The notes beneath the pieces were generated by a model. That model searched no databases, was not told the origin of the DNA, and worked only from the letters and a program-made list of their open reading frames with translations. 64,000 nucleotides of DNA, taken from NCBI RefSeq assembly GCF_004104055.1, contig NZ_QOVJ01000001.1, positions 186,001 through 250,000 on the forward strand, read 5' to 3'. This document shows positions 1 to 64,000 of this stretch, piece by piece; positions within the stretch are counted from its first letter, which is position 1; every line of letters begins with the position of its first letter. The position numbers were made by a program, and so were the translations under genes. The DNA is from Leeuwenhoekiella aestuarii. GTDB taxonomy: Bacteria > Bacteroidota > Bacteroidia > Flavobacteriales > Flavobacteriaceae.

Positions 1-477
1 GAAGTGGGCAAAGCCTTTGGAACCGTTATATTACTCATCATTAATTTTATTATGATCACCTCAGCGGCTTCTACCCTGGACTCTACGTTCTCATCGTTCT
101 CAAAGTTGGCTGCTATCGATTTAAAGCTGGGCGAAAGCATTTCTGTTGGAAGATTAGCAATGTGTGTGCTGGTGGTTTTAGGAACCATACCTATTTTTCT
201 GGATGCTGAAATCTTATCAGCAACCACCATCTCGGGGACTATGGTTATTGGCCTCACCCCCATTTTCTTTTTCTGGAAATTACCGGCGCCAAAAATCAGT
301 TTTTATCTGAGTATTTTCTGTGGAATCGCTTTTGGTTTTTTATTGATTTTTGACCTCATCCCAGGTTCCTGGATTTTAACCAGCGGCCCTTATGCTGACT
401 TGCTTTGGGTGAATATTTGGGGAGTCTTTTCGTGTTTAATTTTATATATGATTCCGGCATGGATAAAACTGTGGTAA
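1..477 (+). CDS. Sodium:solute symporter (SSF) family transporter, C-terminal part
   Basis: The reading frame is open from the first base, so the N-terminus lies outside the window; about 158 codons are present. The stretch SAASTLDSTFSSFSKLAAID matches the conserved TM8-9 area of SSF permeases, where Ser/Thr residues commonly contribute to the Na+ site. Four or five further hydrophobic segments follow, with the stop at 475-477. It is an inner-membrane secondary transporter; the substrate cannot be read from this part. The next gene starts inside its end (19-base overlap), so the two are cotranscribed. Linkage to an ArsM-like gene suggests, as inference only, that it moves an arsenic-pathway or related metabolite. 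Confidence 0.75.
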   Translation, partial: EVGKAFGTVILLIINFIMITSAASTLDSTFSSFSKLAAIDLKLGESISVGRLAMCVLVVLGTIPIFLDAEILSATTISGTMVIGLTPIFFFWKLPAPKISFYLSIFCGIAFGFLLIFDLIPGSWILTSGPYADLLWVNIWGVFSCLILYMIPAWIKLW

Positions 478-1340
478 ATAACCTTGAGACAAGCCAGACC
501 TCTAAAGATTCCAATGGCGATAATCGAGTACATTTGGGTTCCTTAACAGGAAAAGTGTTATTGTTTGGTGGCGTGTATAGCAATCTTCAGGCATTAGAAC
601 AACTCAAGCGTATAGCCGAAGAACAAGGCATTCCGCCCGAAAATTGTATCTGTACGGGTGATATTGTGGGCTATTGTGCGCAGCCTGAAGAAGCGGTTCA
701 GCTCTTTAAAATCTGGGGAGCAAAAAGCATTTTGGGGAATGTGGAAATCCAGCTGCGGGACGGGGCTGAAGATTGCGGCTGTGACTTTAGAAAAGGTTCA
801 CGATGCGATGGGTTTTCGCAGCTGTGGTTTCCGTATGCACAGAGTAAGCTGAGTAAAAGTTCACTTGATTTTATCTCGACACTGCCCGATCATATTGATT
901 TCCAATATGCAGGAAAAGAGGTCACAGTCGTTCACGGTGATTATTTCAACGTTTCCGAATTTATATACAAGTCAACCGAGTGGCAAATCAAACAAAAAAA
1001 CTTTGATGCAACCGGTGCCGATGTGATTATCGCCGGCCATTGCGGATTGCCCTTCCATCAGGAAAAGGAAGAAAAAATCTGGCTCAATCCCGGCGTGATC
1101 GGGATGCCGGCAAATGATGGTTCGCCTCAGGTTTGGTACGCAGTTCTTGATGATTCGATGGCAACCTTCCATTTTAAACATCATCAGATGGAGTACAATT
1201 ACAAACTGGCAAATGCCAGAATGCAAACCGACTTTTTACCACAAGAATATGCCCGTACGCTAATCACAGGAATATGGGATAATACCGAGATTTTGCCCCC
1301 TTACGAGAGTGGACTGCAGGGCTTCGGTATTCAATTATAA
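459..1340 (+). CDS. Metallophosphoesterase-like protein with degenerate metal motif I
   Basis: A 293-residue protein with the order of motifs of calcineurin-like phosphoesterases of the YfcE type: CTGDIVGY (GD at 67-68), ILGNVE (93-96), VVHGDY (HG at 159-160) and IAGHCGLPF (193-199). The first motif, normally DxHxN, reads GGVYSN (37-42), so the metal-binding Asp and His are absent, and the GNH motif has Val for His. A cysteine-rich patch (CGCDFRKGSRC, 106-116) is unusual. The ATG at 459 is preferred to the ATG at 405, because the earlier start adds 18 residues lying entirely inside the upstream transporter gene and unlike the family. It sits between the SSF transporter and arsM. Fold assignment is firm; catalytic activity is doubtful. 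Confidence 0.8.
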   Translation: MDKTVVNNLETSQTSKDSNGDNRVHLGSLTGKVLLFGGVYSNLQALEQLKRIAEEQGIPPENCICTGDIVGYCAQPEEAVQLFKIWGAKSILGNVEIQLRDGAEDCGCDFRKGSRCDGFSQLWFPYAQSKLSKSSLDFISTLPDHIDFQYAGKEVTVVHGDYFNVSEFIYKSTEWQIKQKNFDATGADVIIAGHCGLPFHQEKEEKIWLNPGVIGMPANDGSPQVWYAVLDDSMATFHFKHHQMEYNYKLANARMQTDFLPQEYARTLITGIWDNTEILPPYESGLQGFGIQL

Positions 1341-1390
1341 AAAAATTTTAACCCGGGATGGTTTCGGCCGTTTCCTTAAAACATGTATTT

Positions 1391-2359
1391 ATGAGCTATT
1401 TAGAGACTACCAAAAATGTGTATCGCGATGCCGCTTTAACTCCAGATGTAGGATTATGCTGCACCACCAACCCGATCTGGGAATTACCGGGTTTAAAAAT
1501 CCCAAAAATTATGCAGGAGATGAATTACGGTTGCGGAAGCACCGTAAATGCCCGTGACCTTACTAACAATCCTAGGGTTCTCTACGTAGGTGTAGGTGGC
1601 GGAATGGAATTGCTGCAGTTTGCCTATTTCTCCCGTCAAAAAAGTGGTGTGGTAGGAGTTGATGTCGTAGATGAAATGCTGGAAGCTTCGCGTAAAAACT
1701 TCATCGAGGCCGAAGCTCAAAACTCCTGGTTTAAAAGTGAATTTGTAGACCTCAAAAAAGGAGACGCCTTAAACCTTCCTGTTGAAGACAACAGTATTGA
1801 TGTGGCTGCACAAAATTGCCTGTTCAATATTTTTAAGACCGAAGAACTCAAGAAAGCTATTGATGAAATGTACCGTGTTTTAAAACCCCACGGAAGGCTG
1901 GTTATGAGCGATCCTACCTGTGAGCAGGAGATGAACGAAACGCTGCGTAACGATGAGCGTTTGCGTGCCCTGTGCCTTAGCGGAAGCTTACCCATCAAAG
2001 ACTATGTAAAAGCATTGACGGATGCCGGTTTTGGAACCATCGAAATACGTGCCCGTAAACCCTACCGTATTTTAGATCCCAAACATTACCCAACAGATGA
2101 ACTCATCTATATTGAATCTATTGAGGTAGCTGCCATAAAAGACCCGATGCCGGAAGACGGACCTTGTATTTTCACCGGAAAAGCAGCGATTTATTACGGA
2201 GAAGCAGATCATTTTGATGATAAAAAAGGACACGTCCTGGTCAAAAATCAGCCGCTTGCGGTTTGTGATAAAACTGCAGGGGCACTAGCCGCTTTAGGTC
2301 GTGATGATATTTTTATCAGTGAGAGCACCTTTCATTACGATGGTGGTGGCTGTTGCTAA
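1391..2359 (+). CDS. arsM: ArsM-like arsenite S-adenosylmethyltransferase
   Basis: Class I SAM-dependent methyltransferase of 322 residues. Motif I is VLYVGVGGG (63-71), followed by VGVDVVDEM (88-96), the NSIDVAAQNCLFNIF region (134-148) and EMYRVLKPHGRL (159-170). Cysteines at 23-24, 48, 143, 177, 195, 259, 292 and the C-terminal GGGCC (318-322) fit a thiol-binding arsenite methyltransferase; LCLSGSLP (194-201) parallels the CxSGA motif of ArsM. From memory the closest relatives are the Bacteroidota proteins annotated as arsenosugar-biosynthesis ArsM. The ATG at 1391 is chosen over 1358, since relatives begin MSYLETT and the extra 11 codons look non-coding. It is the last gene of the operon and is followed by a strong terminator. 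Confidence 0.8.
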   Translation: MSYLETTKNVYRDAALTPDVGLCCTTNPIWELPGLKIPKIMQEMNYGCGSTVNARDLTNNPRVLYVGVGGGMELLQFAYFSRQKSGVVGVDVVDEMLEASRKNFIEAEAQNSWFKSEFVDLKKGDALNLPVEDNSIDVAAQNCLFNIFKTEELKKAIDEMYRVLKPHGRLVMSDPTCEQEMNETLRNDERLRALCLSGSLPIKDYVKALTDAGFGTIEIRARKPYRILDPKHYPTDELIYIESIEVAAIKDPMPEDGPCIFTGKAAIYYGEADHFDDKKGHVLVKNQPLAVCDKTAGALAALGRDDIFISESTFHYDGGGCC

Positions 2360-2386
2360 CCGGCTTGCAGCCGGAGGCGAAAACTT

Positions 2387-2412
2387 AAAAGCCCCGCAGT
2401 GCGGGGCTTTTT
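2387..2412 (+). terminator. Intrinsic terminator after arsM
   Basis: Perfect stem AAAAGCCCCGC / GCGGGGCTTTT around a 3-nt loop, with U-tracts on both strands. It lies 27 bases past the arsM stop and in the convergent gap with era, so it can serve both directions. Confidence 0.9.
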
Positions 2413-2469
2413 AAACAGTTAAATCCTGAAAATTCAAGATGATTTATAATTGCCTGAGGCAGTGCCTCT

Positions 2470-3402
2470 CTATTTCCCATTATACCCAAAGCGACGCAAT
2501 TCACGTTCGCTACTGCGCCAGTTTTTGTTGACTTTTACGTAGAGTTCCATATGTACTTTTTTACCAAAGAAAATTTCGAGATCCTTACGAGCTTCTACAC
2601 CTACCCGTTTTAAGGCGGCGCCTTTATGACCGATGATGATTCCTTTCTGGCTGTCGCGCTCTACCATAATGACACTGCGCATTCTAATGATGTTGTCTTC
2701 TTCAAAAAACTCTTCGGTATCTATTTCTACCGAGTAGGGAATCTCTTTTTTATAATGCATCAAGATCTTTTCGCGAATGATCTCGTTTACAAAAAAGCGT
2801 TCGGGTTTGTCGGTTAGTGCATCTTTAGGATAGAAGGGCGGAGAAACCGGTAAGGCTTCGAGAATGCGATTGAATACTTCGGCTACGCCAAAATTTTCTA
2901 AGGCTGAAATCGCAAAAATCTCTGCATTAGGCACCTGCTCTTTCCAGTGTGTACGGGCGGCTTCCAGCAAATCTTCATTACCCCGATCTATTTTATTGAT
3001 CAGTAATAAGACCGGAATGTCTGTATTTCTGATCTTATTGAAAAAATCTTCGTCTTTCAATTCCTTTTCGCCCAGCTCTACCATATAAATCAGCACATCT
3101 GCATCTTCAAAAGCCGACTTTACAAAGTCCATCATAGAAGCTTGCAGTTCGTAAGCGGGTTTAATGATCCCGGGCGTATCGCTCAAAATTGCCTGAAAGT
3201 CGTCTCCGTTTACAATACCCAAAATACGATGTCGTGTGGTTTGTGCTTTAGAAGTAATGATCGAGAGACGCTCCCCTACCAATGCATTCATCAAGGTTGA
3301 TTTACCCACATTAGGATTCCCTATGATGTTTACAAAACCGGCTTTGTGCGGTTTTTCTTCTGATGATTCTTTGCGTAACGGATTGTTATTTGATGCTTCC
3401 AA
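2470..3402 (-). CDS. era: GTPase Era
   Basis: 310 residues, with the GTPase motifs G1 GNPNVGKST (28-36), G3 DTPG (75-78), G4 NKID (136-139) and G5 SAL (166-168), then the type II KH domain with GHKG at 258-261. Era binds 16S rRNA near its 3' end and acts in 30S subunit maturation at the membrane-cytosol interface. Family members are about 295-300 residues; the extra length is a charged N-terminal tail of about 20 residues before the G domain, with no internal Met to offer a later start. It is a monocistronic gene with its own TAnnTTTG element 27 bases upstream. Confidence 0.97.
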   Translation of the reverse strand: MEASNNNPLRKESSEEKPHKAGFVNIIGNPNVGKSTLMNALVGERLSIITSKAQTTRHRILGIVNGDDFQAILSDTPGIIKPAYELQASMMDFVKSAFEDADVLIYMVELGEKELKDEDFFNKIRNTDIPVLLLINKIDRGNEDLLEAARTHWKEQVPNAEIFAISALENFGVAEVFNRILEALPVSPPFYPKDALTDKPERFFVNEIIREKILMHYKKEIPYSVEIDTEEFFEEDNIIRMRSVIMVERDSQKGIIIGHKGAALKRVGVEARKDLEIFFGKKVHMELYVKVNKNWRSSERELRRFGYNGK

Positions 3403-3428
3403 ACGGAAAAATTTTGAGGTTTATGCCG

Positions 3429-3436
3429 CAAAGATA
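3429..3436 (-). promoter_or_regulatory. Bacteroidota-type -7 element for era
   Basis: Reads TATCTTTG on the minus strand and matches the TAnnTTTG consensus about 27 bases before the era ATG. No clear TTG is visible at -33, so only the -7 half is supported. Confidence 0.4.
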
Positions 3437-3541
3437 CGGTTAAAAATCAGCGCATGGGATTTTCGTCTTCGCGGAATTAAAACTCCTCCGTTTTCGGCTT
3501 TGCCAAAAACACCTCCCTCAAAAATGGGAGGAACCTATGAG

Positions 3542-3561
3542 ATTTCCGACTTCGCGGAAAT
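3542..3561. repeat. Short palindrome of a dispersed family
   Basis: ATTTCCG, a 6-base loop, then CGGAAAT: a 7-bp perfect stem in the era/GIN-protein gap. Related versions occur at 3459-3477, 32955-32968, 43331-43348 and 63248-63263. A second hairpin, CCTCCC/GGGAGG, lies just before it, at about 3511-3532. This intergenic stretch holds no gene. Confidence 0.4.
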
Positions 3562-3578
3562 GACCAAAATGCTTCGCG

Positions 3579-4331
3579 CTATTGGAAAATTAATCGCCCT
3601 GTATATGTCTCTTCAACCTCAACAATTGGTGGGCGGTTAACAGAGATCAAATCACCTGTACTCAACACACTTCCGCGCAAGGACTGAATAGGGTTGACAA
3701 TAACCTTATTGGTCCCACGGTGGTAGATGTTTGCATTTTGGATTAACAAATCTGCTCCTTTAAACCGAATATCACCTTCTAAAAACTCCATGTTTACAGT
3801 TTCGGCCGCGCCGGAAATATAGAAATTACTAAGTCCGTTTGCGGTTATGTTGAGTTCGTTTACATCCAACGCTAACCGGAAATCTCCGTCTTTATGATAC
3901 ACATCTTCTTCTTCAAGATCTTCGCTGGTAAGAGTTAAGGAATCATAGGCAAGAACGCCATCACTTTGAACCTCATATCCAGAAGCATTGCGTATTTCAG
4001 TTAGATTAGGCGATGTCACATAGACCGTGCTGATGTTGTAATCACGCACCAGGTTGCAGCCGTTCTCATTAAGAACAGTAAGTACACCATCAGTGACGCT
4101 TACTTCAATATCATTGATGAGATTTTCTCCTGTTGCAATAACCACTTTTTGTTCTGCTCCTTGTTTTACGATGAGTTGCAAACGCTCTTCAACTACAATC
4201 GCAGTAAAATCTTCTACGGGAAATTCGTGCTCGATGCGATCGCCTTCTGCCTGAAAACAGTTGAGCCCTCTTTCTGAATTACACGAAAGCAATAAGATAA
4301 AGCTAAACGATAGAAGTAAGTAGTTTTTCAC
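3579..4331 (-). CDS. GIN-domain (DUF2807) lipoprotein
   Basis: 250 residues with a lipoprotein signal: MKNYLLLSFSFILLLSC, lipidated Cys at 17. The mature part matches the putative auto-transporter adhesin head (GIN) domain: FPVEDFTAIVVEERLQLIVKQ opens a right-handed beta-structure of repeated Ile/Val/Leu strands (for example LTSEDLEEEDVYHKDGDF and LNITANGLSNFYISGAA). Such proteins are common in Bacteroidota and lie on the periplasmic or outer surface; their function is not established. It stands alone between era and the thioredoxin-like gene, and no clear promoter was seen. Family assignment is confident; role unknown. Confidence 0.8.
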   Translation of the reverse strand: MKNYLLLSFSFILLLSCNSERGLNCFQAEGDRIEHEFPVEDFTAIVVEERLQLIVKQGAEQKVVIATGENLINDIEVSVTDGVLTVLNENGCNLVRDYNISTVYVTSPNLTEIRNASGYEVQSDGVLAYDSLTLTSEDLEEEDVYHKDGDFRLALDVNELNITANGLSNFYISGAAETVNMEFLEGDIRFKGADLLIQNANIYHRGTNKVIVNPIQSLRGSVLSTGDLISVNRPPIVEVEETYTGRLIFQ

Positions 4332-4384
4332 AGCGCAATATTAGGAATGCTAAAAGTAAGCAATCATCCCAAAAATTATTCTTT

Positions 4385-5566
4385 TTACAAATAGTCTTTT
4401 AGTATTTTTTCTATTTTGCTCTGGTCAAATCCGGACTCTAGAAAAACAATATTTCCTTTTTTATCGAGAATCATAAATGTTGGTGCTGAACCTATAGAAA
4501 AATTAGCAGCAATCTCTTTGCCTTTGTAAAGTGTGGAATAGTTAATCCCTATTTTAGAAATATACTCCAGTAAGTTTTTTCTCGGATCATTTTCGTGAAA
4601 TTCAACACCGTACATTAAAAAATCTTCATTTTTATATTTTTCATTCATTGAATTCAATTGCGGTATAGCTTTAACACAAGGCCCACAGAACTTAAACCAA
4701 AACTCCAGTAAAACTACTTTTCCTTCGAATGTAGAAAAGTCAATTAATTCGTCGGTTTTTAAATTTGGTATTTTCCAATCTGTGATTTTTCTTTTGCCGA
4801 TTTCATTTTTATTTCCTTTTAAGTTTGAAGTCATTTTTGCTTGCATACGATTATAATATTCTTCAAACGTGATTTTTTCATAATCAGACGAAAACTGATT
4901 TCCAGACCATATGTCTCCATCAACTACATAATTGAAATCTAAATTATCATAAGTACTACTTATGCTACCAGTATCGCCATTTGGCATAATCATTTTTGTG
5001 GGTAAATAACTTAACTTATCTACCATTAATAAGTAATTGGACTGAAAATTTGCCTCAGGAAAATACGTTAACGTTAATTTATTAAAATCCAGATAACCAT
5101 TTTTGAAGCTGAGTTCAAACACATAATTTTTCGAATTATTTATTAGAGTGTCCTTTTTTCTAGAAATCGTAACATTTTTATTTTGTAGCATTTGAGGTAA
5201 TAATACCTTAATAGAATACAAACTTAAAAGCAAAGGGTTGTTGACATTGGGCTTATTATTTGTAACTATTATTTTTTCATCTGATAGCGACATAATATGC
5301 CTCTGACCATCAAAAATTAATTCCATTTCATCTTGTTCAAGATAATATCTTGGAGTCGTTGTTGTATTTCTAAAATCAAAAAATACCGAAGCATCGAATT
5401 CTTGAAATGTAACACCACTTTCAATAGACTCATTCTTGGTTTGATAATGAACTGTTTCAATTTTGTTTAATTCGTCTATAGTTGTCATTAAAATTTGACG
5501 ATCAGATTTTTGACAGTAACCACTTAAGGTAAGTATGAGGGCTGCCAAGCAACTTAATTTCTTCAT
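4385..5566 (-). CDS. TlpA/ResA-like thioredoxin-domain protein, secreted
   Basis: With the ATG at 5566 the protein has 393 residues and begins with a signal peptide (MKKLSCLAALILTLSGYCQ), which is why this start is preferred to the ATG at 5635, 23 codons upstream. Residues about 25-260 are an unrecognised all-beta periplasmic region. Residues about 270-393 form a thioredoxin fold with FKFCGPC (active Cys 294 and 297) and the cis-Pro motif SAPTF. Bacteroidota combine such domains in periplasmic thiol-disulfide proteins; the substrate is unknown. The gene is visibly AT-richer than its neighbours: 5101-5160 and 5221-5280 contain 16 G+C each of 60, against 27 of 60 at 6001-6060. That suggests recent acquisition. 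Confidence 0.8.
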   Translation of the reverse strand: MKKLSCLAALILTLSGYCQKSDRQILMTTIDELNKIETVHYQTKNESIESGVTFQEFDASVFFDFRNTTTTPRYYLEQDEMELIFDGQRHIMSLSDEKIIVTNNKPNVNNPLLLSLYSIKVLLPQMLQNKNVTISRKKDTLINNSKNYVFELSFKNGYLDFNKLTLTYFPEANFQSNYLLMVDKLSYLPTKMIMPNGDTGSISSTYDNLDFNYVVDGDIWSGNQFSSDYEKITFEEYYNRMQAKMTSNLKGNKNEIGKRKITDWKIPNLKTDELIDFSTFEGKVVLLEFWFKFCGPCVKAIPQLNSMNEKYKNEDFLMYGVEFHENDPRKNLLEYISKIGINYSTLYKGKEIAANFSIGSAPTFMILDKKGNIVFLESGFDQSKIEKILKDYL

Positions 5567-5678
5567 TGGATTCAGTTGTGTTTTGATTTTATCTAAAAAA
5601 GAACTGTATTTAAGTGTGATTTTTTTTAAAGACAATTTTCTCTTTCGAAAGTTGCAAAATTCAACACTGAGAAATTAT

Positions 5679-5686
5679 CAAAAGTA
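5679..5686 (-). promoter_or_regulatory. Possible -7 element upstream of the TlpA-like gene
   Basis: Reads TACTTTTG on the minus strand, matching TAnnTTTG, about 113 bases before the chosen ATG at 5566. It would give a leader of about 105 bases. The distance makes this tentative. Confidence 0.3.
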
Positions 5687-5696
5687 TCTCGGCTAT

Positions 5697-6917
5697 TTAT
5701 TCTTCTTCCTCGCCATCTGCCATAAAGATCTCCCGATTGAGTTTATCGCGGCGTTCCCGGGCCAGCCTTAAAGTAGGATCGTACTTCGCATATTTTCCGT
5801 CCTCGTATTTTTTTATGAATTCTTCGTAAAGTTTTAAAACAGTACGGCGGTCTTCATAATAATTATCTGCGACAACAACTTTAGTGTATTCAGCTTTTTT
5901 GTTATCAGGATCTTCTTCTAAAGACCGGTTTACATACTTCATCGCATTTTTCCAATCCTTTTTCATCTCGTACGTACGAGAAAGCGTATAATACGCGTCA
6001 CCCAAAGGGTGGTCTTTATATAGAATTGCCAATAAACCGTGGGTTTCAGCAGCCTTTAGATCTTCTGTAAAATTATATAATTTGGCAAGCGTTGCATGCA
6101 CATAATCATCTTCTGCTGAAAACTCTAAAGCGCCTAAATACTGTTCTATTGCATCCTCATAACAGCGCTTTTTATAATACAAATTCCCTAGCTTTTCTCT
6201 GATAAATTGGGTGTCTTGCCCCAGTTCTAAAAGCTTTTCAAACCATTCGATTCCTTCTTCATTCCATCCTTTATAATAATAACTTTGAGCCAGCGTACTT
6301 ATAATTTCAACATTTGTAGGGTAACTTTCCAAAGCTTTGAATGCCAATTTTTCGACCATTCCGTATTCTTTTTGCTTTAAATAATGCACCGTAAGTTCTC
6401 CAAGCGCTTTTTGATGGGTACTGTCTAAAGCAACAGCTTGTTTATAATCTTCAATATATGGATGATATTTATCTAGTTGTTTTTCAAGAACGCTATCTGC
6501 TGACTTTATATTTATATTTTGCGGTCGATTTTCATTGGCCCTACCCCGCTGGTAATAAAAATCCGGGTTGGTATCGTAAACTGAAATCAATTCTGAAAAA
6601 ACACTGTCTGCCGCTGCAAATTTACGTTTAGTGATGAGTAACTTTCCATACTCGTTCATAGCAATTGCTTCATCAGTGCTGGTTGCGGCTAATTTGTAAT
6701 TAGCCAAAGCATCATCAAGTGTGCCTTTGGCCTGATGCGCACGTGCCAACTTCAGATAGACTGATTCCTTTTTATTCTTAATCTGCTCATAGTTAGCTAT
6801 TGCCTTGCTATAGTTTCCCACAGCATACAAACTGTCACCAACGGCCAAAGCCGAAACGTTTTGAGCTTCGGCCCGGCTGGCTAGTACTAAAAATACAACT
6901 AGATAAAAACTTCGCAT
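5697..6917 (-). CDS. Secreted tetratricopeptide-repeat protein
   Basis: 406 residues with a signal peptide (MRSFYLVVFLVLASRAEAQ), followed almost entirely by TPR helices. Recognisable repeats start near VGDSLYAVGNYSKAIANYEQ, ARAHQAKGTLDDALANYK, LAQSYYYKGWNEEGIEWFEK and LGNLYYKKRCYEDAIEQYLG. The C-terminus is acidic (MADGEEEE). TPR proteins act as protein-binding scaffolds, here in the periplasm. It is the last gene of the operon with the BlaI-like repressor, M56-TonB protein and TonB-domain lipoprotein, starting 9 bases after the lipoprotein stop. It may be the effector or a partner of that system; this is inference. Confidence 0.85.
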   Translation of the reverse strand: MRSFYLVVFLVLASRAEAQNVSALAVGDSLYAVGNYSKAIANYEQIKNKKESVYLKLARAHQAKGTLDDALANYKLAATSTDEAIAMNEYGKLLITKRKFAAADSVFSELISVYDTNPDFYYQRGRANENRPQNINIKSADSVLEKQLDKYHPYIEDYKQAVALDSTHQKALGELTVHYLKQKEYGMVEKLAFKALESYPTNVEIISTLAQSYYYKGWNEEGIEWFEKLLELGQDTQFIREKLGNLYYKKRCYEDAIEQYLGALEFSAEDDYVHATLAKLYNFTEDLKAAETHGLLAILYKDHPLGDAYYTLSRTYEMKKDWKNAMKYVNRSLEEDPDNKKAEYTKVVVADNYYEDRRTVLKLYEEFIKKYEDGKYAKYDPTLRLARERRDKLNREIFMADGEEEE

Positions 6918-6926
6918 GTATTCTTT

Positions 6927-7559
6927 TTAAGGTTTTACATCATAAATTATAGGTTGTGTATACAGCGCTGCCATGGGCTTACCCTTGTGTTTACCGGGTT
7001 TCATTTGTGGTAAACTTTCTAACAAATGTTTAGCTTCAGCACTTAAGGCCTTATTAGAATCATTTCTGATTTTCACATCTTGAATGTTTCCTTGGGTGTC
7101 AATTAAAAAGCTGGCTGTCATTTCATAACGACCGCGTACCTTAGAATTCTTATATACTTCCGGATTAAAATAAGTGTTTACATAAGCTGCGACTGCCTCT
7201 TCTGTGCAAGCGCGTCTTAGTTCCATATCCGCATCATCGCACGAATTATAGTAGGGCGGTTCTGTTATGGAATTAAACTCAACCCGATCTCTACCCAAAT
7301 CATCAAAGTCAAAAGAATTATTGGGATCACCCGCTTTGATGAAAGGTTTAAAAGCTTTATTTGTGACCAGTTCATTTAAACTCTTCAAATGAGCTTGCTC
7401 TTTCTGAGTTAATTCTGATTTTGCTGCTAATGTTGCTTCAAGATCGGCTACTTTTTCTTCAAAAGAAAGCTGAGCAATATCTTTCTTCTCAGATTCTGAA
7501 GCGCAAGAAAGGATAGCACAAATAAAGCTTAAACCAACTATTTTACTAACTAATCTCAT
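6927..7559 (-). CDS. TonB C-terminal-domain lipoprotein
   Basis: 210 residues with a lipobox (ICAILSC, lipidated Cys at about 19). A coiled-coil-like segment follows (LSFEEKVADLEATLAAKSEL), then a TonB C-terminal-type domain: ACTEEAVAAYVNTYFNP, then AEAKHLLESLPQMKPGKHKG and the final YTQPIIYDVKP. The layout of lipidated or anchored Cys, then LxxEExVAxLEA, then the TonB domain closely repeats the periplasmic half of the M56 protein encoded 11 bases upstream, so it is probably a detached duplicate of it. It has no Pro-rich periplasm-spanning segment and no inner-membrane helix, so it is unlikely to be a working energy transducer. It may bind TonB-box-like peptides or modulate the M56 sensor. 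Confidence 0.75.
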   Translation of the reverse strand: MRLVSKIVGLSFICAILSCASESEKKDIAQLSFEEKVADLEATLAAKSELTQKEQAHLKSLNELVTNKAFKPFIKAGDPNNSFDFDDLGRDRVEFNSITEPPYYNSCDDADMELRRACTEEAVAAYVNTYFNPEVYKNSKVRGRYEMTASFLIDTQGNIQDVKIRNDSNKALSAEAKHLLESLPQMKPGKHKGKPMAALYTQPIIYDVKP

Positions 7560-7570
7560 CTTCTCGAATT

Positions 7571-9013
7571 TTAGTTTGTTTGAAATACAATCGGAAGCGA
7601 ATACAGTACGCCTACTTGTTTTCCATTATGTTTCCCTGGGCTTAACTGTGGTAATTGACTTATCACACGTTCTGCCTCTCTTGCCAATTCAGGCGCTTTG
7701 GCTCTTGATTCTATATCTACGATCTTACCATTTTCGTTTATTCGAAATCTTGTATAGATTCTTTGTATCCCTTTCAACCCTAACTCTTTCCCTAATTTGG
7801 TATTAAAATTTCTATTTACATATTGAGAAACGTGTTCAGACATACATTTTTTACGTTCCTCATTGGTATTCAAACTTTCACACCCAGGGAAAACAGGAAC
7901 CTCCTCAATAACTGCGAAAGGAACATTTTCAAGTTCTTGATCATTTATATTAAATTCTGACACTTCTATTATCTCTTCACGTACTATTGGTGGCGGAGGT
8001 GGTGGTGGCAATGCACCTTCTGTTTTTTTAATTGCTTTATCAAAAAGACCTCCTACTAGAAGGCGTTCTTCCTCACTTATTTCTTCTTTTGAATCAATAA
8101 TAGCCTCAAGTTCTGCAACTTGTTCTTCTAATGTAAGAGCTGTATTATTCTGAGCGACTTCATTGTCATCAGTACAGCCCACATAAGTCAGAATTCCGGC
8201 TATCATGGGAATAAGGATTAAATATTTGAGTCCGGCTCTGTGTTTACTTTGTTTTTGTAACATAACTATTCGTTTTTTGATTAATGAATGATTGAAAAAT
8301 GTATTGATAAAAGAAATCTCCTGCGTACCAAAAGCGGTATTGAGCAACTGATTGTAATACGATTTCTTTTCGGTCTTTTTAGTAGCCTGAGCATCGGCAA
8401 TAAACTCATGCAACTCGGCTACTTTATTCTGATAGATATACACCAGTGGATTAAACCAGAATACCACACGCAGCATTTCAAAAATGAATAGGTCAACCCC
8501 GTGTTTATGCTTTAAATGCACTTCTTCATGCGCCAAAATGTGTGCTTTAGCTTCCGCAGAAATTTTATCTCCTAAGAAAATGGTATTCAAAAAGGTAAAT
8601 GCAGCATCACTGTTAGGGATCTTGATTATACGATGGTCTGACTTTTGCCTGAACCGAAAGTAGCGTTGAACTTCCTGATATTTTCTAAATAACATTCCCG
8701 TGCTAAAGAACACACCCGCTGCATATAACAACAAATAAATACTCCAGTCTGTTTCTTGTTGAATAGGGTCTACAGCAACATTTTGATTTTCTGCAGATAC
8801 TACGACCTCCGGCAGAAAATAAATATTTTGAGCTATTGGAAGTTGGTTCTGAAAAATTTCAAACTGCATAAAAGGTAACGCAAAAGCAAGTAATGCAGTA
8901 CTGATCAGATAGACGCGATTGACATTAAAAAATGTCTCTTTACGTAACCAAATCTGGTACACTGCCAGAAACAAGGCCTGAAAAACAATGACTTCGAGTA
9001 TATACTTTACCAT
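7571..9013 (-). CDS. M56 (BlaR1/MecR1-type) membrane peptidase fused to a TonB C-terminal domain
   Basis: 480 residues. Hydrophobic segments near 5-20, 35-50, 90-108 and 265-280 give the BlaR1-type membrane part. The cytosolic loop carries the zinc-peptidase motif HEEVH (162-166) and a downstream ELHEFIADA (200-208), as in M56 peptidases that cleave BlaI-type repressors. After the last helix come a LEEQVAELEA coil, a run of seven Pro (336-342) and a TonB C-terminal-like domain (about 370-480) with FPGCE, LPQLSPGKHNG and YSLPIVFQ. BlaR1 has a penicillin-binding domain at this place, so the sensed signal must differ. It follows the repressor gene by 2 bases. Domain calls are firm; the ligand is unknown. 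Confidence 0.88.
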   Translation of the reverse strand: MVKYILEVIVFQALFLAVYQIWLRKETFFNVNRVYLISTALLAFALPFMQFEIFQNQLPIAQNIYFLPEVVVSAENQNVAVDPIQQETDWSIYLLLYAAGVFFSTGMLFRKYQEVQRYFRFRQKSDHRIIKIPNSDAAFTFLNTIFLGDKISAEAKAHILAHEEVHLKHKHGVDLFIFEMLRVVFWFNPLVYIYQNKVAELHEFIADAQATKKTEKKSYYNQLLNTAFGTQEISFINTFFNHSLIKKRIVMLQKQSKHRAGLKYLILIPMIAGILTYVGCTDDNEVAQNNTALTLEEQVAELEAIIDSKEEISEEERLLVGGLFDKAIKKTEGALPPPPPPPIVREEIIEVSEFNINDQELENVPFAVIEEVPVFPGCESLNTNEERKKCMSEHVSQYVNRNFNTKLGKELGLKGIQRIYTRFRINENGKIVDIESRAKAPELAREAERVISQLPQLSPGKHNGKQVGVLYSLPIVFQTN

Positions 9014-9015
9014 GA

Positions 9016-9375
9016 TTAATCGTCTTTATTAATTTCTTTTAAAATAGACTCCAGTTCGCTGGCACTCATTTCTTTTTTCTTGACGAAAAAAGAAACCATA
9101 CTCTTAAAACTTCCATTAAAATAATCATTGACCATCTTAGACATCGAAGCACTGCTGTAATCTGATTTTTTCACCAACGGAAAGTAGATATGCCCTCTAC
9201 CCTCTTTTCTAAATCCTACAAAAGATTTAGTCTCCAAAATTCGGACGATCGTAGATACCGTATTGTAGGCCGGCTTAGGCTCTGGCATTTCGTCAAGAAC
9301 AGCTGCTACATTAGCTTCTCCCAGATCCCATAGAATCTGCATTACCTCTTCTTCTGCTTTGGTTAATTGTTTCAT
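9016..9375 (-). CDS. BlaI/MecI/CopY-family transcriptional repressor
   Basis: 119 residues, the usual length. The N-terminal winged helix is typical: LTKAEEEVMQILWDLGEANV, then PKPAYNTVSTIVRILETKSFV as the recognition region and RKEGRGHIYFPLVKKSDY as the wing. The C-terminal part (about 80-119) would dimerise and carry the cleavage site used by the cognate M56 protease. It is the first gene of a four-gene operon with the M56-TonB sensor. A near-perfect 37-bp palindrome covers the promoter just upstream, which implies autorepression of the operon. The family also includes copper and beta-lactam regulators, but the neighbours show neither a beta-lactamase nor a copper pump. Confidence 0.93.
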   Translation of the reverse strand: MKQLTKAEEEVMQILWDLGEANVAAVLDEMPEPKPAYNTVSTIVRILETKSFVGFRKEGRGHIYFPLVKKSDYSSASMSKMVNDYFNGSFKSMVSFFVKKKEMSASELESILKEINKDD

Positions 9376-9418
9376 AATTTTAAACTAGTTAGGGATTAGT
9401 AATTGTTTTTGATTCATT

Positions 9419-9460
9419 CAAATATAACTAATTTATTAGTTAAACTAACAAATTAGTTAT
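9419..9460 (-). promoter_or_regulatory. Promoter and palindromic operator of the BlaI-like operon
   Basis: Positions 9424-9460 form a 37-bp palindrome with only one mismatched pair on each arm apart from the centre. It consists of two overlapping copies of AACTAAnnnATTAGTT-type sites sharing the central TTAGTTAAACTAA. On the minus strand a TATATTTG (-7) lies at 9426-9419 and a TTTG (-33) at 9452-9449, with a 22-base spacer, so the operator covers the whole promoter. The -7 element is about 44 bases before the repressor ATG. Confidence 0.75.
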
Positions 9461-9538
9461 GGAAATTTTAAAATAATTTATTTGAGGTGTCAGTTTTATT
9501 ATCGACAACTCGTTCAATTTAAGTAAATTACGGTAAGT

Positions 9539-10336
9539 CTAAGCGCCTACAGTAATACTTACTACATATCCTTCAGAATTGCGTACGTTAAAAACCGTAC
9601 CATCTTCAAATAGCAAATATTGACCTTTTATACCTTTAAGCTTTCCTTGGTATTCTGGTGTTTTTTCCAGATTGAGGCTTTTTAATTTTGTAGGATACTG
9701 CAATACCGGGAACTCGATATTGGTTTCCGAATTACTCGCTATATAATACTCTAGTGCTTCTTCTGGGATGTATTGCTTCAGCGCATCGCGTTGCGCAACC
9801 AGATCTTCATCTTCAATCTCATTTTTTAGCATTTTACGCCAATTCGTTTTATCGGCTATATGCTCTTTAAGCGCGACTTCAGTAATTCCTGCAAGGTAGC
9901 GGTTAGGCACTTCAACAATTTCTATCGCCTCATGCGCCCCCTGATCTATCCATCGTGTAGGTACTTGCGTTTTACGCGTCACTCCTACTTTTACATTACT
10001 AGAGTTAGCGAGGTATACAATATGGGGTTGCAACTGTACTTTTTTCTCATATTCCAGATCGCGATCTTCTTCGTCTAGATGTGCTTTACTAAGTTCTGGA
10101 CGCATAATCCAATCTGCTGCCTGTGGCACTTTATAAAAATCGTCATAACAAAAACCCTGACGGTAAATCTTCTTATTTTTTCCGCAAGCCAGACACTGAT
10201 ATTTTAAAAATTCAATACGTATTTCTTTATCGAGTAACTGATTTACGTGAATAAAATCGTTCTCAAAAACCATATAATATTGAATAGGGTTATCAAGTTC
10301 GGTTTGCATTTTTGTAAGTACGCCTTGGTATTGCAT
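9539..10336 (-). CDS. DUF2797 family protein
   Basis: 265 residues, cytosolic, with no signal peptide. It has the DUF2797 pattern: a Cys cluster near the N-terminus (YQCLACGKNKKIYRQGFCY, about 46-64) that may hold zinc, then YLANSSNVKVGVTRKTQVPTRWIDQGA, resembling the start of a GIY-YIG-like fold, and a C-terminal beta-rich region (LKGIKGQYLLFEDGTVFNVRN). The family's function is not established; NRxT-type cores suggest nucleic-acid contact. It is a single gene, divergent from the GH3 gene. No promoter matching consensus was found in the 189-base divergent gap. Confidence 0.8.
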   Translation of the reverse strand: MQYQGVLTKMQTELDNPIQYYMVFENDFIHVNQLLDKEIRIEFLKYQCLACGKNKKIYRQGFCYDDFYKVPQAADWIMRPELSKAHLDEEDRDLEYEKKVQLQPHIVYLANSSNVKVGVTRKTQVPTRWIDQGAHEAIEIVEVPNRYLAGITEVALKEHIADKTNWRKMLKNEIEDEDLVAQRDALKQYIPEEALEYYIASNSETNIEFPVLQYPTKLKSLNLEKTPEYQGKLKGIKGQYLLFEDGTVFNVRNSEGYVVSITVGA

Positions 10337-10525
10337 AAAATTGAAAGCTATTGAATTGTTTCAGTTAAAAAAACGGTATTTTTAGACCTGCTTTTTTGTT
10401 GAAAATGAAATTTTTTAGTCTTAGGTTTTTCTCAAAAACGCAAAATCATTGAGATCAAACTGCCTGAGAAAATAGATTGATTTTGAAATAATCCACCTAA
10501 ATTAGCACTCAAATATACTAACAAA

Positions 10526-12055
10526 ATGCCGATACCTTTAGTCAATTCTATTGCCAGCTGGTTTCTTAAAAAGAGAATTCATCAGATGGAATTGTTTCTA
10601 AAATATCCTCACGATGTTCAAAATGAACTGCTTCTAAAATTGGTTCAAAAAGCTAAAAATACCGAGATCGGTAAAAAAAACGGCTTTAAAGACATTCGCA
10701 GTTATAAAGATTTTGCAGAGCAAGTACCGGTTAGTAATTATGAAGCTTCTCACGATCTTATAGAACGCGCTAGACGCGGTGAGAACAACATCTTCTGGCC
10801 TTCACCCGTAAAACTCTTTGCACAAAGTAGCGGTACTACAAATGCAAAGAGTAAATACATTCCGGTTAGTCCGGAATCTTTAGAAGACTGTCATTATGCA
10901 GCCAGTAAAGATTTACTCTGCACCTATTTAAACAACAATCCTGATTCTCAATTATTCACAGGCAAAAGTTTACGCCTGGGCGGCAGCAAACGCTTATATG
11001 AAAGCAACGGTACTTCTTATGGAGATCTATCTGCGATCCTGATAGACAATATGCCTTTTTGGGCAGAATTTAGCAGTACTCCGGGTAATGAAGTCTCTTT
11101 AATGAGTGATTGGGAAGTCAAAATGCAAGCGATTGTTCAAGAAACCATACAAGAAAAAGTTACGAGTCTTGCCGGCGTTCCCTCCTGGATGTTGGTTTTA
11201 TTAAACAACACGCTTGAGACCACCGGTAAAGATCATTTATTTGAAATCTGGCCCAATCTGGAAGTATACTTTCATGGCGGTGTGAGCTTTGAACCGTATC
11301 GGGATCAGTACCGAAAAATTTTACCCAGACACAACTTTAAGTATTACGAGATCTATAATGCCTCAGAAGGCTTCTTTGCGATTCAAGACAAAAACGGATC
11401 GAGTGACCTTTTATTGATGCTGGATTATGGTATTTTTTACGAGTTCATCCCTATGAATTCTTACGGACAACCCGATCAAAAAATCATCCCGCTTTGTGAA
11501 GTTGAAAAAGGAAAAAACTATGCGATTGTTATCACTACAAATTCTGGTTTGTGGCGTTACCGTGTAGGCGACACTGTTCGGTTTACATCTATAAATCCAT
11601 ATCGTATTCGTGTAAGTGGCAGAACGAAGCATCACATCAATGCATTTGGTGAAGAGTTGATTATAGAGAATGCAGAACAAGCACTTAAAAAAGCTACTGC
11701 ACTTACAAATTCTGAGATTGTAGACTATACCGCAGCCCCTATTTTTATGCATGGTAAAGAAAAAGGGGCACATGAGTGGTTTATAGAATTTAAAGAGCTT
11801 CCTGCAGATAAAGAAGAATTTGACAGATTGTTTGACAAAGCACTTCAAGAGATCAACAGTGATTATGAAGCTAAGCGAAAAAATAATATGACTCTAAACC
11901 CACCAACGATTCACTATGCGCGTACCAATCTATTTTACGACTGGTTAAAATCAAAAAATAAGCTGGGCGGACAACATAAAGTACCTCGCCTTAGCAACAG
12001 CAGAGAACTTGTTGAAGAATTACTAACTCTAAACAGCTGTTATAAAGAAAGTTAA
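10526..12055 (+). CDS. GH3 auxin-responsive promoter family protein (acyl-adenylate/amido synthetase)
   Basis: 509 residues, cytosolic. GH3 proteins belong to the ANL adenylating superfamily; plant members join amino acids to jasmonate or auxin. Visible signatures are the phosphate loop LFAQSSGTTNAKSKYIPVS, YEIYNASEGFFAIQD, and LWRYRVGDTVRF with SGRTKHHINAFGEEL, the hinge and C-terminal subdomain. Bacterial homologues are frequent in Bacteroidota, but their substrates are unknown. It is a monocistronic gene; the ATG at 10526 is preceded by AACAAA without a Shine-Dalgarno sequence, as is usual here. Downstream lies a decayed-gene region. Family call is firm; the reaction is inferred only at the level of ATP-dependent acyl activation. 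Confidence 0.9.
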   Translation: MPIPLVNSIASWFLKKRIHQMELFLKYPHDVQNELLLKLVQKAKNTEIGKKNGFKDIRSYKDFAEQVPVSNYEASHDLIERARRGENNIFWPSPVKLFAQSSGTTNAKSKYIPVSPESLEDCHYAASKDLLCTYLNNNPDSQLFTGKSLRLGGSKRLYESNGTSYGDLSAILIDNMPFWAEFSSTPGNEVSLMSDWEVKMQAIVQETIQEKVTSLAGVPSWMLVLLNNTLETTGKDHLFEIWPNLEVYFHGGVSFEPYRDQYRKILPRHNFKYYEIYNASEGFFAIQDKNGSSDLLLMLDYGIFYEFIPMNSYGQPDQKIIPLCEVEKGKNYAIVITTNSGLWRYRVGDTVRFTSINPYRIRVSGRTKHHINAFGEELIIENAEQALKKATALTNSEIVDYTAAPIFMHGKEKGAHEWFIEFKELPADKEEFDRLFDKALQEINSDYEAKRKNNMTLNPPTIHYARTNLFYDWLKSKNKLGGQHKVPRLSNSRELVEELLTLNSCYKES

Positions 12056-12132
12056 ATTTAAGGTTTTCTTTTCAACGGGTTTTTAAACTCTCTTTAGCTA
12101 AAAAATTAGCCTAAATACTCCTCCTTTACTAA

Positions 12133-12529
12133 ATTGATAATAACAAATCACAACTCACAATACTTTCACTCGAAGTTAATAGCTTTGATTCTGGCAACAA
12201 CTCTAAATACAGGGTTGTTGCCAGAATCAAAGCACCCCTCTTAAAAAATGACTACCTGAGTAACATCGTTAATCTTAGCCCTGAAATAAAAACGGCTTCA
12301 GATGACAATCTTCCTACACTAACAGCAACAAAAGCCAATTATTCTTTGCTTCAAATATCAAAGGTGGTTCCTGCGGTTTTGATTTGTATCAGGGTTTTGT
12401 GCTAGATGAAATTTAAAATATGACAAAGTAGCATTTTCAAGTCAAGATGGAAAAACAGGATATTTCAGTAGCACTAAAAATTCTTTGAGACAAAATTCAA
12501 TACCTACGGATTTTCTCAGTAATAAATAA
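12133..12529 (+). pseudogene. Frameshifted remnant of an unidentified secreted or surface protein gene
   Basis: The 541-base gap between the GH3 gene and clpX holds no intact gene, but three consecutive coding-like stretches in different frames: 12133-12360 (translating to IDNNKSQLTILSLEV and on to ANYSLLQISK), 12360-12413 (KGGSCGFDLYQGFVLDEI) and 12422-12529 (DKVAFSSQDGKTGYFSSTK and on to a stop). None has an ATG start. AFSSQDGKTGYFSS resembles the PD40/beta-propeller repeat of flavobacterial OmpA-family proteins, which is a weak lead. Two frameshifts and no start indicate a degraded, probably truncated gene. Confidence 0.5.
12182..12233. repeat. Perfect 20-bp inverted repeat
   Basis: Arms 12182-12201 (GCTTTGATTCTGGCAACAAC) and 12214-12233 are exact reverse complements around a 12-base loop. 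No T-run follows on either strand, so it does not look like a terminator. It lies inside the decayed gene. Confidence 0.85.
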
Positions 12530-12540
12530 CAACCTGTAAC

Positions 12541-12573
12541 AAAAAATCGCCTTACCAAGAGGTAAGACGATCT
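12541..12573 (-). terminator. Terminator after clpX
   Basis: Stem ATCGcCTTACC / GGTAAGaCGAT with one mismatch and a 4-base loop. On the minus strand a T-run follows (complement of AAAAAA at 12541-12546). It starts 24 bases past the clpX stop. Confidence 0.75.
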
Positions 12574-12596
12574 TAATTTTATCTAACGAATTGATA

Positions 12597-13829
12597 TTAA
12601 GAAACTGCTTTTAGCTTTTTAATAGTTGATTTTTCCAACTTAAACTGTGCATATTCTTTATCCACTTTGAATGAACTTAAATCTGAACTTGGCAGATCAA
12701 ACATCGCATCTGTAAAAATCGCTTCACATAGCGAGCGCAATCCACGAGCTCCTAATTTATATTCTATCGCTTTTTCTACAATATAATCTAGTGCGGGTGA
12801 AGTGATCTCAAATTCGATATCATCCATCTCAAACAACTTCTCATATTGTTTTATAATCGCATTTTTAGGCTGCGTTAAGATAGCTCGCAACGTCTCTTTA
12901 TCAAGAGGATCCATATGTGTAAGAACCGGTAAGCGACCTATGATTTCAGGAATCAACCCAAAATCTTTTAAGTCTTTTGGAATGATGTATTTAAGCAAAT
13001 TATCACGCTCTATATGCTCATCGCTCATACTAGCGCTAAAACCTACAGCCTGCATATTTAATCGCTTACTGATCACGCGCTCTATACCATCAAAAGCTCC
13101 ACCGGCGATAAATAAAATATGCTCAGTATTCACTTCTATAAACTTTTGATCAGGATGCTTACGACCACCCTTTGGCGGAACGTTTACAGTAGTTCCTTCA
13201 AGAAGCTTTAATAAAGCCTGCTGAACACCTTCTCCACTCACATCACGAGTGATTGATGGATTATCGCCTTTACGAGCAATTTTATCGATCTCATCAATAA
13301 ATACAATTCCACGCTCAGCTTTCTCCAGATTGTAATCTGCAGCTTGTAATAAACGTGTAAGAATACTCTCTACATCTTCACCCACATAACCGGCTTCGGT
13401 AAGAACAGTAGCATCTACAATTGCTAAAGGAACATTAAGCATACGTGCAATAGTCTTTGCCATTAAAGTTTTACCCGTACCGGTCTGCCCTACCATAACG
13501 ATATTACTTTTTTGAATCTCAATATCGTCATCAGATTCTGGCTGAAGTAAACGCTTGTAGTGATTATAAACCGCTACAGCCATTACTTTCTTGGTAAAAT
13601 CTTGCCCAATGATATACTCATCTAAGAAATCTTTTATTTCTTTAGGCTTCTTCAGAGTAAGATCACTGTCTAACCCATTTTTATTAAGGTCTTTTGCTTC
13701 TTCAAGCACAATACCATGAGCCTGCTCAATACAACGATCACAAATATGTGCATCCAGACCTGCAATAAGCAAACTAGTCTCCGGCTTTTTCCTGCCGCAA
13801 AAGGAACATTCTAATTCTTCTTTCGCCAT
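12597..13829 (-). CDS. clpX: ATP-dependent Clp protease ATP-binding subunit ClpX
   Basis: 410 residues. The N-terminal C4 zinc domain has Cys 8, 11, 30 and 33; the AAA+ module has Walker A GQTGTGKT (114-121), Walker B IVFIDEID (175-182) and the sensor region ARGLRSL near the end. AVGFSAS is the likely ClpP-contacting IGF-type loop. ClpX unfolds tagged substrates, including ssrA-tagged ones, and feeds them to ClpP. It lies 74 bases downstream of clpP in the usual tig-clpP-clpX order and is followed by its own terminator. Length and motifs are standard. Confidence 0.98.
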
Positions 13830-13903
13830 AATTCATTCTAATTTCATTTTGAACACTTGCGTATTCAAAATCTCTTTATTCAACAACCTTGAAGCTGTCT
13901 AGA

Positions 13904-14578
13904 CTATTCTCTTGCAAGAATTTCGTCAATCATTCCATATTCTAAAGCTTTGTCAGCTTTCATCCAGTAGTCACGATCACTATCTTCATAAACTTTATCG
14001 TAAGTCTGCCCAGAATGTTTTGCTATAATATTGTAAAGCTCTTCTTTTAAAGTAAGAATCTCACGTGCTGTGATCTCTATATCACTTGCTTGTCCTTGAG
14101 CACCTCCTAAAGGCTGGTGAATCATCACGCGAGAGTGTGTTAAACCACTACGTTTACCTTTTGCACCTGCACATAGCAGTACGGCACCCATAGATGCAGC
14201 CATACCCGTACAAATAGTTGCTACATCTGGCTTGATGAACTGCATGGTATCGTAAATACCTAAACCGGCATACACGCTACCTCCCGGAGAGTTGATGTAA
14301 ATCTGAATATCTTTTGAAGCATCTGTACTTTCTAAAAACAGCAATTGTGCCTGTACGATGTTTGCCACCTGATCGTTGATACCCGTCCCAAGAAAGATAA
14401 TACGATCCATCATCAAACGTGAAAACACGTCCATTGCAACGGCGTTCATCTGGCGTTCTTCAATAATATTTGGCGTTAAACCTACAGGATACATGCTACT
14501 CATAATTTTATCATAGTACATGCTATTAACACCCTGATCTTTAATCGCGTATTTTTTAAATTCGTCTGCGTAATTCAT
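13904..14578 (-). CDS. clpP: ATP-dependent Clp protease proteolytic subunit ClpP
   Basis: 224 residues. The catalytic triad is visible: Ser129 in GMAASMGA, His154 in [10 protein letters not shown] and an Asp in DSDRDYW (about 203). NSPGGSV (96-102) is the conserved oxyanion-strand motif. About 30 residues precede the mature core, as in other Bacteroidota ClpP propeptide-bearing forms. It forms the tetradecameric peptidase of the ClpXP complex in the cytosol. It lies between tig and clpX; two tandem hairpin terminators separate it from tig, so it probably has its own promoter within about 60 bases of its start. Confidence 0.98.
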
Positions 14579-14636
14579 AGTATTTTTTTCAAATTCTTTA
14601 GAGTTGTCCTTACTCTAAAATAAAATTTCAATAAAA

Positions 14637-14655
14637 AAGGTGTAAAAAACACCTT
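14637..14655 (-). terminator. Second tandem terminator between tig and clpP
   Basis: Stem AAGGTGT / ACACCTT with a 5-base loop, followed on the minus strand by TTTT. It lies directly downstream of the stronger hairpin at 14673-14703 and about 60 bases before the clpP start. Confidence 0.55.
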
Positions 14656-14672
14656 GATGATTTTTAAGTAAA

Positions 14673-14703
14673 AAGGCGTTTTAACCGAGAGTTAAAACGC
14701 CTT
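14673..14703 (-). terminator. Terminator after tig
   Basis: Perfect 13-bp stem AAGGCGTTTTAAC / GTTAAAACGCCTT with a 5-base loop, followed by T residues on the minus strand. It lies 28 bases past the tig stop. Confidence 0.85.
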
Positions 14704-14730
14704 AAAGATACTATATAATTTAGAGAATTA

Positions 14731-16053
14731 CTAGTTGTAAACTTCTTTGACAAACTCGTCAAAAGTCACTTCTTTCTCTTTTAATTTTACATTTTCTTTA
14801 AAGAAATCAAGCAATTTTGTATTCATCAATTGCTCAGACAATCTTTTAACTTCATCTTGATTACTCAAGATACGTGCTGCGATACCTTCTAACTCTTCAT
14901 CTTTAGGATCGTTTTGACCAAACTGAGCCATTTGTCCTTTGATCATTTCTTTAGCGTACGCTTTAATCTCTTCAAAAGTGATTTGCAATTCATTATCAGC
15001 GATGATTTTACCCTCAATCAACTGGTAACGCAATCCTTTTTCAGAACGCTCGTATTCTTCAGCAGCTTCTTCAGCAGTCAATTCTTTTTCTCCACTGCGC
15101 TGAATCCATTTCTTTAAAAATTCTGCAGGAAGATCAAATTTTGTATTCTCAATAAGTTTTTCAGTTACATCATTAAGCAATTGCTGATCGCTCTGTTGCT
15201 TGAATTGACCTTCACCTTCTTCTTTAATCTTATCTTTAAGTTCAGTCACAGAGCTGATCACTCCCGGACCGTATAATTTATCAAAAAGATCCTGATCTAA
15301 ATCTGCAGGTTCTCTATGATTAACTTCTTCTATTGTAAAAGATACTTCAAGGTTTTTCTCTTGAGCTTCCTCTTCAGAAAGACCTAAGAACGATCTGTAA
15401 TCTCCAGCCTCCTTAAAAAGACCTTTAGTTGAAACCGTAACGGTATCGCCAACTTTAGCTCCTACAAATGCAGCATTGTTTGCTTTACCTTTAAGTTTTG
15501 CTACTTCAAAAGTAGTTTTCTTATCAAACCCTGCCTCTTCATTTACAAAGCTACCAGAAACCTCATCGTCTTTTTCTACTTCCTGCTTGTTGGTAATTTT
15601 ACCGTATTGTTTTTGAATAGTAGTAATCTGGTTATCTACCATTTTATCGTCAACTACAATGGTGTAGCTTGTAACAGCATCTTTAGGCTTTAAATCAACA
15701 TCAAATTTAGGTGCCAAACCTAATTCAAATTCGAAAGAATAATCAGCAGCATCCCAATTTAAGTCTTCCTGATCTTTAGGTAGGGGATTCCCTAAAACAT
15801 CAAGTTTTTCTTCAGTAAGATATTTCTGCAAGCTGTCTTGTAAAAGCTTATTCACCTCATCTACCAAAACCGCTTTCCCATACTGCTTTTGAACAAGCCC
15901 CATAGGTACGTGACCTTTTCTAAAACCAGGAATGTTTGCAGACTTTCTATAATCTTTAAGTACTTTTTGCACTTTTTCGCTATAGTCCTCTTTTGCAATA
16001 TCTACTTTAAGTACTGCATTTAAATCATCAATATTCTCTCGTGTAATATTCAT
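14731..16053 (-). CDS. tig: Trigger factor, ribosome-associated chaperone
   Basis: 440 residues, the family length. The N-terminal ribosome-binding domain carries the signature region NIPGFRKGHVPMGLVQKQYG (about 39-58), close to the E. coli GFRxGKVP loop. A weakly conserved central PPIase-like region (about 150-245) and a Glu/Lys-rich helical C-terminal chaperone domain follow. It binds nascent chains at the ribosome exit. It is the first gene of the tig-clpP-clpX cluster but is followed by two hairpin terminators. The upstream promoter has both elements: TTTG, 19 bases, TACTTTTG. Confidence 0.95.
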   Translation of the reverse strand: MNITRENIDDLNAVLKVDIAKEDYSEKVQKVLKDYRKSANIPGFRKGHVPMGLVQKQYGKAVLVDEVNKLLQDSLQKYLTEEKLDVLGNPLPKDQEDLNWDAADYSFEFELGLAPKFDVDLKPKDAVTSYTIVVDDKMVDNQITTIQKQYGKITNKQEVEKDDEVSGSFVNEEAGFDKKTTFEVAKLKGKANNAAFVGAKVGDTVTVSTKGLFKEAGDYRSFLGLSEEEAQEKNLEVSFTIEEVNHREPADLDQDLFDKLYGPGVISSVTELKDKIKEEGEGQFKQQSDQQLLNDVTEKLIENTKFDLPAEFLKKWIQRSGEKELTAEEAAEEYERSEKGLRYQLIEGKIIADNELQITFEEIKAYAKEMIKGQMAQFGQNDPKDEELEGIAARILSNQDEVKRLSEQLMNTKLLDFFKENVKLKEKEVTFDEFVKEVYN

Positions 16054-16087
16054 CTTCTAGTGGAATTTTCCTATAAAATTTGGAGTG

Positions 16088-16118
16088 CAAAAGTACATCT
16101 TTTTTAAATCCCTGCAAA
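16088..16118 (-). promoter_or_regulatory. Promoter of tig
   Basis: On the minus strand TTTG (16118-16115), a 19-base spacer, then TACTTTTG (16095-16088). Both elements fit the Bacteroidota TTTG/TAnnTTTG promoter, giving a leader of about 25-30 bases before the tig ATG. Confidence 0.65.
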
Positions 16119-16148
16119 GTTTATAATGCTTTGAAATTCAGCAAGCTT

Positions 16149-16490
16149 CTATTCTTCTTTTATAAGCGCAAATAGCACAGACTGAAATAGCGAAAGTAAT
16201 AAACTAAAAATCAAGGCCCACCAGATACCATCTACAGCAAAACCACCTACAAAATAATCTGCCATCAATATAATTATCGCATTGATAAACAGTAGAAAAA
16301 TACCAAAGGTCACTATAGTTATAGGCAATGTAAGAATCACCAGAATAGGCTTTATGATCAATCGTAAAAGCGCCAAAACAATAGCTACAATAAAGGCTGT
16401 AAAAAATGAAGTTACTGCCGCACCGGGAAGTAAATAGCACAATAAAATTACTGCAAGGGCAGTAAGCAAGAGTTTGATTAAGGTTTTCAT
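16149..16490 (-). CDS. Phage-holin-family-IV-like small membrane protein
   Basis: 113 residues with four hydrophobic helices (about 5-25, 27-45, 52-78 and 88-108) and very few charged residues outside the loops. LLRLIIKPILVILTLPI and ADYFVGGFAVDGIWWALIFS match the mycobacterial four-TM holin family (PF04020), which is widespread in bacterial chromosomes and usually not phage-borne. It is an inner-membrane protein of unknown role. It stands alone, 95 bases after tig, on the same strand. A second open frame over the same bases is a shadow. Confidence 0.8.
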   Translation of the reverse strand: MKTLIKLLLTALAVILLCYLLPGAAVTSFFTAFIVAIVLALLRLIIKPILVILTLPITIVTFGIFLLFINAIIILMADYFVGGFAVDGIWWALIFSLLLSLFQSVLFALIKEE

Positions 16491-16673
16491 AAGTCCAGAT
16501 TATTAAAAAATTGGTTTTAAACTAGTTTACACAATTTTGAAAGCTTAGTAAACTACTTCGGGGCAAACCTGTCTGCCGACAAAGACAGAACCGAGAAGCA
16601 TTAATGAACAATACATTTTATAACGAGAAAAGCCTCAGAGTATTTAGGTCCTGATTATCGAGTAAAAATAAAA

Positions 16674-16702
16674 AAATCGCTACCAGCAAGTGGTAGCGAT
16701 TT
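16674..16702 (-). terminator. Terminator after the GDSL lipoprotein gene
   Basis: Perfect 12-bp stem AAATCGCTACCA / TGGTAGCGATTT with a 5-base loop and a T-run on the minus strand. It lies 23 bases past the stop at 16725. Confidence 0.9.
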
Positions 16703-16724
16703 GTATAAAGAAAACTTAAGATTT

Positions 16725-18215
16725 TTAATTACTGATATTTACCGTTCCATAACTACCAATATTAACCTTAGGAATTGTAGAACCGTATGTTGTATTAATA
16801 GCGCCGATTGCTTGATTTGCCAAATATGCATATCCACGAGGTGTAGGATGTACACCGTCTAAAGAAAATGCACCGCCAGTCGCAAAAGTTGAAGTCAATG
16901 TTCCTGCATCAAAGGAGATCCCTGTATCTGCCAACTGATTTAATATAGCTCGAGAATCAACAAAAGCTAAACCATTTGCTTGTGTCAGGCCTTGAATTGT
17001 TGCATTATAAGATGCCTGTGCAGTTGCTATTAGCGCCTGCTCTTCAGGAATCAAAACATCTGCATCCCCTAAAGCTACTCCTACTCCAATTACAGAACTT
17101 GGATTGCCCGGATCTGCTAGCGTCCCTAACTTACTTGAAGTTGTAAGCAATAGTAAATCTGCTGCTGTTGCCTGTCTTATATTTGGCAATGTTCCACCAG
17201 CAGGATTTGGCAATGTAGTTAGGGTTTCGTCTTCAATCACTACAGCATTTTGACCTTCTTGAAAATTAATAGTACGTGCATCACGCTCTTCAGCAGTAAT
17301 AAGTCCTAACGCAGCGTATTGTGCTAACCCTCCATTGTATTGCGCATAAGCCTGATTAACACCAGCTGCAGTAGTTGCATCTAAAGGAATTGCATTAAAT
17401 GGCACTGTTGTAAAAAACGGAATCGATGTCACATCGGGTATATTAAAAACAACTCCACCTGTAGCAGAAGCCATTAATGCTTGAATTTCCGAATTGTAAA
17501 CACTTGCAAAGACATTAGGGTCTGTGATATCATTAGCTCCATACGTCGAAGGATCCAAATTTCCGGTCTGATCAACACCCGTTCCTCCACTTGTCGCAAA
17601 ACTTAAAATATCATTATTACCAATCCATAACGAGAAGAACGTAGGATTTTGAGCCGCTGCATCGCTTATAACTGTTGCATCTGTGGCCGAAGCAAAACGC
17701 ACAAAATAAGGGTTCGAAGCACCCGTTGCTACCCCTGCAATATTTCCATAACCCGGTGCTACCAAATGAAAACTTTTAGCTCCCGGCACCCCCATATTAT
17801 TAAAAGGACCAGAAAGCACATTGGTAATATCGGTAGTAGCTGTACCTTCTAAACGGACTGGCCCCGGATTTCCATCAGCATCTAATGCTAACACAAACCG
17901 ATTCGGTTGAATTTGAGTACCTCCAGCCAATAGACCACCTGTGTTATCATCTACTAAAGGCTGCGTAAATTCACCACCACCAGCTAAAGCAAACTGTCCG
18001 GCTAAAATTTTAGGAAAACTATTTTGTTGACCGGTAATGTACAATGCCCCATCAGCATAACCGGAAGTCAGCGAGTTACCGACAGCAACAAAAGTCGAAA
18101 AGTCTGCAGAACCACTACTATACACACCACCATCTTCAATAGGATTGTCTAATTCAGCTTCACAAGCAGTTAAAAGCACGGCTGACAAAGCCATATATTT
18201 AATATAATTTTTCAT
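16725..18215 (-). CDS. SGNH/GDSL-type lipoprotein hydrolase
   Basis: 496 residues with a lipobox (SAVLLTAC, lipidated Cys 18). The SGNH blocks are visible: GNSLTSG with nucleophile Ser48 (GNSL in place of GDSL), the Gly of MGVPGAKS (141-148), GNND (199-202) and DGVHPT with Asp453 and His456. The enzyme should hydrolyse esters, probably of lipids, at the outer membrane or cell surface. It begins 14 bases after the FadL-like channel gene, so the pair forms an operon that would couple extracellular ester cleavage to fatty-acid uptake. The protein is rich in Ala, Gly and Thr and poor in charge, as expected for a surface protein. Confidence 0.85.
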   Translation of the reverse strand: MKNYIKYMALSAVLLTACEAELDNPIEDGGVYSSGSADFSTFVAVGNSLTSGYADGALYITGQQNSFPKILAGQFALAGGGEFTQPLVDDNTGGLLAGGTQIQPNRFVLALDADGNPGPVRLEGTATTDITNVLSGPFNNMGVPGAKSFHLVAPGYGNIAGVATGASNPYFVRFASATDATVISDAAAQNPTFFSLWIGNNDILSFATSGGTGVDQTGNLDPSTYGANDITDPNVFASVYNSEIQALMASATGGVVFNIPDVTSIPFFTTVPFNAIPLDATTAAGVNQAYAQYNGGLAQYAALGLITAEERDARTINFQEGQNAVVIEDETLTTLPNPAGGTLPNIRQATAADLLLLTTSSKLGTLADPGNPSSVIGVGVALGDADVLIPEEQALIATAQASYNATIQGLTQANGLAFVDSRAILNQLADTGISFDAGTLTSTFATGGAFSLDGVHPTPRGYAYLANQAIGAINTTYGSTIPKVNIGSYGTVNISN

Positions 18216-18229
18216 CGTCTAGCTCTTTT

Positions 18230-19492
18230 TTAAAGTTTATAAGTCAACCCAATTCCAGGAACAAATGCACTTGATTTATAGGTCCCTCCAAAAGATGACC
18301 CATCATCTACATAGTCATAAGACTCATTAATTTCTTTAAATCTTACATATAGAAAAGAAGCATCTATTGCAAAACTATCTGAAATCACATAAGACAAACC
18401 TGCCGTAAAACCGTTACTATCGTTACGTGGGGTTTCCGGAGCAAAATAACCGGACTGTACTGGTGATTCGTCAAAATAATAACCTGCACGCAACATGATT
18501 CGCTCACTTGCAGAATATCCAAACCCAACTTTATAAATTGAAGAGTTCTTATAATTACGAGGATTTATAGATTCCTGACCATTACTAAAAACGATATCTA
18601 AATCTTCATAAACATCCCAGAATGTACGCGTATAATCAAAGTTAACCACCCATTTATCTTTACTATAAGATCCACCAACAGTAAGTTCTGCAGGCAGAGG
18701 TAGTGATGCTGTAAAGCCAGTTGTTCCATTAGAAGGAATGGTTGTCGTACCCACTGTTATTGGCGCTCCACTATCATTAGGGAAGTTTGCAAAAGTTGCA
18801 GTACCGTCTTTAGATTCTAAAATAATTTCTGAACGGTAATTAGCGCCCAAGGTAAAATCTTCTGTCACTTTAAACATTGCCCCTACTGAATACCCCCAGT
18901 TTGTAACACCACTATCATCTATTGTTACATTAGAACGATTGCCTTCAAGATCTGTCAAAAACCGATTAGCATTTCTATTGAAGTTCACATTACCCGTAAC
19001 GAAGATTGGCCCACCACCTACACTAAACTTATCGCTGATTTTAAAAGAAACTAAGGGTTGAATAAAGATCGCAGCAAGTTCTATATTATTTACTAAATGT
19101 GAACCTGCCCAATCTGTTGGCCATTCCACTGTACTTCCGTAAGGTGTATAAACCGCCAAGCCTAGACTTATATTTTCATTTAATGCGTAAGAACCATACA
19201 AGTAAAAGGGTGTACTCATTGGACTATCTGTCTGAGCATACTGCCCTGTTCCTTCATTTTGCCAAGCTACACTTGAAAAAACGCCAAAACCACCTGCCGA
19301 AGCATTGATCTTATTTTCTAAAAACACTAAACCAGCCGGGTTAAAAAATGCCAGTTCGGCACTATTAACATAAGCCACACCGGTATGTCCCATTGCCAGG
19401 GCTCTTTGTCCCTGAAGTCCAACTCTATAACCTCCCGCAAACGTTATCGCAGAAGCTAATAAGAATAAAGACGTAACTAAAACTCTCTTCAT
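18230..19492 (-). CDS. OmpP1/FadL-family outer-membrane transporter
   Basis: 420 residues with a signal peptide (MKRVLVTSLFLLASAITFAG). The N-terminal plug region GYRVGLQGQRALAMGHTGVA followed by ELAFFNPAGLVFL is the FadL hallmark (the NPAGL motif). The rest alternates polar and hydrophobic residues as a 14-stranded barrel and ends in VPGIGLTYKL. FadL proteins admit long-chain fatty acids or other hydrophobic compounds through the outer membrane. It is first in an operon with the GDSL lipoprotein. A 24-bp near-palindrome lies 75-98 bases upstream and may be an operator. Confidence 0.9.
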   Translation of the reverse strand: MKRVLVTSLFLLASAITFAGGYRVGLQGQRALAMGHTGVAYVNSAELAFFNPAGLVFLENKINASAGGFGVFSSVAWQNEGTGQYAQTDSPMSTPFYLYGSYALNENISLGLAVYTPYGSTVEWPTDWAGSHLVNNIELAAIFIQPLVSFKISDKFSVGGGPIFVTGNVNFNRNANRFLTDLEGNRSNVTIDDSGVTNWGYSVGAMFKVTEDFTLGANYRSEIILESKDGTATFANFPNDSGAPITVGTTTIPSNGTTGFTASLPLPAELTVGGSYSKDKWVVNFDYTRTFWDVYEDLDIVFSNGQESINPRNYKNSSIYKVGFGYSASERIMLRAGYYFDESPVQSGYFAPETPRNDSNGFTAGLSYVISDSFAIDASFLYVRFKEINESYDYVDDGSSFGGTYKSSAFVPGIGLTYKL

Positions 19493-19566
19493 ACTCTAAA
19501 AGGGGATAAAATTATAATTTAATAATTGAGGTTGAATTTTTTAAGAATACATCAAAAATAGAGCTT

Positions 19567-19590
19567 ATTTATTGTGCATGCATAATAAAT
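19567..19590 (-). promoter_or_regulatory. Candidate operator upstream of the FadL/GDSL operon
   Basis: ATTTATTGTGCATGCATAATAAAT is read as arms of 12 bases around the centre CA|TG, with a single mismatched pair (19574/19583). It lies 75-98 bases before the FadL-like start in a 271-base gap that holds no gene. Confidence 0.45.
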
Positions 19591-19763
19591 TTCACTAACA
19601 ATGTTATAAAAATTTATTGAGTCTCCGTGAGATTTATATCGATTTTATGATTACAAATCAACTAATTCGATTAAGCCACTATGCTGGTTGAGCTATTTTT
19701 TTAATTCTTAATTATATATTATTTAAGAAGCGAATATAACTTTTCAACGGATATAACCGCAGA

Positions 19764-20534
19764 TTAACCTAGAAATTTCATCACTTCCGCGTAAAAATCC
19801 TTAGGATTCTCCGCGTGTAACCAGTGCCCTGAATCTGGAATACCGATCACCTCTGAATTAGGAAAATGTGCCTGAATTAGCGCTGTGTCTTCTTTAGTTA
19901 TGTAATCAGACTTAAGCCCGTTTAAAAATAGAGTTTCACCTTCGTAAACAGTTTGGGTTGGCAGCCCTTCCCCAATAGCTTCAACTTTACTCGTAAGCAC
20001 CGGGAGATTTACACGTAGCGCCAAGGTTTTATCTTTTTGCCAATACAGGTTCTTCAGTAAAAATTGTCGCGTACCCCAATCTGAAATATACTTTTCCAAA
20101 AAAGCATCAGCATCTCCGCGTGATTTTCTGGCTTCTTCATTTTCTGATAAAGCATTTAAGCCTTCTAAAATAGTCTGATGATGTGGTGCATAATATTTAG
20201 GCGCAATATCAGCTATGATGAGTTTTCCTAGCAACTCCGGGTAGCGCATTGCAAAAAGCATTGCAGTTTTACCCCCCATGGAGTGGCCTAACAAAATAAT
20301 ATCTGTTAACTCGTGCTCATCACAATAAGCCTTTAAGTCATCAGCTAAAACCTCATAATTAAACGTGTCACTATGAAAACTGCGGCCGTGATTGCGCTGA
20401 TCCACAAGATGCATCTCATAGCCAGATTCAGCGACTTGATTAGCTAAAGTTTTCCAATTATCTCCCATTCCTAAGAATCCATGTAAAATTACAAATGGCT
20501 TCCCAGAACCTGTTATGCTGCTGTGTAAAATCAT
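19764..20534 (-). CDS. Alpha/beta-fold hydrolase, YbfF-like
   Basis: 256 residues, cytosolic. The oxyanion motif is LHGFLGMGDNW (18-28), the nucleophile elbow GHSMGG has Ser85, and DSGHWLHAENP carries the catalytic His237. DQRNHGRS (45-52) is typical of the YbfF esterase branch. It probably cleaves small carboxyl or thioesters; the substrate is not predictable. It starts 1 base after the pdxJ stop, so both are translated from one transcript. Length and motifs are complete. Confidence 0.88.
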   Translation of the reverse strand: MILHSSITGSGKPFVILHGFLGMGDNWKTLANQVAESGYEMHLVDQRNHGRSFHSDTFNYEVLADDLKAYCDEHELTDIILLGHSMGGKTAMLFAMRYPELLGKLIIADIAPKYYAPHHQTILEGLNALSENEEARKSRGDADAFLEKYISDWGTRQFLLKNLYWQKDKTLALRVNLPVLTSKVEAIGEGLPTQTVYEGETLFLNGLKSDYITKEDTALIQAHFPNSEVIGIPDSGHWLHAENPKDFYAEVMKFLG

Positions 20535-20535
20535 A

Positions 20536-21249
20536 TTAAGATAAAGCTTCTAAGTAAGACTGTATTGTTTTCTCCAGACCATCATACAACGCTTCTGCAA
20601 TAAGTGCGTGACCTATAGAAACTTCTAAAAGCCCCGGTAAACTATCCGCAAAAAACTTTACATTCTCTAATGACAAATCGTGCCCAGCATTTAGACCTAG
20701 ATCAAGATCCTGAGCCAAAAGAGCTGCCTCAACATAAGGTTTCACAGCATTAGGATGCCCCTCTTTAAAACCTACAGCAAAAGCTTCGGTATACAATTCT
20801 ATACGGTCTGTACCTGTTTCTTTTGCACCTTTGATCATTTCTGCTACCGGATCTACAAATATTGAAGTACGAATCCCTTTCGATTTAAATTCTGCTATAA
20901 CTTCTTTTAAAAAAGCTCGGTTTTTAATCGTGTCCCAACCCGCATTTGAAGTAATTGCATCTACAGAATCTGGAACCAAAGTAACCTGAGCAGGTTGTAC
21001 TTCTAAAATCAGATTTATAAACTTCTCTACCGGATTCCCTTCTATGTTTAATTCTGTTTTTACGATAGTTTTTAAATCCCGTGCATCCTGATAACGTATG
21101 TGACGCTCATCTGGTCTGGGATGAATGGTAATTCCCTGCGCTCCAAAAGATTCTATATCTTTTACTGTTTTTACCAAGTCAGGAACATTACCACCTCTGG
21201 CGTTACGTAATGTTGCGATCTTATTAACATTTACACTTAATTTTGTCAT
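20536..21249 (-). CDS. pdxJ: Pyridoxine 5'-phosphate synthase PdxJ
   Basis: With the ATG at 21249 the protein has 237 residues and begins [20 protein letters not shown], the standard family start. The ATG at 21291 would add 14 residues that overlap the promoter. Motifs include [16 protein letters not shown] and the phosphate-binding [12 protein letters not shown]. PdxJ condenses 3-amino-2-oxopropyl phosphate with 1-deoxyxylulose 5-phosphate in the DXP-dependent vitamin B6 pathway. It forms an operon with the downstream alpha/beta hydrolase and is divergent from the CBS-domain gene, with a TATTTTTG element in its upstream gap. Confidence 0.97.
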
Positions 21250-21272
21250 CTCAATAATTGTAACTTTGCTTG

Positions 21273-21280
21273 CAAAAATA
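21273..21280 (-). promoter_or_regulatory. -7 element for pdxJ
   Basis: TATTTTTG on the minus strand matches TAnnTTTG, 24 bases before the chosen ATG at 21249. It supports that start over the ATG at 21291, which would lie upstream of the expected transcript start. Confidence 0.45.
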
Positions 21281-21335
21281 CGAAGTAACACAGGCTCTAC
21301 CCCTACTTTTTTAATTAAATTGCATCAAACAAGCT

Positions 21336-21998
21336 ATGAAAATCACTGACTACATCATAAAAGACATTGATCCGCTTGACGAGCAATTGCTGATGGGCGA
21401 TGCTCAAGACCTTTTTTCTCAAACCACATATTCTCACGTTCCTATTTTAAGAGACAATACCTATGTAGGTTGTTTAAACGAGAGCGATGTGCATTGTCAC
21501 GCTTCTGAAGAAATCATTGCAGACAATAGCCATATGTATGAAGTTTTCTTTGTGCGTACCGATACGAATTGGCTTAATGTCATTGAAGCTTTTGCTCAAA
21601 ACAATGCCAATATCATGCCGGTTCTTGATGAAGAAACTGCTAATTACCTAGGCTACTATGAGCTGGCAGACGTGATGACCTATTTTAACAACACTCCCTT
21701 TTTAAATGAAAACGGAAGCATCATTGTCATAGAGCATGGTATACACGATTATAGCTTTAGCGAAGTTTGCCAGATTGTGGAGTCTAATGATGGAAAAATT
21801 TTAGGTGCATTCATCTCTCAAATAAAAAACGAAGTTGCGCAGATTTCAGTAAAGATAGGAGCAGACACAAGCTTCAACACTATTCTTCAAGCATTTAGAA
21901 GGTATAGCTATGTTATAGCTTCAGAACATCAGGAGGATGCGTTTATAAAAGATTTACAAGAACGTTCGCAATATTTAGACAAATACCTCAACATTTAA
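21336..21998 (+). CDS. CBS-domain protein
   Basis: 220 residues, cytosolic. The N-terminal half carries a CBS pair (about 1-125): FSQTTYSHVPILRDNTYVGC and NNANIMPVLDEETANYLGYY match the two CBS sheets. The C-terminal part (about 130-210: IIVIEHGIHDYSFSEVCQIV and on) is an ACT-like fold that senses or binds ligand in relatives. CBS pairs bind adenosine nucleotides. It starts a plus-strand run, with nadK 19 bases downstream, which suggests a link to nucleotide or NAD status. The exact role is unknown. Confidence 0.85.
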   Translation: MKITDYIIKDIDPLDEQLLMGDAQDLFSQTTYSHVPILRDNTYVGCLNESDVHCHASEEIIADNSHMYEVFFVRTDTNWLNVIEAFAQNNANIMPVLDEETANYLGYYELADVMTYFNNTPFLNENGSIIVIEHGIHDYSFSEVCQIVESNDGKILGAFISQIKNEVAQISVKIGADTSFNTILQAFRRYSYVIASEHQEDAFIKDLQERSQYLDKYLNI

Positions 21999-22017
21999 GA
22001 TAGCAAAGTCAACACGT

Positions 22018-22902
22018 ATGAAAGTAGGGATCTACGGTCAATTTTATCACGAAAATTCTGGAAAATATGTTCAGCAATTACTCGACTTGCTTCATCAAAA
22101 AGGAGTCGAAGTTATTATTGAAGAAAACTTCTTAAAACTCATTCACGAGAACGAAGACATCAGTAAAACGTATTCGCATTTCAGCACTTTTGAAGAACTT
22201 GATAAAAGCTACGATCTATTTTTTAGCATTGGTGGTGACGGTACTATACTTCAAACCGTTACTTACGTCAGAGATCTCGACATACCTATAGTTGGTATAA
22301 ATACTGGACGCTTAGGATTTCTGGCGACAGTAAATAAGGAGAAACTCGTAAGTTCTGTTGAAGAAATACTTAAAAATAATTACAGCATTACCGAGCGGTC
22401 CCTTATAAGTATTAAGACTTCGGCTCCTAATGAAAATTTTGACGACCTCAATTTTGCGCTCAATGAAATTACAGTGAGTAGAAAAAACTCTACTTCGATG
22501 ATCTCTGTAGAAACTTCCCTGAACGGAGAACGCCTGACCAATTACTGGGCAGATGGACTTATAATTTCTACACCTACTGGTTCAACCGGTTACTCTCTAA
22601 GCTGTGGCGGACCGGTAATTATGCCTAAAACCTCCAGCTTTATTTTAACACCTATCGCTCCACATAACTTAAATGCGAGACCTATCGTAGTGCCAGATTC
22701 TACAGAAATAAAGCTCAAAGTAAGCGGAAGAGAAGAAGATCATTTAGTCTCTTTAGACTCTCGCATTGCCACACTACCAGTAGAAACCGAGATCACCTTG
22801 ACAAAAGCCCCCTTCAACATCAAGCTGGTTTTGCTAGAAGAAGATACTTTTTTAACCACCTTACGAAAGAAATTACTTTGGGGCGAAGACAAGCGCAACT
22901 AG
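22018..22902 (+). CDS. nadK: NAD kinase
   Basis: 294 residues. GGDGT (72-76) is the ATP/phosphate motif; NTGRLGFLAT (about 94-103) and TPTGSTGYSLSCGGP (about 185-199) are the other family hallmarks. The enzyme phosphorylates NAD+ to NADP+ in the cytosol. It follows the CBS gene by 19 bases and is probably cotranscribed with it. A gap of 99 bases with a TATATTTG element separates it from the next gene. Length is standard. Confidence 0.97.
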   Translation: MKVGIYGQFYHENSGKYVQQLLDLLHQKGVEVIIEENFLKLIHENEDISKTYSHFSTFEELDKSYDLFFSIGGDGTILQTVTYVRDLDIPIVGINTGRLGFLATVNKEKLVSSVEEILKNNYSITERSLISIKTSAPNENFDDLNFALNEITVSRKNSTSMISVETSLNGERLTNYWADGLIISTPTGSTGYSLSCGGPVIMPKTSSFILTPIAPHNLNARPIVVPDSTEIKLKVSGREEDHLVSLDSRIATLPVETEITLTKAPFNIKLVLLEEDTFLTTLRKKLLWGEDKRN

Positions 22903-22976
22903 ACAATAAATCCACAGTTATTTTGTTTACCAAAAACACGCTTCATTATTAATAATGAGCAGCTAAACAATATTGT

Positions 22977-22984
22977 TATATTTG
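22977..22984 (+). promoter_or_regulatory. -7 element for the DUF6089 gene
   Basis: TATATTTG matches TAnnTTTG, 17 bases before the ATG at 23002. A short AT palindrome (ATTATTAATAAT) lies about 25 bases further upstream. It may drive the DUF6089-uppS-bamA run. Confidence 0.45.
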
Positions 22985-23001
22985 CAAACTTTTAAAAGCC
23001 T

Positions 23002-23694
23002 ATGAGAATATTCCTAATCTTCACATTTGCCTTGCTCGCTACCGTTACTGGAATAAGTCAAACTTATGAGGTTGGAGTATATGCAGGCGGTAGTAATTTT
23101 ATAGGTGATGTAGGTAAATCTAATTATATAGCTCCTAATTCTATTGTCTTTGGCGGTATCGCAAAATGGAATCGCAGCGCAAGACACGCTTTTAGAGCTT
23201 CAGTACTTTTTGCTAATCTTGATGCCTCAGACACAGACAACCACGATAGCAGAAGGCAGCAACGTGGTTATGAATTTAGCAGCACGCTAATTGAAGGTTC
23301 GCTAGGAATAGAATACAACTTTTGGGATTTTGATATGCATCAAGGCTTTGATAAACCTGCAACTCCTTATTTATATACAGGTTTTACTTACTTTTACCAC
23401 GATTCTTTTGCGCTTGATCCAGTACAAGATGCGCTCGTAAGTGCAGATTCAGAATGGGACCTAGCAATACCTATGGTTATAGGGCTTAAAGCAATGGTGA
23501 ATACCAATTTTGTTTTAGCATTAGAACTGGGTGCACGCTATACATTTACAGATAATTTAGATGGAAGCTATCCCGGCACTGCAGATAATAATTATGCCAA
23601 TTTTGGTAATATAAATAATAATGACTGGTATATGTTTACAGGTTTAACCTTAACCTATACCTTTGGCAGGCAACCGTGTTATTGCGGTTTTTAA
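23002..23694 (+). CDS. DUF6089 outer-membrane beta-barrel protein
   Basis: 230 residues with a signal peptide (MRIFLIFTFALLATVTGISQ). YEVGVYAGGSNFIGDVGKSN is the recognised start of the family; the alternating strands and the final LTLTYTFGRQPCYCGF suggest an eight-stranded barrel in the outer membrane. Function is unknown. In Bacteroidota the family usually precedes uppS and bamA, as here (9 bases to uppS), which suggests a role in envelope biogenesis. The C-terminal CYCGF is unusual for a barrel. Confidence 0.85.
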   Translation: MRIFLIFTFALLATVTGISQTYEVGVYAGGSNFIGDVGKSNYIAPNSIVFGGIAKWNRSARHAFRASVLFANLDASDTDNHDSRRQQRGYEFSSTLIEGSLGIEYNFWDFDMHQGFDKPATPYLYTGFTYFYHDSFALDPVQDALVSADSEWDLAIPMVIGLKAMVNTNFVLALELGARYTFTDNLDGSYPGTADNNYANFGNINNNDWYMFTGLTLTYTFGRQPCYCGF

Positions 23695-23703
23695 TTTTTA
23701 GAA

Positions 23704-24444
23704 ATGGATTTTTTAAACGAAATAGATCAAGATAAGCTTCCTCAGCATATTGCCGTCATTATGGATGGCAACGGACGCTGGGCTAAAAATCAGGGACTTC
23801 TTCGTATCAATGGGCACAAAAAAGGAACCAAAGCCGTACGCGAAACCATTGAAGCTTGCGCAGAATTAGGAGTGCCATTTGTTACTTTATATGCATTCTC
23901 TACCGAAAACTGGAATCGTCCAAAGCTTGAAGTAGACACCTTAATGAATCTTCTGGTATCATCCCTTAAAAAAGAAATTAAAACCCTACAAGACAATAAC
24001 ATTTCACTTGCTGCAATTGGAAGCTTAACCAGTCTACCCAGTAAAGCACAGCGAGAACTGCAAGAAGTAATTACAAAAACTAAAGATAATACGCGCTTAA
24101 AACTTACTTTAGCGCTCAGTTACGGCTCACGAGAGGAGCTGGTAAAAACTGTTCAGGAAATCAGTGATAAAGTTAAAAAAAACTTAATTTCGCCACATTT
24201 AATAAATGAGGCAGTCATTAAGGAGCATTTATACACCCATGATATGCCTGATGTTGATTTACTTATTCGCACAAGCGGAGAACAGCGTATAAGTAATTTT
24301 TTATTATGGCAAATAGCATACGCAGAACTGTATTTCACACCTGTGTTATGGCCCGATTTTACAAGAAAACATCTGTACGAAGCAATTTATAATTATCAGA
24401 AAAGAGAACGACGATTTGGAAAGACGAGTGAGCAAATTAATTAA
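23704..24444 (+). CDS. uppS: Isoprenyl transferase (undecaprenyl diphosphate synthase)
   Basis: 246 residues. IMDGNGRWAK (19-28) holds the catalytic Asp21; YAFSTENWNRP and RTSGEQRISNFLLWQIAYAE are the other conserved blocks of cis-prenyltransferases. The product carries peptidoglycan and O-antigen precursors across the inner membrane. It lies between the DUF6089 gene and bamA; the bamA ATG is 4 bases past the uppS stop. The same uppS-bamA-skp order is common in Bacteroidota. All motifs are intact. Confidence 0.97.
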   Translation: MDFLNEIDQDKLPQHIAVIMDGNGRWAKNQGLLRINGHKKGTKAVRETIEACAELGVPFVTLYAFSTENWNRPKLEVDTLMNLLVSSLKKEIKTLQDNNISLAAIGSLTSLPSKAQRELQEVITKTKDNTRLKLTLALSYGSREELVKTVQEISDKVKKNLISPHLINEAVIKEHLYTHDMPDVDLLIRTSGEQRISNFLLWQIAYAELYFTPVLWPDFTRKHLYEAIYNYQKRERRFGKTSEQIN

Positions 24445-24448
24445 GCAG

Positions 24449-27046
24449 ATGCCTAAACAAGCAGGCCTGATACTGGCCTTTTTACTAAGCTGCCTTACCC
24501 ACACCATTGCAACAGCCCAACAAGATTTACCGGTTTCTAACGGAAAACAGTATGAAATTGGCGAAATATCTGTTGTAGGTGCAAAACAATATAACGAGCA
24601 AACGGTAATTGCTTTTACACGTCTAAGGAGTGGGGACCTGGTTTATTTACCAGGTGATCGCATTAGTAATGTAATTAAAAAATTGTGGGACCTAGATTTA
24701 TTTAGCGACATCAATCTGTATGCTACTATAAATGGCGACAAAGTTGATCTTAAATTTGAGATTGAAGAAGTACCCGAGCTGAACAAGGTTACTATTAACG
24801 GCATCAAAGAGAAGAAAGCAAAGGATATCATTAAAGACAACGACCTTAATAAAGGAACGAAGGTAACCGAGAACTTGATCACTAAGACTAAATTTTATAT
24901 TGAAAATAAATATAAAAAAGAAGGTTATTTAAATTCTAAAGTAACAATCATAACCCGCCCTGCAACTGACACCGTAGAAACTCAAAAGGTTGATATGCTC
25001 GTGAATGTTGAGCTTAGTGACCGGGTTAAGATTGAAGATATTGAATTTATAGGCAATGAGCAACTTTCTGACGCGAAGCTTCGCAAGCAGATGAAAAACA
25101 CAAAACAGAAAAATATCATTCGCTTTTGGAAACGCTCTAAATACATCGCAGAGAATTTTGCAGAAGATAAAGTATCTGTTGTTGACAAATACAAAGAAAA
25201 TGGTTTTAGAGATGCCAGAATAATTTCTGACACACTCATACACAGTGGCGAAGATTTAATCACACTCAAGCTATACGTAGAAGAAGGGAACAAATATCAT
25301 ATAGGTGATATTGATTTCTTAGGTAACACCGTTTATTCAGATAAAGAGTTAGCACGTCAACTTGGTCTTGAAAAAGGAGACGTTTACAATGGTGTCCTTT
25401 TAAAAGAGCGTATTTCTAAAGATGGTGACCCTAATGCTGATGATCTTTCCAACCTTTATAAAAACAGTGGTTACTTATTCTCTACGATCAACCCGGTAGA
25501 AACTAAAGTTGAGAATGACACCATTGACTTTGAAATTAGAATTACAGAAGGTAAACTAGCATACTTTGACCGTATTACCATAACCGGTAACGATAAGACA
25601 AAAGATCGCGTAATATACCGTAATTTACGTACCAGACCTGGGCAGCGTTACAGCCAGGCTGCAGTACTTCAAACAACACGTGAATTAGGTCAGACTGGTT
25701 TCTTTGATCCAGAACAGCTAAATCCTCAGTTCTTAAATGCAAATCCTTATGACGGCACTATTGACATCAACTACGCATTAGTTGAACAAGGTGCAAGCCA
25801 AATAGAACTACAAGGTGGTTACGGTGGTGGTGGTTTTGTAGGAACCCTCGGGCTTTCTTTCAACAACTTCTCTATTCAGAATTTATTCAACAAAGACGCT
25901 TACCAACCTTTACCTATGGGTGATGGTCAGAAATTTAGCTTAAGAGCGCAAGCCAGTACTTTTTATCAAACGTATAGTGCTTCTTTAACTGAACCGTGGT
26001 TGGGTGGTAAAAAACCAGTACAACTTCAATTAAGTTTCTCCCACAGTATACAGTATAGATTTGACTTCAATAATCGCAGCAGAGGAAGACCAGATAAAGA
26101 TAGTAGGTTTTTAATAACTGGAGGATCTATCGGCCTTGCAAAAAGACTAGAAGTGCCTGACAACTATTTTACCATTTCACATGCTATCAGTTTTCAGCAT
26201 TTTGACCTTAAGAATTACAATGTTGGACTGTTTACTTTTGGTAACGGTTCATCAGAAAATTTAGCGTATACAGTAGGTATTTCTCGTAACGAGACCGATA
26301 TCAACCCTATTTTCCCAAGAACAGGATCTAAATTTAGCCTTACGGCTAAACTCACCCCTCCCTACTCCCTTTGGAACGGCACCGATTATAAGGCACTCGC
26401 TGATGAGCGTGCTGCAGCATCTATTGAAGCTACTCAAGCTGGTAGAGAACGTGTTGCAGAAATAGACCAGGAGCGTTTCAACTGGCTTGAATATTATAAA
26501 GTTAAATTTGAAGGGCAATGGTTCACATCTTTGGTTGGTAAATTTGTATTAAGCTCTAAAGTTGATTTTGGTTTTCTAGGTGCTTATAATAACGACCGGG
26601 GTATCCCTCCTTTTGACCGGTTCTACTTAGGAGGTGATGGTTTAGGTGGGTATGCACTAGATGGCCGTGAAGTTATTAGGTTGAGAGGATATCCCAATCA
26701 ATCTGTACTACCACAAGACCGTAGCCAAACTACAACTAGCTTAGATCGTAATGATGGTGCCACAATTTTTAATAAATTTGAATTTGAATTAAGATATCCT
26801 ATAACTCTAAAACCATCAGCGTCTATTTATGCGTTAATGTTTGCAGAAGCTGGGGCATCTTTTGACAATTTTAGAAATTACAATCCGTTTTTAATGAACC
26901 GATCAGCGGGTGCAGGTGTACGTATTTATATGCCCGCATTTGGTCTATTAGGTATTGATTTTGGCTATGGATTTGATCCAATCCCGGGTACCGTTGGTGG
27001 TCCTAATGGATGGGAAACTCACTTTATAATTGGTCAGCAATTTTAA
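24449..27046 (+). CDS. bamA: Outer-membrane protein assembly factor BamA
   Basis: 865 residues from the ATG at 24449, with a signal sequence (PKQAGLILAFLLSCLTHTIATA). An in-frame TTG at 24416 lies inside uppS and is less likely. POTRA repeats fill roughly 35-430 (YEIGEISVVGAKQYNEQTVI, NKVTINGIKEKKAKDIIK, YHIGDIDFLGNTVYSDKELA, AYFDRITITGNDKTKDRVI). The barrel follows, with VRIYMPAFGLLGIDFGYGFD and a C-terminal Phe. VIRLRGYP holds the conserved (V)RGY of the L6 loop. BamA inserts barrel proteins into the outer membrane. The Skp-like genes downstream are its usual partners. Confidence 0.96.
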   Translation: MPKQAGLILAFLLSCLTHTIATAQQDLPVSNGKQYEIGEISVVGAKQYNEQTVIAFTRLRSGDLVYLPGDRISNVIKKLWDLDLFSDINLYATINGDKVDLKFEIEEVPELNKVTINGIKEKKAKDIIKDNDLNKGTKVTENLITKTKFYIENKYKKEGYLNSKVTIITRPATDTVETQKVDMLVNVELSDRVKIEDIEFIGNEQLSDAKLRKQMKNTKQKNIIRFWKRSKYIAENFAEDKVSVVDKYKENGFRDARIISDTLIHSGEDLITLKLYVEEGNKYHIGDIDFLGNTVYSDKELARQLGLEKGDVYNGVLLKERISKDGDPNADDLSNLYKNSGYLFSTINPVETKVENDTIDFEIRITEGKLAYFDRITITGNDKTKDRVIYRNLRTRPGQRYSQAAVLQTTRELGQTGFFDPEQLNPQFLNANPYDGTIDINYALVEQGASQIELQGGYGGGGFVGTLGLSFNNFSIQNLFNKDAYQPLPMGDGQKFSLRAQASTFYQTYSASLTEPWLGGKKPVQLQLSFSHSIQYRFDFNNRSRGRPDKDSRFLITGGSIGLAKRLEVPDNYFTISHAISFQHFDLKNYNVGLFTFGNGSSENLAYTVGISRNETDINPIFPRTGSKFSLTAKLTPPYSLWNGTDYKALADERAAASIEATQAGRERVAEIDQERFNWLEYYKVKFEGQWFTSLVGKFVLSSKVDFGFLGAYNNDRGIPPFDRFYLGGDGLGGYALDGREVIRLRGYPNQSVLPQDRSQTTTSLDRNDGATIFNKFEFELRYPITLKPSASIYALMFAEAGASFDNFRNYNPFLMNRSAGAGVRIYMPAFGLLGIDFGYGFDPIPGTVGGPNGWETHFIIGQQF

Positions 27047-27080
27047 TTTGGCACGATATTTTCTAATATCATCATAAACT

Positions 27081-27887
27081 ATGAGAAACTACGTTATAAC
27101 TCTTTGTATTTCCCTATTCTGTTTTGGGGCATCACAAGCGCAACGTAGTATTCGTTTAGGGTATGTTGATATGAACTATATTTTAGAAAATGTACCAGAA
27201 TATAAAGAAGCGCAAGCTCAGTTAGATCAGCGAGTAGCAGGCTGGAAAAACGAGATTGAAAAACGGAATAAAGAAATTGATCAAATGAAGAAGACTCTTG
27301 ACAATGAGCGGGTTTTGCTCACTCAAGAGTTGATCAAGGAGCGGGAAGATGAAATTCGTTTTATGCAAAATGAAATTTTAGAATATCAGCAAAAGCGTTT
27401 TGGTCCTGAAGGAGATTTAATGAAGCAGCGCAGCATATTAGTTCAGCCAATTCAAGATCAGGTTTTTAATGCAGTTCAAGAGATTGCTAAAGCACGCCAA
27501 TATGACTTTGTTTTAGATAGGTCTTCAGAACTAGTGATGCTGTATGCAGATAAAAAACACGACATCAGTGATCAAATATTATTAAGTATTAAACGTTCAT
27601 CAAAACGCAATCAAATAAATTCGCGAACTGATAAACAGGAATTAGAAGAGACTGAAGCTTTAACATTAGATCAGGTTGAAGAACGCGAAGAGCGAGAAGC
27701 TGAAGCTAATGCTAAACAAACTGAAAGAGAACGCTTAATAGCCGAACGCAAAGCAACAAGAGACTCCATACAAGCTGCTAAAAAAGCAGAATTTGAGGCG
27801 CGCAGACAGAAACTTTTAGATGAGAGACAGCGCAGAAGAGATTCAATACTAGAAGCGAGACAAAAAATAAAAGACTCAATAAATTAA
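27081..27887 (+). CDS. OmpH/Skp-family periplasmic chaperone, long form
   Basis: 268 residues with a signal peptide (MRNYVITLCISLFCFGASQA). The Skp-like core (about 22-165) begins RSIRLGYVDMNYILENVPEY and contains the long coiled-coil arms. Unlike the next gene, it has a C-terminal extension of about 100 residues that is very rich in Arg, Glu and Lys (EREEREAEANAKQTERERL), predicted as one continuous helix. It holds unfolded outer-membrane proteins in the periplasm. It starts 34 bases after bamA and is followed by the short paralogue. The function of the tail is unknown. Confidence 0.9.
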   Translation: MRNYVITLCISLFCFGASQAQRSIRLGYVDMNYILENVPEYKEAQAQLDQRVAGWKNEIEKRNKEIDQMKKTLDNERVLLTQELIKEREDEIRFMQNEILEYQQKRFGPEGDLMKQRSILVQPIQDQVFNAVQEIAKARQYDFVLDRSSELVMLYADKKHDISDQILLSIKRSSKRNQINSRTDKQELEETEALTLDQVEEREEREAEANAKQTERERLIAERKATRDSIQAAKKAEFEARRQKLLDERQRRRDSILEARQKIKDSIN

Positions 27888-27959
27888 ACCTAAACCTTGC
27901 CAATAGGTTATAATTGGCGAATTAAAACTTAAATAATTATAACACTTAATATTACTAAA

Positions 27960-28472
27960 ATGAAACACGTTAAAACCCTAGTTGTAGCCTTAGCCTTAAT
28001 CTTAGGAACGACAGGATTTATGCAGGCTCAAGATCTTAAAGTAGCTCATATCGCAACTCAAGAGTTATTAACTTCTATGCCACAGTACAAACAAGCTCAA
28101 GCTGACTTAGAAAAACTTCAAAGCTCTTATGACGCTGAGATGAACACCATGGCAAATGAGCTAAAAAAAACTATGGAGCGTTACGGTAATGAAGCTGCAA
28201 GTCAAACTGACGAAACTAATTTACAGCGTCAGGCTGAAGTAGAGCAAACGCGTAATAAAATCATGGAATATCGTCAAAATGCGTTGAGAGACTTACAGAA
28301 AAAAGAATCTGAAGCTTTGCAACCTATCGTTGAGAAAGCACGTGTAGCTATCCAGAAAGTAGCTCGTGCAAAAGGTTTTAAATATGTATTAGACAGCACT
28401 ACAGGTACTGGTCTTATTTTAGCTGATGGTTATGACCTAATGCCAGACGTTAAAAAAGAATTAGGTATTTAA
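27960..28472 (+). CDS. OmpH/Skp-family periplasmic chaperone
   Basis: 170 residues, the normal Skp size, with a signal peptide (MKHVKTLVVALALILGTTGFMQA). LKVAHIATQELLTSMPQYKQ opens the core, followed by a coiled coil (about 45-120) and RAKGFKYVLDSTTGTGLILA as the body domain. It is the second of two tandem Skp-like genes after bamA and acts as a periplasmic holdase for outer-membrane proteins. A strong terminator follows 21 bases after its stop and ends the uppS-bamA-skp transcript. Confidence 0.92.
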   Translation: MKHVKTLVVALALILGTTGFMQAQDLKVAHIATQELLTSMPQYKQAQADLEKLQSSYDAEMNTMANELKKTMERYGNEAASQTDETNLQRQAEVEQTRNKIMEYRQNALRDLQKKESEALQPIVEKARVAIQKVARAKGFKYVLDSTTGTGLILADGYDLMPDVKKELGI

Positions 28473-28493
28473 ATTAAACGAAATAACTAATTT

Positions 28494-28533
28494 AAAACTG
28501 CCCTCCTGAATGATTCAGGAGGGCAGTTTTTTT
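28494..28533 (+). terminator. Terminator after the second skp-like gene
   Basis: Stem CTGCCCTCCTGAA / TTCAGGAGGGCAG (13 bp, 3-base loop), followed by seven T, with flanking AAAA/TTTT pairs. The murI -7 element starts in its T-run. Confidence 0.95.
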
Positions 28534-28540
28534 ATATTTG
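28533..28540 (+). promoter_or_regulatory. -7 element for murI, suggesting a near-leaderless mRNA
   Basis: TATATTTG matches TAnnTTTG, but ends only 4 bases before the murI ATG at 28545, so transcription would start at or very near the start codon. It overlaps the end of the preceding terminator. Confidence 0.4.
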
Positions 28541-28544
28541 GATT

Positions 28545-29336
28545 ATGCAAATTACAAATCCAATAGGTGTTTTTGATAGCGGTGTTGGCGGCACTTCTAT
28601 TCTAAAAGAAATCATTCATGAGCTCCCGTTTGAAGATACTATCTATCTGGCGGATATAAAAAACGCTCCATATGGTGAGCGTACACCAAACGAGATCCTC
28701 AAACTCTCCATAAAAAACACAGAATACCTAATTGATCGTGGCTGTAAGCTAATTGTAGTAGCATGTAACACCGCCACCACAAATGCAATCGACGCACTAC
28801 GGAATACGTATAACATTCCTTTTATTGGAATTGAACCTGCGATTAAACCTGCAGCTTTAGCATCAAAAACAAAATCAATTGGGATTTTAGCAACAAAAGG
28901 AACTCTTAGCAGCGCTCTATTTGCTCGCACTTCAAGCTTATACACAAATGACTTAAATGTAATTGAAGTAATAGGTAAAGGGCTGGTAGAACTTATTGAA
29001 GGTGGGAAATTACAGTCTAAAGAGTTGCTTCAGCTTTTAACAAGCTACCTCAATCCAATGATCGCTCAAAATATAGATTACCTTGTGTTAGGTTGCAGCC
29101 ATTATCCTTATCTCATCCCAATATTAAAACAAATACTTCCAGAAAATGTAACCATAATAGACAGTGGTCAAGCGGTTGCTTTGCAAACTAAACGCATTCT
29201 CGGAAAAAACAATTTACTCAATCAAAACCAAAAAACAGGCACTCACAAATTATACAGCAATGCCACTACAACCGTTCTAAAGCAACTAACATCTGAAGCT
29301 TTTCAAAATAAAGAAATAAGCTATTTAGATTTTTAA
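28545..29336 (+). CDS. murI: Glutamate racemase
   Basis: 263 residues. IGVFDSGVGGTSIL (7-20), the catalytic Cys74 in VACNTATTN and the second catalytic Cys184 in LGCSHYPYL are all present. The enzyme makes D-glutamate for peptidoglycan in the cytosol. The start is fixed, because family members begin a few residues before IGVFDSG. It has its own promoter-like element immediately upstream and ends convergently, its stop overlapping that of the PorP/SprF gene by 4 bases. Confidence 0.97.
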   Translation: MQITNPIGVFDSGVGGTSILKEIIHELPFEDTIYLADIKNAPYGERTPNEILKLSIKNTEYLIDRGCKLIVVACNTATTNAIDALRNTYNIPFIGIEPAIKPAALASKTKSIGILATKGTLSSALFARTSSLYTNDLNVIEVIGKGLVELIEGGKLQSKELLQLLTSYLNPMIAQNIDYLVLGCSHYPYLIPILKQILPENVTIIDSGQAVALQTKRILGKNNLLNQNQKTGTHKLYSNATTTVLKQLTSEAFQNKEISYLDF

Positions 29337-30325
29337 TTTACAGCAGGGCAATTACACTCATAAGGCTCTCTGCGCTCACCAAAGTCATATCCTAAAGTGA
29401 TTTGATGAAACCCATTGGCAAGCACAATATCATTGCGCTGATAGGTATAAGTATACCCAACTAAGAATCTGTTGTAGGTTATACCTAAAAATGGAGTAAT
29501 GTACTGAGATTTTTGACTGGTGATGCTTCCATCTGAATTGAGATATTGTGCACCGTCAAGATTACGACGATAGGACAAACCTCCCCATAATTTACCCCAA
29601 TCAAATTTACGATAAACTTTTCCGTTTACATCTAGTGTAACTTCTTGGGTCTCATCAGTCGCCTGAAACATAATAGATGGCTCGTAACTCCACGGATTAT
29701 TTAACTTCCCGAAAACATAGCCTGCTGATGCTAAGTAGCGACGCTGATTAGTTGATTCTAATTGCGGAGTGAAAATAGCTCGGTTGCGCGGTAAAACATT
29801 TTTAACCGTAGCGTGCGCATAGAAATCTAAAAAATAATAAGACATCCCAATATCTACGTTGAAGTAATTATCAGTCTGACTACCACCGGAAATAACAGGA
29901 TCAAAATCGGTAAGATCAAAAGCACTTTCATCAAGCGTATTTTGCATTAATCCCACACTTAACCCAAAAGAAAGCTGATTGAGGTCCACATAATTTCTAG
30001 AAAGCAAAAGGTGATATGCAAAAGTCCCAAAAACACCACGTTGGGAAAAGTTACCATTTTCATCAGAAAATAAAATAGCTCCAAGTCCTACGTTATCTCC
30101 CACTCTACCATTTACTGCTGCGGTATATAAATTAGGCGCATCTTCTACATCAAACCACTGTTGTCTTCCGGTAAGTCTTATTTGGTTAGAATTTGCCGCC
30201 CCAGCCATTGACGGATGCAACAAATACAGATTTTCGGTAAGATAATCCCAGTAAACCGGAATGCCTTCTTGTGCTCTGGCAACCAGACCAGATAACAATA
30301 AAATTAAAAGTAAAAATCTCTTCAA
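29333..30325 (-). CDS. PorP/SprF-family type IX secretion membrane protein
   Basis: 330 residues with a signal peptide (MKRFLLLILLLSGLVARAQ). The family start GIPVYWDYLTENLYLLHPSMAG and the barrel with FGLSVGLMQNTLDES and YRRNLDGAQYL match PorP/SprF proteins, outer-membrane barrels of the type IX secretion and gliding apparatus. SprF of Flavobacterium johnsoniae is needed for surface delivery of SprB. The family has many paralogues, often beside long repeat-rich adhesins; no such adhesin is adjacent here, so the partner is unknown. It is a monocistronic gene, overlapping murI tail to tail by 4 bases. Confidence 0.85.
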   Translation of the reverse strand: MKRFLLLILLLSGLVARAQEGIPVYWDYLTENLYLLHPSMAGAANSNQIRLTGRQQWFDVEDAPNLYTAAVNGRVGDNVGLGAILFSDENGNFSQRGVFGTFAYHLLLSRNYVDLNQLSFGLSVGLMQNTLDESAFDLTDFDPVISGGSQTDNYFNVDIGMSYYFLDFYAHATVKNVLPRNRAIFTPQLESTNQRRYLASAGYVFGKLNNPWSYEPSIMFQATDETQEVTLDVNGKVYRKFDWGKLWGGLSYRRNLDGAQYLNSDGSITSQKSQYITPFLGITYNRFLVGYTYTYQRNDIVLANGFHQITLGYDFGERREPYECNCPAVN

Positions 30326-30444
30326 AATGTAGCGCTCAAATTATACCTCTGAGTTATTAAAGGCAAACGCAGTAAATCTAATTAAATTATAAAAGAGAAA
30401 CAGGTTTACACCGCTTAAAAATCTCAAATCAGACGTAAATTAGC

Positions 30445-30452
30445 TAAATTTG
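30445..30452 (+). promoter_or_regulatory. -7 element for the NifU-type gene
   Basis: TAAATTTG matches TAnnTTTG, 14 bases before the ATG at 30467. No TTG is seen at the -33 position. Confidence 0.4.
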
Positions 30453-30466
30453 CACAAAATAAAATC

Positions 30467-31372
30467 ATGAGTACATTCAGTATCACTATAGAGCCTACGT
30501 CTAACCCTGCTATTAAAAAATTTCAGGCAAATTCATTTCTTGTAAATCATAACAGTTATGAGTTTAAAAACATTGACGAAGCTAAAAATTCGCCACTAGC
30601 GCAACAATTATTCTATTTACCCTTCGTCAAAACAGTTTACATTTCACAGAATTTTATCGCTGTTGAAAAATTCAATATTGTTGATTGGATCGATATTCAG
30701 GATGAATTATCACAACAAATAGAGAACTTCTTAAATGATAATGGGGTTGTTATTATTGAAGATGCAAGCACAGCTAAAAAAGTACCGGTAACAGTTTATG
30801 CAGAAAGCACACCAAACCCGGCAACTCTTAAATTTGTAACTAATAAGAAGATCGTTACCGAAACATTAGAGTTTAAAAATATCGACGAAGCTAAAAATGC
30901 ACCTCTTGCCTTAGCTCTTTTCCATTTTCCATTTGTAAAGGAAGTTTTTATGGACTCAAATTACGTGAGTATTCAGAAATTTGAGGTTGCAGAATGGGAT
31001 GATGTTTTTCAAGAAGTACGTGAGTTTATCAAGAACTATATCGAAGACGGAAAAGAAATTCTAGCTAAAAATTTCAAGAAAACTCCAGATGTTGTTGAAC
31101 AAGAAAAAGAAAATCAATTTGAAGCTCTCGATGACACTTCAAAAGAGATTGCTAACATCATTGAAGAATATGTAAAGCCTGCAGTAGCAAGTGATGGCGG
31201 AAACATTTTGTTTAAGCATTATGATCCTGAAACTAAAAATGTAAAAGTAATTTTACAGGGTGCTTGCAGCGGATGCCCATCTTCTACATTCACTTTAAAG
31301 AATGGTATTGAGACGATGCTTAAAGAAATGCTACAAGGAAAAATTAATAGTGTAGAAGCTATAAACGGATAA
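30467..31372 (+). CDS. NifU-type iron-sulfur scaffold with two Nfu N-domains
   Basis: 301 residues. Two related Nfu_N domains lie in tandem (about 5-85 and 108-185); compare FKNIDEAKNSPLAQQLFY with FKNIDEAKNAPLALALFH. The NifU C-terminal domain (about 225-301) carries CSGC (267-270), which binds a [4Fe-4S] cluster for transfer to apoproteins. The doubled N-domain is characteristic of Bacteroidota. It is a cytosolic, single gene, followed by dodecin after 94 bases. Function as an Fe-S carrier follows from the family; the client proteins are unknown. Confidence 0.93.
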   Translation: MSTFSITIEPTSNPAIKKFQANSFLVNHNSYEFKNIDEAKNSPLAQQLFYLPFVKTVYISQNFIAVEKFNIVDWIDIQDELSQQIENFLNDNGVVIIEDASTAKKVPVTVYAESTPNPATLKFVTNKKIVTETLEFKNIDEAKNAPLALALFHFPFVKEVFMDSNYVSIQKFEVAEWDDVFQEVREFIKNYIEDGKEILAKNFKKTPDVVEQEKENQFEALDDTSKEIANIIEEYVKPAVASDGGNILFKHYDPETKNVKVILQGACSGCPSSTFTLKNGIETMLKEMLQGKINSVEAING

Positions 31373-31466
31373 CCAGATTAACACATTAATAAATTTGTAG
31401 TTTTTAAAACCGCCTTTATTATTGTATCTTCAACAATAAACAATAAAATAAATCAAACTAATAATT

Positions 31467-31667
31467 ATGGCAGTTTTAAAAGTAATAGAAGTATTAGCAA
31501 GTTCTAACAAAAGTTGGGAGCAAGCTACAGCTAACGCAGTAAAAGAAGCTTCAAAATCAATAAAGAATATTCGCTCTGTTTATGTAAATGAGCAAAGTGC
31601 AGTTGTTACTGGAGATACGGTTTCAGAATTTAGAGTTAATGTCAAAATCACTTTTGAAGTAAAATAA
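31467..31667 (+). CDS. Dodecin, flavin-binding protein
   Basis: 66 residues, the family size. VLKVIEVLASSNKSWEQATA includes Trp17, which stacks on the bound flavin in dodecins; RVNVKITFEVK closes the last strand. Dodecins form hollow dodecamers that store or buffer riboflavin or FMN in the cytosol. It is small but well supported by family match, and ends just before a strong terminator. Confidence 0.93.
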   Translation: MAVLKVIEVLASSNKSWEQATANAVKEASKSIKNIRSVYVNEQSAVVTGDTVSEFRVNVKITFEVK

Positions 31668-31683
31668 GAGATTCTATTCTCAG

Positions 31684-31721
31684 AAAAATCCCGTAATTAA
31701 ATCTTTAATTACGGGATTTTT
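31684..31721 (+). terminator. Terminator after the dodecin gene
   Basis: Perfect 18-bp inverted repeat AAAAATCCCGTAATTAAA / TTTAATTACGGGATTTTT with a T-run. It starts 17 bases past the dodecin stop. Confidence 0.95.
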
Positions 31722-31861
31722 TATTGGTGAAAATATAAGATTATTTAGACCTATAAATACTTACTAAAACCAAGGTACATAAAGAATTAACGATATTTAA
31801 ACATAAGTATTTTTTATTTATGATGCTTAAACATGACCTTTGCACAAATTAAAATTATACT

Positions 31862-32722
31862 ATGAATTTTGACATTACTCAATACGAGGACTACGCCAAA
31901 CAATTTGGTGAAAAAATTATTGATTTCCTTCCTAGTCTTATTGCTGCGATTTTAACACTAGTAATCGGTTTTTGGATCATCAAGGTGATTAATCGTCTGG
32001 TCAAAAAATTTTTTGATAAAAAAGATTATGACTTAACTCTTGAAAAATTTATTGCTGATTTAATTAACTGGACACTTAAAATTCTACTTTTTGTTCTGGT
32101 TATCACACAGCTTGGTGTAGAATCTGCTTCATTAGTTGCAGTAATTGGTGCCGCTGGTTTGGCTGTTGGTTTAGCTTTACAAGGATCATTAGCAAACTTT
32201 GCGGGTGGAGTACTTATTCTGCTTTTAAGACCATTTAAAGTTGGTGACTGGATTTCTGCTCAAGGGGTAGATGGTTCTGTAAAAGAAATTTCAATATTCA
32301 ATACAAGATTAATAACATTCGGAAACCAAGAAGCCGTTATACCTAACGGAAAACTTTCTAATGACAACATCATCAATTACACTTCTCAAGGAATACGTAG
32401 AAATGCACAGACCTGGGGAATTTCTTACGATTGCGATATAAAACTTGCTAAAGAAATTTTATTAAAACTGGTCAATGAGCAAGATACTGTTTTACACGAT
32501 CCGCATCCTGAACCAATGATAGTAGTTACTGAACTTGCAGATAGCTCTGTAAATATGTCGCTACGTTTCTGGGCTACAAATGATGACTACTGGGCGCTAC
32601 ACTGGTATATACTAGAGGAAGGTAAGCGCCGTCTTGAAGAACAAGGCATTGTTATACCGTTTCCACAACGCGATGTACACGTTTTCAATGAAAGCGGAGC
32701 TAGTTTTAGCGCAAAACAATAA
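31862..32722 (+). CDS. Small-conductance mechanosensitive channel (MscS family)
   Basis: 286 residues. Three N-terminal helices (about 20-42, 68-85 and 92-122) end in the pore helix GLAVGLALQGSLANFAGG, the MscS TM3 pattern. The beta domain follows with RPFKVGDWISAQG and VIPNGKLSNDNIINY, then the alpha/beta C-terminal domain. It opens under membrane tension to release osmolytes. It is a single gene, convergent with tsaB. An upstream TGACCTTTG (31834-31842) is a weak promoter match. Confidence 0.93.
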   Translation: MNFDITQYEDYAKQFGEKIIDFLPSLIAAILTLVIGFWIIKVINRLVKKFFDKKDYDLTLEKFIADLINWTLKILLFVLVITQLGVESASLVAVIGAAGLAVGLALQGSLANFAGGVLILLLRPFKVGDWISAQGVDGSVKEISIFNTRLITFGNQEAVIPNGKLSNDNIINYTSQGIRRNAQTWGISYDCDIKLAKEILLKLVNEQDTVLHDPHPEPMIVVTELADSSVNMSLRFWATNDDYWALHWYILEEGKRRLEEQGIVIPFPQRDVHVFNESGASFSAKQ

Positions 32723-32745
32723 ATCTTTTGCTTAAAGGTTTGAAT

Positions 32746-33420
32746 CTACTTTTTAGGCTTATTTACTAAGAAGTCTTTTAGATAAAAAGGTTCAAAATAG
32801 GCGACATCTTCGGTGTCGCCTATTTTATATTTTGTCTCTGCCAGCACAGCCATTTCTCTTGCAGAAGGCAAAGCTTCAGTTTGAAAAAATGCATTTTCAT
32901 GGGTTATTACCGGCTTCAACTTTTCGGCACCATTTCCTATAAAAATAGTCTTTCCTTTCGCTAAAGCGGAAGCAAAAGAGTTTTCATCAACAATCTGTGC
33001 TTGTATTTCTCGCAACTCTTTCAGGCCTGAAGAATAGATAGCACTATAGACTTCCATTCTACGCGCATCAAGAACCGGAATTATACTTTGAATAGCTTCT
33101 CCCTTTACCTGAAGTGCCAAAGCCTCAAGCGTATTTGTTGAAATCAAAGGAATGTTTAGTGCAAAACACAAGCCCTTTGCACTACTTACACCTATGCGCA
33201 ACCCGGTATAAGAACCAGGCCCTTTGCTAACAGCAACAGCATCTAAATCAGTTTGTTTTATTCCTGCCTGAAGTAAAACCTCTTCGATATAAGCATGTAA
33301 ACGTTCTGCATGGGAGTAGTTTAATCCCATGTCTTCCTTTAACCCAAGGACATCACCATCTTTAGCTAGGGCAACAGAACAATTTGTAGTAGTAGTCTCA
33401 ATGCAGAGTATTAAAGCCAT
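32746..33420 (-). CDS. tsaB: tRNA threonylcarbamoyladenosine biosynthesis protein TsaB
   Basis: 224 residues. The ASKHA-type start ALILCIETTTTNCSVAL (2-18) and the motif VSKGPGSYTGLRIGVSSAKG (about 64-83) are diagnostic. TsaB is the inactive TsaD paralogue that, with TsaD and TsaE, makes the t6A37 modification of ANN-decoding tRNAs. It starts 3 bases after the HlyD adaptor gene and is therefore the last gene of the efflux operon, an unexpected place for a near-essential gene. No internal terminator was seen before it. Confidence 0.95.
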   Translation of the reverse strand: MALILCIETTTTNCSVALAKDGDVLGLKEDMGLNYSHAERLHAYIEEVLLQAGIKQTDLDAVAVSKGPGSYTGLRIGVSSAKGLCFALNIPLISTNTLEALALQVKGEAIQSIIPVLDARRMEVYSAIYSSGLKELREIQAQIVDENSFASALAKGKTIFIGNGAEKLKPVITHENAFFQTEALPSAREMAVLAETKYKIGDTEDVAYFEPFYLKDFLVNKPKK

Positions 33421-33423
33421 AAT

Positions 33424-34695
33424 TTAGTCTTCTTCTGAAGCCCCAAATTTAGCATCTTTTTTAACCTCTACCAGATCTCCTTCCTTAAGTAATTTTGTTA
33501 CGGTATTGTACGGCCCAGTAATTACCTCATCTCCGGTTTCTAAACCTTCAGTAATCACAATATTAGCGTCATCTTGTATACCGGTTTTAATTCTGCGTAA
33601 AACAGCTTTATCACCATCTTTTACAAACACCGCTTCATATTGATTATTCTCAAAGGCAGAGTTACCGGAAATCGTGTCATTTTTGATCACAATAGCACTA
33701 ATAGGCACAGCAATAGCATCTTTTACACTATTTGTAATGATATCTACAGTTGCCGTCATTCCAGGTCTAAAAGGTGAATACGCTTCAGACTTACCTTCTA
33801 TTAAATCCCGATAAGACTCTTCAAGAATACGCACTTTCACTTTAAAGTTAGTAACCTGATCTGCAGTCAGGTTGCTTTCTGCTGAATTTGCGATTTCAGT
33901 AACCTGACCTCTAAAAGGCTTTTTAAGATAAGCATCAACTTCAACTCGGGTTGAATCTCCGATATTGATTTTCACAATATCATTTTCATTAACATCAACC
34001 TCAACTTCCATATTACCCAAGTCTGCAACTCGCATCATTTCGGTCCCTGCCATTTGCTGTGTTCCTACCACACGCTCTCCTAACTCCACATCGAGACTTG
34101 ATATTGTTCCGCTAAGCGGCGCATAAATAGTTGTACGAGATAAGTTATCCCGAGATTGATTTACGTTAGCTGCAGAGCTCTGAACGCTATAATAAGCAGA
34201 TTTCACAGTGGCCTGAGCTACCTCATAATCTGATACAGACTGATCCCAAGCTGATTTAGAAATAACACCTTTATCAAACAAGGCTTTGTTACGCTCGTAA
34301 TTTGCTTTTGCATTTTTTAATGTAGCTTCTGCCTGTGCAAGGTTTGCTTGTACATTTTGTAAAGACGCTTGCGCTTGTGTTAATGCAGACTGAATTAAAT
34401 CTGGATTGATACGTGCTAAAAGATCACCTTTTTCTACCTGCTGACCTTCAACCACAGGAAGCTCTATGATTTCCCCTGAAACTTCTGATGAAATTTTAAC
34501 CTCAGTTTCCGGCTGAATCTTTCCGGTTGCAGCAACGGTCTCAATAACCGTAGAACGTTCTGCAATCTTTGTCTCGACAGGCTTAAACTCTCCGGTTTTA
34601 CCAAACCAGCCGGCCTTCTTACCACCTATCAATAATAGAATGAGTACTACAGCAACACTAAGAATGATTATTAAGGTCTTTTTTTTCATCATCAA
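33424..34695 (-). CDS. HlyD/MacA-type periplasmic adaptor subunit
   Basis: 423 residues: one N-terminal anchor (KKKTLIIILSVAVVLILLLIGG), a barrel-sandwich domain (VKISSEVSGEIIELPVVEGQQ and YAPLSGTISSLDVELGERV, lipoyl-like halves), a helical hairpin of heptads (ASLQNVQANLAQAEATLKNA) and a C-terminal beta domain. It bridges the inner-membrane ABC transporter and the TolC channel. It is the last structural gene of the efflux operon, 38 bases after the TolC gene, with tsaB 3 bases downstream. The second adaptor of the operon is encoded upstream. Three consecutive Met leave the exact start open by two codons. Confidence 0.92.
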   Translation of the reverse strand: MMMKKKTLIIILSVAVVLILLLIGGKKAGWFGKTGEFKPVETKIAERSTVIETVAATGKIQPETEVKISSEVSGEIIELPVVEGQQVEKGDLLARINPDLIQSALTQAQASLQNVQANLAQAEATLKNAKANYERNKALFDKGVISKSAWDQSVSDYEVAQATVKSAYYSVQSSAANVNQSRDNLSRTTIYAPLSGTISSLDVELGERVVGTQQMAGTEMMRVADLGNMEVEVDVNENDIVKINIGDSTRVEVDAYLKKPFRGQVTEIANSAESNLTADQVTNFKVKVRILEESYRDLIEGKSEAYSPFRPGMTATVDIITNSVKDAIAVPISAIVIKNDTISGNSAFENNQYEAVFVKDGDKAVLRRIKTGIQDDANIVITEGLETGDEVITGPYNTVTKLLKEGDLVEVKKDAKFGASEED

Positions 34696-34733
34696 AAAAA
34701 TTACAGCTACACGAATAGAGATCGGTATATTCC

Positions 34734-36059
34734 CTAGAATTTAAGCTCGCTTACGGGAACACCAAAATACAACTCGAGTACTTTAAGTTTAAATATATAA
34801 TCGTATTTCGCGCGATTCAAATCGATCATTGCATTATCATAACGTTGCTTAGATTGACTAAAATCAAAAGCGTTGATTAAGCCTACCTCGTAACGATCTT
34901 GAGAATAAGAGTATGCCAACTCCTGAGATTCTACAGCAGTTTCTGCAGCTTCATAAGCTTTAAGCGCACCCTGAGCATCTAAATATGCTTGATACACATT
35001 AGACTCTAAATCTAATTGTGCTTGCTCCAGGTTAATTGCAGCACGGTCTGCAGCAATTTTACTTCTTCGTACATTATTACGCGTCTGAAATCCATTCAAA
35101 ATAGGCACATTCAATCTCAAACCATAAGAAATACCATCATTTAGATACAATTGCTCTTGAAAACTGTTAACCAGATCTTGCTCAGAATAGCGGGTGCTGT
35201 ATCCAAAGAAAGCAGATATTGTAGGCCATCTAGCTCCTTTTGCAATCTCAACATCTTTTTCGGCTATATCCAAATTATTTTCGGCAATCCTAACCTCGTA
35301 TCGCTCTTCTTTGGCTGACTCTGTAATTTCTTGTGGCGTTTTTAGCAATACTTCTTCACCATATATCTGATAATCACCATCTGCGATATCAAAATTCTTA
35401 TAATCTCTGATCAATAAAGTTTGAGCCAGACTGATCAACGAAATCTGAACAGCATTTTCTGCTGCCACAATACTTTGAATTTCACTGGCATTTTGAGCTT
35501 GAACTTCGAGCAAATCTCCTCTTGGAGAAACACCACCATCTACAAGATCCTTTGTCTGCTGCAACTGTTGCTTGGTAACTTCGTTTTGAGATCTTAAAAC
35601 TTTTAAATTTTCTTTATTTAATATAACCTGCAAATAGCCATTCGCTACAGTTAAAGCTATGTCGTCTTCCAGTTTTTCAAAACTATATTGAGCAGAAAGA
35701 GCAGTTAATTTTGCGCGCTGTACTTGTTTAAAATTACGTAGACCATCAAAGAGATTGTAGCTTGTATTAACACCTCCGCTGGCAGACAAGAACTGTGTTG
35801 TAGTTGCTAAGTTACTTGTTGGGTCAAAGTTTAGACCTGTGTTTTTAGAAACACTCGCATTTGCATTAAGCGTAGGTAAAAAATTACCATCAGCATCAGA
35901 TTTATCAAGCTCAGCAACATCAATATCTAATTGTGCCTGACGTACCTGAATGTTCTCATCAAGAGCCCGCTGAATACATTCCTGCAGTGTCCATTTTTGC
36001 TGAGCAAAGCCAGAAGCCACGGAGAAAACCAAAATAAAAAAGAGTATTGAATTCTTCAT
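34734..36059 (-). CDS. TolC-family outer-membrane efflux protein
   Basis: With the ATG at 36059 the protein has 441 residues and begins with a signal peptide (MKNSILFFILVFSVASGFAQ); the ATG at 36092 would put 11 extra residues before it. Two internally similar halves have the long helices of TolC (WTLQECIQRALDENIQVRQA; ERYEVRIAENNLDIAEKDVE). It forms the outer-membrane duct for the ABC export complex. It is encoded between the two adaptors, 66 bases after the upstream one. Export substrate unknown. Confidence 0.93.
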   Translation of the reverse strand: MKNSILFFILVFSVASGFAQQKWTLQECIQRALDENIQVRQAQLDIDVAELDKSDADGNFLPTLNANASVSKNTGLNFDPTSNLATTTQFLSASGGVNTSYNLFDGLRNFKQVQRAKLTALSAQYSFEKLEDDIALTVANGYLQVILNKENLKVLRSQNEVTKQQLQQTKDLVDGGVSPRGDLLEVQAQNASEIQSIVAAENAVQISLISLAQTLLIRDYKNFDIADGDYQIYGEEVLLKTPQEITESAKEERYEVRIAENNLDIAEKDVEIAKGARWPTISAFFGYSTRYSEQDLVNSFQEQLYLNDGISYGLRLNVPILNGFQTRNNVRRSKIAADRAAINLEQAQLDLESNVYQAYLDAQGALKAYEAAETAVESQELAYSYSQDRYEVGLINAFDFSQSKQRYDNAMIDLNRAKYDYIFKLKVLELYFGVPVSELKF

Positions 36060-36125
36060 AATTAAAATTCTGTATAATAAGTAGTACTTCAATGTAAAGT
36101 GTTACACCAAAGGTTTTATATTTCT

Positions 36126-37277
36126 TTAAAAACTTTGCGCAGGCTTAATAGCATTCCACACTTTGATCTTAGAATCTTCAGTAATTCCATCTAAAATTTC
36201 AACATAAATACCATCGCTAACACCGAGCTTTACATCACGACGTTCAAAATTTTGTTCACTGGTTTCAACCTCTACAAATGGATCTTGTGTTTTAGGATCA
36301 TATTGCACCAAAGCTTCTTTTATAGCCAACACATCATCTGCTCGTTCTAAGATAATTGAAGCATTTGCACTCAATCCCGCCCTAATGAATGTGGAATCTT
36401 TTTTTGCTAATGTTCCTTTTATCTCAAACTGAATCGCTCCGTTTTCAGCAACTCCTTTAGGAGCAATATAATCTAGCGTAGCGTCAAACTTCTTATTTTC
36501 AATGGCACCTACTGTAATCTCAAGTGGAAGATCTTCGGTAATTTTACCCACTTCGCTTTCATCTACTTTTCCTTCAAAAATCATATCATTAACATTAGCC
36601 AGCGAAGCGATAGTTGTACCATCATTAAAGTTATTAGACTCTATAACCTGATTACCTTCTTTAACAGGAACTTCTAAAACCATCCCCGTTATTGTTGCGC
36701 GTACAGATGTAGTTGCATTACTGCCTAAACCGGTTGTAGTTCCCGTTCTTACAATGTCATAATTCTGTTGAGAACTTGACAAACTCACCTGTTGCTGCTT
36801 GTAATTCTGAACCGCCTGGTTGTATTCTCTTTGACTGTTATCAAAATCATTAGCACTAACAACACCCTTTTCAAACAAGGCCTTTTGTCTCTCATAAATA
36901 CTTTCTTGATTTTCTAAAGTAAGTTTTGCCGTCTCCAGATTAGTTCGTGCACTTTGTATGTTATTACGAGCACTTACTAGAGAAGAGGCGTTAGGCACCA
37001 CTTCTATCTGCGCCAATAATTGACCAGCCTCTACAAACTCACCGGCTTCAACTAATATCTCTTTTATAATACCCGATATGTTAGGTTTTATAAGGACCTC
37101 TTCGCGCGGAACAATACTTCCTGTAGCTACCGTTTTTTTAACAATAGTTTGTTTTGACGGAGTTTCAGTCGTATAAACAACAGGATCTTCAAGGTTTTTT
37201 TGATACAAATAATAGAGTGATCCTATAAATATAACTGCGATCACAGCAAGGATTACAATGGTAACTGATTTTTTCAT
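36126..37277 (-). CDS. HlyD/MacA-type periplasmic adaptor subunit
   Basis: 383 residues: an N-terminal membrane anchor (KKSVTIVILAVIAVIFIGSLYYLY), barrel-sandwich halves (VLIKPNISGIIKEILVEAGE and ATITGMVLEVPVKEGNQVI) around a Gln-rich helical hairpin, then the membrane-proximal beta domain. It is only distantly similar to the second adaptor of the same operon, so this is an old duplication or a second function. It follows the permease genes by 32 bases and precedes TolC. Probably assembles with the MacB-like permeases and TolC. Confidence 0.92.
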   Translation of the reverse strand: MKKSVTIVILAVIAVIFIGSLYYLYQKNLEDPVVYTTETPSKQTIVKKTVATGSIVPREEVLIKPNISGIIKEILVEAGEFVEAGQLLAQIEVVPNASSLVSARNNIQSARTNLETAKLTLENQESIYERQKALFEKGVVSANDFDNSQREYNQAVQNYKQQQVSLSSSQQNYDIVRTGTTTGLGSNATTSVRATITGMVLEVPVKEGNQVIESNNFNDGTTIASLANVNDMIFEGKVDESEVGKITEDLPLEITVGAIENKKFDATLDYIAPKGVAENGAIQFEIKGTLAKKDSTFIRAGLSANASIILERADDVLAIKEALVQYDPKTQDPFVEVETSEQNFERRDVKLGVSDGIYVEILDGITEDSKIKVWNAIKPAQSF

Positions 37278-37309
37278 ATGATTGATATTCGTTTTTTTTA
37301 GATGAAGTT

Positions 37310-38569
37310 TTATTCGTTGCGCAAGGCGTCTATTGGTTTTACTTTAATTGCATTTTGAGCCGGAATAAAACCAGCTAATAACCCTGAAAAGATCAAGATA
37401 AAAAGTGCCGTAATCACAGTACCTAAATCTACACTCGGATTAGCAAACATTTCTACAGGGCCGTTTGCATCTAGAATTTTGTTTAAGATATAGATAAGCG
37501 CAGCTCCCAATGAAATGCCCATCATCCCTGAAATGATAGTAAGAAATACAGATTCCATTAAAATCTGACCTCGAATTGACCAAGGGCTCGCACCTAAAGC
37601 ACGACGGATTCCTATTTCCTTTGTTCGCTCTTTTACGACAATCAGCATAATATTACTGATACCTATGATACCAGAAAGCAATACTAGAATGCCCACAAAA
37701 TAGGCAACAATCTTAAGCGCTATAAACAGACCATCTACCTTTTGAAACTCTTCGTAGAGGTCAAAATTACCTATTGCACGATCATCTTCCGGATGTATAG
37801 AATGCCTGTTTTTTACAATATCAAAAACTTCAGATTTAAGCTGAGTTATAGAATAACCATCTTTTGCGGTTACCGCCATCCATCCTACCCGATTACCCAT
37901 ATTAAAGGCCTGAGAAAAAGCCGTGAAGGGAACGTAAATCTGTTTCTCATCTTCTTCTGCATTACCATTACTCGATACCATTGAATAAGTACCTACCACC
38001 ATAAAATTAACCCCGTTTATTTTAACGTACGTACCTATATGCTCTTCACCATTATCGTATAACGCTTTGCGAACACCTTCACCTATTACAGCTATTTTAC
38101 GTTTACCTTCAATATCCCCGTAATTGATAAAACGTCCCGAAGTAATATTCATAGGTTGCTGTTCAATATACTCAGGGTAATCTCCATAAACATTAAAAGC
38201 TCCGGAATTCAAACCACGCACTACATTATTTGCACCTCCAAAACCTCCTAATTGGTTCCTTGGAGAAACAAAGCGTAACTGCGGCATATTTTCTTTAATT
38301 GCCGCAACATCATCCAGATCATAATTGAATCTTCTTCCTTTAGGCAAACCTTTATAGGATTTAGAGACAGTTTGCGTCCACATAAACATACTGTTGGTTG
38401 CTATCCCTCCAAAACCTTTTTTTACACCATTTTCAAGCCCTTTACCTGCAGCAAGCAAAACAACCAAAATAAATATTCCCCAAAGCACACCAAAGGCTGT
38501 AAGCGCCGTTCTAAACCAGTTTCGGCTTAGCGCTTCTATAATTTCATCCCAACGATCTCTATTAAACAT
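37310..38569 (-). CDS. ABC transporter permease, MacB/FtsX type
   Basis: 419 residues. The N-terminal helix (about 19-41), a periplasmic MacB-PCD domain (about 45-275) and three C-terminal helices with KERTKEIGIRRALGASPW are the MacB/FtsX plan; the protein ends IPAQNAIKVKPIDALRNE. Such permeases drive extrusion by mechanotransmission rather than a classical transport path. It is paralogous to the upstream permease (9-base gap), so the complex may be a heterodimer. Confidence 0.93.
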   Translation of the reverse strand: MFNRDRWDEIIEALSRNWFRTALTAFGVLWGIFILVVLLAAGKGLENGVKKGFGGIATNSMFMWTQTVSKSYKGLPKGRRFNYDLDDVAAIKENMPQLRFVSPRNQLGGFGGANNVVRGLNSGAFNVYGDYPEYIEQQPMNITSGRFINYGDIEGKRKIAVIGEGVRKALYDNGEEHIGTYVKINGVNFMVVGTYSMVSSNGNAEEDEKQIYVPFTAFSQAFNMGNRVGWMAVTAKDGYSITQLKSEVFDIVKNRHSIHPEDDRAIGNFDLYEEFQKVDGLFIALKIVAYFVGILVLLSGIIGISNIMLIVVKERTKEIGIRRALGASPWSIRGQILMESVFLTIISGMMGISLGAALIYILNKILDANGPVEMFANPSVDLGTVITALFILIFSGLLAGFIPAQNAIKVKPIDALRNE

Positions 38570-38578
38570 TCCTTTGAT

Positions 38579-39823
38579 TTATTCTTCGCGTAAAGCGGTT
38601 ATAGGTTTAATTCGAGCAGCTCTCCATGCCGGCACAAAACCAGCCAAAGCTCCAGCAAGTATCAAGATAAAAACAGTTGTTATTGCTACTTTAAAATTCA
38701 CAGATGGATTTTTTATAAAGTCCATATCAAGATTAGGACCTACAACTTCTAACAAAGCCATACTCAATATAAGACCAGTAAACCCTGCTATTGCAGTCAC
38801 AAAAATAGACTCGTGCAAAATCATCGTAATTATAGAAAGTGGTTGCGCTCCCAAAGCTTTACGTATACCTATTTCTTTGGTTCGTTCTTTTACGATGATC
38901 AGCATTATATTGCTCACACCTACTACTCCGGCGATAATAGTACAAATACCTACTACCCAAAAAAACGTCTTTATCATCCCTATTAAATCATAAAAACGCT
39001 TTGTTCCTTCTAACGTATTATTAATACCTATCGCACTGGTATCATTTGGAGCTATTAGGTGACGCTCTTTTAAAAAGGATTCAATTTCTGAAGAAAATCG
39101 AACAGACTGCTCTAGTGTTTTTTGAAAAGTTTCTTTTGGCTTAAGTGTAAACCCTAAGTTACCTACTTTATCAGCTCCACCAAAAACGCGCTGTGATGTA
39201 GATAAAGGTACAAATACACGAGTTTCTTCACGCTCACCGCCGGGATCAGTATACACGCCCACAACCTTAAAATTGATCCCATTAATTTGAACCTGCTGCC
39301 CTATTGGATCTTGATTGTTAAATAAGTCTAGCTTTACTTTATTACCAATCACCAGGACCTTAGACTTCTTCTCCTGATCATCATAATTAATATAACGGCC
39401 AGCGACCATGTCCTCATTCTCCAAAAATTGATAGTCGGGATAAACACCTTCTACACGATAACTTCCAGACTCATTTCCAAAATTTAACGTACCACTCCAT
39501 ATTCTATAAACTGAAGATTTAAACTCAAGATCATCTTCATATTTTTTGATTAGATAGTTGTAATCTTCATTAGTCATCTCAATATACCTCCCCGGATTTA
39601 AACCTTTATAACCTTTAGAAGTAACCCCGGTATAAACCGAAATTCTACTTGAAGCATCACGTTGAAACTGAGCACTGATACCGTTTTGCATTCCCTGACC
39701 AAAACCCAAAAGAATCACTAGAATAAAAATTCCTGAAGCAACAGAAAGCCCCGTCAAAAAAGTACGTAGTTTGTTTTTTGAAATAGTCTCTAATATTTCT
39801 TGCCAGCGCTCGAGATCAAACAT
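38579..39823 (-). CDS. ABC transporter permease, MacB/FtsX type
   Basis: 414 residues with the same plan as its downstream paralogue: a first helix (about 19-41), a periplasmic domain (about 45-275), three C-terminal helices with VKERTKEIGIRKALGAQP and the end VPAWRAARIKPITALREE. Its start overlaps the ATPase gene by 8 bases, which indicates translational coupling. With the ATPase it forms the inner-membrane engine of the MacAB-TolC-like exporter. Substrate unknown: a toxin, antibiotic or lipoprotein-like cargo are all possible. Confidence 0.93.
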   Translation of the reverse strand: MFDLERWQEILETISKNKLRTFLTGLSVASGIFILVILLGFGQGMQNGISAQFQRDASSRISVYTGVTSKGYKGLNPGRYIEMTNEDYNYLIKKYEDDLEFKSSVYRIWSGTLNFGNESGSYRVEGVYPDYQFLENEDMVAGRYINYDDQEKKSKVLVIGNKVKLDLFNNQDPIGQQVQINGINFKVVGVYTDPGGEREETRVFVPLSTSQRVFGGADKVGNLGFTLKPKETFQKTLEQSVRFSSEIESFLKERHLIAPNDTSAIGINNTLEGTKRFYDLIGMIKTFFWVVGICTIIAGVVGVSNIMLIIVKERTKEIGIRKALGAQPLSIITMILHESIFVTAIAGFTGLILSMALLEVVGPNLDMDFIKNPSVNFKVAITTVFILILAGALAGFVPAWRAARIKPITALREE

Positions 39824-40517
39824 GGCTTAAGGCTCTTACTTGATCAACTGCTGTATCATCTATAATTAAACCATCTTTAAGATTAACAATACGCTTAGTC
39901 ATATGAGCGATATCATCTTCGTGTGTAACAATCAAAATAGTTTTCCCTTCATCATTAATTCCCTGAATGAGATCCATAACCTCATAACTAGTTTTAGTAT
40001 CCAATGCACCAGTTGGTTCATCTGCAAGAAGGACTTTAGGATCACTAGCCAATGCTCGTGCTATAGCAACACGCTGCTTTTGCCCTCCTGAAAGTTCGTT
40101 AGGCATATGATGCGCCCAGTTTGCCAGACCCACCTTCTCGAGATAAGCCATCGCTTTTTCGGTGCGTTCTTTACGCTTCATACCCTGATAATATAAAGGC
40201 ATACCCACGTTATCAAGCGCACTTTTATAATTAATAAGATTAAAAGACTGAAAAATAAATCCTAAAAACTTATTACGATATTGAGCTGCAATTTTTTCGT
40301 TTAGATTTTTGATAGGGACACCATCTAATGTATAAGAACCTTCATCAGCCTCATCAAGCATCCCTAAAATATTAAGCAATGTTGACTTTCCGGATCCTGA
40401 AGAACCCATTATAGAGACGAGTTCACCTTCCTGAACAGAAAAATTTATACCCTTGAGAACATGAAGTGAGTTTGTTCCCATGGTATAAGATTTATGCAAA
40501 TCTTTGATGGTAATCAT
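39816..40517 (-). CDS. ABC transporter ATP-binding protein, MacB/LolD type
   Basis: 233 residues. Walker [10 protein letters not shown] (38-46), the signature LSGGQ (142-146), Walker B LLADE (163-167) and the switch His in VTHEDDIA are all present. The FQSFNLI Q-loop context is typical of the MacB/LolD subgroup. It powers the two FtsX-like permeases that follow. It is the first gene of a seven-gene run that includes two adaptors, a TolC protein and tsaB. Confidence 0.95.
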
Positions 40518-40541
40518 AAACAGAGATGGTTTTGTGTCTAG

Positions 40542-40562
40542 AAAAAAGTTAATTTTTTAACT
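40542..40562 (-). terminator. Weak terminator after the 73-residue membrane protein gene
   Basis: Stem AGTTAA / TTAACT with a 4-base loop, followed by a T-run on the minus strand (complement of AAAAA at 40542-40546). It lies about 75 bases past the stop at 40637. Confidence 0.4.
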
Positions 40563-40636
40563 CTCTTCTGTTTAATAGACCCAAAAACGTCAAAGTTGTT
40601 ACAAGATTAAGCTAATAAATTTATAGAAAAAGAATT

Positions 40637-40858
40637 CTAAGATTCCTCTCTGGCTTTTTTTCGGCTTCTGTAAATAAACCAAATTACGCCTCCCATCAAG
40701 ATATAAGGTATCGCTGCGAGATAGACAATACCATTATTCACTCCTTCTGCCATGCTATTATCAGTTTCACTTTCTAACACAGCGCGACACATTGCACATT
40801 GAGACTGACTCGCAAAAGTGATGAAAAATAAAAGCAGAAAAGAGATAAAACGCTTCAT
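40637..40858 (-). CDS. Small CxxC membrane protein of the cytochrome oxidase region
   Basis: 73 residues: a signal peptide or first helix (MKRFISFLLLFFITFASQSQ), then CAMCRAVLES with a CxxC motif facing the periplasm, and a second helix (GIVYLAAIPYILMGGVIWFIY) ending in a basic RSRKKAREES tail. I do not recognise a named family, though similar small proteins occur beside SCO and DUF420 genes in other flavobacteria. The CxxC could bind copper or act as a thiol relay for oxidase assembly; this is inference. It starts 8 bases after DUF420 and is the last gene of the accessory run. Confidence 0.75.
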   Translation of the reverse strand: MKRFISFLLLFFITFASQSQCAMCRAVLESETDNSMAEGVNNGIVYLAAIPYILMGGVIWFIYRSRKKAREES

Positions 40859-40866
40859 AATATTTT

Positions 40867-41442
40867 TTAAGCTGGATAATATGGGAAAATCATAAAATAA
40901 ACCACCACACCAGTTACAGCCACATACAGCCAGATAGGAAATGTAATTCTGGCGATTTTTCTGTGTAGTGGAAACTTACCTAGCATCGCTCGTACATAAG
41001 TAATCAATACGAAAGGAATAACACCAATTGAAAGCAGAATGTGTGTAATAAGAATAAAGTAATAAATATACTTAAACACTCCTACAGCAGCATTTTCAGC
41101 ATCAGAAACTACTCCATCCAGATTGGCATCGCCAAATTTTGTAGAGTCTGAAGTTGCGTGATAAACGACATACAATACTAAAAATATCAAAGAAAGTCCA
41201 ATACAAACTTTCATCAGTTTTTCATGAAGATCCCGATTACCTTTTTTAATCTGAATTACAGCAGTAAAAAGCAATACAGCTGTTAAAGCATTAATAGTAG
41301 CATAAATAGGTGGCAAAAAACCTAAACGCTCAACACCGGGAATACGAATCGTAAATAAAACCGCTACCGCTACCGGTATCGCAATAGACAAAGCTACAAT
41401 CCACCTGTTGTATAGTTTCTCTTTTTGTGCAATATTTTCCAT
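40867..41442 (-). CDS. DUF420 membrane protein
   Basis: 191 residues with about five helices (16-35, 42-60, 75-95, 122-145 and 165-187) and His residues at helix ends (VYHATSDS, ILITHILLS, PLHRKIARITFPIW) as in the DUF420/YozB family. The family is linked genomically to haem-copper oxidases and SCO, as here: 7 bases after the SCO gene and 8 before the small CxxC protein. It is an inner-membrane protein with a probable role in oxidase cofactor insertion or electron transfer; biochemistry is not settled. Confidence 0.88.
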   Translation of the reverse strand: MENIAQKEKLYNRWIVALSIAIPVAVAVLFTIRIPGVERLGFLPPIYATINALTAVLLFTAVIQIKKGNRDLHEKLMKVCIGLSLIFLVLYVVYHATSDSTKFGDANLDGVVSDAENAAVGVFKYIYYFILITHILLSIGVIPFVLITYVRAMLGKFPLHRKIARITFPIWLYVAVTGVVVYFMIFPYYPA

Positions 41443-41449
41443 TTACTAG

Positions 41450-42199
41450 TTAGTTATTCTTATTAAGCAATTTGTTGATGTCTTCAATCAAAATATCTAT
41501 TTGAGAAGTCTCTTCTCCTTCAACTTCTGGTGCACCTTGCGGAATAAAACCCCGATAATAAATCAACGGATTACCAAACTCGTCTTTTCTAGATCTGATA
41601 AAACCATTTTGGTCAACTAAGGCAAATAGTCCTGAATGCTGAAAGTTGCCTTCAATATTAGGATTCTCCTGAGCTAAAAGATTAAAACCTACGTTAGCTA
41701 ACTCATAAATCTTTTCGCGGTCACCAGTCATTAAATTCCAATCTGGATCTGTGATGCCATAGCTTTCTGTATATTCTTTTAAAACTTTAGGAGTATCGTG
41801 CTCCGGATCTATACTAAAACTTGCAATGCCAAAATCTGGATTATCTTTAAACTTATTTTGAATAAGTACGAGATTTTTATTCATCGGGATGCAAATAGTA
41901 GGACATCTTGTAAAGAAAAATTCTACAAGAAACACCTTCCCTTTGTAAAAGTCTTCGGCAATGGTATCTCCATCTTGATTTACAAATTCAAAATGAGGTA
42001 CTTTTCGATCTTTACCGTTGATATTAATGTAAGAAAGCGCATCTTCATTTTCAACAGTATCTAAATTTGCAACATTGAGCCGGTCGTTCTTAACAACTTC
42101 ATCATTCATCAAGCGATCTATAATCTTAGGAATTACAATTACTCCAAAAATCAAAACAATTACTGCAATCCCTATATAAGTCTTCTTCTTATTCATCAC
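41450..42199 (-). CDS. SCO-family copper chaperone
   Basis: 249 residues: one N-terminal helix (about 8-26) anchors a periplasmic thioredoxin fold. The copper site is visible: CPTIC (Cys99 and Cys103) and the His of NFQHSGLFALVDQ (about 191). SCO proteins deliver or reduce the CuA centre of cytochrome c oxidase. It lies between the cysteine-free SCO-like gene and DUF420. Two consecutive Met codons make the start uncertain by one residue. Confidence 0.95.
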   Translation of the reverse strand: MMNKKKTYIGIAVIVLIFGVIVIPKIIDRLMNDEVVKNDRLNVANLDTVENEDALSYININGKDRKVPHFEFVNQDGDTIAEDFYKGKVFLVEFFFTRCPTICIPMNKNLVLIQNKFKDNPDFGIASFSIDPEHDTPKVLKEYTESYGITDPDWNLMTGDREKIYELANVGFNLLAQENPNIEGNFQHSGLFALVDQNGFIRSRKDEFGNPLIYYRGFIPQGAPEVEGEETSQIDILIEDINKLLNKNN

Positions 42200-42207
42200 T
42201 TTTATTT

Positions 42208-42834
42208 TTAACGATCTGCGTTATTCTTCTTAAGTGCCAGACGGTATTCTGCCAAAATGATTTTAACATCATCTTTCATCTTATTAGATAACTCAGCTAC
42301 ATCAGAACTGTCATAACCATACAAAACACCATAATCTTCATCATCGTCCCTCCCTCTAAGGTTTCTTTTTTTATCAATTATGAAAATATAAGGTGAACCA
42401 CCGTCTTCGGTTAGTTCATATGGAGTCTTTAAGCTTTTAAAAACAGTGTTTATATTCTCTTGAGATGTTAGCACAAAATGCCAGTTAGAAAGGTTGACCC
42501 CTAAGCTTAATTCGTGTTTTACACGATCCAATTCATCTAAATTAATATCCTTCGGAACAAGGTATAAAAACTGAAAGTCTTTAAATTCAGCAAATGATTT
42601 GAATATTTTTTGATTGAGATTAAAGAGGTCTCCTCCTTCTCGCTCTATATTAGTCCCCAAAAAACCAAGTACTGTTATTTTATCTTCAAGCTGAACATTT
42701 TCGGAAAGTTGAAGTTCTGGAATATCTTCTTCAAGAACAGGAAGTTTTGCAAAATTATGTATTCCGGAAGCAAAGAAAAGGTATGCAACAATGGGTAAAA
42801 TAAACAAAACACCTAAAACTAAAAACTTCTTCAT
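42208..42834 (-). CDS. Cysteine-free SCO-like membrane-anchored protein
   Basis: 208 residues: an N-terminal helix (about 3-22) and a periplasmic domain that follows the thioredoxin/SCO pattern (KITVLGFLGTNIE as strand 1; FQFLYLVPKDINLDELDRVK; GGSPYIFIIDKKRNLRGR, the cis-Pro strand region). The sequence has no cysteine at all, so the copper-binding CxxxC is lost. It is encoded 8 bases upstream of the canonical SCO gene. It may be a structural partner of SCO; this is inference from position and fold pattern. Family match is moderate. Confidence 0.65.
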   Translation of the reverse strand: MKKFLVLGVLFILPIVAYLFFASGIHNFAKLPVLEEDIPELQLSENVQLEDKITVLGFLGTNIEREGGDLFNLNQKIFKSFAEFKDFQFLYLVPKDINLDELDRVKHELSLGVNLSNWHFVLTSQENINTVFKSLKTPYELTEDGGSPYIFIIDKKRNLRGRDDDEDYGVLYGYDSSDVAELSNKMKDDVKIILAEYRLALKKNNADR

Positions 42835-42871
42835 AACCTAGCCTTGTTACGCTATTTTGTAATAGCGATTG

Positions 42872-42879
42872 CAAAGGTA
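42872..42879 (-). promoter_or_regulatory. -7 element for the SCO/DUF420 accessory run
   Basis: TACCTTTG on the minus strand matches TAnnTTTG, 38 bases before the ATG at 42834. The leader holds a hairpin, CGCTATT/AATAGCG (42850-42867). Confidence 0.45.
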
Positions 42880-42912
42880 AGCTACAGAAAGTTTTCAGTA
42901 AAAAAGAGGCAT

Positions 42913-42942
42913 AAAAAAAGACAGCAAATGCTGTCTTTTTTT
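42913..42942 (-). terminator. Terminator after the cytochrome oxidase subunit IV gene
   Basis: GACAGCA/TGCTGTC with a 2-base loop, flanked by seven A and seven T, so it can act in both directions. It separates the ctaB-subunit III-IV transcript from the SCO run. Confidence 0.85.
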
Positions 42943-42957
42943 ATTTTTTATCTGTGA

Positions 42958-43317
42958 TTAAAAATCCCAGCTGATATAACCATCGTGATACACATCAAAT
43001 ATATAATCACCTTCGGTTAGCAGGATAAAGATCAAATAACAAACCAAAAAGATTCCTGTCCACACCACTGCTCTACGCAGACCTTTTGTCTCGTGTTCCA
43101 TGTGCATAAACGCCCATGTAATATAATATGCTTTATAAAGGGTTAAAACAATGAATACCCAGTTAAGCAAGTGCATTCTAAACAAATGTGTTTCTACAAG
43201 AAATTCTGGTCTTACAATACCTAGAATGACTTCAACAATAGTTACAACAGAAAGGATTGCAAAAACCGTCCAAATTCTTTTTGTGGCTGAACCGTGATTT
43301 GATGTTTCGTGTGCCAT
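42958..43317 (-). CDS. Cytochrome c oxidase subunit IV family protein
   Basis: 119 residues with three helices (about 14-32, 46-66 and 79-100). The pattern HLFRMHLLNWVFIVLTLYKA and YYITWAFMHMEHE matches the bacterial aa3/caa3 subunit IV (CoxD/CtaF-type), a small stabilising subunit without cofactor. It is encoded 36 bases after the long subunit III and closes the transcript, followed by a bidirectional terminator. Confidence 0.92.
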   Translation of the reverse strand: MAHETSNHGSATKRIWTVFAILSVVTIVEVILGIVRPEFLVETHLFRMHLLNWVFIVLTLYKAYYITWAFMHMEHETKGLRRAVVWTGIFLVCYLIFILLTEGDYIFDVYHDGYISWDF

Positions 43318-43330
43318 TTTTATATTTTTA

Positions 43331-43348
43331 ATTTCCGCTTTGCGAAAT
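43331..43348. repeat. Short palindrome of the dispersed family
   Basis: ATTTCCGCTTTGCGAAAT lies in the 36-base gap between the subunit III and IV genes. It is an imperfect hairpin like the element at 3542-3561. Confidence 0.35.
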
Positions 43349-43353
43349 AATTA

Positions 43354-44334
43354 TTAAACCAAATAGAAGAATGTAAATACAAATACCCACACTAAATCTA
43401 CAAAGTGCCAGTATAACCCAACTTTTTCTACCATCTCGTAGCTTCCTCTGCGCTCGTAAGTACCAAGAATCACATTGATAAATATAATGATATTGATGAT
43501 CACACCAGAGAATACGTGAAAACCATGAAAACCGGTGATGAAGAAAAAGAAATCTGCAAAAAGTGGTGGGCCATATTCGTTATGTACCAGATTTGCACCC
43601 TGCACAACGCCAACAGCATCATTTTCTAATTTTGCAAGAGATGCTTCTCTAGACAGTATTGTTTTTTCTCCGCTTTCTGTTAGTATCTGAGTACGTACTA
43701 ATAAATCTGGATTCGCTTTAAAGCCTTCTACCACTTCAGCTAAATCATAATCTGGCATAGAGCTTTCTGACTCATACCACAACGCCTCGTTTCTAGTAAG
43801 TCTTGTTCTATCATTAGGTAGGCTAGCCGCAAATGACTCAAGAGCAACCTGCTCACCTTCGGCATTTACAAATTGCAATATCTTACCACCTTTAGTTTCT
43901 ACAGCACCAAACTCACCTGAGATAAAGTTAGACCATTCCCAAGCTTGAGATCCCACGAAAATAACACCACCTATGATTGTAAAGAACATGTACCAGATTA
44001 CTTTGTTCTTCTTCATATGGTGACCAGCATCTACAGCAAGAACCATTGTAACAGAAGAGAAAATAAGTATAAAGGTCATTAGCGCTACGTAATACATAGG
44101 TGCATCAACGCCATGTAAAAACGGGAAGTGGGTAAACACCTCGTCGGCTATAGGCCACTGGTTAACAAATTTAAATCTTGAGAATCCGTAAGCAGCAAGA
44201 AATCCTGAGAAAGTAAGTGCGTCAGAAAGGATGAAAAACCACATCATCATCTTCCCGTAACTTGCTTTTAGAGGCTCGTTATCTCCGCCCCAAATCTTGC
44301 CTTCTGTGCCTGTTTTAACAGCAGTAGCGTCCAT
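43354..44334 (-). CDS. Cytochrome c oxidase subunit 3 with a long periplasmic insertion
   Basis: 326 residues. Subunit III helices are clear (30-50, 80-102, 113-131, 258-275 and 279-325 in two), with FFFFITGFHGFHVFSG and YWHFVDLVWVFVFTFFYL as signatures. Between helices 3 and 4 is a soluble insert of about 110 residues (140-252), charged and acidic, not present in the short paralogue. Subunit III supports proton uptake and stability of subunit I. It is encoded between the second subunit III gene and subunit IV. Similar insertions occur in other flavobacteria, to my knowledge. Confidence 0.93.
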   Translation of the reverse strand: MDATAVKTGTEGKIWGGDNEPLKASYGKMMMWFFILSDALTFSGFLAAYGFSRFKFVNQWPIADEVFTHFPFLHGVDAPMYYVALMTFILIFSSVTMVLAVDAGHHMKKNKVIWYMFFTIIGGVIFVGSQAWEWSNFISGEFGAVETKGGKILQFVNAEGEQVALESFAASLPNDRTRLTRNEALWYESESSMPDYDLAEVVEGFKANPDLLVRTQILTESGEKTILSREASLAKLENDAVGVVQGANLVHNEYGPPLFADFFFFITGFHGFHVFSGVIINIIIFINVILGTYERRGSYEMVEKVGLYWHFVDLVWVFVFTFFYLV

Positions 44335-44465
44335 ATTTTAATAAAGGTTTATAAGCGTTGCAAAAATAGGTATTTTAAAAATGCTTTTCAAAGCAATAAT
44401 CAGTATTTATAACCATTCAAAAAAACGATTTTTTAATGAATTCTTAGCATTTAGAGCTAATTAAT

Positions 44466-45059
44466 CTATTTGATTAATTCATCAGCAAACATAAAGAACA
44501 AGAATAGGTATACCCAGAGTATATCTACAAAGTGCCAAAATGTGGCACCCAACTCCAGACCAAGCATCTGATTCTTAGAATATTTACCACGTATTTGCTG
44601 AACAACTATTTCCAAAAGCACCAGAATTCCTGCTGCTACATGAACAATATGACTAATTACAAAAGCATAAATAAATGAAGTTGTAACCGTGCTTTCGCTA
44701 CCGGTAAAAAAATAACCTTCAGCAATTATTTGATCAAAACCTACAAACTGGAGCACTACAAATGCAATACCCAGCCCCAAAGTCACAAACAAAGATCCTG
44801 TTGCAAGGGTGTTCCTTCCGCTTTTAACAGCGCTTTTTGCGATAAGCATACATAAACTACTCAACACAATAACAAGTGTACTGATGTAAAATGCCTGCGG
44901 AAGCGCAAAATCCCGTAACCAATCACGACGTTCTGCACTTACAATATAGGCACTTGTTAAGCCCGCAAACATCATTGAAAGACTCACGATACCAAACCAC
45001 ATCATCATCTTCTTTGATCGTGCAATCTTAATTTGTTCTGTTTGCGAAGTATAATCCAT
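44466..45059 (-). CDS. Cytochrome c oxidase subunit III family protein, short form
   Basis: 197 residues with five helices (about 17-38, 50-70, 80-102, 125-147 and 170-192), ending FWHFVDILWVYLFLFFMFAD, the subunit III hallmark. It is the normal compact size, without the insertion of the neighbouring long form. Its ATG shares one base with the ctaB stop, so it is translationally coupled to ctaB. Two subunit III genes in one cluster is a common Bacteroidota arrangement. Subunits I and II are not in the window. Confidence 0.93.
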   Translation of the reverse strand: MDYTSQTEQIKIARSKKMMMWFGIVSLSMMFAGLTSAYIVSAERRDWLRDFALPQAFYISTLVIVLSSLCMLIAKSAVKSGRNTLATGSLFVTLGLGIAFVVLQFVGFDQIIAEGYFFTGSESTVTTSFIYAFVISHIVHVAAGILVLLEIVVQQIRGKYSKNQMLGLELGATFWHFVDILWVYLFLFFMFADELIK

Positions 45060-46006
45060 TATCGTAGAAATTTATCAGCAACGTAAATAATTTGTATTAA
45101 CGTGATATAACTCACACTGGACAACATTAAACGTTTAGCAGTAACATTATTCTTAAATCTAAAAAGTCTAATTGCGTAATAAAGCAGGATCAATCCTAAA
45201 ATACCTACTAAAACAGCAGAAATCGGAGTCAAGTACAATCTACCAGTCACTCCAAAAACTGGAATTAAGGAAACTAAAATCGTCCATATGGTATATAAAA
45301 CAACTTGTATAGCCGTACCGCGATCTCTTTTCCCGGTAGGAAGCATAAAAAATCCTCCTTTTTTATAATCATCATACAAAAACCAACCTATCGCCCAAAA
45401 ATGTGGAAATTGCCAAAAAAACTGAAGCATAAAAAGCGTTCCTGCTTCTATACCGAAATCGCCGGTTGCCGCAACCCATCCCATCATAAAAGGTATAGCC
45501 CCAGGAAATGCACCAACAAATACAGAGAGGGGAGTCTTTGTCTTTAAAGGTGTATAGACACAGACATAAAGAAATATAGAAACCGCTCCAAAAACTGCAG
45601 TGATGGGATTAATTATATAAAGTGTAATAAGACCCAAAACTGTAAAAACAGTCGCAATAATCAATGCAGTTTTTACAGACATCCTTCCGGAAGGAACCGG
45701 ACGATTCTTAGTACGATCCATCAAAATATCAAGATCCTTCTCTATGATTTGATTAAAAGCATTAGAAGCTCCCACCATTAAATAACCACCTACCGCCAGC
45801 AATAAAACAGTTAACCAGTCTAAAGTATAAGCACCCAAGAGATAACCCGCCATGCTTGAAAAAACAACACTAATAGCAAGACGCATCTTAGTGATTTCTT
45901 TAAAATCAATCCAGATTGATGTGTGTGGTTTATGGGTTTCTTTGGAGCTCAAAAGCGTGTTTTCAAGGGCTTTAAAAAAGTCGTGCAAAGATACTGCACG
46001 AAACAC
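45059..46006 (-). CDS. ctaB: Protohaem IX farnesyltransferase (haem O synthase)
   Basis: 315 residues. The aspartate-rich motif NQIIEKDLDILMDRTKNRP (about 88-106) binds Mg2+-farnesyl diphosphate; a second, DDYKKGGFFMLP, follows the middle helices, and about eight or nine helices are visible. It converts haem B to haem O for the oxidase. It is the first gene of the oxidase transcript and overlaps the short subunit III gene by 1 base. The first about 40 residues are non-conserved, so the true start could be later. Confidence 0.95.
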   Translation of the reverse strand: MFRAVSLHDFFKALENTLLSSKETHKPHTSIWIDFKEITKMRLAISVVFSSMAGYLLGAYTLDWLTVLLLAVGGYLMVGASNAFNQIIEKDLDILMDRTKNRPVPSGRMSVKTALIIATVFTVLGLITLYIINPITAVFGAVSIFLYVCVYTPLKTKTPLSVFVGAFPGAIPFMMGWVAATGDFGIEAGTLFMLQFFWQFPHFWAIGWFLYDDYKKGGFFMLPTGKRDRGTAIQVVLYTIWTILVSLIPVFGVTGRLYLTPISAVLVGILGLILLYYAIRLFRFKNNVTAKRLMLSSVSYITLIQIIYVADKFLR

Positions 46007-46065
46007 TTCTAAACAACCTAATTAAAAGTTATTCCAGACAGAAGAATTCTTAATCTCAAAATCGA

Positions 46066-46088
46066 GAAAAAACTGCTTTATAAAGCAG
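46066..46088 (-). terminator. Terminator after the Dabb lipoprotein gene
   Basis: Perfect palindrome CTGCTTTATAAAGCAG (46073-46088), followed by TTTTTT on the minus strand. It lies 19 bases past the stop. Confidence 0.6.
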
Positions 46089-46106
46089 AAGATATAAGCC
46101 TCTGAT

Positions 46107-46499
46107 CTAGAGACATACCGCGTCATAAACCTGAACTTTCTCCCATAAATGCTCAGATTCTTCAATAAATTTACGATGCACAGACTCTTGTTGATATTTA
46201 TTCTGAATTTCTTTTGAAGGAAAAGTTAATATAATCGAGTAAGTCCAACTATTATCTACAACTTCTCGTGGAGTATTTGCCGGCTTGCCTATAAACTTGG
46301 TCTTCGCATATTCACTTGTAGATAAAAACTTTTTCAATGAAGCTTCAAAAGCTTTGCAATCCTCCTGACTATCTGGATTTTTAAGCCAAAAATAAACTAC
46401 GTGAGCAAAGTTGGAATCAAAATCTTTTGGTTCTGAAGATTTGTTAGCACAAGAACCAGTCATAAAACATAAAATTAATAGCGATAAAAAAAATCTCAT
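46107..46499 (-). CDS. Dabb-domain lipoprotein
   Basis: 130 residues with a lipobox (CFMTGSC, lipidated Cys 17). The mature part FAHVVYFWLKNPDSQEDCKAF, then LTFPSKEIQNKYQQESVHRK matches the stress-responsive A/B barrel (Dabb) family. These dimeric ferredoxin-like domains are of mostly unknown function; a lipid anchor is uncommon outside Bacteroidota. It starts 19 bases after the RemB-like gene and is probably cotranscribed with it. Confidence 0.8.
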   Translation of the reverse strand: MRFFLSLLILCFMTGSCANKSSEPKDFDSNFAHVVYFWLKNPDSQEDCKAFEASLKKFLSTSEYAKTKFIGKPANTPREVVDNSWTYSIILTFPSKEIQNKYQQESVHRKFIEESEHLWEKVQVYDAVCL

Positions 46500-46518
46500 A
46501 AAGCTTTAGTTTAAAAAA

Positions 46519-48636
46519 TTAATAGTCAAAATACCAATTAAAAATATCGGTGCGAATTCCAAAATTTACCCAAACCGTACTTTCTTCAAGATTAACCGCA
46601 TCATACGCTGCGATAGTATTATTTCGGTATAAGACATTGGTATATATCTTAAAATTAGTAGAAGGATTTACAATATAACCCAATTCAACATTTCCTATAA
46701 AAGTATTAGCAGCATTTCCCTGACCAATTTCTATCCCAAATTCACTCGGGATATTCTCATCATTACCGTAAATACTACCCCCATAATAGACATCATCTAT
46801 ATCTCCTATTTCAAAACCACGTTTACCATATACTACTTTTGCAGTACCATACCATCGGTCGTTTTGATAACGAGCAATTGCTATAAACTCTCTAAAATTT
46901 GCGCCCCATAAATGGGCCATCGATTGATTATTATGACCGTAGTTAAGAACAATCTCATTATTACTATACACATATGGTCTCACTTGATTAAACTCAAACT
47001 GAAGTTGTAAATTTTCAATATTAAAAGCATCATAATATTTAAATCCTACCTGAACACCCTGCTTATTCTGATAACTTTTAGTAGAACTAAAAACTGCTCC
47101 TGTAGAAAATTCATCTATAATAATTTGCGCATAAGCATTAAAGTGATCACTAAATTTATACTTAGCACTCAAGCCTATTAATGCATTACCTCCCCTCGAA
47201 CCCGTAGAAAACTCAATAGCACGGTAAAAAATTATGGGATTTAGATAATTAAGATCAAAACCTCTGTCATTATCATTAGTCCAGATCACATTTTCAAATA
47301 GCCCTATATTTAAGCGTTTTGTAGCATTAAAACTCAAATAGTGATTGGCCATAAATTTGGTTCTAAACGATCCATCTTCAACCACATCTGAGCGCACATC
47401 ACGCAAAGACATCCAGGTATTGGTGTATCTAAATTTCCAGAAAGTCGTACTCATTTTAAAAAATGGGTATGGACTCGCATTATCACTCAGCAATAAAGAG
47501 CGGTAGCCATCACCAATAAAATTCTTACCATGCCCAAATTGAAAATTGAAATATTTACTGGGAGAATAGGATAAATATGCTTCTGCTACAGGATAATCAA
47601 AATTACCGTCAGCAGCTTCTGCTGCAATCCCACGCCCCGGAACAATCGCTGGATTACCCCCATCTGGTGCAATAGATCGTGCATATCGATTAAAATAACC
47701 CGTAAAATTACCTTGGCTTTCGTAGAAAACCGTGTAAAAATTTAATTTCTCTCCCAAACCTCCCTGAAATATAACTGCCCGGGTATTATTATACGTAAAA
47801 CTCTTATCCTCATTGTCTGCGGTTTCAAAACCCAATTGCAAATCGGCAGCAGGGTCTAGCGTAAACCAGTAATCATCACCCTGCAGAGTCACCATATGCT
47901 CATTCCATAATTTGCGACCAAACCACGAAGTCTTCTCTTTATAAAGATTCTCTCTTTTTTCCTTAAAATTATAATAGCGATTGACATCGCTATAAATAAA
48001 AGGTTTAGTAGACGTATGAGAATTTGTACCCACCACATTCATCTCTTTATCAAACCTACTGTAAGTCTGATGTGAAAACGGAATAAACAATTGAGAATCA
48101 TACTCTCTATTTTGAAACGGAAATGTTTTTATTGAGTCGTATTCTGAAGCTAACTGCTCTACGGGTTTTGCTTCACTTAAATTTTCAGTTGAACCATATT
48201 TCAAATCTGGAATTTCCTTATCAAGCAAAGCGCTAATAGGAATCGGCATGCTAAACTGCATATATGTTGCTCTTCCATTATATGTGGCAGGCTTAACCTG
48301 AGGCAAGCTATTAAAGATTTTCCCTATTTCCTCACGTAAATCCTCATAGACCGCTGTTACATTGAGCACTTCAAAATCTCCTTCTTTTGTAACCTCAAAA
48401 AGAACTACAATATCTCCTGAATACTTTTCGTCAATAACATATTGCGGAACTTTAAAATCTGCTTTTATTTTACTGATCAAAGTTTGATTAAAACAGCTTT
48501 TAGCAGCCGAAGCATCAATGCCTTCACATTCTTTAAAAACAGGATATTTTTCAAAATTCCCATTTATAATTTGAGAATAACCAAGAGTTGAAAGAAACAA
48601 ACTAACAGCAAAAACTGCCAAAGTCTTTAATTTCAT
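46519..48636 (-). CDS. RemB-like gliding-related outer-membrane protein with TonB-type N-domain
   Basis: 705 residues with a signal peptide (MKLKTLAVFAVSLFLSTLGYSQ). Residues about 25-140 follow the TonB C-terminal pattern: YPVFKECEGIDASAAKSCFN, then IFNSLPQVKPATYNGRATYM and PIPIS. From about 190 on it is a large barrel with aromatic-rich turns (FQFGHGKNFIGDGYRSLLLS, LNYLNPIIFYRAIEF), as in Wzi/RemB-type outer-membrane proteins, ending in WVNFGIRTDIFNWYFDY. RemB of F. johnsoniae is needed for normal motility, but it is not a core motor part. The RemB call rests on remembered similarity and is less secure than the architecture. Confidence 0.65.
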   Translation of the reverse strand: MKLKTLAVFAVSLFLSTLGYSQIINGNFEKYPVFKECEGIDASAAKSCFNQTLISKIKADFKVPQYVIDEKYSGDIVVLFEVTKEGDFEVLNVTAVYEDLREEIGKIFNSLPQVKPATYNGRATYMQFSMPIPISALLDKEIPDLKYGSTENLSEAKPVEQLASEYDSIKTFPFQNREYDSQLFIPFSHQTYSRFDKEMNVVGTNSHTSTKPFIYSDVNRYYNFKEKRENLYKEKTSWFGRKLWNEHMVTLQGDDYWFTLDPAADLQLGFETADNEDKSFTYNNTRAVIFQGGLGEKLNFYTVFYESQGNFTGYFNRYARSIAPDGGNPAIVPGRGIAAEAADGNFDYPVAEAYLSYSPSKYFNFQFGHGKNFIGDGYRSLLLSDNASPYPFFKMSTTFWKFRYTNTWMSLRDVRSDVVEDGSFRTKFMANHYLSFNATKRLNIGLFENVIWTNDNDRGFDLNYLNPIIFYRAIEFSTGSRGGNALIGLSAKYKFSDHFNAYAQIIIDEFSTGAVFSSTKSYQNKQGVQVGFKYYDAFNIENLQLQFEFNQVRPYVYSNNEIVLNYGHNNQSMAHLWGANFREFIAIARYQNDRWYGTAKVVYGKRGFEIGDIDDVYYGGSIYGNDENIPSEFGIEIGQGNAANTFIGNVELGYIVNPSTNFKIYTNVLYRNNTIAAYDAVNLEESTVWVNFGIRTDIFNWYFDY

Positions 48637-48711
48637 AAATTGAAAAGATTTAGGTTGCGGAAATATACCACTTTTTAAACATCCTTAAGCTGAAGGAGTA
48701 GTTCCAAAATA

Positions 48712-48739
48712 AAAGCCCGTGCATTATACACAGGCCTTT
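48712..48739 (-). terminator. Terminator after the 257-residue TonB gene
   Basis: Stem AAAGCCCGTG / CACAGGCcTTT with one mismatch and one bulged base; T-run on the minus strand. It lies about 69 bases past the TonB stop. Confidence 0.5.
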
Positions 48740-48807
48740 ACATGAATTTAAATCTAAAAGATAACGTCTATTAAGTTTTACAACCTATAAAAAAGTAGTT
48801 TACTGCA

Positions 48808-49581
48808 TTAATTTTGCACTTTAAATCTAATGGGTTGATAATAAATAACCCGCACATTTCTATTCTGCTGTTTCCCTGGGGTCATTTGTGGTAGTTTTTG
48901 CATAACGCGCTCAGCCTCTTGCTCAAGAGCAGGGTGTGGTGCACGGGTTTTAAGCTCAGTCACCTTGCCATGCTCATCAATTGTAAACTGAACATCAACT
49001 TTATTCATTCCGGTTAACCCATACTCCTCACCCAATGAAGTGTTAAAGTTTTTACTAATAAATATACCCATCTTATCCTGAAGACAAGCCTTACGCTCTG
49101 CATTCGTTTGCAAACCCTCACAACCCGGAAAAATAGGCACAACTTCAACTCCTAAAACCGAAAATGTTTCAATATCCGGCTCAGGGATATCGACTAGACT
49201 TTCTAAATCTGGAATATCAGTCTCTGGAGTAAAATCGTCCACAGGAAGATCAATCTCAGGCACATCTGGATCTGCAATTTTAGGAGGTAAAACTTTAGAA
49301 ACTTCTTTTTTAGGCTCTGCAGGTTTCTTTTTCTCCTCCCTCCTTACAGGCTCATTCCATATATTGTCTATGGACACCGAAGCAACATCTTCTTGGACAG
49401 GAGGTTTTAATGGAGTTACAGGCGATTTGACCTCAATAACTGCAATGGCAAGGATAAGCGCCACTATAAGGCCTAATTGAAAAAAGACGACGTTGTTTTT
49501 TTGTAGATTTACGTCGTGCTTGCTTGTTTTCCGAGTAACGCTTTGCCGAGCGTTTACTTCGCTTTTTTGTGAATCATTCAT
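48808..49581 (-). CDS. Energy transducer TonB
   Basis: 257 residues. A cytosolic Lys/Arg tail is followed by a helix (VVFFQLGLIVALILAIAVIEV, about 31-51), a periplasmic linker rich in Pro, Lys and acidic residues (KPPVQEDVA, KKPAEPKKEV), then the TonB C-terminal domain with FPGCE, LPQMTPGKQQ and YYQPIRFKV. It couples the proton-motive force through ExbBD to outer-membrane receptors. The gene lies 112 bases downstream of a related tonB with a terminator between them, so each has its own transcript. The linker is less Pro-rich than in the other copy. Confidence 0.93.
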   Translation of the reverse strand: MNDSQKSEVNARQSVTRKTSKHDVNLQKNNVVFFQLGLIVALILAIAVIEVKSPVTPLKPPVQEDVASVSIDNIWNEPVRREEKKKPAEPKKEVSKVLPPKIADPDVPEIDLPVDDFTPETDIPDLESLVDIPEPDIETFSVLGVEVVPIFPGCEGLQTNAERKACLQDKMGIFISKNFNTSLGEEYGLTGMNKVDVQFTIDEHGKVTELKTRAPHPALEQEAERVMQKLPQMTPGKQQNRNVRVIYYQPIRFKVQN

Positions 49582-49635
49582 GAATCATGTTTTAATGGTT
49601 ACTATTCATTAAAACTTTAACAATAAGCTTGCCAC

Positions 49636-49672
49636 AAAAAAAATCCCGACTCGCTTTAGCGGTCGGGATTTT
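49636..49672 (-). terminator. Terminator between the two tonB genes
   Basis: Perfect 11-bp stem AAAATCCCGAC / GTCGGGATTTT, loop TCGCTTTAGCG. On the minus strand a T-run follows. It ends the 242-residue tonB transcript. The loop itself resembles the dispersed CGCTAAAGCG element. Confidence 0.85.
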
Positions 49673-49693
49673 GAATTTTATAAAGATTCAGAA

Positions 49694-50422
49694 TTAATCC
49701 TGAACTTGGAATACAATAGGAAGTGAATATAATACACCTACCGCTTTACCTCTCTGCATACCAGGAGTCATTTGTGGCAGTAACTTAATTACACGAGCTG
49801 CTTCTTGCTCTAAACGTGGGTGTGGCCCACGAGATCCTATATCTACTATATTACCTTTTTGATCAATTTTAAATCGTACATAAATACGATTTATACCAGA
49901 CAAACCTAGCTCACTACCTAATTCAGTATTAAACTTTCTGTTTACAAACTGGCTGATTTTCTCAGACATACACGCTTTTTTAGCATCGTTTCCTTTTTCG
50001 TTCTCGCAACCAGGATAAACCGGCACGTTCTCGATAACTGCAAACGGTACATCATCAATAACTTCTTCTTCAACAAAAGAAACTTCTTCAACCTCAACAA
50101 TCTCGTCTTCCTGACTGGTTTCTGTAGATTCTATTACGGTTTCTTCAATTTCTTTATCATCTTCTACAACCTCAATAACTTCCGGCGCTGGTGGTGGCGG
50201 TGGAGGAGGAGGTGGCGGTGGAGGTGTGTTCAATTCAGTAATTGGCACATCTTCTTCAATCATATCGTCCATCTGTAATTGTCCGATATCAATGGCCTCT
50301 TTTTCATACGTCTTCCACTCGATAGCCAGATAACTCAGCCCGAGTATCAAAATAAGACCTAACTGAAAGAAGAGTACACTTCTTCTCGTCAGATCTGCTT
50401 TGGGATTTTTCTTAGGTTCCAT
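49694..50422 (-). CDS. Energy transducer TonB
   Basis: 242 residues. SVLFFQLGLILILGLSYLAI (about 15-34) is the inner-membrane helix; a run of 13 consecutive Pro forms the periplasm-spanning segment, followed by an acidic linker and the TonB C-terminal domain with PGCENEKGNDAKKACMSEKI, LPQMTPGMQRGKAVGVLYS and IVFQ. The C-terminal domain is nearly colinear with that of the M56-TonB protein (YVRFKID... against YTRFRIN...). It powers TonB-dependent uptake. It starts 55 bases after the VanZ gene. Confidence 0.93.
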   Translation of the reverse strand: MEPKKNPKADLTRRSVLFFQLGLILILGLSYLAIEWKTYEKEAIDIGQLQMDDMIEEDVPITELNTPPPPPPPPPPPPAPEVIEVVEDDKEIEETVIESTETSQEDEIVEVEEVSFVEEEVIDDVPFAVIENVPVYPGCENEKGNDAKKACMSEKISQFVNRKFNTELGSELGLSGINRIYVRFKIDQKGNIVDIGSRGPHPRLEQEAARVIKLLPQMTPGMQRGKAVGVLYSLPIVFQVQD

Positions 50423-50477
50423 GAATCTTTAGTTATTAAGGATTGCTAATTTAATTAAAAATAGTATCAACTCGAAA

Positions 50478-50864
50478 TTAAAATTTTGATTTCAGCCTTC
50501 TAAATTGAGTTTTCGCTAGAAAAATGAATAAAATTCCAACAAAAATCCCAACTGAATTCGCAATCAAATCTTTAAAATCGCCTGACCTAGAGGTCGTTAA
50601 CGACTCTTGTAATATCTCAACAACTATACCATAAACAAAAGCAAGACTACAAGATTTTATTAAAGATGTTGAAAAATTGTCTTTTTTTTGCTTCAAAGCA
50701 TAAAAATAACAAAACCACAACCCCGTAAAAATAGAATACACTAGAAGATGAACGATTTTATCGCTATTTTCTGGCGCATCACTTATATGCGGCATAGGCA
50801 TCAAGCAAATAAATGCTATAAATCCCGTGTAAAAATAAACTGCTATTTTAAGCAGCTTAACCAC
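50478..50864 (-). CDS. VanZ-family membrane protein
   Basis: 128 residues with four helices (about 5-22, 35-55, 68-88 and 100-120) and the family motif [20 protein letters not shown] plus [18 protein letters not shown]. VanZ-like proteins are small inner-membrane proteins; one confers low-level teicoplanin resistance, the rest are uncharacterised. The gene starts inside gcvH (8-base overlap), giving a tight gcvH-vanZ pair in the sprA region, an order shared with other Flavobacteriia as I recall. Confidence 0.85.
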
Positions 50865-51237
50865 CTATTATTTCCTGATAAGCTGTTACGTCAAGTAAGG
50901 ATTCTAATTCGCTCTCATCGCTAAATTTAATCTTAATCATCCATCCTTTACCATAAGGATCTTCATTTACCGCTTCTGGCTCAGACTCTAAATCTGCATT
51001 AAACTCAACAATCTCTCCTGTTAATGGCAAAAACAAGTCAGAAACTGTTTTTACTGCTTCAACTGTACCAAAAACCTCCTCTTTATCTAATGTTTCACCT
51101 TCGGTTTCTACTTCAACATAAACGATATCTCCTAATTCGCCTTGAGCGAAATCTGTAATGCCTACAGTGGCAATATCACCTTCTATACGTACCCACTCGT
51201 GGTCTTTAGTATATTTTAAATCTGCTGGTAAACTCAT
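50857..51237 (-). CDS. gcvH: Glycine cleavage system H protein
   Basis: 126 residues. [20 protein letters not shown] is the family start and [19 protein letters not shown] holds Lys63, the lipoylation site. GcvH shuttles the aminomethyl group between the P, T and L proteins of glycine cleavage. It lies 14 bases after sprA and overlaps vanZ by 8 bases, so a housekeeping gene sits inside a gliding/secretion operon. The other gcv genes are not in the window. Confidence 0.97.
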
Positions 51238-51251
51238 AATCTGTATTTAAT

Positions 51252-54200
51252 TTAATTTCCGAAATTATATCTCAATGTTATTCCTGAGCGTATTGTTGTT
51301 TGCGGATATGCAGTTGAAATCGCATACGTCGCAAAAGAATGGTCGTAATAGAAAATCGCCGTTAGATTTTTACTTAGTGCATAATCTGCCTTAAAGGTCA
51401 ACCCATAAATATCTTGACCAGCTGTGATCTGACTATTTTCTAGATCTAAATAGCGTACAATTGTCTCATTCTGTCTCAGAGACAAATCTGCTCTAAAGTT
51501 TAAATCACTCTTTAAAATAGTTTGTCTTCCACCTATTCGTGTCGCAAATCTAATATCTTTTAATCGATATCCTAATCCTATTATATATTCATTTCCGTGA
51601 ATTTCTGTAAGCAGATTGTTATCAAAGCTTAGCGATAACGTACGATCTTTACGTAATTCTGCTAAGATCTTGAGCGAATTCTGCATTTCAAAATCAAGCC
51701 TTATCAACGGTGAAAACAATTCAGTAAGGTTTATGTTGGAATACAACATAGGACTTAAGAAATCACCTGCCTGATTAACCTGAACATCTTCTACACTTGT
51801 ATTTAAAGAAGGATCATAATTTAAATTTGTACGGAATTGATTGATAGTATACCCTGCCTGATACCCGTGGTTTACTGAGAAACGCTTGAATCGCTTTTTA
51901 AACCAGTCTAACTTCATAAGGCCTGTATACTTTAAATTCCAGTTAGGCAACGGAAAACTTCTAAAAGCTCCCAGAGAAACATTTGAAGCATTACCCGGTG
52001 TATAAGCAGAAAGAAATGCCGGAAGCAATACACGCTGACTTGAACGACTAAAACCTACAGGATACCCATACTCATCGCGAGCATACTGGTCGTTCCCATA
52101 AAATTCTTCGGCAAGTCGCTCTGCAATTACAAGCCTGTTAGATCTAAACTGACTGAAATTAGCTGAAGACTCTAAAGAACTTGAATTAAAAGCTGTTCCT
52201 ATCATCAGAGTCGATATACTATAATTACCTAAGGTATTCCCCGTAAGGCTTGTGTATTGCCGTGTAGTAGGGTCAACACGATAATTTTCATTATAAGTCT
52301 CTTGATAAATTCGATTCATATTTAAATCTATCGTAAGATCTTCTAGAAAACTGGTCTGCGCCTGTATATCTAAATTTCGATTCTCTACTTCGCTGTATTG
52401 CTCATTGTACTCTTGATAGAGCGTTAACCAACCTTGTCTTGCTGCATAATCACGCACCTCAGCCTGACTTCCAAAAACAAAACCTGTAGTCGGTCTAACT
52501 GTTCCCAAAAATCCTACTCCGGGCAAATAACCGGGAAGATAAGTACCATTATTTTGCTCATAATTAATTTGAATGCGTTTTATACCTGTAGCAATACCTA
52601 TCAATGTATTTTTAGCTTTATCTGCAGTACTTAACCCATTTTCTTCCTGAGTAGGTTTAGGCTGGGTAGGTGTCCCTAGAGTAGGTACCGCACGACTGCG
52701 ATCTGATTTTGATGAAGGTCCTGAAGTTTTTTTAGACACCCCTAAAGCATCATAAAGCGTTTTCATATCTAAGGTGGTCTGTAATGCATGTGTATTTGCA
52801 TTCTGAACAGAATTACCTAAATCTGGTATCCCTTCTAAAGTTTGAAATTGATACGAGCCACGTGTCCACTGAAAATCTGCACTATAAGAATACGTAGATT
52901 TAATAAACTCCAAATACGGTAATTTATTAACTGGCAGATCATAATTAAGCTGCATATTCTGGTTATGACGATCAGGTCTACCTACATCAAAAAAGCTCGA
53001 GTAAACTGCTCCTGCATTCTCATCTAATGAGCTATCCGGATTGAGATAATTACGCACAATTCTGTTCTGATATTGATCCAGATTTATTCGTAATGATTTT
53101 GTCACAGGAAAATTAACAGTAAAATTTCGATCAAATTGATAGTTGCGCTGAAGATATTCCGGGATAGGAATTGAGTTTTCATTTGCCAGCAAATCTCTAA
53201 ACTGCTGGCGACTGAATTGACGCGTAATGTTTGAAGATATATTAACACTTGCAGGAAGATAATTGAAATTGAAATCCTTTAATAATTTCCAATACTTACC
53301 AGTAAATAGAGAATCATTTTTCTTAAACGGCTCAATAGTTTTAGGCTTAAATGCAAATGCATACGTTGCTCCTGCGCGCACATTCTGACTCACAGATTCT
53401 TCAATCTCAAAATCCTTATGTTCTTCTTGATTATGACTGTAAGCAAAAGTAAAGTTCTCAACATCCCAAGGCATCGGTTTTTTATCACCTGCACGCTCTT
53501 TACGCACTCCAATAAAATTAATACTCTCCCGATTGGTCCGCTCTATTGCATAATCGTTTATAAAATCGCGTTCTGTTTGACTCGACGCATTTGCTAGTCG
53601 CTCATCAAGTTCTAAGTCTGTATATAAAGGATCATATTGTGGCGTTATGGTCTGCCCACCTCTGGCATAATTAAAAGGAAGCTTAACCCCCCATTTTTTA
53701 GGAAGAAGTTGCCCCAGATTCACATTGGTAACAACATCAAAAGATTTAGTATCCTCCATATTTCGCTCTCTAGGACCGGCATCAATACTACCAAATCCTA
53801 TTGTAGATTGACGCGCCGTTCCAGAAACCGTAGCAAAATCTGCTAGATTTGCATCCATATTTATAATACCTGCCCAGCCACCTTGATTCTGTAATCCTGA
53901 TAATCGTAATTCATTAAACCAAGCTTCTGCACAAACGGTACCACGACCTTCATCATTTCCGTTTTTAAGACCTAACATTAAAACCCGCACATCTCCAAAA
54001 CTGGGATTACCTTGTATACCCACGCGCACTTTACCAGACTCATATGGCGTGCTTGCCGGGTCTGCAATCACATTCCCTTCCTCGTCAAAATAAGTGATAG
54101 CATCAACAAGGGTGTTAAACTCTCCATTAAAGAATGTAGCTTTCACCGTCTGAAGCACATCTAACGGAAGCTTAAGTTGATTCTCTTCAGGCCAAATGAG

Positions 54201-57200
54201 ATCTGGACTGCTGGTACCAAAAGCCGTTGGACTAAGTGGCAATTCTATCTGGTAGAAGTTTTGCGTAAGATCTGTACCCATCCTTATTATTGCAACCACC
54301 TCATTGTCTTGCACCGGAGTTTCATTTAATAAAGATTCTAAGTGAATAAACATCTCCAGGTTTTCATACTGACGCATGTCTAATCTAAAATTCTTATAAA
54401 CCGCACGTGCATCCTGAGTTTCCAGATCACAAACTTGTAAAGAAAGAGACTGCTCATTCTGACGAATATTATTGTTATTATTAATTAATTCTTCCCGGTA
54501 AACTCCCGGAGGTAACACGTAAGGAATAGGATTACGATTTACGTTTTCTTCAATATTTACCGATGTAACCTCAAAACGTGTATTCTCTGTTGAAGGGTCT
54601 GACTCATCAGGATCTAGCGTGTATAAATAACGACGGTAATCTCCTCGCACCAAGTCAAAAGAACCAAAACGCAGAACGGTAGGATCACTCCAGCCACTCA
54701 TAAACATCCGCATAAAACGAATTGATCTAAAATCATTTATACCTCCTTGGCTGTTTGTAGGTTCACTAATCGGAATTTTAAATTGATACCAGGTAACCGG
54801 CAATGTGTTTCCGTTTTGTAGCGTTACTTCAATATCACGTTGATCAACAATAAATTCATTAGTTATATCTAAACTCTGCGGGGTTATATCCAGTTGATAT
54901 TCATAGTAACTATCAACGGTATTCATCGTAAAATCTCTGTTAAAATCCTCTACATCAGGTACTGTTGTTGAACCACGGTCAGTTTGTGACACATCAACCG
55001 GAGAGTTTCCTTCAAGACCATTATAATTTTTATACCGGTTTAATACCGAACCCGTAGCAGCAACAAAATATTGGTAGTTATCTCCTGAAGGATCTTCTAA
55101 ACCTGCAAAACCCGGAAACTTTTCAGCTTCTTGCTCATCACTAAGACCATCATACCCCACGTCTTGATTCGTTCTTTGCTCACCTTCTGTATCAAAAGCA
55201 TAAATCAACGCCTGACTTGTAGGAACTTTACCCCACACGGTTGAAACGGTATTTGTAGAATAGCCATCTTGTGGTAATCCGTTTTCATATTGTTTACGAC
55301 CGTCCTTAAGAACATCTTCAGAAATGTTACCCAGATTCAGTGTTAAACGGCCACCTGTATTTGTTGCATTTTCAGCATAAATAAACGGGTCCATAACCCA
55401 GAATTCAATAAACTCTACATTAGATTGCTCAAAGTCTGTAGAAGCAAAAGATCGCATGATTCCTCCAAAATTTTGTTCAGGATTTTCTAGAATTCCATCT
55501 TGAGCATCTAGACTAAAGTTATAAGGCCCGCGCTCAGAAGGATAATAAGCAAGATCTAACGTAAATAAAGCCTGAGTGGTACCCGCAATAATATCTTGCT
55601 CCGGAAAGATCTCATCTCTAAAAACACGACGAGTGGCGTAAGTTGACACATCTGCATCTGTAATCCCATCAGGACGCTGATTAGTATAAAAAATAGGGTC
55701 TATACTATACCATGCTAATTTTGCACGCTTGTAACCCGTACTCAAATCTCCGTTTTCCAGTTCGCCACCAAAATCTATAGGTGCAGATGATAAAAACCAC
55801 TGTAAAGGTGAACTGATATCTAACGAAGTTTGTGTTCCTTCAAAATCATCTATATAAGAAGTTGCTTCCCCGCCAAAATCGGTCGCTTTAGGTTGCCCCG
55901 GAATCAGGTAAGCAACCTCTCCTCTCACCGAAATATTAGAAGGAACGTCAGTATCAATATTAGGAAGCTTATTTACCAGTCTGGTCAAGAACGGAACTTC
56001 TGTTGAGAAATTTGCATTCATCCCAAAAATGGTATTATTAATGGGTTCAAAGCTGTAGGTTGCCTTTTGGGTCAACGGTCTTTCATTAACGTTGAGCAAC
56101 GTACCGCCTATCATAAAATCCTCACTGAATTGATGCTCTACATTTAAACCAGTAAAACGCTTGGTTTGCTGTCCGAAAAGCGAATTATTTTCAGTCGAAA
56201 CCTGTATAGGTACTCCGGAACCTTTAAGAGCCTGATCAAGAATAAAGACTCTTCCACGCGCATAATCTACCGAATAATCCAAACCTTCTTGAAGCACGCG
56301 CCCTCCGGCCGTCACCGTAACAGAACCCTGCGGTAAATTAAAGCCTCCTATCGCAATACCCTCTTCATCTGTAGAAGTAAAAGTACCCTGTAGTAAAAAC
56401 AGGTTTTTATCTGCATTATCCTGAGCTACTGTTTTAGTTGAATTATAAAGAGAGCGGTAAACATACTTTTGTTGATTAGCATTATAAGTATCACTGTTAT
56501 TATAAGATTCTCCACCCGAATCTCTCAACTTATTAAAAAGGTATTCTCCAAAAGGCTCTACAGATGTAAAAATGATGCTTCCGTTACGCACATTTACTGT
56601 GGTACCATTAACAAAATCAAAGAAACCATCACCGCCGGTTTGAGGGTCTCCATTTTGAGTAAGCCTATCTAGATTAAAAACGTTAAGCAAAGGCGTGTTT
56701 GCAACATCATCTGGCAAAGCGGGGCCACCATCTGCAGGGGTTATGTAGTTTATAGGAGAAGGTGAATTGTAAACAATATTCATTCTAAAACCTTCTGAAT
56801 CCAACTGCCCCACACCCAGCCCATAAATATTTTTCATCATCAAATCCCAAACGGGTTCGTTGACGTCTGTAATGTTACTTTTAAGCAATTTTACAACCAA
56901 AGCCTGCGAAGTACCACCCTGACCTGGCGTTATAAAACTATCTAATATTCCGTCATTATTAATATCCCTTCCGTTTGTCTGATCTGCATCTGCTGCATCT
57001 GCGATCTGGTCGCCATCGGTATCTTGCCCATTGTCATTTACTCCGTCACCATCAGGATCTACATCAACAATATCCGGAACTCCGTCACCATCTGTATCAA
57101 CATAAGCTCCGCTAGTTGCATCAACACCATCGTTAGCAAACTCTCCCACCTGATACACTTGACCACCTACCGTATATTGAAAGGCCACACCCAAAACCTC

Positions 57201-58559
57201 ATCATTATTCAAACGCTGGTTTAACGATATATACCCCAACTGCGTATCTAGAGTATATTCTGAGGAAGTAAGTTGGCGCGCATTTTCTAAGGAAACGTAA
57301 TCAGAACCATCTGCCACCTGAACACCTCCAAATCCTTGCCCTATGGTTGAAACATCACGTATAGCAGAAGTTAAAACAGACTGACCGTTACCATCTATAC
57401 CAAAAGGATTAAAATCGTTACTGGTGTTTCTGGGGTAAGCCCCCGCAGGTAAATTCACAAAACCGCCGGGGATATTAGGTAAACCTATGTTTGAAGGATC
57501 TGACTCTCCAATGTCTTGTATTGCAACTATATTACGCGTATTTGAATAATTCTGAGTCCTATTTGTAACCCAAACTTCTATACGAGTAATCTGAATATTA
57601 GAATTTATAAAAGGATAATTAGCCAGCGCTTTATCATAATTATCTCTAAAGTACTGAGCTAAGAAATAGTGCCTGTTTTCATCATATTCTAAAGCATAAA
57701 TCTCAAAATCCTGAATGGTACCATCACCTTGAGCCGCTACCTGATTAGTTTGTGATTGCTGCTCAGAAAAAACTCCGGTAATGGTTGTTTTACCAAACTG
57801 CAGTTGGGTTTTTACCCCAAATAAACTTTGTGAACCTTGAATAAGAGCACTATTGAGCGGCATGCTCACATTACCTACTTCAATTTTTTGCACAATATCA
57901 TCCTCATCAGGAGTATATTCTAACTTGATCTGATTTTGAAAGTTGAATGTAGACTCGGTGTCATAAACCGCATTTACCTGAAGTCGCGTCCCCACTTTAC
58001 CAAGTAAACTTAAGCTGATACGCTGATCAAAGTCAAAACTGAAATTAGAACGGTTACGCGGAGAAAAACTAGGATTATCTTGTTTGGTAAACAGTCCGCC
58101 AATATCCATCTCAACAGAACCTTGAGGAATGAATTCAATAGAATTTCCGCCAAATATAGATTCAAACAATCCTGAGTTTACGTAGAAGTTAGGCAAAAGA
58201 CTTTTTTGATCTTCCTTTCCTTCTTCGGTACGACCATCTACAGCGGCTATCTTCTGTTGAAAATAAGCACGCATCCTCTCTTTTTTAACCAGTTCTTTAA
58301 ATTCGTCTGGCGTTAAAATACGCGGATAATTAATGTTGTATTGCCCTAGACTTTCCGTATAAATATACCGGTCTGTTAAAGGATCATAAGTATATTTTGA
58401 AACTATAGAATTAGGGTTCTTAAGGTTCAACCGCCCAAGAGAAACACCGGTTTGCGTACTATCTTGCTCTTCTTCCTGAGCAAGCATAGGCATAGAACAC
58501 AGAAGCGTTCCTGATAGCAATAGCAATTGTAAGGAAAACCAGCGTAGTTTTGTAACCAA
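51252..58559 (-). CDS. sprA: Cell-surface protein SprA, type IX secretion translocon
   Basis: 2435 residues, the family size, with a signal sequence (about 1-28). SprA is the giant 36-stranded outer-membrane barrel through which type IX substrates leave the cell, and is needed for gliding. Signatures include VGNVSMPLNSALIQGSQSLF, GQPKATDFGGEATSYIDDFE (the conserved SprA segment), FEQSNVEFIEFWVMDPFIY and the C-terminal SGITLRYNFGN. Around residues 480-540 is a run of Asp-rich repeats (TDGDGVPDIVDVDPDGDGVN) of the thrombospondin type 3 calcium-binding kind. It begins 6 bases after ruvA and is followed by gcvH. Intact, no frameshift seen. Confidence 0.97.
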   Translation of the reverse strand: MVTKLRWFSLQLLLLSGTLLCSMPMLAQEEEQDSTQTGVSLGRLNLKNPNSIVSKYTYDPLTDRYIYTESLGQYNINYPRILTPDEFKELVKKERMRAYFQQKIAAVDGRTEEGKEDQKSLLPNFYVNSGLFESIFGGNSIEFIPQGSVEMDIGGLFTKQDNPSFSPRNRSNFSFDFDQRISLSLLGKVGTRLQVNAVYDTESTFNFQNQIKLEYTPDEDDIVQKIEVGNVSMPLNSALIQGSQSLFGVKTQLQFGKTTITGVFSEQQSQTNQVAAQGDGTIQDFEIYALEYDENRHYFLAQYFRDNYDKALANYPFINSNIQITRIEVWVTNRTQNYSNTRNIVAIQDIGESDPSNIGLPNIPGGFVNLPAGAYPRNTSNDFNPFGIDGNGQSVLTSAIRDVSTIGQGFGGVQVADGSDYVSLENARQLTSSEYTLDTQLGYISLNQRLNNDEVLGVAFQYTVGGQVYQVGEFANDGVDATSGAYVDTDGDGVPDIVDVDPDGDGVNDNGQDTDGDQIADAADADQTNGRDINNDGILDSFITPGQGGTSQALVVKLLKSNITDVNEPVWDLMMKNIYGLGVGQLDSEGFRMNIVYNSPSPINYITPADGGPALPDDVANTPLLNVFNLDRLTQNGDPQTGGDGFFDFVNGTTVNVRNGSIIFTSVEPFGEYLFNKLRDSGGESYNNSDTYNANQQKYVYRSLYNSTKTVAQDNADKNLFLLQGTFTSTDEEGIAIGGFNLPQGSVTVTAGGRVLQEGLDYSVDYARGRVFILDQALKGSGVPIQVSTENNSLFGQQTKRFTGLNVEHQFSEDFMIGGTLLNVNERPLTQKATYSFEPINNTIFGMNANFSTEVPFLTRLVNKLPNIDTDVPSNISVRGEVAYLIPGQPKATDFGGEATSYIDDFEGTQTSLDISSPLQWFLSSAPIDFGGELENGDLSTGYKRAKLAWYSIDPIFYTNQRPDGITDADVSTYATRRVFRDEIFPEQDIIAGTTQALFTLDLAYYPSERGPYNFSLDAQDGILENPEQNFGGIMRSFASTDFEQSNVEFIEFWVMDPFIYAENATNTGGRLTLNLGNISEDVLKDGRKQYENGLPQDGYSTNTVSTVWGKVPTSQALIYAFDTEGEQRTNQDVGYDGLSDEQEAEKFPGFAGLEDPSGDNYQYFVAATGSVLNRYKNYNGLEGNSPVDVSQTDRGSTTVPDVEDFNRDFTMNTVDSYYEYQLDITPQSLDITNEFIVDQRDIEVTLQNGNTLPVTWYQFKIPISEPTNSQGGINDFRSIRFMRMFMSGWSDPTVLRFGSFDLVRGDYRRYLYTLDPDESDPSTENTRFEVTSVNIEENVNRNPIPYVLPPGVYREELINNNNNIRQNEQSLSLQVCDLETQDARAVYKNFRLDMRQYENLEMFIHLESLLNETPVQDNEVVAIIRMGTDLTQNFYQIELPLSPTAFGTSSPDLIWPEENQLKLPLDVLQTVKATFFNGEFNTLVDAITYFDEEGNVIADPASTPYESGKVRVGIQGNPSFGDVRVLMLGLKNGNDEGRGTVCAEAWFNELRLSGLQNQGGWAGIINMDANLADFATVSGTARQSTIGFGSIDAGPRERNMEDTKSFDVVTNVNLGQLLPKKWGVKLPFNYARGGQTITPQYDPLYTDLELDERLANASSQTERDFINDYAIERTNRESINFIGVRKERAGDKKPMPWDVENFTFAYSHNQEEHKDFEIEESVSQNVRAGATYAFAFKPKTIEPFKKNDSLFTGKYWKLLKDFNFNYLPASVNISSNITRQFSRQQFRDLLANENSIPIPEYLQRNYQFDRNFTVNFPVTKSLRINLDQYQNRIVRNYLNPDSSLDENAGAVYSSFFDVGRPDRHNQNMQLNYDLPVNKLPYLEFIKSTYSYSADFQWTRGSYQFQTLEGIPDLGNSVQNANTHALQTTLDMKTLYDALGVSKKTSGPSSKSDRSRAVPTLGTPTQPKPTQEENGLSTADKAKNTLIGIATGIKRIQINYEQNNGTYLPGYLPGVGFLGTVRPTTGFVFGSQAEVRDYAARQGWLTLYQEYNEQYSEVENRNLDIQAQTSFLEDLTIDLNMNRIYQETYNENYRVDPTTRQYTSLTGNTLGNYSISTLMIGTAFNSSSLESSANFSQFRSNRLVIAERLAEEFYGNDQYARDEYGYPVGFSRSSQRVLLPAFLSAYTPGNASNVSLGAFRSFPLPNWNLKYTGLMKLDWFKKRFKRFSVNHGYQAGYTINQFRTNLNYDPSLNTSVEDVQVNQAGDFLSPMLYSNINLTELFSPLIRLDFEMQNSLKILAELRKDRTLSLSFDNNLLTEIHGNEYIIGLGYRLKDIRFATRIGGRQTILKSDLNFRADLSLRQNETIVRYLDLENSQITAGQDIYGLTFKADYALSKNLTAIFYYDHSFATYAISTAYPQTTIRSGITLRYNFGN

Positions 58560-58565
58560 TGTCTA

Positions 58566-59147
58566 TTATAGTTTTTTAAGTGCCAACTTTATAATTGTTT
58601 CTACAGAAGCTTGAGGGTCTTCGCGCACAATACCATCACACACTTTCTCTGCTTGCTTTCGCGCAAAACCAAGCGTCTCTAAAGCTGATAACGCTTCATC
58701 ATTGTTGGTATTGCTTGCAAGCTGAGAAACTTCATTAATATCATACACTTTAAGAATCTTATCTTTTAGGTCTAAAATGACACGCTGCGCCGTTTTAGCT
58801 CCAATCCCTTTGACACCCTGTATCGTTCTCACATCTCCGTTAGCGATAGCCTGTTTAACCTGACTGGGATCTAATGAAGACAACATCGTACGGGCGATAC
58901 TTGTACCTACACCACTTACAGAAATAAGCAGTTTAAAAATCTCTCGTTCAGATTTATGAGAAAAGCCATAAAGAGTATGAGAATCTTCTTTGATATGGAG
59001 ATAGGTATACAACATAATACTTTCTCCTTCAGGAAGAAGCGAAAAAGTATGTAAAGATATATTTACAAAATAACCTACCCCGTTACACTCGATAACGACA
59101 TCGGTATGATTTTTTTCGACTAACTTACCCCTTAAGAATGTAATCAT
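58566..59147 (-). CDS. ruvA: Holliday junction branch-migration protein RuvA
   Basis: 193 residues. The N-terminal OB fold (MITFLRGKLVEKNHTDVVIE, 1-60), two helix-hairpin-helix motifs (LLISVSGVGTSIARTMLSS; IQGVKGIGAKTAQRVILDL) and the C-terminal RuvB-contacting domain are all present. With RuvB it drives branch migration in recombination repair. It is directly upstream of sprA (6 bases), so the largest gene of the window is likely read from the ruvA promoter. A TACATTTG element lies 25 bases upstream. Confidence 0.97.
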   Translation of the reverse strand: MITFLRGKLVEKNHTDVVIECNGVGYFVNISLHTFSLLPEGESIMLYTYLHIKEDSHTLYGFSHKSEREIFKLLISVSGVGTSIARTMLSSLDPSQVKQAIANGDVRTIQGVKGIGAKTAQRVILDLKDKILKVYDINEVSQLASNTNNDEALSALETLGFARKQAEKVCDGIVREDPQASVETIIKLALKKL

Positions 59148-59165
59148 GTGCTATAAAAAACGTTA

Positions 59166-59207
59166 AGGCTTCAAATGTACTAAAATAATTGAGCACACCT
59201 GAAGCCT
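59166..59207 (-). terminator. Possible terminator after maeB
   Basis: AGGCTTCA (59166-59173) and TGAAGCCT (59200-59207) form an 8-bp stem with a 26-base loop; six T follow on the minus strand. It overlaps the ruvA -7 element. The long loop weakens the call. Confidence 0.4.
59172..59179 (-). promoter_or_regulatory. -7 element for ruvA and sprA
   Basis: TACATTTG on the minus strand matches TAnnTTTG, 25 bases before the ruvA ATG. It is the only visible promoter candidate for the ruvA-sprA run. Confidence 0.4.
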
Positions 59208-59221
59208 AAAATTTAAGAAAC

Positions 59222-61531
59222 TTATGCTTTAACGCTATCTCCTAGAAGCTCTTCCTGAAGTCTTTTTCCTTTTTGTTGAGCATCAATTACTGCAACGGCA
59301 GACATATTTACGATCTCATCTACACTTGCACCTAGCTGAAGCACGTGAACGGGTTTCTTCATCCCCATCATAATAGGCCCAATATTATCTGCTTTATTGA
59401 GTTCTTTGATCATTTTATAGGTAATATTTGCTGAATCTATATTAGAAAAAACAAGCGTATTTACCTTTCTACCAGCAAGTTTAGAAAACGGGAATTTGCT
59501 TTTTAGCAAATCAGAATTTAACGCAAAATCTGCTTGCAACTCGCCGTCTACAGCTAATTCCGGATAAAATTTATGTAAGTAAGAGACTGCTTCACGCACT
59601 TTATCAGCCTGAGGATTCTTTGAAGAACCAAAGTTTGAATATGAGATCATTGCAATTACAGGTTCCATCCCAAACAAACGCACCGTACGAGCGGTCATCA
59701 ACGCAATCTTTGCAAGTTCTTTTGCTGAAGGTTCAATATTGATAGAAGTATCTGCTAAAAACAAGGGCCCTCTGTTTGTATTCATCAAGTTTGCTGCAGC
59801 AACTTTCTGAACATTAGGCGCAGAACCTATAACTTCTAAAACCGGTTTAACTGCAGAAGGATAACTACTGCTATACCCCGTGATCATCGCATCTACATCT
59901 CCTTGCTTCACCATCATTGACGCATAATAATTACGCTGTCTCAACAACTTTTGAGCATCATATAAAGTCACACCTTTACGCTTACGTTCTTGCCAATATA
60001 GATGAGCATATTCGTTAAGTTTCGGTTTTTCTTCGGGGGTTTTAGGATCTATAATCTGAATATCTGCATCAAAATCAAGTTCTTCCATTAATTCAACGAT
60101 TGTCTCGCGATTCCCTAATAAAACCGGAGTTCCAATTCCGTCATCATACACAATTTGAGCAGCCTTAAGCACATCAAGTTGGTCTGCTTCGGCATATACA
60201 ATACGTTTAGGCTCTGTTTTAGCACGGTTGAGTATAAGACGCACAATTTTGTTATCTGAGCCCATTCGCTCTAAGAGTTCGTCTTCATATTTTAACCAAT
60301 CTGTAATAGGCTCTCTCGCCACACCACTTTCCATTGCTGCTTTTGCCACGGCTGGTGGAACCTTTGTAATCAATCTAGGATCAAAAGGTTTGGGAATAAT
60401 ATATTCTCTACTAAAGTTCAATCGGGTTTCACCATAAGCAATATTCACCTGCTCAGGAACAGATTCTTTTGCGAGCTCGGCAAGGGCTGTAACCGCTGCC
60501 ATTTTCATTTCTTCATTAATTTTAGTAGCACGCACATCTAATGCTCCTCTAAAAATAAACGGGAAACCAAGCACATTATTCACTTGGTTAGGATGATCAG
60601 AACGGCCCGTCGCCATTATGATATCGTCACGCGTATCCATCGCAAGATTGTAATCAATCTCAGGGTTAGGATTTGCCATTGCAAATACAATTGCATTGGG
60701 TGCCATAGCTTTTAGCATTTCTGGCGAAACGATATCTGCTATAGAAAGACCTATAAACACATCTGCATCTACCATCGCCTCATCAAGCGTATCTATTTTT
60801 CGGTCTGAAGCAAACTCTGCTTTCTCAGAAGAAAGACTTTGGCGATCGCTACGAATTACTCCTTTACTATCTAGCATTACAATATTCTCTGCTTTTGCAC
60901 CAAAAGCTTTGTAAAGTCTGGTACAGGAAACAGCTGCAGCTCCGGCTCCACTCACAACAATGCGAATTTCATCCATCTTTTTATTTGTAAGCTCTACTGC
61001 ATTTAGTAAAGCTGCCGCAGAAATAATAGCAGTACCATGCTGATCATCGTGCATCACCGGAATATCTAATTCCTCTTTTAGTCTTCGTTCTATCTCAAAA
61101 GCTTCGGGAGCTTTAATGTCTTCAAGATTGATTCCTCCGAAAGTAGGCGCAATATTTTTAACCGTTGCAATGAACTCATCTACATTTTTAGTGTCTACTT
61201 CAATATCAAAAACGTCAATACCCGCAAAAATCTTAAAAAGCAAGCCTTTACCTTCCATCACGGGTTTTGAAGCTTCGGGACCTATATCTCCTAGACCCAA
61301 TACTGCTGTTCCGTTAGAAATTACAGCAACAAGATTTCCTTTTGCAGTATATTTGTAAGCATTCTCTTTATCTTTTTCAATCTCAAGACAAGGCTCTGCA
61401 ACCCCCGGCGAATAGGCTAACGACAAGTCGCGTTGTGAAGAATATTTTTTAGTAGGAACTACTGCAATTTTACCCGGTGTAGGTTTTGCGTGATAGACTA
61501 AAGCCTCTCGGCGCTTACTTTCTTTACTCAT
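59222..61531 (-). CDS. maeB: NADP-dependent malic enzyme, MaeB type
   Basis: 769 residues from the ATG at 61531, which matches family starts ([20 protein letters not shown]); an upstream ATG at 61576 adds 15 residues that overlap the promoter. Residues about 20-430 are the malic enzyme ([39 protein letters not shown]). Residues about 440-768 are a phosphotransacetylase-like domain ([31 protein letters not shown]). It decarboxylates malate to pyruvate and makes NADPH; in other bacteria the C-terminal domain binds acetyl-CoA as an allosteric site. Confidence 0.96.
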
Positions 61532-61554
61532 ATTTAAGTTGTTTACTCGTATTA

Positions 61555-61562
61555 CAAAAGTA
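61555..61562 (-). promoter_or_regulatory. -7 element for maeB
   Basis: TACTTTTG on the minus strand matches TAnnTTTG, 24 bases before the ATG at 61531. It supports that start over the ATG at 61576, which lies upstream of the promoter. Confidence 0.5.
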
Positions 61563-61603
61563 AACCTATTATTCAATCAGACTAAGAATTTACAAGGTTT
61601 CCT

Positions 61604-62533
61604 TTAGCTAATTTCTGTCAAAACATCAATATCTGAAGGAATAACTCCTAAATGCTGAAGTTTTAAAGCTGCCATTTTTAAAGCTGTTTCGGCAGCTTTT
61701 TTATCTGAAGCTTTCTGCATGTAACTGTATAGAAATCCAGACCAAAATGCATCGCCTGCACCAGTTGCATCAGCTACAAATTCTAGTTTTAAGGCTGGAA
61801 GCGTTATCACAGCATTTCCTTTTCTTGAAAGTTTTACTCCCTCTGCACCTAGGGTTAAACACACCAAATCAACACCATTGGCATGAAAAAAATCAAAAAT
61901 CTCTTGGTGCGGTTTATGTTCTGTAAAAAGTCTAAACATATCGTCTTCACTTATTTTGACCAAAGGGTTATAGCTGCAATACTCTTTGATCACCCTTAGG
62001 CCTTCTTCACGATCTGGCCAGATCCGCTCGCTATAATTGACATCGATACTCAACTGCAACCCTAACTCTGAAGCTTCTTTTGCTGCTCGTAAAATTGTTT
62101 GTTGTGCCGGATATTTACTAAGCGCAAAACACGTGGTATGAAAAATTTTAGCCTGTTTCAATAAAGCTGTTGGCAGTTGTTCTGAAACCAACTCCTTGTC
62201 TGCTTCACGATAGGCTATAAAATCTGGAGTTCCGGTGGTTTTTGAAACGAATATCACGCTAGTAGGAAAATCATTCCGTATCGCTACCCCTTCCGTATTC
62301 AGATTTAAATCGTTTAATTTTTGCTGGACAAAATCTCCTAATCCATCTTTACCTATCGCACAAACCAATCTGGAATTTAAGCCGAGTCGTTTTGTATTAA
62401 CCGCAACATTTGTGGGACTTCCTCCTAAAAAACGCTGAAAACTTTCGGTCTCTGAGAGAGATACATTTTCTTGAATCCCTATAAAATCTAGGAGAATTTC
62501 CCCCACGCAAATAATGTCAATTTCCTTTTTCAT
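61604..62533 (-). CDS. PfkB-family sugar kinase, probable fructokinase
   Basis: 309 residues from the ATG at 62533, which gives the family start KKEIDIICVGEILLDFIG; the ATG at 62599 adds residues read from the GH100 gene in another frame. The anion-hole motif DATGAGDAFWSGFLYSY holds the catalytic Asp; RFLGGSPTNVAVNTKRLG is the sugar-binding glycine region. It phosphorylates a sugar, probably the fructose or fructose-derived product of the upstream invertase. The start overlaps the invertase stop by 4 bases (ATGA), so it is translationally coupled. Confidence 0.9.
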   Translation of the reverse strand: MKKEIDIICVGEILLDFIGIQENVSLSETESFQRFLGGSPTNVAVNTKRLGLNSRLVCAIGKDGLGDFVQQKLNDLNLNTEGVAIRNDFPTSVIFVSKTTGTPDFIAYREADKELVSEQLPTALLKQAKIFHTTCFALSKYPAQQTILRAAKEASELGLQLSIDVNYSERIWPDREEGLRVIKEYCSYNPLVKISEDDMFRLFTEHKPHQEIFDFFHANGVDLVCLTLGAEGVKLSRKGNAVITLPALKLEFVADATGAGDAFWSGFLYSYMQKASDKKAAETALKMAALKLQHLGVIPSDIDVLTEIS

Positions 62534-63702
62534 AAAAAAAGTGTGTTTCCTTGTAGCGCCTGATGCACTAATACTGCTCCCGCCGCACTCCAAGTACAAT
62601 ATGGCACTCCATTAGGCTCACCGGTTTTAGAATTGAAATTTTCATAAAAAGACCATTTCTCTTTTGCATTCAGCTTGTCAATCTGGCTCAAAACCTCTTC
62701 GGCAAGCTCTTTTTTTCCCTGCTTAACAAGTCCCATAGCATAAAAACCATTCACCATCTGCCACGTCCCTCCATTATGGAATTCGTACGGGTAATTCCTA
62801 AATTCGTATTTACAATTGTTAATTAAAAATCTCCAGTCTTCATCACCTTCTTTGATTACCGGCCAAAATGCAGGCAATAATTGCGTAGCTAAGCTTTTAC
62901 GTGTAGCCTCAGTATAATCTATAAGTTGCGTTTTATCTTGATCATTGCCTAGGTCTAGCATCAGCGCAAGGCTATTTGCAAAAGCATCAAATTGTGTTTG
63001 ATAACCAGCAGGCTCTAATGATGCAACCCAATATGGTTTCTCATTTAAAGCAGCATACGCTTTAGGGTGATATACTCCCTCTTGTGAACCTCGTTGTTTA
63101 TAATTCTTAGTGAGTTTTGCTGTAATAGCCTCCAGTTTTTTTGAAAGAGCAGCATCTGCGTGAAGCTTCAAATACGACCGCATTGCCCAAACCCGAAGTA
63201 ATTGATCATATAAAATAAAACCCTGAGTAGGATATTCATCTGCCCAGTTTCCGCTTCGCGGAACATACATCAAATCCCCATCGTTATATTCCCAACTGTG
63301 CATCAATTCAAAACCTCTTAAAAGATGCGGCTTCATCATTCTCATAAATGCTGAATCTTCTGTTTTGAGTACATATTGACACACACCTATTATAAACCAC
63401 GACACCGTATCAACACGGCCAGCAAGACCACCAAAACTAAGTTCGACTTTTGCTTCTGTAAAATACACATTAGAAGGTATACTACCCAGATTATGCTGAT
63501 GTTCTGCCAGAGTAATTAGCGTTTGCTTAAAGGCTTCTACCAGTTTTGAATCTCCATCAACCAAACCGGCAAGGCCACATATCACACCGTCTCTAGCCCA
63601 AACCCTGCGATAATTTGCAATATCATTTGCACTGGCAAGAAATCCTTTTTCCGTAACAACTCTATGAAGTAAATCTATTGCTTGAGAATATGCTGTTGTC
63701 AT
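62530..63702 (-). CDS. GH100-like invertase/glucosidase
   Basis: 390 residues, cytosolic, with no signal peptide. YRRVWARDGVICGLAGL (27-43) resembles the catalytic Asp region of (alpha/alpha)6-barrel hydrolases, and EFRNYPYEFHNGGTWQMVNG the second half of the active site; together they fit neutral/alkaline invertases (GH100) or related amylo-1,6-glucosidase-fold enzymes. Flanked by an SLC45-like transporter and a PfkB kinase, sucrose is the likely substrate. It starts directly after the transporter stop. GH family is inferred from pattern, not from a search. Confidence 0.75.
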   Translation of the reverse strand: MTTAYSQAIDLLHRVVTEKGFLASANDIANYRRVWARDGVICGLAGLVDGDSKLVEAFKQTLITLAEHQHNLGSIPSNVYFTEAKVELSFGGLAGRVDTVSWFIIGVCQYVLKTEDSAFMRMMKPHLLRGFELMHSWEYNDGDLMYVPRSGNWADEYPTQGFILYDQLLRVWAMRSYLKLHADAALSKKLEAITAKLTKNYKQRGSQEGVYHPKAYAALNEKPYWVASLEPAGYQTQFDAFANSLALMLDLGNDQDKTQLIDYTEATRKSLATQLLPAFWPVIKEGDEDWRFLINNCKYEFRNYPYEFHNGGTWQMVNGFYAMGLVKQGKKELAEEVLSQIDKLNAKEKWSFYENFNSKTGEPNGVPYCTWSAAGAVLVHQALQGNTLFL

Positions 63703-64000
63703 TTAGTTCATCTTAATTTCATCTGAAGAATAGCTCTTTTTTAACCGCAAAGCTAGTATTGCAGCAATGATAAAGAACACCCCTCCAAGAAGAATTGCAT
63801 TAATTGCATCGTTACCCAAAAGATTTTTAATTATAGGGCCAAAGGTTACCGTTTGTATCAACATAGGGATCACGATCATCATATTTACAATCCCCATATA
63901 AACGCCTCGCTTTTCTTCGGGAATTACTTTAGAAACCATCGCATAGGGTATTCCCATCATTGCCGCCCAACCTATACCAAACAAGATCATCGGGATGAGT
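63703..64000 (-). CDS. MFS sugar transporter, SLC45/GPH-like, C-terminal part
   Basis: The frame runs off the right edge; about 98 codons of the C-terminus are present. FGIGWAAMMGIPYAMVSKVI with EEKRGVYMGIVNMMIVIP is the pattern of SLC45-type proton/sucrose symporters, and helices 11-12 follow before a basic tail. It sits directly before the GH100-like invertase and PfkB kinase (0-base gap), which suggests import of sucrose or a related glucoside. Its N-terminus, and so its specificity, is not visible. Confidence 0.8.
   Translation of the reverse strand, partial: LIPMILFGIGWAAMMGIPYAMVSKVIPEEKRGVYMGIVNMMIVIPMLIQTVTFGPIIKNLLGNDAINAILLGGVFFIIAAILALRLKKSYSSDEIKMN

Follow-up and report, generated by a model that had tools for sequence, protein, structure and literature searches.

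In the 64,000-nt stretch of Leeuwenhoekiella aestuarii DNA analysed here (the window), a 37-bp near-perfect palindrome in all likelihood comprises two tandem operators of the BlaI-type repressor whose gene lies just downstream, placed over the promoter of an autoregulated operon whose repression would be relieved by an M56 peptidase. At the level of sequence comparison, the double site, its placement at the predicted promoter, its conservation and its tie to blaI are all established.

Operator units, promoter and operon

By direct reading, the palindrome spans 9424–9460, is odd-centred at position 9442 and has 9435/9449 as its sole mismatched pair, as the first-pass annotation had described (Table 1). 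It is composed of two 16-bp palindromes of the form AACTAA-N4-TTAGTT (9426–9441 and 9443–9458), with one base between them and a centre-to-centre distance of 17 bp; the earlier reading of two overlapping AACTAAnnnnTTAGTT sites is corrected accordingly, the two units being separate. On the minus strand the order is AACTAATTTGTTAGTT-T-AACTAATAAATTAGTT, followed immediately by ATATTTG. A leader sequence ahead of the start codon, ACTAATCCCTAACTAGTT, was considered as a third operator and rejected, its halves lying 9 bp apart and not 6. Four other palindromes with arms of at least 14 bp occur in the window (at 2399, 28512, 31702 and 42927); these have G+C-containing stems and T runs, and are probably ordinary terminators.

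Table 1. Features of the blaI operon and its operators in the window, and related genes and sites outside it (contig:position)
Feature	Position	Strand	Basis or remark
-7 element, TATATTTG, Bacteroidota type (TAnnTTTG), abutting operator 2	9419..9426	-	orthologous loci
Palindrome	9424..9460	.	37 bp, 17/18 pairs
Operator 2, promoter-proximal, AACTAATAAATTAGTT	9426..9441	-	pattern match and conservation, 69 loci
Operator 1, promoter-distal, AACTAATTTGTTAGTT	9443..9458	-	pattern match and per-position conservation, 69 loci
TTAG, inferred -33 element within operator 1, 18-bp spacer	9445..9448	-	58/59 promoters
TTTG, -33 element of the first-pass annotation, 22-bp spacer	9449..9452	-	2/59 promoters
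blaI-type repressor gene, 119 aa	9016..9375	-	Pfam PF03965
M56 (BlaR1-type) peptidase, HEEVH motif, C-terminal TonB_C	7571..9013	-	PF05569, E 4.6e-15
TonB_C-domain protein, lipobox-like N-terminus; operon membership probable	6927..7559	-	
TPR protein; operon membership probable	5697..6917	-	match in 48/80 loci
Thioredoxin-like (TlpA/ResA-type) protein; operon membership uncertain	4385..5635	-	
Second BlaI paralogue, helix ATTTIAT, double TCTACA-N2-TGTAGA operator	C1:1339792-1340133		L009, L108
Third BlaI paralogue, HYNTVST type, AACTA-N6-TAGTT sites 20 bp apart	C5:15183-15521		L007, L118
36-bp double palindrome, 20-bp spacing	G000:C3:339778-339813		L319; counterparts L318, L320, L322, L326, L328
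Single site in GLPGLI cluster	C1:385968		
Single site in GLPGLI cluster, second unit at 18-bp spacing	C12:7664		
Single AACTAATTTTTTAGTT site, 43 bp before presumed CarboxypepD_reg start	C9:86691		L004
Single site about 200 bp before gene with TonB receptor plug domain	C5:90696		
Single site about 90 bp downstream of S41 peptidase/TPR gene	C2		

Bacteroidota promoters have the consensus TAnnTTTG/TTTG. The -7 element that had been placed at the palindrome edge, TATATTTG at 9419–9426 on the minus strand, stands: the blaI start codon lies 51 bp past its first base, and in 51 of 69 orthologous loci it directly follows the proximal operator and shares the operator's last T, with TAnnTTTG at or near the same place in 59 of the 69. 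Among these 59 promoters, TTAG of the distal operator is found at a -33 distance of 18–20 bp in 58 (in one also at 22), whereas TTTG occurs at a spacer of 17–23 bp in two. The TTTG at 9449–9452, which had been taken for the -33 element, is a local feature of the window whose slot is occupied by TTAG of the distal operator, and a widely shared TTTG element at -33 is ruled out. Because TTAG is located in the distal operator and TATATTTG abuts the proximal one, a dimer on the distal operator would cover -33 and a dimer on the proximal operator would touch -7. The site therefore does lie over the promoter of the repressor operon, as first proposed, with two conserved palindromic dimer sites of about 16 bp abutting TATATTTG in a promoter that is itself predicted.

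The blaI product matches Penicillinase_R (PF03965; E 4.6e-32, 111 bits against a cut-off of 22.6, residues 4–116) and the MecI structures 1sd6 and 1okr (phmmer E 3.3e-13 and 8e-13), and carries the helix AYNTVSTIVR and the wing EGRGHIYF. In the M56 protein, a TonB_C domain at residues 420–478 takes the place of the penicillin sensor of BlaR1; a Pfam scan at E 0.001 gave no transpeptidase family, and matches to the NCBIfam BlaR1 models are confined to residues 149–275. None of the seven neighbouring proteins scanned (4385–12055) matched a beta-lactamase family. An M56 match is present in 80 of 80 orthologous loci, in some not immediately behind blaI, and the HExxH..H peptidase signature was found in 61 of 80 by a motif search in which some locus sequences end inside the gene. 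At six loci (L011, L023, L026, L030, L059 and L084) the best M56 match lies about 1.7–2.2 kb behind the blaI start, either because of an extra gene or because a second, diverged M56 copy stands between. MecI and BlaI of staphylococci are cleaved at an Asn-Phe pair, which aligns with Phe-Phe in the window protein (Phe for Asn). The SFF segment aligned to this cleavage site is present in 79 of 80 orthologues, the exception being L066, which has an early stop.

Paired palindromic operators over a regulatory promoter are the layout of BlaI and MecI in staphylococci and Bacillus licheniformis. MecI/BlaI of Staphylococcus aureus and BlaI of B. licheniformis belong to the same PF03965 family, and there too the repressor gene adjoins an M56 peptidase gene. 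The window system differs in that the M56 protein ends in TonB_C with no penicillin-sensor match, unlike BlaR1, and in that its proteins fall well short of the scores that NCBIfam requires for MecI, BlaI and BlaR1. PMC7253601 gives the MecI/BlaI operator as TACA/TGTA, whereas the window half-site is AACTAA (core CTAA/TTAG), the window operators nearly touch, and the TACA-type operator belongs to another paralogue. The same source gives the operator of the copper repressors CopY/CopR as RNYKACANNTGTMRNY, a 16-base site per dimer with two operators per promoter (PMC7253601), and on that account these members of the same repressor family resemble the window in both unit length and operator number. 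Thus, of the earlier description of the site as longer and AT-richer than the staphylococcal operators, AT-richer holds and longer does not, each dimer unit being 16 bp, the CopY operator length in that source. The window operator lacks the TACA core, however, and the repressor reaches 50 bits against the NCBIfam CopY_TcrY cut-off of 122; since the 119-aa protein has no cysteine, it has no CxC motif.

Conservation of the double site with blaI

One scan of genome contigs gave 382 loci, and the best 80, each having a blaI orthologue, were searched up to 4 kb upstream for two ACTAAN4TTAGT sites 16–19 bp apart, allowing two mismatches in 20 bases. Identity is 87–99% in the eight best loci, and the nearest named relatives are Leeuwenhoekiella species. 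A double site was found upstream in 69 of the 80 loci, within 300 bp of blaI in 62, at a spacing of 18 bp in 56 and 17 bp in 13; shuffled upstream regions yielded none in 1600. Over the whole 642,460 bp of these loci, the double sites number 69 and all sit upstream of blaI, 62 within 350 bp and seven at 0.5–2.6 kb; such a distance, seen in 7 of the 80 loci, would be expected where genes other than blaI come first in the operon. At the outer ends of each site, an A and a T that the search pattern does not include are invariant in all 69 loci, whereas the inner four bases vary, and the unit is therefore AACTAA-N4-TTAGTT. Only 10 of 80 loci show the upstream neighbours known from the genus, DUF2797 and GH3, so synteny alone does not explain retention of the site. 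Besides the pair, a third exact site lies within 120 bp of the start codon in 13 of 80 loci.

The pattern search found no double site in 11 of the 80 loci, ten from Aquimarina and one from Ulvibacter (L066). In the Aquimarina loci an M56 gene lies upstream of blaI, and three of them (L034, L038 and L069) have two exact single sites 45–46 bp apart ahead of the M56 gene, around promoter-like sequence; no site was found in the other seven, in four of which the sequence examined begins inside the M56 match. In the Ulvibacter locus the blaI frame from 4001 has a stop at codon 16; either the repressor gene has degenerated and its site has gone as well, or the assembly is wrong at this point.

Starting from the site, 199 family genomes (198 genera) were searched for the exact double site, its units separated by one or two bases; it was found in 104 and not found in 95, relative to 0 of 199 for the reversed control. 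A single copy is the rule among the 104, with four exceptions. Forty-five distinct copies were examined (30 loci returned and 15 chosen, including multi-copy genomes and variants; one copy was met twice), and 40 of them stand 13–141 bp ahead of a blaI homologue. Of the remaining five, three precede related hydrolase genes (L284 and L296 were scanned, and L290 is 51–57% identical), that of L296 being followed by a lumazine-binding-like gene; the other two share a genome (G216), where one precedes an esterase gene and one a gene for an unassigned 635-aa protein. In all 13 Leeuwenhoekiella genomes the double site precedes the orthologous blaI; its spacing is 17 bp in 10 (control, one match in 13 genomes) and, at the same gene and with 0–2 mismatches, 18 bp in the other three. 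The 18-bp scan of the genus at up to three mismatches gave 11 matches against 41 for the control, and from it only matches with 0–2 mismatches were used.

With a PF03965 gene and its M56 partner behind the site, and with the double site tied to blaI both from the gene and from the site, the sequence comparisons support the autorepression that the first-pass annotation had suggested, and the double site is very probably a real autoregulatory switch.

Recognition helices, paralogues and operator spacing

The operator class of 180 BlaI-family genes (the 80 loci, 24 genus paralogues, and 76 from 80 phylum genomes, 44 of which have the family) was taken as the best of five palindromes in the 300 bp upstream, with at most one mismatch; ten weak or partial PF03965 matches (E above 1e-7) from the phylum draw, and L106, were left out. 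As a description, operator sequence follows recognition-helix class across these genes (Table 2), and since the palindromes were chosen from the same upstream sequences, the table is not an independent test. A tree from which the helix columns were left out requires six changes among the five operator classes, the minimum possible being four; because the classes are protein clades, the association rests on few independent events. A residue-level code for operator choice was rejected, as no residue could be named from six class changes and only one to three independent pairs. Two genes, L192 and L193, fall within the TACTA-operator clade on the tree, yet have AYTT[IV]MS helices and TACGA-type operators; this may be an independent switch of specificity.

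Table 2. Recognition-helix class and upstream palindrome in 180 BlaI-family genes
Helix	Operator palindrome	Genes
NTxS[TS]	AACTA-N6-TAGTT	83/107 (23 none, 1 other)
TTxAT	TCTACA-N2-TGTAGA	19/21 (2 none)
TTxLK	TACGA-N6-TCGTA	12/12
TTxM[TS]	TACTA-N6-TAGTA	16/25 (2 TACGA, 4 tied, 3 none)
NASVRT	TGTTA-N6-TAACA	2/2
TTLAS	none of the five	4/4
other	helix classes of one or two, or no class	9

The L. aestuarii genome has three blaI-type genes. The second paralogue (C1:1339792), like the window gene, is of the BlaI family with an upstream double operator, but its site is of the TACA type, and in its helix class the operators are spaced 27 bp in 13 of 21 genes and 20 bp in six, with no pair in two. The third (C5:15183) has the helix core and the AACTA-N6-TAGTT half-site in common with the window gene; it differs in operators 20 bp apart, in a wing of GKTH as opposed to GRGH, and in having further conserved double sites at other places in the genome. 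Spacing was measured in 109 genes with [NS]TxS[TS] helices (78 from the 80 loci, 31 from elsewhere) as the distance, between 16 and 24 bp, of the best two AACTA-N6-TAGTT sites with at most three mismatches in all. Genes with a GRG wing showed a spacing of 17 bp in 11, 18 bp in 41 and no pair in six; those with a G[KNRT][TSQ][HY] wing, 20 bp in 20 and no pair in seven; and those with other wings, 17 bp in one, 18 bp in 10 and no pair in 13.

This difference bears on whether the window operator is bound mainly by the HYNTVST paralogue, or by both repressors in cross-wired circuits. That reading draws on the same NTxST helix core and on the AACTA-N6-TAGTT sites at the paralogue's own promoter, and we regard it as improbable: where a gene has the paralogue's wing, all 20 detectable pairs show a spacing of 20 bp, as opposed to 17 or 18 bp in 63 of 63 at window-type orthologues and two similar genes, and the double site stands before the window gene's orthologue in all 13 genomes of the genus examined. 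Since 61 of the 63 pairs are in the 80 orthologous loci, the difference in spacing is largely one between two related groups.

An RNA hairpin, either the terminator of the upstream minus-strand DUF2797 gene or a leader structure, is very unlikely. The minus strand could form a 17-pair hairpin (about -17 kcal/mol over a 71-nt stretch, z -5.2), and the palindrome lies 79 bp past the DUF2797 stop (9539). However, the stem is not G+C-rich, a T run is absent and a terminator scan of 9300–9600 found none; the palindrome is kept in loci without DUF2797 and lies upstream of or at the predicted transcription start. Only 14 of 69 loci have two spacers that pair along their full length, which argues that a long hairpin is not the conserved feature, and the mean complementarity of the spacers is 0.53 against 0.48 in shuffles, 40 of 2000 of which were as high, a slight excess.

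A chance palindrome in AT-rich intergenic DNA has a negligible probability: although single AACTAAnnnATTAGTT matches at up to two mismatches are as common in the window as expected from shuffled sequence (7 against 6.4) and fewer in the whole genome than those of the reversed pattern (159 against 273), so that a lone match means little, the palindrome's 18-bp arms at no more than one mismatch exceed the maximum of 14 in 40 dinucleotide-preserving shuffles of the whole window, and phylogenetic conservation of the double site already refutes this reading.

Proposed switch and possible further targets

For the autoregulated operator pair, binding, repression, cleavage and signal are what we infer. 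Two BlaI dimers would bind the two 16-bp AACTAA-N4-TTAGTT sites side by side; between them they would occupy the promoter, beginning at the -33 slot and ending at the border of the -7 element. The operon repressed in this way would be blaI-M56/TonB_C-TonB_C lipoprotein-TPR, and the repressor, by shutting it off, would limit its own synthesis. By analogy only, an envelope signal would activate the membrane M56 peptidase, which would cut BlaI near the conserved SFF segment, so that BlaI would leave the DNA and the operon would be switched on. The inducing signal is probably not a beta-lactam, since the sensor ends in TonB_C and shows no penicillin-binding domain; that the sensor is linked to TonB-dependent transport is a guess.

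In open-licence literature surveyed by titles and the starts of abstracts, we found no paper on this operator, on BlaI operators of Bacteroidota, or on BlaI together with GLPGLI. As an operator the site is well conserved and tightly spaced; it belongs to a known repressor family and to a sequence class of which we found no description. It supplies a DNA address for a widespread BlaI branch, in an operon without a beta-lactamase gene, and with the address known, the regulon becomes readable from genomes and testable. The helix-class table in turn enables operator prediction for much of the BlaI family.

A search for the 20-bp arrangement, at up to two mismatches, found it 29 times across Leeuwenhoekiella, in 13 of 13 genomes, and gave none for the control. 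Fifteen of these precede the HYNTVST paralogue, by position (13 of 13 genomes, two at 0.7–0.9 kb upstream); ten, spread over 10 of the 13 genomes, closely resemble one another in sequence; three stand at or close to a cluster of GLPGLI genes (one of them checked), and one is unassigned. From this distribution, the half-site has further targets, and the 20-bp-spaced ones point to the paralogue. In six loci read, including that at C3:339778-339813, the closely similar site is a 36-bp double palindrome 8–12 bp before the start codon of a conserved gene of 332–336 codons, likely a target of the HYNTVST paralogue.

Where the first-pass annotation had looked to a genome scan for the rest of the regulon, the 17-bp double site occurs once in the L. 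aestuarii genome at up to three mismatches; other targets seem few, and may belong mostly to a paralogue. The 13 Leeuwenhoekiella genomes together have 49 exact single AACTAAN4TTAGTT sites, 22 of them at blaI, whereas the reversed control pattern gave 41. As a regulon class they were rejected, the 27 away from blaI being fewer than the 41 of the control and hence not enriched. These 27 comprise six in one place, seven beside GLPGLI genes (among these L244 is below the family cut-off and L248 was assigned by similarity to L005) and 14 in neither group. The six lie upstream of a CarboxypepD_reg gene adjoining an OMP_b-brl_3 gene (L004 by Pfam, the others by similarity), where the AACTAATTTTTTAGTT site is found in 6 of 13 genomes (L004, L219, L222, L224, L234 and L239). 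The L. aestuarii genome has five exact single sites away from blaI (Table 1) and 11 GLPGLI genes, and the sequence context of these five is suggestive of an envelope regulon.

It is possible, if doubtful, that the GRG-wing and GKTH/GNTH-wing paralogues are kept apart by the 17–18-bp as opposed to 20-bp geometry, and that at least one of them, with TonB-ending M56 sensors, governs outer-membrane genes (GLPGLI and CarboxypepD_reg-type) in Flavobacteriaceae. If this were true, a BlaI-BlaR1 circuit would perform beta-lactam-independent, TonB-linked envelope sensing, with operator spacing as an address code. A spacing difference on the same half-site offers a simple model, open to test, for the way in which repressors that arose by duplication escape cross-talk. 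In the GLPGLI/thioredoxin cluster on C12 (L005, L312), double sites of both kinds occur, at 5917-5952 with 20-bp spacing and at 7664-7697 with 18-bp spacing, and this cluster is possibly common to two BlaI paralogues.
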